NCBI RefSeq assembly: GCF_000004825.1
Contig: NW_008805076.1
Span: forward strand, 744,001-808,000
Length of the DNA: 64,000 nucleotides
DNA from: Heterostelium album PN500
Taxonomy: Eukaryota; Evosea; Eumycetozoa; Acytosteliales; Acytosteliaceae
Reading direction: 5' to 3'
In this document: positions 1 to 64,000 of the stretch, piece after piece
How positions within the stretch are numbered: position 1 is the stretch's first letter
Layout: each line of letters opens with the position of its first letter
The notes under the pieces: generated by a model
What the model was told of the DNA's origin: nothing
What the model saw: the letters and a program-made list of their open reading frames with translations, nothing else
Databases searched by the model: none
Made by a program: the position numbers and the translations under genes

Positions 1-3000
1 GATTGAAAACTATAGAAAGACTCGTGAAATACTGAATAATGCTAAGAAGCTACTGATGAAAGATCCTAGCTTGGTGGCAACCGACGAACTAAACAATAAC
101 ATTCAACAAATCGATATTAGATTGACACTTGCAACCATCGAGGAGAACACACTCACCAAGCGTCTCAATGAATTCGACTACACAGAGAGCGACTATATTT
201 CGCCGCCTTCTACACCCACAATTCCTGCACTCTCCAGTCTTTCATCCGCTAAAATACCAACTATAATAACATCCGCTTCAACATCAACATCAACAACAAA
301 TGAAACATCTACATCAACATCAAAAACAATCTCAGCATCAACAGCAACAACAAGTAAAACAATACCTTTAAGTTCTGCATCTACTTCTATACCTATTTCA
401 CCAAGAAAAGTACAAGTACAACAACAACAACAACAATCTACAGTATTGGAAGTACCAACAACATCTAAAGAAGTACTGGTAAATACACAACCAAATACTA
501 TTCCAGTTTCACCAAGAAAACCAACAACAACATCATCATCATCGACAACGACATCAACAACAGCTACACCATCGGTATCAACTAGAAAACCTTCAAATCC
601 TCCAATTATATTACCAACGGACACTACCTACAACTCTGAGAATCCAGAGTATATACCAGTGTCAAAGAGAGGTGAACAAATAACAAAGATGCTACAACAA
701 CAACACTATCAAAACGAAACAATTGTAATACCAAGAAAACAGAGTAAATCATCAAAGAGATATAGTAGAAAGGTATCAACAAGTTCAACAACAAATCCTG
801 TCAATAATAATAATAATAATAATAACAATAATAATAGTAATTATATTAGTAGTTCAATAAATAATAATAACAATAAAGATAGGACAAATAGCATTGACAA
901 GTCATCTTCGTCATCTTCATCATCTCTAACAGAATCGGTCAATAGTAATACTACACAAGATGAAAGCATTACAATTCAAGATAAAGTAGTAGTTAATCAA
1001 GTTAAGCAACAAGAGTTAGAGGATCAACAACAACAACAACCAGCATATGTTGATCAATCATCACAACACGCAGAACAAATAATATTATTAAAAGAAGAAG
1101 ATTTAGATGTTATAAAAGAAGAGGAAGAAGAAGAACAAGTTACTAATGTAGATGAAATTGAAGTAGAAGTAGAAGCAGAGGTAGAGATAAATAGCATTAA
1201 TAATAGCAGTAGTGATAATATTAATATTAATATTAATAACAACAATAACAACAATATTAATAATAATAATAGTAATAATAATAATAATAATATTTTATCA
1301 AGTTCAATTGCAGATTCTTTTATGTTAAAACAACAACAACTTGCCCGTACAGGATCGGATCTGACGATTTCACAAATCATTCAACCATTTGTATCATCTG
1401 ATCAAATCATTCCATCGTCATTACCTTCTAATATACTGATCTATGAGAATGCCAACCAAAAGATATCACAGAAACTTAAGATGGCAAAACAGATTCCTGT
1501 AAGAAAGACATCTGAAGCCAGAATCGGACATGCAAGAACAAATTCACTGCTAAACATACAGAGAAACAATAGTAATATATTTTCACAATCACTACCAAAT
1601 GCTTCATATATTGAAACTGGTAGTCATATAAATAATAATAATCATACATATAATAATAACAGCAATAACAGTAATTTTATAAATGGAAGTTCAAGTAGTA
1701 ATCTATCATTGTCAAATGGATCAATTGGTAATAGTAATAATAATATTAATAATAATACAAGTGGTGGAGGTCAAGGTGAGAGATTGGCAATTCTACAATC
1801 TCTTTTGAAAACAGAGGAACTTACAAACAATGCAGATCGTAAGGTTATGGATGAGATTAACAAGGTAACCAGACAAAAGTCAGAGGAACTCTATCAGTTG
1901 GTTTGGGAGGTGCGTAATCTCGATAAAGCAATTGCTACGGTCCTTAGTAATCAGGTGCCGATTGCCGATATCAATGTTGCATCGTCAAAGTACAACGACG
2001 ATGGTCACCACAATGGAAATGGTACGGGACACCGAGGTGTCGGTGGCAACAGTTCCAATACCGTGACGGAACTGTCGATCCAGTTGAAACATTCATTGGA
2101 GCGACTGCTGATTCTGGTGAGAAATGAACCTGCCATTCTCACAGAGACGTTGTGGCGTGCCGGTTACCTACGCGAAGACTCTGAGAAGCAGTCGCACCAC
2201 AACCTCTCACAGGCAATTGTGTTCTCGTTGTTTGGAAACTGCTTTACCGCTACCGATGAACGGCTACTGCTTCTACTGATCCGAAAGATTGCAGAGTTGG
2301 AATTCTCAAAGTTCTCGGACAAACGAAAGTTTGGCACACAGGAGCCCTTCTCCTTTACACTGCTATCGACTTACTTGAAATGTACATTTGGCAAGCCATA
2401 CGTCATCTCAGTACTCAAAGATCTGATAGTCTCGATCATCCAAGATCACAATATGAATTTAGAGAACGATCCTCAGAAGAAAGCGATGCTGGCAGAGATT
2501 GGTCTGGACGAAGAACCTCAGGTTGACCAGAATCTGTTGCTACAGCAATTCAGTGGTGAGTTTCTTCAGCGTGTAATTGCACTCTCCACTGGATTGCCAT
2601 ATGGATTGCGTTGGATTTCCAAAGTCATTATCGAGATGTATCGCGAGCATCTCAGATCTACGAGACCAGCCGACTTTGAAGAGACCGACTTTACACGTAT
2701 CAAAGATTCAGCGGTCGAGCGTGAATTGATGATTCATCTCATTTTCGAGAACTTTTTCATCCCAGCTCTACTTAGACCCGACCACTATGGTGTATTGCCA
2801 GGTTTGAACATCAGCCAAAAAACACGTCACAATCTGATCCAAATCGCCAAGATGGTATTGACTTTCCTCTCTACACCACAATCAATTCCACCGTGGCTAA
2901 ACGAAAGTATGAACCTCGAAGCTAGAATCAATGAGTATTTTAATGATTTATCAATGGTACAGGAACCTGAAACTTATTATAACAGTAAGTATTAAATTTT

Positions 3001-4694
3001 TGATTTGGATGTAATTGAAAATTGTTAACAATGATTTCTAAAATCTAATTATTATAAATTATTAGGACCGGTTTATGAAATGGAATTGGGTCAGAATTTA
3101 TTGGTTTCATCGACTGACTTGTTCCAGATATTAGAGTTGATCTATCACAATAAGCCTGAGTCAAAGGATGTATCAGAGACTGCCAGCTTGCAATTGGAGA
3201 TGGTTGAGATGATCAAGGATGTTCAACCTGCACATCACCTCCAGGATGGCATGAAGTTCTTGGTGATCAATGTAATTCCACGAAAGAAGGAGGGTAATGA
3301 ATATCGTTATTCTCAGCAAATAGGACAATCTGTCCGACTTGCCAAAGAGAATCTGATCCGTGCTCTGTGTGTTCTGAATTTCCTCTGTGGTTATACCTCT
3401 ACCTCGATATGCGAGTTGCTCCTACTCCAATGTGGACGTTCGCGTTCTCTCGAGCTCAATATCCTTGAGGCTCAGATCGAAGAGACAATTCGTAGTTTGT
3501 GGGCGTTGCCAGAGCACTACAAGCGAAACGACTATCAGTTGCTCATTGACTCGATGCTCGAAGACTACAACAAACGTGAGAAGAAGCGCAACATGGAACG
3601 CCAGATAAAGATGTTGTATCTCGATCAACTCCAACGACACACCTCACAGATCATCTCACAGAAGAATATCAATCTGGAGTTCCTTACCAACCAGAAATTC
3701 CGTCACTTTAGAGAGCGTACCTACGCCAGAATGCAAACAGAGTTTGTCAGTGAATTCATGTCACGTTTCTCTATTGACACTGGCTACTGCTCGTGCTCAC
3801 CCAACATCGATGACAACAACTCGAGTATCTGCGGAACTTGCAGTTTGAAATCAACTATGATTGGAACATTCTTGAAGCGATCGAAAGATGCAATGGAAAA
3901 GAGTGATTGGTGGAAAGGTTCCGATGAAGAGGAATTGGAAATTGCTCTACATACCATTGAAAGAAATTTAATGACTCAAATTTATAATTAGTAAGTATTT
4001 ATGTTTGAAAATGTTTATTCATTTGATTACTAATCAATATGAAAACAAAAAATAGTACTTTCAGTGTATCCAAAGAAGATGTTAAATTTACCAAACAACT
4101 AAAGTCGAAATCAGCTATCATCGATCATAGATCACTTTATATTCCAGATAAATATGCCAATCAGGCACCATGGGAACTTGCACAACAAGAAATTAGAAAA
4201 ATCAACCTTTATAAATCACCTTATGATAAACTGAAATGTATCATTGATACATGGAATATTATTTTTAGTAAGTATAAGCTATCATCAAGCTAACCATTAA
4301 TTTTGATTAAATATTAATATTTCTTTTTAATATCATATCAGATTATACAAAACCATTAGGAGAGTCTGGACCAGATGATTTCTTACCGATTATGGGTTTC
4401 GTAATTGTAAAGGCAAGACCAGAGAATCTACTCTCTAATATTCAATATATTTCTCTGTACACATTGAACATCGATCCAACAGCAGAGGTATGGTTTATGA
4501 ATCTAAAGTCATCGATCGAAGTTGTAAAAGAGATTATGAACGATGCACTCAACTACCACGGATGGACCAAAGGTATTCTTCAACCAACTACCGATAGAAT
4601 GGACGCAATGAAGAAGGAGCTCAAGAAGAAACAAAAGAGTAAACGATATCGTGCTTCAATTATTCGTTTGGAAACTTCTACCTCTTCACTCTAA
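1..4694 (+). CDS. RasGAP-VPS9 protein, GAPVD1/RME-6-like (5' end outside window)
   Basis: The reading frame is open from base 2, so the gene starts before the window; 1487 residues are visible. Exons are 1-2984, 3066-3990, about 4065-4267 and 4342-4694, all with GT-AG introns; the third exon could start at 4056 instead, which keeps frame. After an Asn/Ser/Gln-rich region comes a RasGAP domain (roughly bases 2050-2900, with FFIPALLRP where RasGAPs have their FLR..NPA block), then a helical RasGAP-C-like stretch in exon 2. Exons 3-4 encode a VPS9 domain (SPYDKLKCI, then DDFLPIMGFVIVKA and LLSNIQYI). RasGAP plus C-terminal VPS9 is the GAPVD1/RME-6 plan, which couples Ras inactivation to Rab5-type GEF activity on early endosomes. 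I do not see a clean arginine-finger FR.N motif, so GAP activity is uncertain. Confidence 0.82.
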
Positions 4695-4866
4695 CATTCA
4701 TATAATATTAAATAACTGAAAAAAAATAAATACAATTTAATAATGTGTAACACTGTAATTTAAAATATATGACCAAAAAGAGGATTATTAATCAGGATTT
4801 AAAATGGGGTGTAATTGTTAATTTGAACAAAGAGAATATATAAATATTTATTGTATTATTTTTTTA

Positions 4867-7800
4867 TTAAAGTTGATTGTCATAATATTGTTTAAGTTTA
4901 CCAGTTCTTCTTTTGTGATCTCTATTCTTCTTTTTCTTTTTGATAATATATATAATGGTTCCAACTACAAAAGCGATAAATATTGATCCAGTGACTGCTA
5001 CTACTGCAGCAATCATCCACGATTTACTCTTGTGTTCTGGATTATTGCATTCACCTGATGGATTAAGTAGCATTGTGAAATCAGGATCTATCTTGCAACT
5101 CTTGCAATGTGGAATCTTAATGGCTACGGTTGTAAACTCTGGGGATTCAGATGGTTTCAATTCATTTGATATTTGAATGACTCTACCATCAAATATACCA
5201 AGTGGTAAGAATCTGCCATAGAATGTTGTACCACCAAGGTTGACGCCAATATAATTAATACTATTCAAGTTATTTGGATCTTTTCCTGAAGAGATAGCTC
5301 CACTACATTTCTCTGTGGCCTCACTGTTGTCGTACTTTGTCAATACATTGATTACTAGATTGTTTAAGAGACTAGAGTATTGCCAATCATCGATTTCAAT
5401 GGATAGCTTTAAATTGTATGGAGAGTAGTAGTTTGACTGATTGGCAAATACAACAGTTCTTCCAACAGTAGAGTATTCTATGCTTGCTATAATATTTGTG
5501 GTAGAGTTGGTAATTGTATAGGTATATGTAGTCACACTGGTAATGGTATTCTCTGAAACCTTACTGTCCCATTTGTCTGTTGGAATCTCTTGAATTAAAT
5601 TACCCAATGGGTCAATTTCTTGAATACTATGAATATTAAAAGAAAATGACACGCCATTGTTCAATATGGCTGGGGAAGGCGATGTATCATTTGGAACAAA
5701 ATTTATATTTGTTTCAATCTTGTAATCACAGTAGTTACCATAATATTCATTTGTGCATTGACATCTACCAAATAAACATTGACCATTCCCATTACATAAA
5801 GAATCCTCTCCACAATCATTTAAAAACTCGACTAATTAAAAAACAAAAGATTTAGTAAGAATTTTAAATGGAATTACTGTTATTAATGCTTACCAACATT
5901 TAACTTTGTATAAACAGTATAAGAATTTGAGTATACCATTAGATCTAAAACAGTTGGTTGGTTTTCCAATGAGAGTTTTATATTACAAATTAACATATCG
6001 TCGGTAACCAGTATTTCTTCACATTGAGTATTATTCACCCAAGCCTGAGTTTTGAAATTATACTTTCCAAAGTTTGCTTTGATTGTGATATCACCACCTT
6101 CATATGTTATGTTTGACACTGATTTAATGACTAAATCTGTAATAGTTTAATGTATTAATTAATGATGTAGATTCTTAATTGATAGACAGATAGATACCTC
6201 GATATGAATAGAATCCTAAACTTTGAACTGTATCCGAAACATTCATTGAAACTGTGTTTTGTGGGTTATATCCATAAATGGTGCAATTTAACCAATTACT
6301 CGAAACAGTTATTCTTTCACACGGACGATTATCACCAGAAAGAATGAATGGACTATATTCGTTAAAATGACCACGAGTACATATTCTGGTATCTTTAGTT
6401 TCAAAATTATAGAATGCAAGCGAAATGTCAGTCCGTGCTGTTTTATGTAAAATAATTAAACGTCAATATTTAAATAAAATTAAAATGAATAATAAAGTTA
6501 ATAATCATGATTATTAAACTTACGTTGTTGGCCCCATATAACATCTGAACTAACATTGTATTTTCTTGAGAAAACAATTTTTTGTTTTCCTGATAGAGAA
6601 CTCACAAAATATCTAAACAATGTATTGGAGTAAATTAAAGAAAGATCTGATGACATACCTCCATCACCATAACCAAGATTTTTTCCTGAAATATAAAAGT
6701 TATAGATACTATCTAAAAAAAAAATAGTTGTAGAACATTCTAAAATTAATATTTTTAAACTTCAACTTACCAGTATAAAATACTTGGCTATCTAACGAAA
6801 CATCTTTTTTTTGATAATAGAAAATATTAATAATCTAATGTTGTATTGTTTGTTTATTATGTACATACTGCATTTAAAGTTATCAGGAGGAGGTTGAGTA
6901 TTCGTTGGTAAAAAGGTTTCCATTCTATCCCAATAGCAGTAAAAACAGTCAGGGACATAGTTTGATGTTAGTGTAGCAACTCTTATATTCAAATCAGTAA
7001 GGCAATAAGTGTCGTAAAGTTGAGCAGTAACCAAAGAGGTATTGGAATCGGTAACATAAAAAGTATAAGGAATGTTTTTGATATAATGAGGTAATACTCC
7101 AGTTACTCCTGTTTCGCTTAATATTCTAAAAATAAAATTAATTAATTCTACGTTAAAAATAATTTGTAAATTTAATAAAATACAATTCAAATCCCGGTGC
7201 GAACCAAGATTCTGGAGGGAAACTTTCAAAAGGTGTATTCTCAATTAATCTACAAGTTTATATTGTTAGTAATTCAAAAAAAAAAAAAACAATTTAATTT
7301 TTAAAAAACATACAATCTCTGAGTATAGTTCATATTGGTGAGGTTAAGATTAATACTATCTTTGATTTCTCTTTTTAAAAAATTAGTTATATATTAATAA
7401 ATTATATAAAGAAAATACATACAACACTAAATTTTCTGTACCAGAGAAATCTAAAGGATTTGAAAAATTGCATTGACTTATCTCTCTGGATAAATGTAAA
7501 TTATAAATTAGATTATTTTTCTTAAAAGAATTTTATAAGATAAAGATAACTTACGCGATTCTTAGACTATTTGCACTGATTAAACACAAATCAGATGTAA
7601 CTAGGCTCCTAGAAAATATAATTTGTAAATAAGAGAAGATTTAATATTGGACCAACAATTTTAAAATAAACTTACAAATTAGTAATTGTTGAATGATTTA
7701 ATGTCAAAGAGTGATTTATAGTGATTGTCCTAGAGAAAATTAATTAATTTAAATTTAATGTTATTTTACAAATTAATTTTACTTACAATTGAGTTAATTT

Positions 7801-8779
7801 TGGAAAGCCACCATCATTAATCATAATTGGTTGAGGAAAACCTGATGAGGTAGTTCCCATGATCTTCCTAATGAATAGTAATAATAATAATATTAGATCG
7901 AAAACAACAATAATGAAATAAATTGATATTTACAAGTTTGTTACATTAAAACCCTGATTTTCACCACCAAAAATTACAAGATTTCCTGAAGTATTTCCAA
8001 ATGACAACTCCAGGGTTTGGAAATTAAAAATGGTTTGGGCTACACTTCGTAACAAAGTAACATTTTTTCTATAAAAGTTTAAAAATAAATATTATAAAGA
8101 TTGACAAAGTAAAATTATATTTAATATCTTACAACTGTAAATTTTGATAAAGGTATCTAGGAAAAGGTTCATAAACATCAATTTTTTGATTTATCAACTG
8201 TAAATTTGTAATATTAATGTTTTCGGGTTGATCTAATAATCTAAGAATGTTGTATGAAATATCCTTAACATCTTGGTTGGGCGATAGCACAAGAGTTTTT
8301 AAATAACCAAATGAAAGTGCATCAATGAAAGGCGGACTGCCAGTATCATTAAATGGCATATCAGAATAATATCTTGAGGAAATCGAAATAATTTGTAATA
8401 AGAATTGATATTCTTGAAAGAAAGAATTAAATGATATGATATCTTACATTGTAGTAATATGTGAAACATTTTTTGATGGATCATCAACACACTCAATATA
8501 ATTTGATTGATACTGATCAATATTGTATGAACTACAGGTATATCCTTTCATATACAAGCTCATACCATATTGTTGAATCAACCAATTTAAAGAGTTTGCT
8601 AAAGTTTATTAAGAATAAAAATAAAGTTAATAATTTTATTAATAAAATTCAAAGAAAGACAAATACATACCCTCTGTTTTATCGATATCATACTCTGCAA
8701 ATACTACAATGTTAGAATTTGATGAGATATTATTAAGTACCACCGTAAATAGTAATAATAATAAATATTTTTTATTCAT
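4867..8779 (-). CDS. ComC-like surface protein: signal peptide, LRR-like, TIG, EGF, TM
   Basis: Sixteen exons, read downward: 8779-8671, 8598-8448, 8372-8133, 8068-7934, 7867-7787, 7729-7676, 7609-7555, 7481-7423, 7370-7314, 7249-7184, 7125-6869, 6803-6771, 6712-6524, 6437-6198, 6136-5894, 5831-4867. Together they give 977 residues in frame. The start MNKKYLLLLLFTVV is a signal peptide. Residues about 85-335 are LRR-like strands, most on their own exons. Residues about 430-655 look like IPT/TIG immunoglobulin-like folds. An EGF module with its cysteine pattern (CNGNGQCLFGRCQC) opens the last exon. A single membrane helix (SWMIAAVVAVTG onwards) is followed by a Lys/Arg-rich tail. This is the dictyostelid ComC/EGF-TIG family, which is large and largely uncharacterised; a role in cell-cell adhesion or signalling in development is inference. 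The exon 7/8 junction has alternative AG sites; I chose the one that keeps frame. Confidence 0.8.
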
Positions 8780-9564
8780 TATAATTATAATAATTTTTTT
8801 ATTTATGTTAATAATATATAATACTTTTTTGTATGTTATTTGAAATAAAAGTCTATCGTATGAAAGTTTAAGACTTGTTTGGTGCTTTCAAAACCCATTT
8901 CAATGGTGACAATGAATATTAACGTCGGTTGAACAGTGATGTTTTTTGTTGTTAAATTTCAGATCTAGAGAGAAAAGCACCGCAGAGTTGAGCGGTATTA
9001 TGCAAGTAAGATTATAAATTTCGCTGATTTGTAGTTACCCATCATACCCAAACAAAACATAACTATCGATGTGAAACAGCCAACTTTAGGAGTATTCAAG
9101 TAAAATTACATCACACGCCAGCTGCGAGTTCAATCCAACACTATCAAACTGTTTGATTAAATAAATGTTTCGCATTCGAGATCTTTAGTTCATTGGAGAT
9201 AGTAACCCATTAAATTTATATCAAACTTTTAATCGCAACAAATGGGAGAAAAAAAAAAAAGAAAAAGCTTTTGTCGATCTGAGAATTAAAAAATTCAAAG
9301 TAAATAATTTTTGATCAAAAATATAAAATAAATTAAATAGAAAAGAGAGGTTTTGTTTTTAAGTTTACATAATTTTTATTAAAAATGTAGTTGTAAAATT
9401 TGTAGGACAAATGTTTTCACAAGAGTACTCTTGTTTTAACTTTAGAATATTGCTAGGGATAAGATATAATGTAATATAAATTCAATAATAATATTGTATG
9501 ATTTGATATGTTATGTTATGTTATATTATGTTATGGTTATTTTTTTCTTTTTCTTTTCTTTTTT
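8780..9564. other. Intergenic, with a less AT-rich, foldable island
   Basis: Lies upstream of the ComC-like gene and downstream of the membrane protein gene. About 8880-9235 is clearly richer in G+C than the surrounding spacer. It contains an 8-bp perfect complement (GGTGCTTT at 8881-8888 with AAAGCACC at 8974-8981) and a hairpin ACCGC/GCGGT at 8979-8996. Only very short ORFs are present. It may be a noncoding RNA gene, an upstream control region or a gene relic. Bases 9250-9560 are plain AT-rich 3' flank. Confidence 0.3.
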
Positions 9565-10353
9565 TTAAGCAGGTACTACGTTTGAATCTCCACCAGCTGT
9601 TGTTCCTGATGCTTGTGATGATTTATCTTCTTCTTTGTTGGATTTGATGATAGCGGGTGGAGCATCTTTAGATTGACTTGATGTCTCTTCCTTCTTTGGA
9701 CCGTGTAATGCTTCCTCCTCTTCGTCTTGACGTCTTTGTAGTTTTCTCGAGGAAACGAAACTGAGAGTGGTGAACAAGATTTGAATCGCTGAAACACCGG
9801 TACTTGCTGCCAAACGAATAAGAACTGTCATCTTAATACTGGTATCGAATGCAATGATAATACCGGTGACACCAGCCAAAATAATAAATGAGATAACTCC
9901 AATAACAATCATAAGTTTCCACCATGACATCTATATATATTAGGTTAAGTTAGTTAGTTTGGTTATTTATTATTTCATTTTTACATTTATAGAAATTTAA
10001 CAACATACCATTGAATATAAGAAACAACATAAGAAGACTCTTCTTTGTTCCGAGCAAGTCGATCCTACCATCATAAGGTATGCTCTACTCAGGATTTCAA
10101 AACCAGTACCAATTAAATAGATCGCATGTAGACCTATGATGGCATTCCACCACACTTGACCAAGGATAGGTTTCTTCGTAACGACCATACCCTCTGATTT
10201 GTTATATATAATTACACCCAAACTACCAGCCAACATCAAAATAATTGATACTGTCCATAATGTTACTCTATATTATAATAGTTAAAATCAATACAACTTT
10301 TATTTTTAAAGATTTTTTAAAACATCTTACCTTAATTTTCCTACATATCCCAT
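9565..10353 (-). CDS. Four-helix membrane protein, unknown function
   Basis: Exons 10353-10331, 10267-10009 and 9930-9565 give 215 residues; both introns are GT-AG and keep frame. The protein starts MGYVGKLRVTLW and shows four hydrophobic helices: VTLWTVSIILMLAGSLGVI, WWNAIIGLHAIYLIGTGF, VFLCCFLYSM running into WWKLMIVIGVISFIILAGVTG, and VLIRLAASTGVSAIQILF. The C-terminal ~60 residues are a charged, Ser/Glu/Lys-rich cytosolic-type tail. There is no cleavable signal peptide and I see no catalytic motif. The small tetraspan layout recalls tetraspanin-like or Tmem proteins, but the tetraspanin CCG loop is absent, so I leave it as a dictyostelid membrane protein of unknown role. Confidence 0.75.
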
Positions 10354-12653
10354 TTTTTTTTAATCTATATTATATTCTATAATTATTATTAAAGTTGGAA
10401 AAAAAATCTTCTATATATAAATAATAACGATGAAATAAATATTGTTAGGAATGATGGTTTGATTGAAATAGTTTTATTGTTATAATATTATTCTGTGAAT
10501 GATAAAGATAAAAAAAGAATTCTTATTCTCCTTTAAAAAAATAAATAGGAGATTAATATAAACAAATTTTTATTTATTTGTTGATTGATTAAAATATGAA
10601 GATATTTTTGAGAAAGAGAAATGAAAAAGATAATGATTAAAATAATATATAAAGATAAAAATAAATATATTATTATATTAAAATAGATAAAAATAATACT
10701 TAATGATAAAAAATAATCATAATTAATAATCATAAATCAACGTCTATCAAATTGTTATCACTCACAACCAAATCAAAATTAAAAAAATTATATTTGATCA
10801 TAATATTGATTACCACTAAAATATACAAAATAATAGATCAAATGTATTCATAAAAAAAATAACACACAATTGACAATTATTTGTTTGTTTGTTTGTTTTT
10901 TTTAATGAAAAGAATAATAAAATGGAGATGTGGAAAATACAATCTTTAAAAAAAAAAAACAAATAAAAAAACAAACAAAACAAAAAATATGATTGAAAAG
11001 GCTGATTAATTATTGATGATTAATGAATAACTAAAGAAATATTTATAACAAATATATTATTTTATTTATCTACAACTATTCATCTTGATTAAATAATTTA
11101 TATTTACCTTTTAATTTGTTTTAATATAAATAAATAATACTATCGATGATTATTAAATTTATATTTTAATTTTTAAAACTGGATTGTGAATAAATATGAA
11201 ATACTATACAACAAAAAAAAAACAAAATAAAAAGAGATATCTTAATATTTTAAAGATAAATAAACTAATTATCAAATTATATAATTATTTGTTTTATTAT
11301 ATTTATATATTATTATTATTATATGTTTAATTTAATATTTTAAGGATAGTTAAAAAATATATATTTTGTTAAATTTATTTGATGCTAGTTGTGTTGTAGT
11401 GATTTATTTCTGTTTGATGGTGGTACGGATTTTGTGATGTTGTTGATTTATTATTGAAATATAAATAGAAGATGGACATATAGAATTAAAATAATTTGTG
11501 TCACCAAATCAATATTTATTGTAGTGGGGTTGATTCATTTTTTCATTTATTTTTATTGTCAAGTCAGTGAAAGTAGGGTGATTTCATGCTTAATATGTTG
11601 TTTAAAATTGTGTGAAACATTCTATATATATGTGTGTGTTTGTATCATTATATTATATATGGGTTTAAAAATTATAATGTCAGTTCACATATAATCCTCT
11701 TTTTGTTTTTTTTAAGGAGAAAATACATTATTTTAAAATATAAAACCCCCACCACCTTTTTTTTTTAATACACACATTTATTCTAACACTGTTTTCTCAA
11801 TGTAATATATTATTGTTTTTATTATATGATATAGTACTTATAAACAACACCATTGTTTAGTTGTTTTTAAATTAATATTTTTATAAAAGAAGGTTGTGAA
11901 TCAGATTGTTTGAAAAGAGATTGTTTTAAAAAACTAACAAAACAAAACAACAACAAACACACAAACAAATTAAATAAATTAAAATGATATTAATACCACA
12001 TATATACATATGTATGTGATAGGGTTTCGCTGTGTTCAAAGAAAATCAGTAATCAACACAAATGTTTACACAACTACTATAGTGACAACTAACCTTTAAT
12101 GAAAACAGTACACCTTTAACAACATCATACTTTAAACTTTTAAAATAACAATAGTCAGTATCGACTTTAATTAATAGAACACACTTCGTTATCATATTTG
12201 ATCATCTGCTAATAAAAGTAAAACAAAAGATTCACAATATTGATAATGACTATGATCACTTTTTAACTTGTTTTTATCTAGATTCGATTTGATTTTATTA
12301 TTTTATAAATAGGTATGATACGATTATTCGGTTCTATAATTGCCTCAATAAGTGATGTAAGATAAAACAATAAACATGAAAAAGAATATTGATTAATTAA
12401 TTATAATTGTACTCTTTTTATTTTCCTGAACTAAAAATTAAGATTTTAATTTGTGAAAAAAAAAGATGTTGGTTTTCGTTACCAACCAAATTAGTTGAAT
12501 TGAATTGTTTGTTGATTATAATAAATTATTATAATTTGTGAAGAAGTGTTTGTTTTTAGTTAATCAGTTTGGTTGATGGCGATTGATGATTGATGATTGA
12601 TGGTTGAAGTTAAAATCAAATTGAATGAAGTATCGCTGTTGATTTATGGATGG
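10354..12653. other. 2.3 kb AT-rich spacer
   Basis: Very AT-rich DNA between the 5' end of the membrane protein gene and the 3' end of the first B-box/Kelch gene. It contains poly(A/T) tracts and a C-rich motif (CCCCCACCACC near 11745) that on the other strand resembles the G-rich boxes of dictyostelid developmental promoters. Bases 12000-12350 are slightly richer in G+C. I see no ORF or RNA gene that I can support. Confidence 0.4.
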
Positions 12654-15022
12654 TTAGTATGTATGTACAATTACCCCACCTTGGAATGCTCTATCTATCT
12701 TATCATTATCGTTAATCGTCTTCCATACGTTATTGTGAATCGAATAGACTTGGTTGGTCGAAGTCTTTCCACCTAGGAACAGGATCTCTCTACCCTTGTC
12801 AAATATGCACATAGTAAACTTGGTGGTTACGGAACTGTTGAAATTGAATTTCGGCGAACACAACAGACGTTTGGTGAAACTTTTGATCGAGAAACTATAG
12901 AAGAATCCACCAGAGTCCAAAATGTAGATTAGCTCCGAACCGTCGAAACACATCGCAGCAAGATACAGTCTCGGTGTCTTCTTGAAACGCACATCGGAAC
13001 AATACTCGGTAGAGGTCTTTAGAATTGGGTCGATTCCCCACAATGCCATGTCGTCGCTCTGCGAATGGCTGCTGAACGCGCCAACCAAGTAGATCGTATG
13101 ATTATGGTAGAATGCGTACTGACCGTATCTCGAGTTGTTGAATTGCATGATTCTGGTGATTTCCTTGGTGTCTGGATTGTACTGGTCGACACGAATCACC
13201 TGGAAACTACCATAGAGACCGCCAATCAGATAGATATACTTGTAGCCGTCGTAGCAAGTGGAAATGGATTCTCCACCCTGGTTGTAAAGCAACGGCAGGT
13301 TGGTTGCAACCTCGTAGGGATTCTGATTGTTAATGGTATAGCGTGAGAACGTCGAAGTACGATTGGAACCACCGAAAACATAAACTTGGTTGGCAATGGA
13401 CACCAGAGAATGCAGACTAAACTCACGTTCCTCAAAGTTCTCAAACGCCGCATTATAAGTCCAACGAAGAGTATGGCAGTCCAGTGTATAAACTCCATCC
13501 TTTCCGATTGTAAACAACAGTTCTTTCTTTGGTTTCGTTGAGTAGACAGGTGGTGATCTTTCATGTGTACTTTTACTAACGATCATACTGTTATTACTGC
13601 TGCTGCTGCTACTAATACTATGGCTGTTGTTAATGCTTCCACTACTAATACTGCTACTGCTGTGGCTGTGGGATTGGTCGTAACCATGTGAATGATTATG
13701 GTAATGACTACTATAACCAAGTGGAGCAGTATCATCCTTTGATGATTTGAATGATTTAGATTGTTTGGAAGTAATATTATTGCTACTGTTTCTTCCACCG
13801 CTGGAATCATATTCTCGCTTTGTCGGACTATCTCTATCTCTCTTACTACTAGTGATAGCATGTTGATCACGATAGGCGTCACCGTCATTATTATAGCTAC
13901 GACTATCAGTGAAACCAGCATCTTTTCCTCCATCTCTGTGGTTACTATCTTTCTTACCAGTGATAAGAGCATCAAGAGCAGCATCCATTGGATTATAATC
14001 ACCGTTACTATCTCCATGATGATGACCTTCCATAGAACTATTTAACTTTGGACTATTTCCAGAGGAGGTTCTATTTGATTGGTTTGGTGATGTACTTGTA
14101 GTTGTAGATATTAATTCTGGTGTTGGTGGTTTTGTAGTTGTTGCAGGTAGCTGTTGCTGCTGTTGTTGTTTTCCTTTTTTCTTTGCACTACTTTTCTTTT
14201 CACTCTTTACTGGAATCTTTGGATATTCCTTTTTAACATTACCAATAATACTATTACTCTTTTTTATATCAACATTATTACTATCTGCATTGTCACTACT
14301 ACCACTGTTGTTATTATTTTGTTGTGTAGTTGCCTCTAGATGTGCATCCTCTATTGTCTTCTCAAGAATACCACTAAGATTATCGTTGCTATCCGAACCG
14401 GAAGGATTGAAAATGAAATCCAAAGATTCACTTCTTGCTTCCAACTGGTTGTTATTGCTCTTATATTTACTTGGAACTGGAATGTTTGCTGTCTTATTAT
14501 TGTTGACTGCTGAATTTGATGATGTTGTAGTTGTAGTGGTAGTAGTAGTTGTTGTTGTAGGATTGGGTAGTGTAATGTTACTATCATCGATAGTAGTGTT
14601 GTTGTTGTTGATATTATTATTATTATTATTTTTCATATCGATATTAATATTATAAGGATTGGAACTCTTTTTAAAGAGTGAACCGATGTTATTGATTTGT
14701 GTGAGTATGTTGGTGAATGGTGATGTGTCGGAGCTTGTGTAGGTCAAAGGATGTTGTATCTCTACTGCTGATATCGTCTTTTGCAATGCTTGCATATACC
14801 GTAGATGATGTGGTTTCGGACAATTGAAATCCGGTACTCCCATATTTAGTCGCTCAATATTAGCCTGTATGAAACCAAATATATTCTCTGAACTCTTCAA
14901 CGTCGCCATATAATCTTCAAACTGTTCATTGATATTATCAAAGTCATTAACATTATTATTATTATTATTACTAATAGTATCATTTTGACTACTACTACTA
15001 CTACTACTTGTAACTATTTCCA

Positions 15023-15053
<31 letters not shown>

Positions 15054-15548
15054 CTTTGATAGACCACCACCACCATTTTGTAGTTGCTGTTGATTCTTCT
15101 CTTGACCTCTTGATATCATTACGATGATTGAATTGATATCTTTGAACTCTGTAAGCATTGAGAGTAATGTTTGACTTATGGATTGACGTTCGGTTTGAAG
15201 TTCGCGTTTTATCTGATCCTTTAGGAGTTCTACGGCGAGTAAAAGTTGGTCGATGTACTCAGTGATCGAACGTTCGACTTGGCCGAATGACTCTAGTGTT
15301 TGTTCATACTCTTTCATTCTCTCATAGAGATGATTCAGTCTTGATGTAAACTGAGTGTTTAGGACAGGTGTGCGGCTACCGATGTCTTCCTTATCACCGT
15401 CTTTCTTTGCTGCAAACAAAGTATCGAAATCTTCAAATGTATGACCTCGATGCGTATGCACCATACACTTGGAACATATCAACTCTTTACAACCCAAACA
15501 AATAAACTCCAAATCTCTTTTATGATCTTTACACAAATTTGACTCCAT
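12654..15548 (-). CDS. B-box zinc finger / Kelch-repeat protein (paralogue 1)
   Basis: Single-exon gene of 964 residues. The N-terminus is a B-box type 2 zinc finger with ligands C6, H9, C17, C20, C25, C28, and histidines at 31/33/36, followed by a predicted coiled coil (about 50-150). The middle (about 150-640) is Asn, Ser and Thr low complexity with several basic stretches. The last ~300 residues are a Kelch-like beta-propeller with repeated VFGG, YLIGG and CYDGYKYIYL blocks, ending WKTINDNDKIDRAFQGG. B-box/coiled coil/Kelch proteins are usually scaffolds or E3-like adaptors; no RING finger is present, so ligase activity is not supported. Two paralogues lie in the same window (24656-26586 and 31580-33559) and share the B-box, the CFDG.DLIYI block and the C-terminal ending. 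This copy is the longest and has no intron in the B-box. Confidence 0.88.
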
Positions 15549-16047
15549 CTTTATCTCTCTCTCTCTCCTCTTTATCTTTATATACTATTATAATATAATA
15601 ATGGTGTTATCGTTAATAATATCTATGTGTCTCTCTCTTTATATTATATACTATCTATCTATCTATATCTATATCTCTCTACCTGTTGTTTTTCAACTCG
15701 AACTGAACACTAAATAAAATAAATTAAAATAAATAAAAAAAAAGATAAATTTATTTTATATGTATATTTAAATGGGTAAGTGGGGTGAAGGTGAAGTTGT
15801 TCTAAAAAAAATCATTGCTGATTTAAATTGAATAAATTTGATTTTTTTTATTAATTTTTTTGAACATTACGAAAAATGAATTCGTATTGTAATAATTATT
15901 TTTATTTATATATAATATAACTTTATAAAATAATTCAATCAAATACTTTGAAGTATTTATTATTAGATTAAGAAAATTAGTTGTCAAATTGATTCATCCA
16001 ATTTTTATTGAATTAGTTTCGAAAATATTTATAATTTTTTTAATGAA
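15549..16047. other. Intergenic, CT-rich upstream tract
   Basis: Contains a CT/TATCT-rich tract (about 15550-15690) directly upstream of the B-box/Kelch start, likely 5' UTR or promoter, followed by plain AT-rich spacer. Nothing else seen. Confidence 0.4.
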
Positions 16048-19000
16048 TCAATCTATTTGATCCATTTCACTCTCCAATGAATCAATGCATCTTTGTATGA
16101 ATATCTTTGTTGGTTTATCAGCAGGGAATAGCTCATTACAATTCTATTTATAGAACATACATAAAAATGTTAATACTAATAATAATAATAGTGATCTTTG
16201 AAAAAATGTGATACATTACTTGGAAACATGATAAAGCATCTTCATAGTTTTGTTTTCTAAAGTGTTCTACACCATTGTTGAAAGATGCCAAGATCGATAG
16301 CTTCAATGCTCTGATATCGTCTCGCTCGCCATCGATCACCTCGTAGATGTCGACAGCCTCTGATTTTCCTTTCACCTTGACACTGTCGACCAAACGAATG
16401 GTGAATTCATCGATCGATGCACCGATCGCCTCGATTGTGAATTGCGTCACTAGAATACGTGATCCATACTCTTTGCAGAGTGGTTCGGTTCTCGACGCCA
16501 AATTGACTGCATCGCCAAGAGCGGTCGGTTCCATTCTGGTCTCGGTTCCAACGATTCCAATGATTGTCTTACCGGTGTTAATACCGATTCCGGTCTCAAC
16601 GCTCTTGAATCGGAATCCAGATTCCGACATAAAGTCGAGTGACCGCATCATCCCGATCGCTGCTTTCACAGCGGCAATAGCCTGCTCCTGAATGTCACTG
16701 TGTGGGAATATCGCCATAATAGCATCGCCAATGAATTTGTCGATGAATCCACCCTTGTCGGTGATCGCTGGAATAGCAAATGCCAAGTAGGTATTTAGGA
16801 AATCGATGACGTCGTCTACCACCATCTTCTCGGTGGTCGAAGTAAAGTCACGGATATCACTAAAGAAGATAGTGATCGTTTTCGATATGGCATCGCCGAG
16901 ATAGACATGCTCCATTCCGGCTGGTGCAATCAACTGTTGGAATTCAATAGGTACGAACCGACTGATTACATTCTGGAGATCTTGCACACGTTTCGTTGAC
17001 TTTGTAGTAGTTGTTGTCGTTGTCAAACCCATGCCGATTTCACTGTTGGTTGAGCGGCCAATGAGATTACTGGATGCCGCTGACGAAGTGGAAGAGGAAG
17101 GAGTGCTGTTGCTAGCACTCATCATGGAGACACGCGATGTCGACAACTGTGGAATGACAATCATGTCTTCTTTCTTCTCAGTCAGTGGAGTCAGTAGTTT
17201 CTGAGGAGAATAGACCATCTGCTTGCGTTGTTTATCCATCTCAATCAACACATTGGTTAGTTGAATGCTGATATCTTGTTTCATGATACAATCGTCCATT
17301 CCCGACATTCTGTAGATATTCATTTGGTCGAGTGTGATAGCAGTGTTGGAAATACCGATAATCTTTAAACTACCCTTTCGCTTGTGGGAAATGACAAGAT
17401 CGGATGTCTGGAAAAGCTGTGGGAATGACATTCGTCTTCCTTTGACAGCGCTGGAACTCGATGATTTGGAGGGCGACGATGCACTTCCGGTGCTACCGAT
17501 GCTCAGTGGCGATGACTTGTTCTCGTCACAAGTGGTCGAAACAGGGTCAGGACTTGCTGTGGATTGAATCTGTAGTTCATGCTTTCGAATGGCATCGCTC
17601 ACCTCCATACCATTGAGCACTGGCAAGTCGATATTGACAAGTATGAGATCATAGTAGTTCTTCTTGGCCATCGACAGCAACGTAGCACCGTCCTGTACAA
17701 ATGTAAAGTGATATCTAAATGTCTCAAGACAGTTTTGTATGATATTCTGAGTGGAAAAGTCAGACTCACCGATGAGAGTTCGCATCAGAGGACGACCACG
17801 ACCAGACTCCAACACCTTGATAGGGAAGACAGAGTTGAATTTCTTGCGATGAACACTCATGGCAACATTGAAGACTTGAGAGATACCACGAACAAGATTG
17901 GTGGGTGTCAGTGGCTTCACTATGCACGTGATGTTTCGCGTCTTGCTGTTCCGAAGCAACAGGTCGGTCGGTGTCAACAAGAGAATCAGCTTGACATTGT
18001 CAAACAAAGGATTGTCACGTAGCATCTGAATGGTTTCCAAACCATCGCAACCAGGCATGTGATAGTCGATAAGCACCACCCGATATGGGTTGAGTTGTGT
18101 AGCCAACTTCAACTCCCTGATTCCCTCTACCGTTGAGCCTGCAGACTTTGAAATACAACCCAGTCTCTTTAGTATCATTTCTGTGGACATTCTAACATTG
18201 GCATCGTCGTCAATGATTAGGATTGGCAGCTGATTAAAAATAGCTAGTTGGTCACCGGTCAACGCAAAAGGATTCTCAGAGACCGGTGTTGGAGAGCGAT
18301 CGACTTGGAACACCAAGTTGATAACAAAAACACAACCACCATCGCCGTTCTTTTGTGCCACAAAAGAACCACCCAAACCCTTAATAATCTTATTGCAAAT
18401 GTACAATCCAAGACCTGTTCCTTGAGAGTTTGGCATTTCATCTTCTTGATCGTCATCATCGTCGTCGTCATCTTCATCAATCACATTGTCCTCCACCTCC
18501 ATTCTCTGACCAGTATTTTGTTTCTGATAAGCATCTTTATCTTCTTCACTACTACTATTATTATTGTTATTATTATTATTTTTTTTATGTTTTGATTTAC
18601 TTTTACGAGATCTACTTCTACTTCTACTTCTATATCTATCATGACTAATTTTGTATCCACCTTTAAAGCTACTACTTCCACTCTGATAGTCATCGTCACT
18701 GTCTTCGTAGTCACCAAACTTTGGAAATGGTTGAAACTGATTGATAATCTTGAGTTGGTCATCCGTCAAACCAGTACCACTGTCAAACACAGATATTTCA
18801 ATATAAACATCGTCTTGATCCAGCAATGCAGCGTCACTCTGTACAGGTGGATCTATCTTACTAACAATAACTCCAATATCTCCTTTCTCTGTATACTTTA
18901 CCGAATTCTTTAATAACTGTAATAGAATCTGTATCAAAGCAGATGGATCCTATTAAAAAAAAATAAATAATAACAACATTTTAGTTAACAAAACTACAAC

Positions 19001-21268
19001 TTTTACTACTAATTCTACTTATACTACTTACTCCAATTAAATTTAAAGGAACATCTTCATTAACTCTAAATACCAATTCAATATTTGTATTGTTGATATC
19101 TTTCGATATCTTTTCAAATACCTCTTCTATCAATGAGAATATATTGAATGTGACATCCTCAACTGAAATATCACCTGATTCAATCTATTATTGTGGATAA
19201 ACATTAGTTGGTTGGTTGGTTGGTTGGTTAAAGTGCATCTGTATTATATTATTTAAGTTAACTTACAGCTAATATCAATTTTATATCATCAACTAAATTG
19301 ATGTTTTGATTGATCAACTCTTGTATGGTATTGATCGATCGAATTTGATACTTGTTGAGATCGGTCGACTGGAGATGACAAGTCTCCTTGGAGATGTCCA
19401 TAATGGAGTGAGTCATCTTCTCGACAAACTGTTGCATAAAGTCAAACTTTTCCAAGAGTTGTTGTGTTCCGGTTGCGTAGATCCTGTTCATGTAGTCGGA
19501 TTGCTGATTCAGTTCTATTGATAGACGACGATGGAGTATCTCACCCTCTGCCTTCCAGCGCGTGTACTTCTCGCCCGACGCCTGCACTATATCGATGGCC
19601 AAACCACAAAAGAAACTGAGAAAACTCAGAACATTGAGAATGTAAAAGATACCACCACCATAGGGATCGCCGACAAAGTCACGATCCTTCTCACTGGCGC
19701 CACTCGCCATCGAGTACTCGAGGAGGTAGAGTGCTTCTGCCACCTGTGGCATGAGAGACGCCAGCGACAGTAGAGTGTAGGTCTTTCGAATCTGTAGATG
19801 ATACAACATCGTCATACCACTGAGAAACAATATCAAAATGAGACGAACGATCGACTCGTTGATACTGAATATCTGATTCGGTGAATTATACATAATCGAC
19901 TCCACCGTTGTCCAAGCCAAATCTATTATACTACCTTGTTTGGCACCACCACTTACTTTCAAGTCAGTAGAAGTTGTCATGACGGTAATCAACAAAATCG
20001 CAATGAACAACATAATTACAACCACCAATACCAAAGCAAATTGACATATATTCCAATATAACATGTTAAGTTTACTACCATTATTACCATTACCATTTCC
20101 ATTATTATTATTACTATTATGTTCATTTCCATTTCCATTTCTTTTACTATTTGAACTATTTGAACGTTGATGTTTATGATGATGATGTTGATGTTGATGA
20201 TGCTGTTGTTGATGTTGTTGCTGTTGTTGATGATGCTGCTGCTGTTGTTGATGTTGATGCTGTTGTTGATGATGTTGCTGTTGTTCTACATTCTCATTGT
20301 TGTAATGATGATGATTATTGTTATGATTGTTGTTATTGATGTTTGCATCCAATTCTTCATCATCAAAGAACAAACGTTGAAAGATAGCAGGTCGTGTCGA
20401 TCTAGGATTATTGCTTGGTGCACGTGGAAATAAGATGAAAAGGTAGAAGAATACACTAAAGAGAAAGTTGAATGGTGTTATGTAGTAGGGCTGTAAGTAA
20501 GAGTCACGATAGTAAAGTGCATTCCAAAAGCCACCGAATGCCATATACACTGTAAAAAAATCACGTCTAATACTGAAATGAAATATCGAAGATACCAATC
20601 CAACGAATGAAATGATCCACTCCAAACGAATCACATTACACCATCCGCAACCCGTCTGATTCGATATCGGCAGCCAAAGTAGCGGTCCAACCGACAAACA
20701 AACAAAAAAGTAAAACAATAAAAAATAATACATAACTTAATCTATCATTTTTTCAATAGCATTAGATTTAGATTTGATTTGATAACATAATGATGATAAA
20801 GTATTCAATAACTTACAGTTTATGTACGGATTGTGAGATGTTTCCAACATTGAAAAAAGGTATGGAAGTTGACTGTTCGATTTCGTCGTCCAGTCCGTCG
20901 ATATTATCGTAGTGATGATTCGATTGATCGGAGTCCAATGCATGATGTAGCAGATATTTACGTGCAGATACAGCACGTGGTGAATTTAAATTATTAAATA
21001 CATTACTATTATTATTATTATCTATACTATTATTGCTATTATTATTTATATTTAAATTATTATTATTTACATTTGATTTATTTATATTTAAATTATTTTT
21101 TCTATAACGCATACTATTTATATTTATATTTATATTACTATTATTTGTTATATTATTATTATAATTATTATTACTGTTTGTAGAAGTAGCTCCAACAAGA
21201 TTTTCACCACTTTCACCAGCTCCACTTTCAGCACCACCACCACTCCTCTTATTAAATTGATTTTCCAT
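16048..21268 (-). CDS. acrA: AcrA-type hybrid histidine kinase / adenylyl cyclase
   Basis: Exons, read downward: 21268-20817, about 20735-19267, 19184-19032, 18949-16220, 16143-16048, about 1630 residues. Order: Asn-rich N-terminus; six or seven membrane helices split by a His/Gln insert; a dimerisation-like helix with MTHSIMDI; a histidine kinase ATPase region with N box (LLKNSVKYT), G1 (DSGTGL) and G2 (GTGLGLYIC); two receiver domains; a class III cyclase catalytic domain; and a short helical tail. In the cyclase, both metal aspartates are present (FFSDIRDFT, GDAIMAIF), as are adenine-selecting Lys (IDKFIGD) and Asp (ALGDAVNLASR). Receiver 1 keeps its phospho-Asp (LIDYHMPG) and Lys; receiver 2 has Asn at the Asp position (LVNIDLPV). 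This matches D. discoideum AcrA, a late-development cAMP producer. The exon 1/2 junction is one base out of frame with the AG sites I can see. Confidence 0.88.
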
Positions 21269-22482
21269 TTCTTTCTTACATAAATAAAAATTGATTTATA
21301 ATAATATTATTATTATAATTATCAAACTATTATTATTTTTAGATAGATATAGATATATATATTTATATTGATAATTGTTTTGTTTCTTTTATTAATCTTT
21401 TAATTTCAGTAAAAATATATCGATTTTTTTGATGTTCAAAATTCTTTTTATAAAAATAAAAAATAAAATTAAAAATAAAAACCAAAAAATAAAAAATCTT
21501 GTTCAAGATTTATTAAATTGTTTGAAAATATATTTATAACTTTGGTTATTCACTACATCAGACAGACCTGGGAAAAAAAAAAAACAAACAAACAAATAAA
21601 TAAATAAATAAATATTAAAAATATATATCTTTTTAACTTTTTTCTTTTTTTAATGATAAATATATGTATTTTATAATAATTATTATTATTGCTATTTCTA
21701 CTTCTTTTTTTTTATTTTTTTTATAATATTATTTATTATTTTTGTTTTCGAACAACAAATTAATTTAATAGATTAAAAAAAAAAATAACAATAATCATAA
21801 TGATAATAGGAATATAGATATTATTATTATTATTTAATTTTTAATTATTGTTTTTTTTTTAAAAAAATGAGAGGTGAGCGGGTGATGATAATGATAAGGG
21901 GGAATAAAATTTGATCACGAACGATAACTTTACAAGCAAACAAACAATCCAATCTAACAACATCACCTTCACATGTCAACATATTAAATTGAAAATGTTA
22001 TTATAACATTACTTTTTGTTTTTGTTTTTTTTTTTTTTTTTTTTCCAAAATTATTGACATAAAGATAGAAAGAGAGATAGAATGAATGTTTGTAATCTAA
22101 AATAAACTACTTTTTTTTATTTATTTTAAATTTTGATATTGAACTTCATTCACACTATCAACAAACAAAACATTACTTGTATTTTTTGACAAAAATTATG
22201 TAAATTAATTAATTTATTATTTATTTGTACTAAATAAAAAAAAAGTATTTAATAATAATTATAAAAATGAGGATATGTTTGTATTGTCAACAAAAGAGAA
22301 GGAGAAGAGATCAGACAAACCATGGTCTATGGTCATCAGAATGATAATTTCCATTTAAAGTGATTTTTATTTTTTTTTTTTTTTTGACTTTTTAAGCCTG
22401 TTTTGACTTTTTAAAAACAATTCTTTTTATTTATTTATTTGTTGATGCAATTTGATTGTTGTATCATTAATATCAAAAAAAG
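21269..22482. other. Divergent promoter region between acrA and ALG3
   Basis: AT-rich 1.2 kb shared upstream region of two divergent genes, with long poly(A) and poly(T) runs (for example T-run near 22026-22044). No ORF or RNA gene seen. Confidence 0.4.
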
Positions 22483-23870
22483 ATGAGTTCAAAAGTTACT
22501 AGTAGAGGTAACAGAAATAGTGGAGGTGTTGTAGATCACCACCGAAATGATGATGATGATCGTGTTGCAACCACCAATACCACCAAGAAAACACATACCA
22601 CTAGTAGTGGCAACAGCAACAGCAGCTTCTACAAAAAAGTAGTGTCGATATTGAATGACAGTAGATATTTCTATTGGTTCGCCATATTTTTTTAGTGTGT
22701 GATGTGGCGATCAACTATTTGGTGGTGACAAAGGTAGAGTACACAGAGATCGATTGGTCGACCTACATGCAGCAGATCACTCTTTTCATGAATGGCGAGC
22801 GTGACTATACGAAACTCGAGGGTGACACTGGTCCCGTCGTATATCCCGCCGGATTCATCTATGTGTTTGCCGTGCTGCGTCAGCTGACCGACCTTGGCGC
22901 CAACATTGGTCGCGCGCAAATTATATTCGCCGCGCTGGCAGTCGCCACCAGTGCGCTGGTATTCGCTATCTATGGACGTGATCGCAAGCACGTGCCCGGT
23001 TACGTACTGGCGTTCCTCATCCTCTCGAAGCGTATCCACTCGATTTTCGGACTGCGACTGTTCAACGACGGTCTCACCATGTTTGTATTCTACATTTCTC
23101 TCTACCTTTTCACGCGTCATCGTTGGTCGCTCGGCTGCGTATTCTTTAGCGCGGCAGTCAGCATCAAGATGAATGTACTGTTGTACGCGCCAGCACTTCT
23201 ACTACTGCTCCTCCAAACCTACGGAATCGTCTGGACAATTCCGCGTCTTGGCATCTGTGGATTGCTGCAACTGGCGATTGGCGCGCCATTCCTCGCCAGT
23301 CACCCAGTCAGCTACTTGACACGCGCCTTTGAATTCTCACGGCAATTCATGTACAAATGGACTGTCAATTGGCGATTCGTGCCGGTGGACATCTTCCTTT
23401 CGAAACCCTGGGCAATCGGATTGCTCGGATGCCACTTGTTCATCCTCAGCATTTTCATCTTCAAGTGGTTGTCCAAGAGCAAGCGATCATCGAATCTCAA
23501 ACTTGAATTTTTACCTCAGTCTGGTGCACCAAAGCGTATTCTCGAACCTCGTTACATTCTGACGGTGATGTTCACCACCAATCTAGTTGGCATAACATTT
23601 GCACGTTCACTTCACTATCAGTTCTACGTGTGGTATTTCCACAGTTTGCCTTACCTGCTTTGGCAACAGACCATTCTACCGGTGCCAATACGAGCACTCC
23701 TCTTGGTTGCCATCGAATATTCGTGGAACGTATATCCATCAACCAATTTCAGCTCTGGGCTACTCTTCATTTGTAATCTCCTAATTTTGGTATCACTACT
23801 TTTTTCAGAATCGCCATCACCACTTCAATCACCACTTCAATCTCAAAAGAACAACAAAAAAACAAAATAA
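22483..23870 (+). CDS. alg3: ALG3 alpha-1,3-mannosyltransferase (frame break at a T run)
   Basis: Dol-P-Man:Man5GlcNAc2-PP-Dol alpha-1,3-mannosyltransferase, the ER enzyme that adds the first lumenal mannose to the N-glycan precursor. The family signatures YTEIDWSTYM and GDTGPVVYPAG are present, followed by about ten hydrophobic helices, SIKMNVLL and an aromatic HYQFYVWYFHSLP block. The N-terminal 65 residues (from 22483) lead into NDSRYFYWFAIFF, as in the family, but the frame then stops; the remainder continues in the next frame from LVCDVAINYL. The shift falls at a run of seven T near 22683-22691; one more T would join the two frames into 462 residues, a normal ALG3 length. Since every motif is intact, a homopolymer error in the assembly is more likely than a true null allele. 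Strong third-position G+C marks it as a conserved, expressed gene. Confidence 0.88.
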
Positions 23871-24655
23871 AATTGAAAAATGAGTGTTTGCAAAAAATAC
23901 TCAAAAAATTATAATTTTTAGATCGATTTTTTTTTCAAAAATTCAAGCTTCTTGAATAAGTTCTGGTGTTTCTAAAGCATTCTTTTGAAAATATTCATGA
24001 AGAAATTAAGAATTCTGGTGTCATAATGACACACTACAAAAAAAACAAACAACAAAAACCAAAAAAGTGTCTTTTTAAATAAACAACAATTTTTTTCATT
24101 ATTCTTTTTCCTTCTTTTTGCCAATTCATTTTTTACATCTCTCATACATCATTTCGAAATATCTTGAGTAAATTAAAGTTGACTGTGAGAATATAAGAAA
24201 CAAAGAGAATCTTAAAAAGAATAATTAAAATATTACAAAGAATATTAAATTAATCCAACAATTACATAATAATAATCAAAATACACTAGTACTCCTAATT
24301 ATAATAATTATACTTTACTCTTTTTTTTTTATTTTAACATATTAAATAATAATGTATACTTCTTTATATTGGTTTTTAAATAATATACTATAAAATAATT
24401 AATATCATATAATATAATATTTATATAGTAGTAATAATAATAATAATAATAATAATAATATCAAAAAATTGAACGAAAGATAATTTAGATATATAGATAG
24501 ATTTTTTTTCAAACAAATTTATAAATAATTCGTTTGTTTGTTTATTTATATTTATTTTATTTAAAAGAATATATATTAGTTTGTAAAAATAGAATAGAAT
24601 AGAATAAAAATAATAAAAGTTTATATTTAATTTATATTTAGTAGTTCATTACATT
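23871..24655. other. AT-rich spacer
   Basis: Spacer between ALG3 and the second B-box/Kelch gene; contains a TAA/AAT microsatellite. Nothing else seen. Confidence 0.4.
24430..24461. repeat. (TAA)n microsatellite
   Basis: About ten uninterrupted TAA units in the upstream region of the second B-box/Kelch gene. Such trinucleotide tracts are abundant in dictyostelid spacers and no function is implied. Confidence 0.85.
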
Positions 24656-26586
24656 ATGGATGTTAATAAAACAAATAACATTAATGATGATGATGATGAT
24701 AATGAATATTATAAATGTCCAGTACATCATAGATGTTTAGGTAAGTTATGTTTTTTATTATTAATTGAAGTAATATTAATATGATGAATTACTTTTATTG
24801 TTGTTGTTATTTAGAATTTCTATGTAGAAGTTGTAATGTTATGTTATGTGCAAATTGTAGTATCTCTGCATGTCATCGTGGTCATGTGATAGAGGATTTC
24901 GATACAGTCGTTCAGACATTACACAGCAATGGACAGTTACAACAGAGATTGGATGAACTATGGTTAAAGACAAAAGAGAACGATCTGATGATTGAAAGGT
25001 TCAAAAAGACAGAGGATGAAGTCACTGAATACTATAGTCAGCTACACGAATTCCTAATGGTAGAAGAACACAAAATAAAGAAACCTCTGCGGAACGAGAG
25101 AGAGAAAGCAGAACAAAATATACAATCGATATTACAAGAGATGAAAGAGATCAACAATGTAATTGCAACGGTTTCAAATTATACAAACAATAAGAATAGA
25201 GTTGGGAATGACAATGAAAACGAACAACAACAAAACCATCATCATCATCATCATCAACAACAACAACTTAGTCCATCTACAATCTGTACAAAAAGAAAAT
25301 ATAATGAAATATGTCAAGAAAAAGAAAAAGAAAAAGAGAATAGTAATAAGATATTAATGTGTGAGCAAGAAGGTGAAGAAAGAGAGGAAGAAGAAGAAGA
25401 AGCTGTGATAGATGAACACTTGAATCTGGATATATGTATAGAAAAAGTTATGAAATCTATCAGAGATATGGGTAGTGTTTCAGAGTTGATCGAGAAGAAC
25501 AGTGCGATGTTTCAGGTGAATCAATGTGAGAAACCAATAGAGTTGCTTCATTTGGTGCAAAAGTATATGACCCTGATGAAGTGTAATGGCGATCCTAATC
25601 CTCCACCCTCGTGTGTTTTGAGACTGTTGGACATTGAGAAAGCACAGGCCTTTCTTGGACGTATCTACGAGTTGCTCGATGGCGAGCCGACTCACGACCG
25701 CGCAAACTACCTCTTTACGACCGGTGCCGACGGCAGCTTCATATTCGATATCTCCAGCAGCAAGTGGACAAAGATAAGTGATGATCCCGAGCACGAGCAT
25801 CGTAGACTGCCGCTCTACTCGGTGGTTTCCGACGGACGCTGCATCTATGTGTTTGGCGGTCACAATTGTTCGGCCACCTACAGCAGACTTTGCATCGAGT
25901 CGACGTCGTGGGACAAGAGTGGCGCCATCACCACTGGCGAAGGTGGCTATGGAATCTCTGCTTGCTATGATGGCGCGCGCTACATCTACTTGACGGGCGG
26001 CTGCTACAACAAGATCAACCTCAAGAGAATCGACCGTTTCGACACACAGACACTGACGTTCAGCCGCGTTGGAAACATGGCACAACCACGTGTCGGATCG
26101 TACAGCTTCTATCACGCTGGCTGCATCTACATCGTTGGCGGTGTCCGCGAACGAATGGACTGGCCAACGGTGTTGGTTTTCGACACCGTTCAGGGAAAGC
26201 TATCGACGTTGATCGAAGACATCGGCATCGTTCAATTGATTATCAGCGCTTGCTTCGACGGCAACGATCTCATCTACATTCTCGACAAACAAAAGAATTT
26301 CTTTACGATATCGATCAGCACGAAAACCAAGACTGTACTGTCGTCGCCCAACATCACCGGTTGCACGACAGGCACTCTCTCCACTATCTATCTAAACACA
26401 TGTAATATCAACAGTGAAACATACAGTTTACTCTACGGCGAGGTCTATCTTATCGGTGGCAAACAATATGGCAACCATATCTATTGTGTAGGAAGTAACA
26501 CCTGGCACTTTGTCAACGACCACGACCAACAAAACAGAGTTTCAAACGGTTCGATCAAATTCTTAAAAAACAAACCAAAAGCTTAA
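24656..26586 (+). CDS. B-box zinc finger / Kelch-repeat protein (paralogue 2)
   Basis: Two exons, 24656-24740 and 24815-26586, give 618 residues. The intron (GT-AG, 74 nt) lies inside the B-box, between RCL and EFLCRSC; the joined B-box reads C21, H24, then LEFLCRSC, LCANC and the CHRGH ending. A coiled coil follows (about 65-150), then a His/Gln and Glu-rich linker (about 160-240), and a Kelch-like propeller with TTGADGSFIFD, VFGG, YLTGGCY, YIVGGV and CFDGNDLIYILD blocks. The propeller DNA is much richer in G+C than the linker. It is a paralogue of the genes at 12654-15548 and 31580-33559, and is the only one of the three with an intron in the B-box. Starting at 24781, as a single-exon reading would, loses the first two zinc ligands. 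Confidence 0.87.
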
Positions 26587-26753
26587 ATTAAATTAAGTTT
26601 TAATATTTTGGGAAAAATAATAATAATAATAATAAATTATTTAATTTTATTTTATTAATAATATTTATTTATTTATTTATTTATTTACAATTTATTCATT
26701 ATTAGTAATAATTATTTATATTTTTTTAATTTATTTTTGATACATCGACTGTA

Positions 26754-27803
26754 TTAATTATTATTATTATCATCATCATAGTTTTGAAGTTGATTAATTT
26801 GATAAGTGTTAAATGTATAGGAATTCTCTGTAGTATTATAACATTGATTAGTTTGGTGAAGGGAGGAGGTTGTAGATGAAGATTCTAAAGGTGTTAGTGA
26901 ATCAAAAGTGTTGATATTAAAATTTTGAATTGGATTGTTGAATGTGTATTCTAATAACTCTTTAAGAATTGAATAATCCTCTGGTGATTCACCATTTTGA
27001 TTAGTAGTAATACAATTATTTACAATATTTGAAGTTGTTGTTTTCTGTTGTTGTGTATCTGATTGTACATGTGTAATTAAAAGAGATGTTGCTGAATCAC
27101 TGTATGATTCTTGTGATTCTAGTGAATATGTTTCATTATTATTAGTATTAATTTCATCGATATCTGCTGTGGATGGTGTTGTATCATATGATACCTGAGT
27201 AATTGGTTGATGATTTACAAAGTTTAACTGGTGGTTTGTTTGATTGGAGAATGAAGATGATGATGATAGTTGTACAGGTATTAAAAGTTGAGATGGAATA
27301 GAATTTGTAACCATTTCCATGCTTGGCTCCAGATGTACAATGTTGGATTTTACAGGCTCCATGACACTGAGATACTTGATTACATTTTTAAATGACTTTG
27401 AAGGTGACTTATGGGCGATGATCGATGACTGAGTTGGAATTGAAGTGTTGCTGGAGGAGGAGAAGGATGATGATGAAGATCCTTTAACTTGTTTCTTTGG
27501 CGAAGAAGAAGAACCTTTTTTAATTTTAATTTGTTGGGCTTGAGAGATAGACGATTGTGGTAGAGGAGCTGTTAAACTAAACATTGGAGATTGGCCAGGA
27601 AATAGAGTATCCAATGATGGCTCAGGTCTAACCTTCTCATGTTTCTGTGTCTTATATCTGAATGAGGTCATCAACTCTGTTTGCTTAACAGAACCTTCGT
27701 TCATCTTGACAAAACTATGTTTATATTTTACACCGACTGATGAATTTGACAAAGACATATACTCTTCATCATGATTTTTAATAAGAATTCTATTATTATC
27801 CAT
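26754..27803 (-). CDS. Ser/Asn-rich protein of unknown function
   Basis: Single-exon ORF of 349 residues starting MDNNRILIKNHDEEYM. It has no signal peptide, membrane helix or recognisable domain. The N-terminal 130 residues carry several basic patches (KIKKGSSSSPKKQ, HKSPSKSFKN) that could be nuclear localisation signals; the rest is Ser, Thr, Asn and Gln rich and ends in an Asp/Asn run. It faces paralogue 2 tail-to-tail. The length, stable frame and clean start support a real gene, but I do not recognise it; a disordered regulatory protein is only a guess. Confidence 0.65.
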   Translation of the reverse strand: MDNNRILIKNHDEEYMSLSNSSVGVKYKHSFVKMNEGSVKQTELMTSFRYKTQKHEKVRPEPSLDTLFPGQSPMFSLTAPLPQSSISQAQQIKIKKGSSSSPKKQVKGSSSSSFSSSSNTSIPTQSSIIAHKSPSKSFKNVIKYLSVMEPVKSNIVHLEPSMEMVTNSIPSQLLIPVQLSSSSSFSNQTNHQLNFVNHQPITQVSYDTTPSTADIDEINTNNNETYSLESQESYSDSATSLLITHVQSDTQQQKTTTSNIVNNCITTNQNGESPEDYSILKELLEYTFNNPIQNFNINTFDSLTPLESSSTTSSLHQTNQCYNTTENSYTFNTYQINQLQNYDDDNNNN

Positions 27804-28522
27804 TGAAATTTAAGAAAATAACAAATAAACAAATAATTAAAACTATATAATTAAGAATGAACTAAAGATAATTATTTATTTTTATTTGAAATGGATCATT
27901 AGAATTAAATTTAGAAAACAATAAACAATTTACAATTTATAAATAAACAAGTAACATAAAAATACAAATTTTAATAATATTATTAATGTACAAATAAATA
28001 ATTATAAAATACAATTTAATACAATAAATGAAACTATTACAATATTAAGTTGTTTCTTAAAATGGAAATGATAACCAAACTTTTGTTCACCCTAAAACTT
28101 AAATAGAAAAATTCCAAGGTTACCACTTTGCATCAAAAAAGATGACATGATTGATTGTTCTTAAAATAAACAATAACGGTATTGAAGTCAGTTAATTTAT
28201 ACAACAATCCTATAGAATCATTGATGATTGATTAATACTAAAGTATAAATATTTATATAAATATTTATTATTATTGTTTTTTTAAAATTTTATCAATATT
28301 TTTTTTTTATTAGATAAGTTTTAATTTGATATGATATGACATTATAAGGGGAGTTGTGTTGTTTGAAGGTTGTATTGTATAAAAATATAATAATATTATA
28401 GGATTGTAGTGGTGGGTGGTATTTATAAAATGGCACTGCGGTGTTATATAGGATTGTATTGTATGTATTTTATTTATTTTATGAGTATTTGTTTTTTTTT
28501 TTTAATAATCTACTTTTTCAGA
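27804..28522. other. AT-rich spacer
   Basis: Spacer between the unknown protein's start and the BFR1-like stop. Moderately richer in G+C near 28070-28200 but with no ORF or fold I can support. Confidence 0.35.
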
Positions 28523-30130
28523 TTATTGAGCCTCAACTTCAACTTGACCGTTGGTGTCTGGTGTAGCAGCTGGAGTAGTTTCGCTAGAGTCAGCGGTGGT
28601 GGTTTCTGATTTTGATTCAGTGGCGGCGGCGGTGGTGGTGGTGGTTGATTCTTCAGTGGCGGCGGTGGTTGTGGTGGTGGTGGTGGTTGGTTTGGCTTCG
28701 GCAGCTTCTTGTTGTGCCTTTTGACGTTGCTCCATGACTTGAGCAGAGAGAGTTTTGTAGTGTTCCTTCTTGCTACGCAGTTGGACGATGGACTCATCGA
28801 TGTCGGCGTACTTTGATGGTGGAGCCATCGATATCAACTCGAAATCAGAGAATACGGACATTGGGTGTCTGATGACCTCTGGTAATGGCTTTGGAGCGGC
28901 ATCCTTCTTCTTCTTGTCGTCCTTGGCACCTCCACGTGACTTTTGGGTCTTTGGAGCGAGGGCAACCATTCCGTCGAGGTCGGCAGTGTTAACGGCTTGA
29001 GTGGCTGTAACCTTTTCGGCGACGGTCTTTGGTTTCAAACTCTCTAAATAGGTGACGAGGTTGTCACATTTGTACATCTCTTGTTCGTATGGAACCTTAC
29101 GGAGTTCCTCTTGACGTTGCTCCTCCTCTCGCTTCTGACGCTCTTCAGTTCTCTTACGCTCGTTCTCTAAATACTCTGCTCTCTTCTTTTCTTGTTGCTC
29201 CTTACGCAACTTCTTTGCTTCCTCCTTGTAGGTGGTTCTGGCGATCTTCTCGGCGTCGATCTTTGGTTGGACGGCGTCGATCTGTACTTGGAGTTCCTTG
29301 ACCTTAGCGTCCATCGAGTTGATCTCGTCCTTGAGGATCTTGATCTTGTCGCTGTTTGGTGAGGCGGTGTCCTTGATCTCCTTGATCTTTGCTTCGAGAT
29401 CGTCGATCTCTTTGGTGAGTGGGTCGATCTTTGACTTGTGGTTGGTGATGGCAGTGTCAAACTGGGCGATGGTCTCACGAGTGGCAAAGAATTCGGTGAT
29501 CGAACGACGCTGGGCGTTGAATCCACTTTGCTTCTTGATTAAATTACGTTGAACGTTTGGATTACGTTCGGCTTCGATCTCCTTTTCGATTTCTTGGGCT
29601 GCCTTCTCGATGCTGAGAATGGCGTCCTCCAAGGTGGTTCTAGCGTTGATACGGAATGGCAAGTCCTTCGATTGGGCATCGACTCCGTCTCTACGTACTT
29701 TTTGTTCTTCGATCATCTTTTTCAATGTGTTGATCATCTCTGTACGCTGTTTCAACATCTCTGACTTTTTGTCTTGGAGTTCTTTCTTCTCCGACGACTT
29801 GCTTCCGCTGGCGTCGTAGAGAGTCTTGACAGCCTGACGCTTATCTTTCAACGATTTAATGATTTCCTCCTTCTTCTTTATCAATGTGGTTCTCTGTTCG
29901 AACATCTCATTGATTCTGTTTTCAAATGCAACCAATTTTGGATCGACTGGATAATCTTTCTTCTCACCACCATTGCTCTGCTTGTTACCACCGGCAGCAA
30001 CACCACCAGTTGAAGTGGTGGTAGTAGTCTTATTGTTCTCTCTGTTATTTTCCTTCTTTGGTGCTCTATCTTTCTTTGGTGCACCACCAGCAGCAGCAGA
30101 AGTGTTATTATTCTTGGCAACAGTTGACAT
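28523..30130 (-). CDS. BFR1-like ribosome/mRNP-associated coiled-coil protein
   Basis: Single exon, 535 residues. A Lys/Asn/Ala-rich N-terminus is followed by YPVDPKLVAFENRINEMFEQR and a long coiled coil with the Bfr1-type pattern (PFRINARTTLEDA, then E(A)ERNPN and RRSITEFF), a basic KKLRKEQQEKKRAEYL segment and a C-terminal HPMSVFSDFELISMAPP block. A Thr-rich acidic tail ends the protein. Yeast Bfr1 (about 470 residues) associates with polysomes and mRNPs at the ER and was linked to nuclear segregation; the dictyostelid protein probably acts in mRNA handling in the cytoplasm. The codon bias (strong use of C- and G-ending codons across most of the gene) suggests high expression. Confidence 0.8.
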   Translation of the reverse strand: MSTVAKNNNTSAAAGGAPKKDRAPKKENNRENNKTTTTTSTGGVAAGGNKQSNGGEKKDYPVDPKLVAFENRINEMFEQRTTLIKKKEEIIKSLKDKRQAVKTLYDASGSKSSEKKELQDKKSEMLKQRTEMINTLKKMIEEQKVRRDGVDAQSKDLPFRINARTTLEDAILSIEKAAQEIEKEIEAERNPNVQRNLIKKQSGFNAQRRSITEFFATRETIAQFDTAITNHKSKIDPLTKEIDDLEAKIKEIKDTASPNSDKIKILKDEINSMDAKVKELQVQIDAVQPKIDAEKIARTTYKEEAKKLRKEQQEKKRAEYLENERKRTEERQKREEEQRQEELRKVPYEQEMYKCDNLVTYLESLKPKTVAEKVTATQAVNTADLDGMVALAPKTQKSRGGAKDDKKKKDAAPKPLPEVIRHPMSVFSDFELISMAPPSKYADIDESIVQLRSKKEHYKTLSAQVMEQRQKAQQEAAEAKPTTTTTTTTAATEESTTTTTAAATESKSETTTADSSETTPAATPDTNGQVEVEAQ

Positions 30131-31579
30131 ATCTATCTTATCTTATCTTAATAAATAAAAAATAAATAAATATATATATCTAATGAAAATATAATATAAT
30201 TGAAAGGAATGATGATGAATTGGTGAAGTATATAAATATGGTGATAATGAAGGATTGAAATGAAACTAATTTTTCAAAAACAAGAAAAGTTTTGACAAAA
30301 AAAAAAAGAAAAAAACAAAAACAAAATTATTTTTATTAAAAAAAAAACTAAACTAAAATAAATCTGACTAAAGAAAGAAGCAAATATATTTAATTAATTG
30401 TTTAAATTATTTTAAATTTTTGATGATAAATTTATAAACTTTAGAAATATAATATTTATTTATATTTATTAAATCTATAGTTTCTTATTTATTTATTATT
30501 GGGATGATTTATGATTAGACCGCTGCTGTGTTGCTCACTTGCTTAACTTGCAATTTTTATGATAGAAAAATACCATTTTTTTTTTTTAATGATGAAAAGG
30601 GCTAGTTATCAGGTGAAATGGGGGTAATTGAATTGTATGGTGAAAAATTAATTGTTGACTGGTCACTTTTCATGTTTGACTTTTTTTCAACTCTGAACAA
30701 CACACTTTAAAAAATTGCAATTCGTGCTCACAAAAAAAAATCACCTGAACTTCTGAAAAAAAAATGCATTGCAAATAATAATGCATCAAAAAAAAGGAAA
30801 ATGATAATTTTTTAATAAATATCTAATTAAAAAGTTAAATATACAATTATATCTTTTTTCATTGTATTTGTGTTTGTTTTTACATTTCATATGAAAAAAT
30901 AAAATAAAAAACAGTTACGACAAACAACAATGAAATTCACTGTTTTTGTAAAATTAGGTTGGTGTTTGTTTTCATTCATTAAAATGGTTTTTTAGATTTT
31001 TATTTTAAATTGTGTGTGCTTTGCTTGGTGGTAGTCTTAATGGATGGCGGTTCCCCAAAAACAACACCACCCTACCCCTAGAAAATACAAAATTCAACAC
31101 TTTTTTTAAGCTAAAACCTTGTGATTACACTTTGGTGTGATCAGTCAATCACATAAAACTCTAAATCAAAACACTTAAAATATGAAACAAATTTAGTAAT
31201 TTGTTTTCCAAAAATCTATTCAGATCATGATGATACTTTTGCGCTCATCAACCAACAACAAGAGAGGCGTGCCAACCAAAGTTTATTTAAATCGCTTAAA
31301 CTTTCATGTCACACATCAATATCTCTGAAACTTCTTCATTCAATTTACATTCCCCACACACCAATTTAATTAATTAAACCAATACCAATACTCAGAATCA
31401 TCATCATTGATTAACACGTTCACATTTATTTAAAACTGTTAAATTTCAAAAAAGAACCAACCAACCAACCAAACCAACTAGTTTAGTTTTAAGTTTTTAG
31501 TTATCTATTTAATATTATCTATTTTATTTTATCTTATTTATATTTTAAATATATTTATATTATCATCATTATTATTTAT
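30131..31579. other. Divergent upstream region of BFR1-like and B-box/Kelch 3
   Basis: 1.45 kb shared by two divergently transcribed genes. Contains poly(A) tracts and a GGTGGT/ACCACC inverted pair around 31029-31070. No ORF or RNA gene that I can support. Confidence 0.35.
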
Positions 31580-32863
31580 ATGGATGGTATCAATAAATCA
31601 ACATTGTTTGTAGGTGAAGTCGATGAAAATAAAAATAAAAGAAATAGTGGGGGAAAATTGTTGAAATGTTTACAGCATCAGAGAGAATTGGAATTTCTTT
31701 GTCAAGACTGCAATCAGTTGTTGTGTGCTAATTGTGTGATTAGCAGTGATCATAGAGGTCATGTAGTAGATGACTATCAATCACTTTATAATACATATTA
31801 TAGTGGTAGTAATAACAATAACAATAACAATAATACAAATATTAATAATAATAATAACAATAATAATAACAATAGTAATAGTAATAAGGATGATCCAATT
31901 TGTAATTACAATAAGCGAATCAATAAACTATGGAATGATCTCAGAGAGTATAGCGAGAAGGTGGAATTCTGTCAGCTCCACGAAACAATGATTACCGACT
32001 ACTATCACAGTATCCATGAGTTTCTCAGACTCGAGGAATACAAGCTGACCAAGCCATACACGAGTGAGCGAGAAAGAGTAGAGAAACTAATGGAAATCAA
32101 TCTCAAAGAGATAAAGTCAATTCATCAAATTTTATATTATCATAACCAAAATCAGAATCAGAATCAGAATCAAAACAACGAGAATACAAGTGAAGCAGCT
32201 GCTGCTTCTAAGGAAGATAATATAGAGGTGTTTGACTTTAACATAAGTACGATCATTGAGTCGATCAGGTTATGCAAGAATGTAAATGAATTCCTCGATA
32301 TATACAAGGATACAGATCTGTTAAGAGACAACTACCAACACTCTTTGCTCTGCCAAATGCAATACCTGACATCCAACATCAACATTAAAGACGATCAACA
32401 ACTTTCAATTGCAACACCACCTCTTCCAATTCATAAAATAGTATTTAACGATAAGATTCTTAAGGAAATCAAAATATTGTTCCACCAGTTATATCAGTTA
32501 ATTAATGATATACCACCTACTATAACAACAACATTTGTATCTACAAACAACAATAATATTAATAACATTAACAATAACAATAATAATAATAATCAAGTTA
32601 ACAATAATAATAATAGAGATAAATGTAAGATTTTAACATTTGGTGGAAATGGGTGTTATGGCTATGATATTATCACAGGGAAATGGAGTAAATATGACAT
32701 AGACAAAGAGAAGAGAACTTATGCCCAATGTAGTGTTGTGGCAACAAAAGATTATGCATATATATTTGGTGGAAAGAAGAGATTAAATACATATTCTCGT
32801 TTTAATTTAAATTCTTTAAAGTGGGATTTTACCTGGACTATAACAACAAATATCAATCCAATC

Positions 32864-32936
<73 letters not shown>

Positions 32937-33559
32937 TTAGTGAAGGTGGATTTGGTATTTCAGTTTGTTATGACGGTGGCAAATATATATATTTAATAGG
33001 GGGACAGTTCAATGGCGATAATTTGACTCGTGTCGACAGGTTCAATCTGGAGACACTGGAGTTTAGAAGATTGGGTAGCTTGTTGCAACCGAGATACTAC
33101 TCCTACAGTTTCGTAAAGGATGGATCTATTTATGTAGTTGGTGGATACAATGATTTCAAGAGTTGCCAATCGATTATGCAATTCAAATTGGACGATGGTG
33201 ATTGCTCCTATCTGCTGGACGATCTTCCATTCCAAGGCTGGATAATATCAGAGTGCTTCGATGGCGAAGATCTTATCTATGTTTATGATTCGGAGGGATC
33301 GTTCTATTCGGTGTCACTCTCTACTCATGCCATGATTGCATTAGCTCAGCCAAAAGTCTCCAAGAAGTTCCACTACCGCCACTCAATGACCTATCATCAT
33401 CATAAAGATGCAAACAACAATTCCATCTACCTCTTTGGAGGAAGTAGACATGGAAATCATCAATACAATATCCAAGCGAATGAATGGATAAAGTTACACG
33501 ATAAAGATGACGTCGATAGAAGATACCACGGTTCATGTGAAGTTTATACATCTCGCTAA
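31580..33559 (+). CDS. B-box zinc finger / Kelch-repeat protein (paralogue 3)
   Basis: Single exon, 659 residues. B-box zinc ligands C30, H33, C41, C44, C49, C52, H58, H61, then a coiled coil interrupted by an Asn run (about 75-100), an Asn/Gln linker, and a Kelch-like propeller with the blocks ILTFGGNGCYGYD, YIFGG, YLIGGQF, YVVGGYND, CFDGEDLIYVYD and YLFGGSRHGN. An uninterrupted stretch of about 24 AAT codons sits inside the first Kelch blades (32864-32935), apparently in a surface loop. The last residues (NEWIKLHDKDDVDRR) match those of paralogues 1 and 2. Lies divergent from the BFR1-like gene. Confidence 0.87.
32864..32935 (+). repeat. (AAT)n coding microsatellite (Asn run)
   Basis: About 24 perfect AAT units inside the third B-box/Kelch gene, encoding a pure Asn run between Kelch blades. 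The purity of the codon suggests recent, unstable expansion; it is in frame. Confidence 0.9.
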
Positions 33560-33665
33560 AAAATAAATACATCAACTTTTCGATTGTTATTGTTATTGTT
33601 TATGTTTATGTTTATTTTACATTCTATTTATTACAATTGGTTATTTATGAATTATATAGATATGT

Positions 33666-34013
33666 CTATCCGTACCAATTCAAACGGTCTGGAAGTTTTG
33701 AATCTGGAATCATTGATTGTACACATCTTCCTGTAGGACATTCATTTTCATTCGTTTTTTTGTCAATAACAAAGAAATATCCACTTGGACACTTTAAAGA
33801 TACTATTTCAGGACAATTTGTTGGCGATACAGGGATAGAAGTCGGTGATGATTCTGTGTTTTCGTTCTTTCCCAAACTTGATTGGAAAGCGGGGGAGGTA
33901 CCTTCATCTAAATCATTACATGCTACTATTGGAGTGTTGTTTAATAAAACTGATACTATTGAAATAAAACAAATAGTTCTTATTATTTTAAAATGTTTTG
34001 AAATTGTTTTCAT
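33666..34013 (-). CDS. Small secreted cysteine-containing protein
   Basis: 115 residues. MKTISKHFKIIRT followed by a hydrophobic core (ICFISIVSVLL) is a signal peptide with a likely cut near IVACND. The mature part is Ser/Thr/Pro rich, then has a compact cysteine region (NCPEIVSLKCPSGYFF, ENECPTGRCVQS) likely held by disulfides. The opposite-strand ORF over the same bases lacks such features and I treat it as a shadow. It is tail-to-tail with the third B-box/Kelch gene. I do not recognise the family. Confidence 0.6.
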   Translation of the reverse strand: MKTISKHFKIIRTICFISIVSVLLNNTPIVACNDLDEGTSPAFQSSLGKNENTESSPTSIPVSPTNCPEIVSLKCPSGYFFVIDKKTNENECPTGRCVQSMIPDSKLPDRLNWYG

Positions 34014-35629
34014 TTAAAATATTAAACTAATAATAAATTAGATAAATCAATAGAATATATAATAGCATTTCAAATATATATTATTATTGGTGAATATTCA
34101 ATAAATATTTATATATATTAAATTTATTTTTAAAAAAATAAGTGGTTCTAAAGGTATGTTTTTTCATCTTCTGATCATAATCGGTCATCTTATTCTTTTA
34201 TTGAATTTATCATCCAATAATATTTATTTGAAATTTCTTTCCTACATTTATCATATATAAATATACCTATCTATTATAAATTAAATTTGTAAAGTAGAAT
34301 TGTCAAAATGATTTGATTTATTGTGGTAGCTGGTTTTTTAACTGACAACTTTCAACTTTCTATTTCATGATATTCAGAATCACTATTTGGTGTCAATCTT
34401 GTCAGTTACATCGGAATAACCTAGTATTTATATATTACATAGTATGAATACACTAATATATAATATTTAAAAATATATAAATCTAAAAGAAAATAATGAG
34501 TGATTGAACAAATAAAATACATACAAAGAGTATTTATGTGTTGATCAGGTAAGATATGTGTGAAATTATTAAATAATTTGACAAAAGTGGGTGGTAATAT
34601 AGATATTTTTTTACTCGGATAATTATTACTATATTTTGAACTGTAAATTTATTTATTTATTCCAATTTAATTTTTATTCTCCTTTAAAAAAAAAAACAAC
34701 TAAAGAAGATCGATGTTCGCTCTTATTTTGCACATAAAGGTTGGGAAGAAGATTTCGAATTCACAGACATCTTTATCAATAATATCAACAATAACTAAAC
34801 TCTATCAAAAGTTTTATTAATCAAAAGCTACAACTATTTAAGCAAATTAAAAAAGAAATTCAACAATTTTTATCAGAAAAGTCATACAACTTTAAAATGA
34901 TCTATAACTCCTCGATTAAAACATATGTATTAATATCAACAAAACTTTAATAAATAAATATCTACGGATATGTGTTTGGTAAAAAAGATATTTTTGATTT
35001 ATTCTCTTGAAAAACAGAAAAAAATTATATATCTATTCATTTTTTATATAAATTTTTATTATTTTAAAAACTGTATATGGTAAAGAACAACTAAACGTTA
35101 GAAGTGTGAACAACACCCTTTACGACATTCTTTTCAATCATCGAATTGGAATAACTCTTTCTCCCTCATAAATTTTTGAATTTAAATTCACCAATTTTTT
35201 AAAGTTTACCCAAAAAATTAAATCTAAAAATCTTTAAGGTGTTTATTAGATTCAACTGATGTTCAACAATCATTCCTTTTTTAGAAGATAGATTATCGAT
35301 GAAAAAAATATCATTCACTTCTCTACGTTGCAAAAATTTTTTTTTCCAGAAGGCTTTAAATTAACTATCTTAAAAAAGTAGTAGGAAAAAGCCAAAAGTT
35401 TGAGATCCTCTATTTAAAATAAAACTTATAAAGATAATCAAAAGTTTAGTTTAATTTTAATTAATTTTTAAAAAACAAATATTTTTATGAACAAAATTTT
35501 TTTTTTTGATAGTATTTTAATAGACAAATAGAATAAGTTTATTTTTTTGTGTGATTAAACTGAGAAATCTGTTTATTTTATTATTTATTTGAAGGTGATT
35601 AATATTAAGATTATTAAGATTTTAGTTGA
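34014..35629. other. Spacer with gene relics
   Basis: AT-rich, but not featureless. Plus strand 34701-34800 reads like protein (DVRSYFAHKGW and onward) before stops, suggesting a decayed coding fragment. Minus strand 35001-35300 is homologous to the 5' end and upstream region of the adjacent small secreted gene (see the pseudogene entry). The rest (34014-34690, 35310-35629) shows nothing I can support. Confidence 0.4.
35001..35300 (-). pseudogene. Relic 5' end and promoter of a third small secreted gene
   Basis: An ATG at 35040 (minus) starts MNRYI, the same as the starts of the intact genes at 35630-36088 and 42159-42629, then stops after about a dozen codons. The upstream 260 bases align collinearly with the region upstream of the 35630-36088 gene: shared blocks are the CTCCCTCAT motif, TTTACCC followed by an A-run and AAATCTAAAAAT, CAACTGAT, and TAGATT..ATCGAT. 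The spacing of the two copies is about 1.03 kb. I read this as a tandem duplicate whose coding part has decayed. Confidence 0.45.
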
Positions 35630-36088
35630 TTATTGAATGATTGATTCTGAGGAACAACCGTTACCCTCTAGGATTAAAGGACAATTCATGCATGCGGGAC
35701 AGGAATAGCAATAAACTTGGATAGCTGGAATTGCTCCTGGAGGTATTTTAAAAGATAAATTATCAAATACTTGATTGTAATAACTGTTTTGGGAGGTGAT
35801 GGTTGTAAAAATCAAGTTGAGAGTATATCCTACTTCTGTTTTGTATTGAACTCCATTATAATTAATATTGATAATAGTAATGTTTGCGTTGAAAATGTAA
35901 GGAGTTGTTGAGGTACTCTCAATAAGATCTTGTGTGGTAGAAAAAAAGAGATTGGCACTGAAAGTATCGTTATAGGTAAAGCATTTGGTGGCTTCAACGG
36001 TAGCGATTTCTTCATGAGGAACTACTTCAAAAGCAGAAATCACTTGCAAGCATAGTAGTATTGTTATTAGAATTGTATATCTATTCAT
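35630..36088 (-). CDS. Small secreted protein, paralogue of 42159-42629
   Basis: 152 residues, single exon. The start MNRYTILITILLCLQVISA is a clear signal peptide. The mature protein has an Asn-rich beta-strand-like region with several N-glycosylation sequons and ends with a tight cysteine cluster, YCYSCPACMNCP, then GCSSESIIQ. Its partner at 42159 shares the signal peptide, NITIININ.VQYKTE-type core, ITSQNSY..Q.FDNLSFK.P and the whole cysteine ending, so both are real. Cysteines in C-x2-C spacing could form disulfides or bind metal. The function is unknown; I know no named family for it. Confidence 0.78.
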   Translation of the reverse strand: MNRYTILITILLCLQVISAFEVVPHEEIATVEATKCFTYNDTFSANLFFSTTQDLIESTSTTPYIFNANITIININYNGVQYKTEVGYTLNLIFTTITSQNSYYNQVFDNLSFKIPPGAIPAIQVYCYSCPACMNCPLILEGNGCSSESIIQ

Positions 36089-36786
36089 CTTTATAAATAT
36101 TTTAATTATATATATTTTTATAATATTTTACAAACTGAGCTTACAACGTTGACCGTTTTATACCTTTTTTTTCAATCACCAAATTTCAACGACTCTTCTC
36201 CCTCATCAACCTTGGAATGTTCATATAAACCACGTTTACCCAAAAAAATAAATCTAAAAATTCATTGTACAATTCATTTTTTCAAAACAACTGATTCATT
36301 CCGTTTATGGAAGTTAGATTTATTGGGTATCGATTTATGGCTTTTCTTAAATTGGATTAAAAAAAAAAAACTACAATTCCCTTATTACAATGAGATTTTT
36401 TAAAAGAGTATTAACCCTTTTCTTTTCACACATATTCTTTAAACTATTTAACGACTATCTAGATTATTATAACATAACTTAATTAACTTTTTGATCTAAA
36501 GATATGGATCACTGTCACATGAATATGAATATTCATATATAAGCATAAATGATTCTCCTTTTTATGTATGAATATTCCAAGTTGTGATTTCAACAAAACG
36601 TACTAGTCTGTTTGTTATCAATTGAATTCAAAGTTTTAAATTATTTGAAGTGGTAGTTGTCTTATGAGAATACTTTTCTCTTGATTTCTGTAAAATTTGG
36701 ATGATCATTTTTTTTTTCATTTTTTTGAAAAATATATTAAAAGATAATAAAAGGTTAAAATAATTAAAGGTTTTAAAGATATAAAA
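36089..36786. other. Upstream region of two divergent genes, half of a duplicated segment
   Basis: Bases about 36140-36340 are the intact counterpart of the duplicated upstream segment at 35100-35300. An 84-codon plus-strand ORF lies here (36149-36403) but crosses this promoter-like segment and has no paralogue conservation I can see, so I do not call it. The rest is AT-rich spacer before the Rab geranylgeranyltransferase gene. Confidence 0.4.
36199..36206 (-). promoter_or_regulatory. Shared upstream motif ATGAGGGA
   Basis: The octamer ATGAGGGA, followed by an A/G-rich stretch, occurs 111 bases upstream of this gene's ATG, 94 bases upstream of the paralogue's ATG (42058-42065, plus strand) and 122 bases upstream of the relic's ATG (35162-35169, minus). 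A G-rich core in such AT-rich spacers stands out and may be a common control site. It may simply be retained by descent. Confidence 0.35.
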
Positions 36787-38224
36787 ATGACAGATAATAA
36801 CAATAATAATAGTATTGATCATACAAAGAATATATTGTTAGATAAACATATTCAATATGTTATAAATTTAGATAATAAGAAAGAGGAAGACTTTGAATAT
36901 TGGTTGAGTGAACACCTCAGAATGAATGGAATGTATTGGGGTCTCACTACACTATATATGTTGAATGCAATCGACATGATGAATAGAGATGAAATTATAA
37001 ATTGGGTGTTATCTTGTCAGAAACCTAACGGTAATTATTATTATAATTATAATACTCACACAACAGAATTTAATAGTCTATCATCTCGACCTCATTATCA
37101 TGATAATATTATTGTATAATAATAATATAATAGGTGGTTTCTCTGGTAATGTTACACATGATGAACATCTTCTCTCGACATTGAGTGCTGTACAAATATT
37201 ATTAGAGTTGGATGCTATCGATAGAATCAATGTAGAATCTGTTGTAAATTGTAAGTATTATTCTATTATCATCGTCATTGATTGTTTAATAACTGTTATT
37301 TGGTTGTGTTTTTACCTTTGTTATCTATTTAGATGTTGTTGGATTGCAACAAGAGGATGGTTCGTTCTTTGGTGATAAATGGGGTGAAGTAGATACTAGA
37401 TTCTCATACTGTGCAGTGTCGTGTCTCTCCCTGCTTGGTCAACTGCATCGTGTTAACTTGGAGACAGCTGCAAAGTTTATAGATAGTTGCAAGAATTTCG
37501 ATGCCGGCTACGGTTCTATACCAGGTGCAGAGTCACATGCTGGTCAGAGTAAGTGTTTAAACAACATATTAATGATTTATTCATTCTTTCATTGTTTTTA
37601 ATAAATCTTTATTTATTATTATTATTATTATTATTAAAGCATTTACATGTGTTGGTGCACTTGCAATTATCAATAGATTGGATTTGGTAGATGCCGATCA
37701 GTTGGGTTGGTGGTTGTGCGAAAGACAATTGCCAAACGGTGGATTGAACGGTCGTCCTGAGAAGTCGTCGGATGTATGTTACTCTTGGTGGGTTCTCTCT
37801 GCACTGTCTATTATCGATCGTCTACACTGGATCGACAATGAGAAACTTAAATCATACATTTTGAAATGTCAAGTAAGTAACTACTACTACTACTACTACT
37901 ACTAGAGTTGTTTCTCTCTCTCAAAAACAACAATAATCATAATCTTTTTTTTTTTTAAAAAAATAATCATATCATAATCGTAATAATCATTGCTAATTCA
38001 TTATTTAATTATAATAATAATAATAATAGGATAATGAAACAGGTGGAATTGCAGATAAACCAGGTAATGTACCAGATGTATTCCACACTTTTTTTGGAGT
38101 ATGTGGATTGTCACTGATGGGATATTTTAACTTGGAGATGATCGATCCTGCATATGCGTTGGGAACAAAGACTCTTTTGAAATATGGTATTGCACTGCCC
38201 TGGAACAAGTCTTTGAAAAAATAA
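36787..38224 (+). CDS. Rab geranylgeranyltransferase beta subunit
   Basis: Five exons, 36787-37030, 37134-37250, 37333-37548, 37640-37872 and 38030-38224, join in frame to 334 residues, the usual length of this subunit. The joined product contains the family repeats of an alpha-alpha barrel: [41 protein letters not shown] and [15 protein letters not shown]. The zinc ligands are seen as Asp and Cys in SSDVCYSW and His in [10 protein letters not shown]. With the alpha subunit and the Rab escort protein it attaches geranylgeranyl groups to Rab GTPases. The [12 protein letters not shown] signature separates it from farnesyltransferase and GGTase-I beta. Introns are 81-157 nt and GT-AG. Confidence 0.92.
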
Positions 38225-39175
38225 ATAATTTATATTTTCATCTTTTAAAAAACATAATTATGACAAAACTTTTTTTTTTTAATTTTTCCGCCGCATATAA
38301 TTTTTTTGGAAAAATCAAAGAAAAATAACCATAAACATTGGGATCTAATAATTCAATATTATTTTTAAAGGGTAATTCCATATATTTTTAACAAGATCTC
38401 TTCACAGCAATCATCAAAACAATTTAAAGGTCAAATTAACAAAAAGAGATCTGTCCACTTTATTTTTTTTTAAAATTCCCCCGCTACCGGAACCTATAAA
38501 AAACTGATGTCCTAAGAACCCACGGGCAATACATTGACACCAACTCGTGAGGTGATAAAAACACCTCCTTAGTGCAAAGGACCTAAAAAAAACAAAAAAA
38601 ATTTAAAAAAAAAAAAAAAAAAACTTAAAAACAACCTACAAAACCAACTTTTTCCTATCTATGCTGGTGACCATTAGGTTGTAATTCAGCAGGTGTTCAT
38701 TCCTCTCAAGGTGATTATTTTTATTCAATAGATAATGATTGTTGATTGGGAGTGCATAAAAATTTTTTAATTTTTGGTCAAAGATATGTACTTCGAAGTT
38801 CAAAATAGTTAGTAATTTAACAAGATCTGATATAACCAATATATTATTTTTCAAAAAAAAAAAAGTTTGTGGATATTAAAATAATTAATAGATCAAAAAA
38901 CAAGCTGACTCACCAAAAAAAAAAAATAAACAGACACCCCCTTTTCCAAATTTCAAAGAGATTTATTTTATTGTTGACAGAATTCTAACGACTCAGATTA
39001 TTCATTCTTCTTTTTTTCAATATTTCTCAAGCTTAAGAATATTATTACTTTTTAAAAATAGATTATTATAAAATCATAAACTTTTATTATTATTTTTTTT
39101 ATAGTTTTTTATTTATTTATCTATAGTCTTTTTTTACACTTTTACTTTATCATATTTTATATTTAATTAATTTAA
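38225..39175. other. Spacer with an unusual GC-rich island and decayed ORF
   Basis: Holds the GC-rich island 38472-38587 (see repeat entry) and, on the minus strand at 38636-38854, a 72-codon ORF whose translation looks protein-like (NFEVHIFDQKL, NHLERNEHLLNYN). A pyrimidine-rich AG separates the two on the minus strand. Both look like parts of one old element or gene remnant; the flanks are ordinary AT-rich DNA. An inverted pair AGATCTC/GAGATCT lies at about 38395-38450. Confidence 0.35.
38472..38587 (-). repeat. GC-rich island, possible dispersed dictyostelid repeat
   Basis: About 115 bases of near-balanced composition inside DNA that is otherwise mostly A and T. On the minus strand one frame is fully open and reads CFYHLTSWCQ...FLGHQFFIGSG. 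From memory I believe this peptide recurs in short hypothetical proteins of dictyostelids, which would make it a dispersed repeat; I cannot confirm this here. On the plus strand it folds locally (AGGTG/CACCT hairpin; GTCCT/AGGAC closing pair) and includes CCTTAGTGCAA, two mismatches from the 11-nt motif I recall for class I RNAs. Confidence 0.35.
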
Positions 39176-41768
<2,593 letters not shown>

Positions 41769-42158
41769 AGCAAAGTAATAGTTTTGTTTTTAACATAATG
41801 TAATATAAAGAATAATATGCATAGCAATCTAATAATAGCTATACAAATAATTTAATAATAATTTAATTCATTTCATTCATATTGAAATGAATCAAATTAA
41901 ATTTTTATTGTTTTATTACAATGATTATTATTATTAAAAAAAAAAAAGAAATACTTCTTTGACTTTTTAGATTTTATTATTTAAAAAACATTCATGATTT
42001 TCAATTAACTTTAAAGATAATTGTTTCATCAAAAATAAAATAAAATCTTTTTTACAAATGAGGGAAAGGTTTGAAAAATCATCTTCATAAGATCATTTGA
42101 TTAACAATGTTATTCTATTATAATATTTTATAAAGATACAACAAAATAGAATAAAAAG
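41769..42158. other. Upstream region of small secreted gene
   Basis: AT-rich; contains the ATGAGGGA motif at 42058-42065 shared with the paralogue's promoter, and otherwise nothing seen. Confidence 0.4.
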
Positions 42159-42629
42159 ATGAACAGATATACAATTATAACATTGGTATTATGTTTGCAA
42201 GTAATTTCCGCTATGCAAGATTTCCAAGATTATGAATTAGATGGAGAACAATGTGTTAACTATCATCACAATTTCTCAGTCCTCTTCATTCCGATTCCAC
42301 ATATCGAATATCTTATCAGTGAAGATAAAGCAACAACTCCTTTCATTTACACTGGAAACGTTTCTATTGTGAATATAATTTTAAATGCTGTTAGTTACAA
42401 AACCGAGATTGGATATCAATCTTCAGAATTTGATTTTGAAGAGATAACCTCTCAAAACTCATATGGTGATCAATCATTTGACAATCTCTCATTTAAAGTG
42501 CCAGTTGGTGCCACACCTGTAGCCAGAATCTATTGTTATACCTGCCCCACCTGCATGTTTTGTCCATTCATTATTAAAGGCCGTGGCTGTTCTTCAGAAT
42601 CAATCATTCAATATGAAGAAAGAGAATGA
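42159..42629 (+). CDS. Small secreted protein, paralogue of 35630-36088
   Basis: 156 residues, single exon, beginning MNRYTIITLVLCLQVISA, a signal peptide nearly identical to the paralogue's. The mature part shares the core (VSYKTEIGYQ, ITSQNSYGDQSFDNLSFK) and the cysteine ending YCYTCPTCMFCP and GCSSESIIQ. Several N-x-S/T sequons suggest glycosylation. The gene lies in the opposite orientation, about 6 kb away, across the Rab geranylgeranyltransferase and kinase genes, so the pair is dispersed rather than tandem. Function unknown. Confidence 0.78.
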   Translation: MNRYTIITLVLCLQVISAMQDFQDYELDGEQCVNYHHNFSVLFIPIPHIEYLISEDKATTPFIYTGNVSIVNIILNAVSYKTEIGYQSSEFDFEEITSQNSYGDQSFDNLSFKVPVGATPVARIYCYTCPTCMFCPFIIKGRGCSSESIIQYEERE

Positions 42630-42813
42630 TCAACCAAAGAATTGATATTATCAAAAATCAATAAATTATATATATTTATTCCTTTTTCACAATGGTGGTC
42701 TTTGATATTTTATTTTTTTTCAAATTGTAATTAATAAGGTTGTTCCTCTTACTCAAACATTGAAATAATAAATAGAATTTATTTAATATAAAAGCTACAT
42801 TTTTTTAAGTTAA

Positions 42814-43842
42814 CTAACTCCAAATTGAAAGCAATTTATCGTAAAATGAACAACAACCAATGTATTGATTTTCCGAGCTGGACGACCAGTCCACTCCGTA
42901 AGCTATCGATTGATGTTGTCCGTTGTAGGTTTCAATGTCTGCCGAGGTCAGTTCGTTGTTGAATGTCAGTTTGTTGAATGCACCACCCATGCAGGCGGTG
43001 ACAAGTTGATCTTGTTTGTCTGACGATGGATGCCATTTCACTCGCCACACTCCACCACCAAGTGCTGTGGTGGAAACCGGTGATCTCATTGAACGTAAAT
43101 CCCATACTCTGAGGTTTTCGTCGTATGATCCAACCGCTACTATATTCTCACGGTGTGGATGGCAGTGTATCGATGTCACTCCCATATCGCAACGCTTTGT
43201 AATGGTCGGTGTGGAAAGACCGACACGACTATCCCAGTGTTTCCAGAGGCAATCGTCGCCACCCGAGAACATCAATTGCTCCTGGTGATAGTAGAACGCT
43301 GCTATCCACGCTTCATAGCCATGTGCATCCCAGCGTTCAATTGTCTCTGGCTTGTCATTGTCGACGTCGAACAACGCCAGTGAACCATTGCTGAAACTCG
43401 TTATAATTCGAGTTCCACTCTTATTCCAATCGAGTGACAATGCCAATATTTCATCGGATTCCGAAGGTGAGATTGGAGTTGCGTTCATCACTGGCACCAA
43501 ACTTTTCTGATTGGTACCATCGATGTCACCAACTCTATAGATTGCTAGATCACCACGCGATAGTACTACACCCAATTTTGGTTGGTCTGTTTTTGTCCAT
43601 TTCATGTCCAAAATACCAGAGTTGAATTCTATTTCCTGTAATTGGGTGCAAGTCATCGGTGATGATGATGGTGATGGCTTACCGATTTCCACATCGAATA
43701 AATATAGTTTGCCTGATCTTCTATCTTTGTATTGCTGATTGTGTTCCTGATCGATCTGGTAGGTGCCAACTGCCATCAAGTTTGGCAAAGAGGGATGACA
43801 TTCGACTGAATCAGCTGATAACTCCAATGTAACCGATGTCAT
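42814..43842 (-). CDS. dph7: DPH7/WDR85-like diphthine methyl ester hydrolase
   Basis: 342 residues if started at the ATG at 43842 (MTSVTLELSADS), which I prefer. The longer ORF to 43944 only adds a Lys run encoded by a poly(A) tract that looks like 5' UTR. The protein is a WD40 propeller with FSGGDDCLWKHWDSR, VTSIHCHPHRENIVAVGSYDENLRVWD and GGGVWRVKWHP, the DPH7 (WDR85, yeast Rrt2) signature. DPH7 removes the methyl ester from diphthine in EF-2 during diphthamide synthesis, in the cytosol. No intron is seen. Tail-to-tail with the small secreted gene. Confidence 0.85.
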   Translation of the reverse strand: MTSVTLELSADSVECHPSLPNLMAVGTYQIDQEHNQQYKDRRSGKLYLFDVEIGKPSPSSSPMTCTQLQEIEFNSGILDMKWTKTDQPKLGVVLSRGDLAIYRVGDIDGTNQKSLVPVMNATPISPSESDEILALSLDWNKSGTRIITSFSNGSLALFDVDNDKPETIERWDAHGYEAWIAAFYYHQEQLMFSGGDDCLWKHWDSRVGLSTPTITKRCDMGVTSIHCHPHRENIVAVGSYDENLRVWDLRSMRSPVSTTALGGGVWRVKWHPSSDKQDQLVTACMGGAFNKLTFNNELTSADIETYNGQHQSIAYGVDWSSSSENQYIGCCSFYDKLLSIWS

Positions 43843-45836
43843 TGTTTGTTTTTTTTTTTTTTTTTTTTTTTCTATGGGTGCTCCATTAATTGGTGCGATA
43901 ATCGAATTATTTTCCTTTTTTCTCATTAAAAAATTAATTTTCAAAAAAAAAAAAAAATCAAACAGTTTTTAATTCACAAAAAAACCTTGATCGATCAAGG
44001 TGTGTGATTGTTGTTTTTGACCAATCCTCATCGCAGATTACTATAATAATAAAAAAAATAATTAAAAACAAAATTTAAATCAATCTTTAACCTTTTTTGA
44101 TTGTTTTTGTCAAACCATCTCTCGACTGAAATTAAATCAATCATATTATTTATCGTTTTTTGCACTAGATAAAGACAAAATATATTTATATAAAAATTAA
44201 TTAATAAGCTAAAGTGAGTGATCCAAAAAAAAAAAAAAAAAAGTTATTCTATTTATATATTGTTAGTTTAAATAATTTTATTCATTTGATAGTAAGTATC
44301 AGTTATTTCTAAATTTTTCGAAAATATCATAACCAATTGGTTGACAATAAGTGTTTATTTTTGTTATTATAATGAAAGATTAAAGTAAATCATAACTCAA
44401 TGAAAATACTTTTGTTCCTATTAAATTGGAAACTGACTGTCTCCTTTAAATTGTAAATGCTATTGTTAAAATATTTAACTTCATCTCTTTAAATGTAGAT
44501 TCTGTGTTGATCAACTCATTTTTAAATAGAACTACTATTATAATTATCATTACTTTATATCTCAACACATCTCTTCTTTCTCTTTATTTCTCCTTTTAAA
44601 ATATAATAAAAAAAATAACAATAAATCCAGATAATGCAAAAAAAATCCATTCCTCATCAGCAAAAAAACTAGTTTTAAATAGTTAAAAAAAAATCATTGT
44701 GATGGTGAACAATCAAACATGTACCCCCAAAATTAATTATGATTGTGATTAATGTGTGTGGTTAGTGGGTAAGTGGTAAACTTGTTGTAACTGGTTACCA
44801 TCAACAATAACATATACACCCACAAAACAAACAAACTCACCTCCGATTCATTCGAGCTTCCCTTCATGACCACTCAGTTTTTAATACCACCTTTAATATT
44901 AATGATACACCCACACATATACCCCTGTTACACTTTGTTTTTTTTTTTTTGTCATGATGTTGATGAACAATAAATAAATAAATATTTCTTTTCACTTCCA
45001 CTTTCTCATTTAAAATTTATTGCGATTCAAAAATATTTATTATTATTATTATTATTTTATGGTCAGTCAGTGGTGTGATTAATAGGTATTTGACAGTTGT
45101 ACCAATAATTATCTACTTATAAGGCAAAATAGAAACAGATAACAATAACAATAATCTTTTAATTTGAATTGTATTGGATGTAGTAGTAGTAGTGTATCAA
45201 GGTCTGTGTAATAGCAAACTATCCCATTCCATCCCATCTACTTTCCATTTCCTCTGCATCTTCCCTTTTATTTTTAATCTCCACACCCTTCATCAAATTT
45301 TGCAAAAAAAACCAACAGGCAACAACCACTTTATTTTGGTTTTAAAAACTTTTTTTTTTTTTTTTTTCTTAAAAATCAAACAAATTTTGATTTTTTTATT
45401 TATAACTAACTTTGAAAGTTAACATAACTAACTGGTTGCAATCATATTATTTACTCAATCACTAAATTTTCATCATCAATTTTATCACTTTTAAACTAAA
45501 ACTAAAAACAACAAACATCTAATATTTATAATATTAAAACCTATTTATTTTATTTATTTATTTTATTTATTTTATTTATTAGCTAATATATCTGAACGAC
45601 ATCATCTATTAGATTAGTTGTATTTATTTTTATTTTTTTTATTATTAGGTCACAAAGCAAAAAAAAAAACAAAAAAAAAACAACACACCACTTGTAAAAA
45701 GTTAGTCAGTCAATCAATCAAGTATCAACTACAACACTCAACTTGTATATTTCAATAGTTAATAGATAATAGATCAAAACAGAAGAAGAAAAACAGTAGT
45801 AGTAGTAGAAACAACAACAGTATAGAACACTAGAGT
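43843..45836. other. 2 kb upstream region with G-box-like motifs
   Basis: Divergent upstream DNA of DPH7 and the ankyrin-PH gene. ACACCCACA-type elements (about 44816-44824 and 44906-44914) and a GTGTGTGG element (44754-44761) resemble the G-boxes bound by GBF in D. discoideum developmental promoters; similarity only. No ORF or RNA gene that I can support; the rest is poly(A/T)-rich. Confidence 0.35.
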
Positions 45837-48106
45837 ATGGCATCAATCTTTCAATTTTCAAAAGATGGCAACAAAGAGGAGATTGTTAAGCTACTGAAAG
45901 AGAATTCAAGAGAGCTTCTATTTTTGAAGGATGCATACGAGCAAACTCCTCTACATATAGCAAGCTTCGAAGGTCACACAGAGATCGTAGCCATCTTCAT
46001 AAAGAAAGGTTCGAAATTGGATGTTCAAGATAAGAGTGGATGGACACCATTACATTGTGCTGCAAGGTAAGTGTTACATGTTATTCATATGAAACAAACA
46101 CCGTCAATCGATCTATTCAAATTCTTACCAATCTATTTGTTTGTTTGCTTATTATTCTTATTTTATCTCAAAAAAAAAAAAAAAAAAGTGCTGGAAATTT
46201 CAAAGTATGTGAAGCTTTGATATCGAAAGATCCAGCGTTGGCATCGGTTCATGCGAATGATGGTACTACACCATTCCATTATATAGTTAGAAAGTGGGAT
46301 CCTGTTATCACACCAAAGCTACTGGCGATGATCGTCAAGCACAATCCTGCCATTGTAAATATTGCCGCCGAGAATCTTGAGACACCACTCCACAACGCCT
46401 GTCTCAAGAACTGTATCAACTGTATTCAATTCCTATTGCAACATAATGCCGATATCAATAGACGTTCAAAGTAAGTAGAGACTGAATGTTGTTCATTACA
46501 TAATTACTTGTCTTTCCAGTTTAATATTAATCGCTACTACTTTTTTATTTCCGACGATTCGATTTACTTTTTTTTTTTTTGTCACTTTAGGTCAGGAGAT
46601 ACATGTTTAACATTTGCAATTAGAGCAGGAAATAAGAATGTTGTAAAATTATTATTGGAGCATGGTGTTGATAATAGTAGCTATGATAGTGCATATCAGA
46701 TTGCAAGCGAACAGCGAATGGACGATGTCAAAACGATGATCCAACAGTGTCAGCAATTCCTCAAGATCAGAAGTAACCATTCAAAGATATATAAGAAAGG
46801 TTCTCTCAATAGATTACAGGGCAAACTAAAAGGTTGGAAGAAGAACTGGGCTGTACTAGATGGTGATAGAATTAGAATATATCAATCTGAAGATGTATGT
46901 ATTATCGATCTATTATGATCTATTGTGATCTATCTGCTGACTAACTAATTATTAATAATTATTGTCTATTATCTATCTATTATCTATTACAGGATTGTGA
47001 TCAACATCAATTGGAGATAACATTGAAAGAGATTGAAAAGATAGCAACAACAGAAGAATATCCAAGTTTTGCACATTCATTTGCAATTACCATTAAAGAT
47101 AATCCAAACAAAGTTATTTTGGCGGCAGACGACAAGGTATCGATGGCCAAGTGGATATTAGCAATTGATGGATTGAAATATAAATTCTTTGATTCTTGTC
47201 TCAATCAATTCTTAAAGGTAAATATCAAGTTATTATCTATATCTTTTCTATCTTTATCAAGTTTGTGATACACACACATATATATATATATATCATACAC
47301 ACATTATTGGAAGATAATCAGAAGGTGTTATTGTCAAAGCTCTAAATAATAGTACCGATACGATCTTCCTAAATTAAAAGATTAGCATTTAAAATCAGTT
47401 TGCGTCAATTATTTAAGCATGTAATTTGATGAAAGGAGGTGCTTACAAACCAATTGTTATCATACATAAATTAATTATATATTCATCATTCAATATCATA
47501 CATTACATCTATATTTATATTTAAAGACTGTGTGTGTAACATTAAAACTAATATAATTTATTTATTTAATGAATCATTCAATTGTAGAAAACATTATTAC
47601 ATATTGCATATAAAGAAAGTTATAAAGGTGGAATTATAAAGTCATCGTTTGAGGAGGAGTGGACATATAGCAGTGATGGTATTCTTTTGTGTACAGAGGC
47701 TGGTTGGAATACAGAGGGCGGTGCTAGTTCTATGACCTATTTGTGGGACGGCCAGTGGCTGATGCCTGCGCAAAACACACATAATCTGGGCTGGGGCAAG
47801 TTCAACGGATTCATTTTCGAGTGGCAACTGGGCGAGCTTGGCGAAGAAGGCACCAAGCTGAGCGAGTACTACTGGGAGGAGATCGAGCGTGAATATCTTA
47901 CGACCGATTCCACCATGGATTGGAAATGGACACGACACTTTTTAACACTGAAACAGGGCGCTGGTGAGTGGATCGTCGAAGGTGAAGTACCAGAGCCCGT
48001 TGTATTCTTCCTCTCACTACTGCGTTACAGTCGACTCGGTTCATCATCGAAAAAGGAATCCGATCAAGCTGTAGTAACAAGTAGTGATCCTGTGAAACAA
48101 GAATAA
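45837..48106 (+). CDS. Ankyrin-repeat and PH-domain protein
   Basis: Exons 45837-46066, 46189-46470, 46591-46894, 46993-47217 and 47588-48106 join in frame to 519 residues. Ankyrin repeats fill about 1-215 (QTPLHIASFEGH, GWTPLHCAA, ETPLHNACLKN, TCLTFAIRAGNK). A PH domain follows (KKGSLNRLQGKLKGWKKNWAVLDGDRIRIYQ onward to KWILAIDGLKY, split by an intron), and the last exon encodes a C-terminal region with several Trp-Gly and Trp-x-W motifs (YLWDGQWLMP, GWGKFNGFIFEW) of unknown fold. Likely a membrane-phosphoinositide-linked scaffold; the partner is unknown. The fourth intron is 370 nt, three or more times the others, and carries the snoRNA candidate at 47309-47450. Confidence 0.82.
47309..47450 (+). 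ncRNA. Candidate intronic H/ACA snoRNA
   Basis: Lies in intron 4 (47218-47587) of the ankyrin-PH gene, same strand. Hairpin 1: lower stem GGAAGAT (47309-47315) with ATCTTCC (47363-47369); upper stem GTGTTATT (47325-47332) with AATAGTAC (47348-47355); the internal loop leaves AATCAGAAG and CGATACG as guide strands. The hinge AAATTA (47371-47376) fits the H box ANANNA and starts 15 nt below the pocket top. Hairpin 2: lower stem AGCATT (47384-47389) with GGTGCT (47438-47443); upper stem 47394-47405 with 47419-47430, one mismatch. ACA is at 47445-47447, 14 nt below the second pocket, with three bases after it. These features and spacings are those of H/ACA pseudouridylation guides. No target was searched. 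Confidence 0.62.
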
Positions 48107-48648
48107 ATATCAATCATCAAATAATATTAATAATAATAATTATAGCAATATAACATAAATCATTTTCACACATAAACAAACAAACAAACAAACAAACATA
48201 CAACAACAAAACAACACTCAACTCAAAACTCAACTCAAAACTCAAACCAATATTGATGTACAACATCAATCTATAATATTAATCAGTGTATCTTTTTCAT
48301 ATATATATATCTCGAATATCTTAAATTACAATGATAAAATGTTGGTTTTATTTATTATAAACAAAAAAATAATATTATAATAATATTTTATTTTTCTCAT
48401 TTTTGATGAAAATGCAAAGATATATTTATTAGACTTTTGTTTTTATTAATAATAAAGTACTAATGAATACTATTTTTTTTATTTTATGTGATTATAACAA
48501 ACATGGTAATATAGACTGAATCTACTAAAATGATTTAATCTTTAAAAATAAAGATAAGGAGTAACTATAAATTGAAATGAGAATCATCATAAATTTATTT
48601 CATTATATATATTAATTGTAAACTTATTTACTACTCTATTAACAATCA
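48107..48648. other. AT-rich spacer
   Basis: Contains short CAAA and AACTC repeats (48172-48250) in the presumed 3' UTR of the ankyrin-PH gene. Nothing else seen. Confidence 0.4.
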
Positions 48649-50028
48649 ATGGATACAAGAAATCAAGATATCAATGGTAAATATTATTAAAGTTGTTGTA
48701 TTTCTTTTTAATAATTTTATTAACAATATGATATTATTTTAGAACAAACTTCTGTTCCCACCAATGTTCAAGAAAACCAAGAATCCAATCTAAACCAAGA
48801 GAGAATGGAATCAAGCCAAAGAGGTCAAAACGAATCTTTGGAATCAAACAATCAAGATGATTTAGTAAGAATGTTTAATGGTATTGTATTAAATTATCAA
48901 AAGTTGTTTTTTCATTATTTATTAATTGTTATGTTTATTATTTTTATTATGTTAACAGATAAACTTAAAACAGTTGATAGAAAACTTGATGATTTAAATG
49001 GATCGATCCTATCATTATCTTCAAAACTCGAGGGATCTGAACAAAGATCGAAAGTGGAGAAGGAAACCATTTCAATTGAAGAGTTAACCAGTGAGAAATG
49101 GAACTATGTTCAAAACTCTCTTCGTTTGGAGACAAAGGTGTCAAAAGGTTACCAGTTTCCAAAGGATATTCCTCAGATCGATTCAGTCTACCAATGGAAA
49201 GACAATTCTGTCTATGAACAAATCAACGACATCATCTCGTACCTCAATTCGAACTTGACCATCGGTGACGGCTATGCTTTCTACAACATCACCGGTGATT
49301 CCAACTTCCTCTTTACCTCACACCAAGAGCTACCATTCAGTTTCCGTGGTGGATCCAACATTGTCATCGCCAAGAAGAATCTCTCCAAAGATGTTTTGGA
49401 TTCTCAAATTCTCTTTATCATCCGTATCAAGAAGAATGAATTGGAAATCGATGAATCTCGTCACCAAGCCGAGTGCGAGCTGATCTTGGCATCGCTCAAG
49501 TCACACCTTCCTGTGGTGTCGATTGTTACTGACCTCGGCGACAACTGGAGATTCCGCTGGATGATTGACAACCATGTAGTGAACTACTACAACATCAAAT
49601 CGATGTCTCAGGCACAGGAACTAATCAACATGAGAGTTAGAACAACTGGTAGCTTCAGCACTATGGTTCATCCCACCATGGCCAGAGAGCAAAAGTTTAT
49701 CAACCCATTCAAGTTCCGTTTGGCTTCTTCCACTGACTTCCTCGATTCTTTGGACGGCAGCTCCAATGAGGAACATCAATTCGTCTCACAACACTTGCAA
49801 TCGTTGCTTGTAAGCATCCAACAGAAACCTCAGCAACTCAAAGAAAAAGCTGGAAGTGTTGTTGAGAAAATTCAAGGACAAGAAATCAGCCCTCAACAAC
49901 AACATCAGCAGCAGCAACAACAAAGATTTTCACCAAAACAAGAATTGAAGGAATCATCACCCACAACATTAGCCAAACAACAACAAGAATCAACAACAAC
50001 TCCAACATCAGCACCACCAGTTCAATAA
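48649..50028 (+). CDS. Membrane-anchored Crinkler-like (REase-fold) domain protein
   Basis: Exons 48649-48676 and 48743-50028 give 437 residues. A Gln/Asn/Glu-rich N-terminus precedes one membrane helix (about 64-82, FFHYLLIVMFIIFIM) and a coiled coil. The folded part (about 125-310) has FRGGSNIVIAKK, ILFIIRIKKNEL, then HQAECELILASLKS and PVVSIVTDLGDNWRFRW. This order resembles the restriction-endonuclease-like domain that accompanies Crinkler-type proteins, where a D, an E-x-K and the Q-A..EL helix are followed by the L-T-D-L..W-F/W strand. Here the expected ELKK is IRIKK, so catalysis may be lost. The C-terminus is Gln/Thr/Pro rich. The family call is my inference from motif order; a single-pass membrane anchor would be unusual for it. 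Confidence 0.6.
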
Positions 50029-50475
50029 TCAGATTATTTTTGTAATCTTTTTTTTTACACTCTTTGATCTGATCATATAGTGTGAACAACAAAAAATTTC
50101 CCAAAAGAGGAAATTTCACTTATTTTTAGTAATAGTTTTTTATTATTTTTGTCGTAGATCTATTAAAATGCAAATAAAAAAATTTTTTGCAAAAATAAAA
50201 ATCAAAAAAACAAAAGTGTCATTAATACAACGTGGTAACCACTTAATCAGCAACCTCAAAATAACACATAGAAATTTTGACTACGTTGCACCTGACCACC
50301 TTGAATTTTTTGACAATCACAAAAATTTCTGTTTTATATTTTCTGATCTAATTAATTAAAAATGACAAATCCTTAAATAATATAATATTATTATATATAT
50401 TGTTAGCATTATAATTTATATAATAATTATAATTTTCATTATTATTATTATTTATTTATTTATAAAAACAAAAAA
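50029..50475. other. Spacer with 3' hairpin and a 63-codon ORF
   Basis: Shortly after the stop of the previous gene there is a strong inverted repeat: AAATTTCC with GGAAATTT (about 50093-50115), extended by GTGA/TCAC. A 63-codon plus-strand ORF (50168-50359; MQIKKFFAKIKIKK start, later NFDYVAPDHLEFF) lies in a segment richer in G+C than its flanks. It may be a small gene, a relic or a dispersed repeat; I cannot decide. Confidence 0.3.
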
Positions 50476-51372
50476 ATGTATTTTTTAAAAAGAAATACAA
50501 ATAATTTATATTTTACACTTTTTTATATATTTTTTATAATTTCACATCATTCTTCATTTGGAGAATATTTTAACAACATCAATAATAATATAAATAATGT
50601 AGATTATAGTGTAGATAGTAGTAGTAATAATGTAAATAGTAATAGCAATAACAACAATAATATATATACAATTTTTGTAGATTCAAAATCAAATAGTACG
50701 AATCTTCATTGTGGAAGGTCGAATGAACAAGCTTGTTCGAATTTATATTTTGCATTCGAGAGATTCTATGCGGATCATCCAAATCCAGAGAATCTATTTT
50801 TAGATATCCGATTGGAAGCCGGAAAGTATACTGCTATCGGCAATCTGTGGCTGCAGCTCTACGGGTTGAATGTATCGATTGGAGGTGCTTCCGACCAAGC
50901 AACGTCCGACAATGTTATCTTTGACCTTGCGAACCAAGGTCATTTTCTGAGTGTTCGTGAGTCTGCCGAGCACAAACTGCAGTCGACATACGTTCGTCTC
51001 TACAATCTGACGATCGTCAATGCCAAGCAAGCACGTGGCAGCGTGCTCTACATCGACACCAAGTCGAAATCCACCACCACCGAAATCTACATCGATAACT
51101 GTTCGTTCAATTCGAATCAGGCAATGTCAGAGGGTGGTGTTATCTACGCCATCAATACATCGGTGCTATCCATCACATCCAGTAGCTTCAACGGTAACTT
51201 GGCAAAGAAAACGGGATCAGCGTTGTACGTTGAGAATATCGATACTTTTGTTGTTGAACGTACTGAATTCAACCAGAATAGCATGCCCGCCATCTACTGT
51301 AAAAACTCCATCATCGACATGAAAGATTTAGTTGTTCCCGATAAAGAGAATTGGATTCAATTTGCAGAATAA
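50476..51372 (+). CDS. Secreted parallel beta-helix-like protein
   Basis: 298 residues, single exon. The N-terminal hydrophobic stretch (NLYFTLFYIFFIISHHSS) is a signal peptide or anchor, followed by an Asn/Ser-rich linker. From about residue 85 the pattern is that of a right-handed beta-helix (pectin-lyase fold): FVDSKSNSTN, LRLYNLTIVNA, IYIDNCSFNSN, LSITSSSFNGN and FVVERTEFNQN, repeated short strands with Asn/Ser turns. Such proteins are abundant in dictyostelids, often with a C-terminal membrane helix, which this one lacks; it may be secreted. No catalytic polysaccharide lyase or hydrolase residues are identifiable. Function unknown. Confidence 0.7.
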   Translation: MYFLKRNTNNLYFTLFYIFFIISHHSSFGEYFNNINNNINNVDYSVDSSSNNVNSNSNNNNNIYTIFVDSKSNSTNLHCGRSNEQACSNLYFAFERFYADHPNPENLFLDIRLEAGKYTAIGNLWLQLYGLNVSIGGASDQATSDNVIFDLANQGHFLSVRESAEHKLQSTYVRLYNLTIVNAKQARGSVLYIDTKSKSTTTEIYIDNCSFNSNQAMSEGGVIYAINTSVLSITSSSFNGNLAKKTGSALYVENIDTFVVERTEFNQNSMPAIYCKNSIIDMKDLVVPDKENWIQFAE

Positions 51373-51717
51373 ACTAAATTTATTTATTTATTATTTATTT
51401 TAACTACCACTGGATTAAATTTCTTTTGATATATCTTGAAGTGTTTATTTAATTTTTAATGAAATCTAATTTAAAAAAACCGCGCATCTTAAAACTTTAA
51501 TTTTAAATTTTTATCAACGGCTAAAATTTTAAAAAAACAGTAATAACACTATAACAAAAAAAAAGTTAACACTCACTTCATTCAAACATTCACACTACCG
51601 ACCGACAATAATAATAATACTATTATTATATCTATTATTATTATTATCACAACTATATTTATAAATATAACAAAACAAAATTAAAGTGAGATAGAGAGAG
51701 AAACAAGATAGTTAGAA
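51373..51717. other. AT-rich spacer
   Basis: Includes the presumed promoter of the Lys-rich gene, with CACACTACC and ATA repeats near 51590-51640. Nothing else seen. Confidence 0.4.
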
Positions 51718-52405
51718 ATGGCAAAGAAATATCATAAATATTCGAGAAATGAAGCAAAAGAGAGATTTGGATTTACTGATGCAGAGGTTAGCGCAATTCC
51801 ACACACACTGGCTCAACATCCTATTTTTGGAAATTCCGGTGTTATGTATTTATACAATGTATCATCATTGAATAAATATGCATGTGAAATATGATTGCAA
51901 GAAAAAGGATTTGGAAGGTTTCATTGGTAATAAAGTTGCGATGGCTGCCAGACTTAAATCAATTAAAGATAAAAAGAAAGCAGTCATTGATGCTGGTAAA
52001 AAGGCGATAAAGGATAAGGAGAAGGCAGAGAAGAAGTTGATAAAGGATGCAGAGAAAGAAGCTAAAAAGAAAGCAAAGGAAGCAGAGAAAGCAGAGAAAG
52101 CAGCAGGAAAAAGAACAGCACCAAAAGCAAAAACAACAACACCAACAAAGAAGAAAACTCCAAAGAATTCTGGATCAGATGAAGAATCAGAAGAGTCATC
52201 AGATGAGGAAGAGGAGGATGAGGAAGAAGAGTTTAAATCAAATAAAAAACAAAAAGTTGAACAACAACCAACAACTACAACAACAACAATAACAACATCT
52301 CAACCAACCATCCCAATTCAACCAGCAGTTGTTAGTCAATCAAATGACCAACCAACCATATCAGCTCAACCAACTTCAACAGAGCCTGTTGTCAAAGCAG
52401 AATAA
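51718..52405 (+). CDS. Lys-rich XPA-C-like protein (frame break near 51890)
   Basis: Starts MAKKYHKYSRNEAKERFGFTD at 51718. The segment AKERFGFTDAEVSAIPHTL, then MYLYNVSSLNKYA and LEGFIGNKVAMAARL resembles the short DNA-binding-like motif found at the C-terminus of XPA and in some fungal and protist proteins (residue pattern SR..AK..F.L...L..IP...NP, LY....L...A...YD). The first frame stops at 51894; the same protein continues in the next frame from about YDCKKKDLEGF. No in-between intron of workable length is visible, so I infer a one-base (or two-base, AT) discrepancy near 51876-51895. The rest is a Lys/Glu-rich coiled coil (KDKEKAEKKL) and an acidic Ser/Asp/Glu tract, then Gln/Thr. Total about 228 residues; probably nuclear. 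The family assignment is tentative. Confidence 0.55.
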
Positions 52406-52782
52406 TATAATAAAGCACCCCAACAACCACACATTATTTAAACACACTTACTAAAAAATCTTTAATGTTACTAATATTTTACATTATTATTGTAGCACAC
52501 CAATTTTAGATTAAATCTTCTACCGTTTAAAGATAACATACTAGCTTGTAAATATATTATATTATTAATTTATTTTACTACCAATAAATATTTTTTTATT
52601 TTACTCTGTTTCTGTCCTAACCATTATATTTTAATTTGATTCTGTTGGGTTTTGATACTCCAAATAGTATGTGCTTTTGTCTGTTCATTGAAAAAAAAAA
52701 AAAAGATTATAATTTATTACACTTTATTTATATAGGTTGTTTAGTTTATTATTATTATTAATATTGATATGTTTAGTCATTA
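52406..52782. other. AT-rich convergent spacer
   Basis: Tail-to-tail region between the Lys-rich gene and the FERM-LRR gene. Nothing else seen. Confidence 0.4.
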
Positions 52783-55700
52783 TTATATTTGAATATTGAT
52801 TCTGTTGAGACGTTTAATGTTTTCTTCGATTCCGTTTTTGATTGCAGGAAGTAGTTTCTCGACTGCGAATATTGGATTCTCAGACAAGTTGATCTTTTGG
52901 ATAGTTGAGTTGGTGTTGAGTTTCTTGAGGAAATCCAAAGTGTATTTGGCATTGAGTGTGATATTTCTGAGTGTTATCACTTCGATCACCTTGTTACTGT
53001 TGATCACTGTGATCAGTGGTGTCAGTCCTTTCTTTCCGAATGGATTCATATCTAGGTATATACGTTTTAACGATTCATTCAACTCCAAACCAACACACAA
53101 CTTACTGAACTCCTTGTTACCCATCTCACAATTGGTAATGAACAACTCCTCCAATGTTTTATTCGATGGTAAACATTGTGATAGCGCTTGACATACTGAT
53201 TTCTGTTTTAACAAATTAACAAATTAATATGTTATTAACAAACAATATAATTGATAAATATTATTATTAATATACTTACAGAGATCTTATTCATTGATAA
53301 ATCCAAAGAGGTAATTGTTGTATTAGTTTCCAATAATTTACAAATTCTATATAATGATTTCTAGTAGTAAACAATAATAAAGTTAGTAAACGCGTTGTTT
53401 GTTATTGATTGTAGGTCAACGAGATGTTTGTTGATAGTTATTACATACAGAAGATAAATTACAATATCTTAGAGAGATCTTTGATAAACGTGAGGTTGTT
53501 TCAAGTGATTGACATAAAGTATGAATACCACTGTATTCAATCTTATTGCCAGAGAGTGAGAGATCTGTAATTTGATTGTTTGCAACAACACCTTTGATCA
53601 CTGACTTTGTACCTGACGATCCCAAATCATTCAATGAAACATCGAGTTGTTGAAGTTGACATCCATTGCTTGTAAGTATCTTTTGAATCTCTGATCCTGA
53701 ACTTGAATTTAACATTGTACTTGCAATTGACAAACTATTATTATTATTATTATTGTTGTTGTTGTTTAAATAAATAACAAAGTTAATTAAAATAACAATT
53801 ATATTACTAGTGATAACAATACATACTTATTAATAGCAGTATTACTTGTTGCAAACCATTTCAAGAACTTATTGATCTGTTGATATTTAATTGGATTTCC
53901 ACTGATATTTAACTCTTTCAATGTTGTATTATATTGTAATCCTTCGAATATCTGTTTGAATCCATTCTCTGTAATCTGTTTTTCGTTATTTGTTAGTATT
54001 TATATTTATTAGATTAATAATGATGCAAATGAATAATAGTTACTTTGTTCTTTGAGATATTGAGCGAAGTTAATAGTTTTCGTTTGGAGAGTAATTTCTT
54101 GATGGTTGTGCAACCCTCGTCGAGTAGGCTGGTCTCTTCGATGGAGAGTGTGTGTAGTTGTGATTTCTTGAGTGACTTGACTATGGCGTTGACACCGACT
54201 TCGAATATACGATTCTTTCCGATCTGGAGTGACTCGATGTTGTCTAGCTTCTCAAAGATTGAAATGAATGGACCCAATCCTTTGTTGGTGATACCGATGT
54301 TCTTCAAGTTGATATTGACAATGGTACCGGCTGCCTGTAACAATATCTTGAATGGCTCTGCAACATCCGATCCCAACAATGGATTGTTTGACAAATCGAT
54401 AGTATGTAAATCTAGATTCTCAACCAATGTTTCACCTTCTTCAATTCTAATAGATAATAATATAATTGATTCGTTAGCTAACAATATTCTTATTTTAAGG
54501 TAAAGATAGACGACTGATACTTACGGTGTATTGAATGCATCTCTTAGTGCATCAGCAATGAATGAAAGATCGGCTGCTCTTAGGTTCAAAGATGATAAAT
54601 CTATGGTTGTATATATCAATAGATTTCTGAATGAACCTTCTTTATCGAGAATTTCATCTACTTGATCAACAAACTTCATTAATGGTTTTGTATTATAGGT
54701 TGTACATCTGTTTTGTTTGATATTATTATATTAGTAATGATCATTATTATATTTGTTATTATTAATATAACACATACAATTGTAAATATATAGTTTTAAA
54801 TAATTCAGCTCTACTTCTAAGTGGATCAGACTTTGCTCTTGGTTTTGGTGGAAGGAACAATGAGAATTGACCAGCTAAATGTAGATCTACAGTTGGTGGT
54901 GCGCATAATCCTTTAAGAGAATCATCGAATTGAATGAAATACTTGTAACCTGTAAGTAACTCTATTATATTGTTTGATTGTTCATTCGATGAAGTATCGA
55001 AATTCATTGTCTCTGATGTCTAATTTATTCGAAATAGATTAATAAATGAAATAATAGTGATCATAAACAAAAACATGATAATATACTTACATTTTGAGTT
55101 ACACAAGAGAATGGAATTTGAATCTTAATACCTCTTGGTGTAGATAGACATTTGATAACATCTTTATAGTTGAAAAAGTCGTAGCCGGTCTTGTCTTTAC
55201 GTGCGATTAGTAGACCGTTCTCGGCGACACAGATGATACGAGCGGTACGTGCACTCGATGACTCACGAGAGGTGTCGAATACTTGGAATGATGTGACACC
55301 GAATGTAGGAATCTTATTGGCGAGATCTAGATAACGCAACTTTGCCTCGACGATGGTGTTGCACTTGATCTGGCTGTGTAGCTTGAAGAGACGACGCTGG
55401 ATATACTCGTCGGTGTGAGTGTGGAAGTGAGCGAGTGGAATGAAACCGAGCAGTGTTTCGTGGTCGAGGAAACCGGCTACATGTTGATCTTTGTCGTGTG
55501 CACCAAAGGTAATGTAGAATTGCAGAGCGGAAAGACGCAGCGCCATCGCTTCGGAACACGGATAGATTCCGTTCACCACCGAGTGTTGGATCTGTAGGTA
55601 GTAGAGATGCACTGCTTTGGGATCGGTCAGTTTCTTTGGCTGTTTGAAATACTTGATTTTGAAGATCAGCTTCGAGAGATTACGAATGCCTGCGTCGGTA

Positions 55701-57302
55701 ATCAACTTGGTTGGATCCAACCAACGATCGTAACCATCGGTTGTCTGCTCGCACAACGAGAAGTATTCAGTCTGAGCGAGTCCGAGCTTGCCAGCGAAAA
55801 GATTAATGATATCTTGAACAAAGAAATCCTCGGTGATACAGATAACCTTGTGGGATTGATCGACGAGAGACACGTGAATCAACAGTTTCTCCAAGTCTGG
55901 ATTTGGTTTTCTCATTGGACTGGCACGGAAGATGTTAAACTCCTCGCCGACACGTTGGATATTGAGTGATTGCGATCTGCGAGGTGCAGGCTCTCTTTCA
56001 GAGGTTGGCACGGGAATGACAGAAGGAGGAGATGGCGCAGCAGTGTTGGTTATAGAGATGGTTGGTGTGTTGGAGATATGTGATGGTGTGAAATTGCTTG
56101 GTGTGTTGATTTGTGATCTTCCGAGATCCCAACGTTCGGCAATCGACTCTGTTCTGGCTCGTCCACCTCCACCTTTTGGTCTCAAAGTACTGCTTGTTAT
56201 CGAAATATCCAGACTCTGCACCTCTTGCATCAAGTTTCTAGTTGACTCTGAAATCGCTCTACTAATTGGCTGTGATCCTGGTTTGTTATTGTCGGATCCC
56301 GACGAGCTTGTCCCCAATTCACCCAATTGATTTAAAACGTCGTCTCTCAACTTTTTAATTGATTCTTGTTTTCCTAATATCCGATAGTGTCGCTGCTGTT
56401 GTTGTAGTTGTAGTTGTAATTGTTGTAGTTGTTGCCATTGTAGATGCTGATGTTGTTGATGCTATCGATTGGTTGGAGGCCGATTGTCTAATTGGTTGGT
56501 TGTTTGCTTCTGTTTGGTTGGCAGCTGACACACGTCGCTGTGCCTCTGCTTGACTGGCAGCGGAAGCACGACGTTCTGCCTCTTCGTACTGCTGTTGCAA
56601 TTGATACTCTTCCTCGTTGGATTCCTGCATGATCGAAGAACGAATCGATCTTCTCTGCGCGGGTAATCTCGAGTTTGACAGGTCGAGAACAGACGACAAT
56701 CTAATACCAGATTTTCTGAGTTGTTCATCCATTTGTTGTACCATCAGTTGTGATGCTGCACGCGAACGATTAACCACCGGTTCCTTCTCCTCCTCCGACT
56801 CCGACTCCTCATCTTGCTGATAAAGATGGTCATCACGTTTCAACTCCTCTTGCTCTGACTCGGAATCGGAAGAAGAAGATGAATACGATGATTCGACGTC
56901 ACCCGTTCCAGTTCCAGTTTCTTCAGCATCGTCGTGGTTCAACATCAATCTTGGCAATGGATTGATCTTTCTCTGGAATGGTTTATCTGTACGTTGAAGT
57001 GGTGAATTTTCATGGACTTGACGCATAGCATCCAATGAAATTTCTTTTTGTAGTGAGGGTGGGGGTGTGGTGATGTTGTTTGTAGTTGTTGTTGTGGTTG
57101 TTGTTGCTGTTGCTACTGTATTAGAAGGAGTTGAAGGAGTTGAAGTTGTTGATGTATTATTTGCTCTGCCAATTGGAGGAGTAGTTGGTGGTGTAGCAGC
57201 AAGAGTTGCAGCTTCAATATCAGAATTGAAACCAGATGCCAAATCCGAGAGCATCTTTTGCAACTCATCAAAATCTACCACACTAGTCGAGTTGTTCATC
57301 AT
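52783..57302 (-). CDS. FERM and leucine-rich-repeat protein, Frm-like (frame break at an A run)
   Basis: Exons, read downward: 57302-55091, 55019-54778, 54707-54525, 54446-54044, 53975-53827, 53734-53449, 53360-53280, 53202-52783. The N-terminus is Ser/Thr/Glu-rich disordered. The middle of exon 1 is a FERM domain: DLEKLLIHVSLVDQSHKVI (F1), then FSLCEQTTDGYDRWLDP, LIFKIKYFKQPKKL and LHSQIKCNTIV (F2), and TFGVTSFQVF to PFSCVTQN (F3). The later exons encode RNase-inhibitor-type leucine-rich repeats (LHTIDLSNNPL, LSLSGNKIEYSG, IYLDMNPFGKKG). FERM plus LRR resembles dictyostelid Frm proteins, which link membrane and actin in adhesion and migration. Exon 1 is one base too long: the frame changes near 56356-56370 at an AAAA run, and removing one A gives one continuous protein. 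Seven introns, all GT-AG. Confidence 0.82.
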
Positions 57303-59028
57303 TTTTTTCGAATCTTTCCTATTTTAACTACCTAATATGTACTAAAAAATATATATTTGTATATAATAACGATATAATATAATATAATCTAAATATAATA
57401 TTATTCCAATGGAAAATAAAAAAGAAGTGATGATTTTTTTATTTTATTTTTTTTGGTGAACTGATTTGTGGTGGAGTGGTCTGATGTATGTATGATCGGT
57501 TCCAAAATAATATAAATTAATTTGGTCGATATATAAATATCTGAGAACCGTAGGAACTGAGATATCTATCTACTCTGCTGGTTGAATATTAGTGGTGAGT
57601 GGTGAAATTAAACTATGAAAGGAAATCAGAAGAAAATGACGGTGCCAAAGTGCGATCACAACAAATCTATTTTACAAATTTTTTTTCCTCTTGCAAAGTT
57701 TTTTTTAAAAAAAAAACTTAAATATTACAACTTTGTTGAATACACAATGTTTATTATTAATATTAAATAAAAATGCCGGCAAAATAAATAACTCTTCAAC
57801 AATGTTGCCTCCCTCTCTTTGAAAAAAAATAAAAATAAATAAAAGTTAAAAAAAAAAAAAAAAAATTTAAGCTATATGCTCAAAATCAAAACAAAAAAAA
57901 AGGTAGTGGAATTAGTTTTAAGTTTTTGTGGGGTTTGCAAAGACAACAAATATCATTAAAAAAAATTTTATCTGGATTTTTTCGAATTTTTTCAAAACTT
58001 TAACAAATCAAATAATTTTATGTATTTCTATTTTTTGAACCCAGATCCACATCTTCTTTTAAAAGCAAATCAGATTCAATTTCACTAAAGTAATGAAACC
58101 ATTCATTAACTTTTTAAGAACAAAAAAAAAAAAGCTATCGGTGGTTGAAGGAAACTTGCTAAGATAGTTTAAATGAGAAAAAAAAAATATCTAAAAAGTT
58201 TGACTAAACCTTTTTCACAATTGACTTTTTTTTTATTATTATTTCTTTCAAATCTCTTTCAGAGGAAGAGGAATAGAACAACCATGTTACAAAACATGAA
58301 AATAATAAAATAAAATAATCAATCAGCAAGACACGATTGGTCTTTTATTAAAAAATTACAAAAAATAAACATTTATTATTTGTGTGCTATAACTTGATAT
58401 AATTATTATTATTTAAAAATAGAACATTTGAAATTTCAAAATAAATTAGAGCATTCAAAGGTTCAACTTCTTTGTTTTTAGATTCTAATAAAGTATTTTA
58501 TGTATTTTTAAAACATAAATTTTCATACTTTTTGTTTAATATAATAAAGAGCAGACATTGATTTTAGTTTGATTATGATCATGAATAAACACGTTTTTTT
58601 TATTGATCAAAAAAAAATTATTATATTTTTAGAAAAAATTACCCCCAAAAAAAAAAAGGTGATTAAATATTTTTTGGTATTTTTGTTTTTTTGCTCTTTG
58701 ATTGTTTTTTATAAAGAAAAATTTTATTTTTTTTCATTATCCTTATTAGGTGAACCAGACAAATCATTTTTTTTTTTATATAAGGTTCCCATTCACAAAC
58801 CATCTTACCTTTTATCCTTACACCAACTTACACATTACATTACACAATTGCATATATAGTTATTATATTGTAAATTATAGTTTTTATAGTTGTTATAACT
58901 AACTTTACACAAAAATAATAAATATTATAATAATATTTAATAAAAATAAAATAAAATAAAAATAAAAATAAAAAGTTAAATAACAATCAATTATTATTGT
59001 GGTAAAGAAAAAGTAAAAAGTAAAAAGG
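57303..59028. other. Divergent upstream region of FERM-LRR and SET genes
   Basis: Very AT-rich; long A/T runs. A 96-codon plus-strand ORF at 58569-58859 is mostly Lys/Ile/Phe from poly(A/T) and I do not accept it. No RNA gene that I can support. Confidence 0.4.
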
Positions 59029-62000
59029 ATGAAGAGAAATAGTATTGAATTACAAACGAATCCATCGTTGGTTATTCTGATGGCAGAGTTTGAAAAAGAG
59101 GGACTTCGTATGAGTAAGCGTATCTCAAAGTCGAATCAGGGATCGACTGCAGGGACACCATTGTCTTTAACACCGCCATTACATTCGACACAACAACAAC
59201 AACAACATCTTCATATACCAGGTGGTACCACTCTACATTCGCCACTCTCAATGTCATCATCATTGATAGCACCACAGACATCACCGTGGATTCTTGGATA
59301 TGCACTGGACGACATGTCTCGTTTCGCCGATGAAATAGCAGTGCTGCCACATTCGCTCGTTCCACTGCATCCGTTCATCGATTCACAATCACTCCAACTG
59401 ATAATTCACTACTTCCAACCACTCATCATAAAGAATATACAGAATCACAATCAACATACACATCACAGAAGTAATAGTACGAACGGCAGTACAGGCAGTG
59501 CAAACAACAGTCCAAATATCAATTTCAACATGGAGAAACTCACTATTATGCTTACAAGGTCAATCAGTAGTTTCTCAAACAAACATCAGCTACTGAGTAG
59601 ACTTCAATTGAATCGTGAACAACTGGTATGGATTATCTATTTGATGACCGAGCATTTCTACCATCGTTTCGATAGCGGCAATCCGAATGGTGGTACTCAT
59701 TTGTCGGAACTCTCTATTTCTGCATCTTCTACTTTTAATTCACTGTCGGCATCTCCACTCAATTTAGAATCACCATTACCACCATTACAATTGCAACAAC
59801 ATTCACAATCTCAACAACAATCTCAACAACATACACGTAAAACACATTATGAAATAATTAATAGTTTACTGCCTATTCAATCACCATTCATAAGCGACGA
59901 CGATTACTCTGCCATTCTCAAACCAACCGAGAATTACAATGATATTTCACATAGTTTCTCTGATATTTCGAAAGCACTTGGTCATCTACTTGATTGGCTA
60001 GCCGAATTGTTTGGATTATCCAATGGAAACAGCAACAGCAACAACAGTAACACAACAACAACAACAATTTCAACATCTGCATCAACATCATCTTCTACTT
60101 TATCAGTAAACAATAATGGTGCTGGTGGATCGTCAACGAAGCACAGAAGAACAAACAGTACAATGACACCATCTAGTTCAGTGGATGCTCAACTGGCGGC
60201 ATACAACAGCTCAATGACAGAGATTCTCTCGAAACTCTTGTTGCGCGTATATAATTTAGTGAAAGTAGGTGCTGTCGTACCTGTACATCTGAGTGACGGT
60301 GTTAAATTCCATGGATTCCTTCCAATTCCTCATCATCTAATCAATTCAATCGTTCACAAATCAAATGTTTCCGACCCGTATTCAAGTAGTATGAATTGGT
60401 TCGATATTGCATGTAGACAGCAACAACAACAAGTACAAGTTCAACAACAGGATTTAGTTGCAGTATTAAAACGTAGATTATTTAGAGATTCACCAATACA
60501 CTTGGGTGATGTTGAGATCATTACTGCTTCAGACTTTGCTCAGAGAGAACAACCAACAGCTACAGGACAACGTGCAATCGATATAAGCGAGGATTACTTT
60601 GATCAGGATTTAGATTGCAATTACGATTTGATTCCAAATGAGGATTTAATGTTGTTCTATGGTTACACTTTGGATGACTATGATTATATTTGTTTGGAAT
60701 TCCCGGTGTACAAGACCGCAGAACAGTTGGAGCGTGACTTCCCCGACAAGGATGAACTGGCGCGTGAGCAGCTGTTGGCCGCTGCCAAACTAAAGATTCT
60801 TGGTGAGTTGGGAATTGGAATGTCGGCATTCAAGACGCCTGGAATCTACTGCGAGATGATCACACGTGACAAACCACTCGGTATCAATCTTCTAGATGTC
60901 AGTCGTGTCGCCAAACTCCGTGAGTTCGAAGCGTATTTCTACGAGCCTGGCCAGTGTGAAACAATGATTACCTATCGTAATGAACTGGAGGTTCTTGTCT
61001 ACCAGAGTCAGATACTCCATCGCATTCTAGACAGCATTACCTCGCGTCTCAAAGCAATGTTTCTGAGTGTAAGTTCCGAGTCGAACATCCAGTTGCCAAC
61101 GGAGCTGGAGCGTTACTACAAGAATCATCAGTCGATTGTCGAGCGATCACTCCAACAGCTGGCACATCAAAAGAGTAATCTATGCAAGCCTGCCAATCGT
61201 ATTACCAATGGATTCATTCGTCCATCGGATGCAGTCTATCGAAAGTTTGAGAAATGGCTGGCTAGCGACGGTGTTCAATGTCCGAAACTTCAAATCGCCA
61301 ACTTCCAGGATAGTACAGGTCGTGGTATTGTCACCACCAAAAAAGTCGAAGAAAATGAAGTCATCATTAAAGTACCACGTAAATTCCTTATCAACGTTCA
61401 AGTTGCACGCGAACATCCTATACTCGGTCGAATATTCGAGGAATTCTCTGGTCTCAACGACGATACCATCCTATTCCTATTCGTCATCTACGAAAAAGAG
61501 AATCCAAATTCTTTCTGGAGACCATTCTTTGATACATTACCATCTTATTTCCCAACATCCATTCATTATACGTATGTTGAAATATCTAAAAATTTAATCA
61601 ACCTCAAATTCATTCAATTCATTTATTAATAACTATCCTTCAAATGATAAATAGTTCAACGGAATTGTTAGAGTTGGAAGGTACAAATTTATTTGCAGAA
61701 ACACTACAGGTTAAAGAGCATCTTCAATCGATTAGAGATATGTTGTTCCCAGAGTTGTCAGAGCAATATCCAACGATATTCCCAGAGTCGTTGTTCAGTT
61801 GGGAGAACTTTTTGTGGGCGCGTTCCCTGTTTGACAGTCGTGCCATTCAGTTGAAGATCGACGATAAGATTACCAATTGTTTGGTACCGATGGCCGATAT
61901 GATCAATCATCATCACAACGCCCAGATATCACAGCGATTCTTTGACCAGACCGACCAGTGTTTCAAGATGGTGTCGTGTTGTTCCGTCCCGCCAAACGCC

Positions 62001-62810
62001 CAGATATTCCTACACTACGGTGCACTTCAGAATCGTGAGTTGGCACTCTACTATGGATTCGTAATCCAAGATAATCCGTATGATAGTATGTTGATTGGAT
62101 TCGATCTGCCAGACGAAGATACACCGGAGATCACCAAGAGCAAGCAAGATCTACTCGCTGCCAATCTGCTGTCGATCGATACACACTACCTCAGAAAGAG
62201 CAATATTCCACCCAAGGTTTTGGCAGCTCTGAGAGTGGCGTTGATGACACCGGAAGAGTGTAATCCATACGTCGACATCTGGAATCCTATCACTCGTAGA
62301 AACGAGGAGTCGATGCTGCACACTCTCTACTCGACGGTATTGATGTTTTTGAAACAATTCTCGTCGTCGTGGGAAGAAGACAAACAGCTATGCGAACAAG
62401 TCACCTCCAGACAGAAATCACTACTCTCAAAGATTACCAATAGTAAAGAAAGAGTGGATCGTAGCGGTAGTAGTGGCGGTAGCAGTGGCGCCAGCGGTAA
62501 CCATCAAGAAAATGATGATGATGATGATCAACATGAAGATGACGATGATGCTAATGAACAGCAAGAGGATGATGATGAGCAACAATCATCGGAACAAATG
62601 AAGATTGTACTCCAATACAGAATTGAACAGAAGCAGATATTGACTGGTACTCTTCAGAAGATCATTGAACGTATGACAGAAATGGGTATCGAGATTCCAA
62701 AATCACCAAGTGAATATTCTGACGATGAACAAGATTATAACGAGGATGATCAAGATGATGAAGATGAAGATGATGATGATGAGCAATACTTTAGTGATAG
62801 TGAGGAGTAA
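59029..62810 (+). CDS. SET-domain (SETD3/Rubisco-LSMT-like) methyltransferase, tandem form
   Basis: Exons 59029-61571 and 61655-62810 give 1232 residues. The C-terminal half is a complete SET plus substrate-binding unit: GRGIVTTKKVEENEVIIKVP, LVPMADMINHHHNAQ (the catalytic N-H), LHYGALQNRELALYYGF and a helical Rubisco-substrate-binding-like region. The N-terminal half (about 380-720) shows a second, weaker copy: VPVHLSDG, FLPIPHHLINSIVHKS where DxINH would be, NEDLMLFYGYTLDDYDY, and a second helical substrate-binding region, so the polypeptide looks like a degenerate SET unit fused before an active one. SETD3 methylates actin histidine; other members act on ribosomal proteins or other targets, and the substrate here is unknown. 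Between them are Gln, Ser and Thr inserts. The C-terminus is Asp/Glu rich. Confidence 0.8.
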
Positions 62811-64000
62811 CACTAAAATAAAAAAAATATATGTCTTGTAAATATTATATTTGGTAAAACACATACAACTTATTGTTTCAAGCTCCCTCACAATTCAAAT
62901 CAAATACAAACAACCTCGCTCGATCCACACCAATCACAATCAAATTCAAAGTTGAATTGAATGTTTCAAGTGATTTTTGTTTGAATCTATATGATTGGTT
63001 ATTGAAGTGCTTAATTATTATAATCTTACATATCAAAATCAGATAACATTTATATAAAACAATTTGAAATTTTGGGATTTTAGGTTGTATGTAGATCATG
63101 ATGATGATGATGATTGATTGATTGATGGTTGATATTACAATTGTGTAATGTGGTGTAACCAATAGGATTGTAAAAGAGAATAATTGTATCTACCATCTTC
63201 CACAAATAGTCGGTTTGTAGAGTAAGCAGTCAAATCAAAATCTAAAAAAAACTATCTGTCTACACTTTTTGTTTATGATTGTAAATCACAAATCTTAAAA
63301 GTAGTTTAGTTGAAGTGAAGTAATGTGGTTTAATATTTATTTGATCATAAATAAACTATCTGTCTTTCTATCTGTTTCAATTTCAAATATTTCATTTATT
63401 GAATATATGGTTAGATTTACATAAATCACATAAACAAAAAGTGTAGTGGATAGTAGTATTGAAATAGAATAGAATAGAATGCTTGAATGACCGATGAATA
63501 ATAGTAATATTTATTTAACACACACTAAAACTCTATCCATTTTCTACACCAAGTGTTTGTGGTAATCAATAAATAAAATAACCATTCGTAAAGGAAGTGG
63601 ACATTATAAAATAATAGTTTTGTTGGTATTATCTGATAGTAAGATATAAAAAAATAATATAATACATGTGGTAATTATTTAAATTAATTAAATAAATTTG
63701 AAAATAAAAATGTGTGTGTTATGTGTGTTAGAGAGAGAGAAGTTGGGGTGTTTTTTTGTGTTAATGTGATTTTATTGATCAAAAGGTTAAACAATCATTG
63801 GTTTAATGATTGAAGACTGATTTTTTTAATGATGATGTTATGTTGTTTAATTATAAAGGGTAATTTTTTTATTTTTAAATAAAGTGTTTATTGTTTTAAA
63901 AAATTTTTTTAAAAACTATCAAAAAAGAAAAAAATGGATTTATTTAATTGTGAATCTTATAATTGGCGTCGCTAGAAATAGATAAGTTGTGTGAGGGGTT
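62811..64000. other. AT-rich right flank
   Basis: 3' flank of the SET gene and presumably the upstream region of the next gene. A minus-strand segment (62878-62990) reads NSTLNLIVIGVDRARLFVFD in one frame and a 38-codon minus ORF starts at about 63197; neither has further support. The (ATC/GAT)n tract near 63095-63120 is simple repeat. Confidence 0.35.

Follow-up and report, generated by a model that had tools for sequence, protein, structure and literature searches.

We propose that the fourth intron of a dictyostelid gene for an ankyrin-repeat and PH domain protein carries a box H/ACA RNA whose 5' pocket pairs with the branch-site region of U2 snRNA and guides pseudouridylation of U42, a reading that we consider probable from the sequence evidence. 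The architecture of the RNA, its pairing to the species' own U2 and its in-register match to known guides are observed. For its expression, its processing, the enzyme and the modification itself we infer the following course. Host intron 4 would carry a guide RNA of the box H/ACA type, which would most likely be released by trimming of the spliced intron; its 5' pocket would base-pair with the branch-site recognition region (GUAUC-U42-G-UUCU) and, once paired, would present U42 to a dyskerin-type pseudouridine synthase, and the resulting pseudouridine would correspond to vertebrate Psi41 and yeast Psi42. The features, numbered along the window (the whole 64-kb stretch of DNA that was analysed), are as follows.

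45837 to 48105, plus strand: coding span of the host gene, an ankyrin-repeat and PH domain protein of 519 aa (spliced translation; end taken from the spliced frame).
47218 to 47587, plus strand: host intron 4, GT...AG, 370 nt (spliced frame; in-frame stops inside).
47309 to 47450, plus strand: candidate box H/ACA guide RNA, 142 nt (descriptor scan; predicted ends, from the hairpin base and from ACA plus three bases).
47309 to 47369, plus strand: domain 1, a hairpin with a predicted pseudouridylation pocket (descriptor scan).
47320 to 47323, plus strand: putative guide element AGAA, pairing with UUCU 3' of the U2 target (4 Watson-Crick bp with the species' own U2).
47357 to 47361, plus strand: putative guide element GAUAC, pairing with GUAUC 5' of the U2 target (5 Watson-Crick bp with the species' own U2).
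47371 to 47376, plus strand: box H (ANANNA), AAATTA, 14 nt below pocket 1.
47384 to 47443, plus strand: domain 2, a hairpin with a pocket (descriptor scan).
47445 to 47447, plus strand: box ACA, 14 nt below pocket 2, with three bases left to the proposed 3' end.

The host protein matches the Pfam families Ank_2 (E 7.6e-35) and PH (E 3e-13), and splicing out all four introns (122, 120, 98 and 370 nt) yields a single 519-aa frame. This agrees with an earlier note on this DNA, made from the letters alone, which had set the 370 nt of the host intron against about 100-120 nt in the others. The same note had named retention of the sequence in an exon as a finding that would count against the candidate; read in frame, intron 4 contains stops, and the candidate RNA withstands this check. 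GC content is 0.31 in the candidate RNA, compared with 0.21 and 0.18 in the flanking parts of intron 4, and a DNA search of the genome found its sequence as a single copy.

We scanned intron 4 with an H/ACA descriptor (hairpin, ANANNA, hairpin, ACA, with 13-16 nt from pocket to box), which found one arrangement on the plus strand, with a total energy of -25.9 kcal/mol, and none on the minus strand. Domain 1 consists of a lower stem of 7 bp (47309-47315/47363-47369), pocket strands of 8 and 6 nt (47316-47323 and 47357-47362) and an upper stem of 11 bp (47324-47334/47346-47356), while domain 2 has a lower stem of 7 bp, pocket strands of 3 and 6 nt and 14 nt from pocket to ACA. The candidate thus shows the two pocketed hairpins, the ANANNA hinge and the ACA three bases from the predicted 3' end that characterise box H/ACA RNAs, and in both domains the target position lies 14 nt from the box, within the usual spacing of about 14-16 nt. 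Free folding of 47300-47455, a check that the earlier note had suggested, likewise yields a pair of hairpins that contain internal loops (-27.6 kcal/mol). The hairpin-H-hairpin-ACA order with internal-loop pockets claimed in the note is borne out by both the fold and the scan, and the scan also places the AAATTA hinge and the ACA at the guide-like distances that it described. Its broader suggestion that the long intron contains an unannotated H/ACA guide is supported by this architecture, by the pairing to the species' own U2 and by weak Rfam matches. We regard a real, unannotated intronic H/ACA RNA as likely. The species' own U6 shares a decamer with the candidate, AAGATTAGCA (window 47377-47388, where domain 2 begins); we take this as a coincidence, probably due to chance.

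The energy of the free fold does not stand out (z -1.32; 21 of 200 shuffles match or better it), and at this z value we rejected folding energy alone as proof of an RNA gene. With the descriptor, a single one of 10,000 dinucleotide shuffles of intron 4 reached -25.9 kcal/mol, and 1148 of the 10,000 gave a match of any energy. A background sample of 224 kb, made up of the window and 16 pieces of the same genome of 10 kb each and searched on both strands, contained 84 descriptor matches, 82 of them distinct, and 10 of these, including the candidate RNA, reach -25.9 kcal/mol. The other nine have a GC content of 0.38-0.52, compared with 0.31 in the candidate RNA, which is lowest in energy among the 48 matches with GC up to 0.36 (the next lies at -21.2). 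The candidate feature is real, and from its architecture an RNA gene is plausible. As proof of one we rejected architecture taken alone, because 10 of the 84 background matches reach this energy. The same background frequency lends some weight to chance, that is, to an intron stretch that folds like an H/ACA RNA and has GAUAC beside a stem by accident. Descriptor matches at this energy are not rare genome-wide, the z value is modest, the Rfam matches described below are sub-threshold, and many chance pockets pair with U2 once G-U pairs are allowed. We nevertheless consider this origin distinctly unlikely, in view of the rarity of such matches among shuffles of this AT-rich intron, the lowest energy among low-GC matches, the local rise in GC, and the agreement of pocket and Rfam evidence combined.

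The pairing of pocket 1 gives the candidate guide its most likely target, U2 snRNA at U42. The pocket forms 5 + 4 Watson-Crick base pairs around U42 of the species' own U2 (GUAUC-UG-UUCU), at one place only in U2, and GUGUAGUAUCUGUUCUAGAAAGCUUAAUCUC is present in all eight U2 copies found in the genome, the target U being position 42 of the U2 match in six copies and position 45 in two. All eight copies offer these nine pairs, more than the 8 bp that a U2-Psi41/42 guide would need at the U2 site; the available part of a review sets the minimum for guide-target pairing at eight base pairs (PMC7277114). U42 of this U2 corresponds to human Psi41 and yeast Psi42. Among the copies of U1, U4, U5 and U6 tried, pocket 1 found no Watson-Crick match of at least 3 bp per side. 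Comparing the pockets with snRNAs had been proposed in the earlier note, which read the target of pocket 1 as CGUAUCG-UN-CUUCUGAUU and named no RNA that contains it. That form is off by one base pair: its register, which we rejected, leaves the upper-stem pair G47324-C47356 open and misses U2. With G47324-C47356 closed, the target form becomes GUAUC-UN-UUCU, which meets U2. Two U2 variants (L008 and L009, G000:C13) are altered at the 5' end and in the 3' half but identical in the branch-site region.

Two controls bear on how readily such pairing arises. When the 22 pocket letters were shuffled and at least 9 bp with at least 4 per side were required, 210 of 200,000 shuffled pockets paired anywhere in U2, 8 of 200,000 at U42, and 162 of 50,000 in any of five snRNAs. 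The 84 background matches supply 168 pockets; of these, the candidate's alone reaches 8 or more Watson-Crick bp to U2, and two others reach 7. With G-U pairs allowed, 16 of the 168, the candidate included, reach at least 8 bp to U2, and three of the others pair at U42, from matches with weak descriptor energies (-8.6 to -10.8). The background-pocket control is clean for Watson-Crick pairs only, and weaker with G-U pairs. The 5' arm of pocket 1 pairs over 4 bp only: the guide would fit UUCUGA, and the species' own U2 has UUCUAG. The base after AGAA is C, opposite an A in the own U2, and the species' UUCUU-to-UUCUA change has thus not been matched by the guide.

No Rfam model matches the 64-kb window at its gathering threshold. 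In a relaxed scan of 156 bases, snoR104 (30.1 bits) and SCARNA4 (26.8 bits) lead with E 0.0012 each, followed by SNORA47 (16.9 bits, E 0.11) and PsiU2-38.40.42 (16.5 bits, E 0.71); in a relaxed scan of 401 bases, snoR104 and SCARNA4 are again the best two (E 0.0031 each), and SNORA47 and PsiU2-38.40.42, which appear in the narrowest scan only, are absent. Across the whole window, two matches were found up to E 3, a Class I RNA and snoR104 at the candidate locus (E 0.49), with SCARNA4 not among them. The gathering scores are 40 bits for snoR104, 60 for SCARNA4 and 88 for PsiU2-38.40.42, and the candidate lies below every one; with 30.1 of 40 bits for snoR104 (RF01220) and 26.8 of 60 bits for SCARNA4 (RF00423), we describe it as working like these RNAs but do not file it as a member of either family. 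A genome search with snoR104 places the candidate locus first (30.1 bits, E 0.06), ahead of the next match at 26.0 bits; the E values that follow are 0.46 and 2.7. The genome search with SCARNA4, in which 43 of 1175 first-look candidates were scored, listed only another locus, at 22.8 bits, and not the candidate, which scores above it (26.8 bits) when scanned directly and either fell outside those 43 or did not pass. By eye, no H/ACA layout was apparent in two other genome matches to SCARNA4 or snoR104 (L010 and L012). In the corresponding searches of prokaryote controls, each model gave weak matches in 8 of 14 genomes, none over the cut-off.

The Rfam alignments cover domain 1 only, and within it they agree with the pocket in register. 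Three of the four best matches (snoR104, SCARNA4 and PsiU2-38.40.42) have a GAUAC pocket at the same position as the candidate, where GAUAC forms the 3' arm directly after the upper stem, and in SCARNA4, PsiU2-38.40.42 and the candidate AGAA ends the 5' arm directly before the upper stem. As the three GAUAC matches share one motif, they cannot be counted as evidence separate from the pocket match. Beyond the guide elements, the snoR104 consensus agrees with the candidate in 16 of 17 bases over CCGAUACnAUCUUCCUA, lower-stem strand included, and the two have the non-guiding lower-stem strand AUCUUCCUA in common. As read from the alignments, lower-stem pair 2 is C-G in the fly RNA and G-C in both the vertebrate RNA and the candidate, pair 4 is G-C in fly and vertebrate and A-U in the candidate, and pair 5 is C-G in fly, g-c in vertebrate and G-C in the candidate. 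The candidate therefore differs on both sides of the stem, with pairing kept, at pairs 2, 4 and 5 from the fly RNA and at pair 4 from SCARNA4.

These likenesses can be set beside what is reported of the RNAs concerned. SCARNA4 (ACA26), the guide of U2 Psi41 and Psi39 in vertebrates, resembles candidate domain 1 in its GG..GA lower stem, its AGAA and GAUAC arms and the place of box H, and its 5' domain holds the pocket for U2 position 41, according to the accessible part of PMC8522698; the portion of PMC7960923 available to us assigns human U2 Psi41 and Psi39 to ACA26. The candidate departs from SCARNA4 in its domain 2, which is not alignable and by inspection is not a Psi39 pocket, and in having no CAB-like TGAG. 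snoR104, an H/ACA RNA known from plants by the literature, is the model for which the candidate is the top locus genome-wide, but the match stays below the gathering score and domain 2 is not alignable; a target of snoR104 itself was not found in the literature searched. The Drosophila scaRNA PsiU2-38.40.42 (RF02667) shares AGAA and GAUAC at the same pocket positions, with the two-sided lower-stem changes already described, but its match is the weakest of the three. In yeast, snR81 guides the equivalent position, Psi42, and acts on 25S rRNA as well (PMC7960923 and PMC8522698, as far as their accessible parts go). We liken snR81 to the predicted function of the candidate by target, not by sequence: the U2 position is the same, and one RNA serves two kinds of target.

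The second pocket is where a role in rRNA modification enters. Against the 13 snRNA copies tried, pocket 2 found no Watson-Crick match exceeding 6 bp; a U4-like sequence (L038, below the U4 gathering score) pairs 3 + 8 with G-U pairs in one register, which we distrust, and none of the snRNA copies tried is a convincing target for pocket 2. The 3' arm of this pocket is GAAAGGA and the 5' arm lies around AAA, for a predicted target form near CCUUUC-UN-UUU. By analogy with yeast snR81, pocket 2 may serve another target, perhaps in rRNA. Searches of the genome assembly for 5.8S and for a 15-base sarcin-ricin pattern each returned 0 matches; rDNA was not found in the assembly, so the comparison of pockets covered snRNAs. 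It is also conceivable that the RNA is a genuine H/ACA RNA with both pockets directed at rRNA or other sites and that its U2 complementarity is incidental, as most H/ACA guides serve rRNA and the pairing to U2 amounts to 9 bp only, with 4 on one arm. We consider this unlikely, given the in-register agreement with the fly U2 guide and with the U2-41-directed 5' domain of SCARNA4, and the few shuffled pockets that match U42 equally well (8 of 200,000).

The candidate U2 guide most likely has no promoter of its own. We observed CCATAA 58-66 nt upstream of 15 of the 21 snRNA loci found in the genome, and we read it as the two-C DUSE reported for P. pallidum in the available text of PMC7919456. A DUSE-like element about 60 nt ahead would mark an independently transcribed dictyostelid ncRNA; CCATAA is absent from 46901-47600, and an snRNA-type promoter for the candidate RNA was rejected. 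Since the element is missing from this region, the candidate RNA would most likely be released from the spliced host intron. Two other loci were seen along the way. The Class I RNA match (RF01414, window 38395-38453, plus strand; 38.2 bits against a gathering score of 41.5, E 0.0011 for the window) has AACCATAAA about 60 nt upstream and is probably a real Class I RNA gene. The family is a dictyostelid one, and this match, along with the earlier note's mention of dictyostelids, is our ground for placing the species among them. A U6-like gene (L015, G000:C27:1433655-1433795, minus strand) has about 35 extra bases between its ACAGA and GAAGATTAGC parts, which may be an insertion, an intron or a sign of a pseudogene.

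The CAB box of scaRNAs (Cajal-body RNAs) is UGAG in a hairpin loop, and TGAG is absent from 47309-47450. Together with the 5' arm that pairs over 4 bp only and has not kept up with the species' own U2 (UUCUAG), this would also suit a decayed or non-guiding H/ACA relative, in which domain 1 derives from a U2 guide and the U2 modification has been lost. Against such decay stand the boxes, the spacing and both stems, all intact here, and the 9 bp, which exceed the stated minimum of 8, and we give it very little credence.

If the candidate is a working U2 guide, its mechanism would itself be biologically ordinary. Guides for the equivalent U2 letter are known in animals and yeast. In D. discoideum, 17 C/D and one H/ACA snoRNA were cloned earlier, according to the accessible part of PMC8817022, which places all but one of its own box C/D snoRNAs between genes, whereas the candidate, from the same group of organisms, is intronic and of the H/ACA type. 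A relative was annotated using Rfam models filtered to Amoebozoa, as stated in the part of PMC11193728 available, and such annotation would miss a guide like the candidate RNA. In a literature search made largely without subscription papers, we found no report of a U2 guide in any amoeba.

We tentatively suggest that the candidate and the vertebrate, fly and plant-type RNAs may come from one ancestral U2 branch-site guide that predated the split of plants, animals and amoebae, because even the non-guiding lower-stem strand AUCUUCCUA matches snoR104. With equal caution, and taking its parts together, this suggestion would add that the dictyostelid version is intronic, is without a CAB box and has its U2 domain joined to a second pocket for another RNA. 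The search itself indicates that guides missed by annotation can be recovered when sub-threshold Rfam matches are read together with the target sequence of the organism itself. If our reading is true, a dictyostelid gains a guide RNA for its spliceosome, in a group from which few H/ACA RNAs are known, and guided pseudouridylation of the U2 branch-site region extends to Amoebozoa, which would allow us to ask whether the guide predates the split of plants, animals and amoebae.
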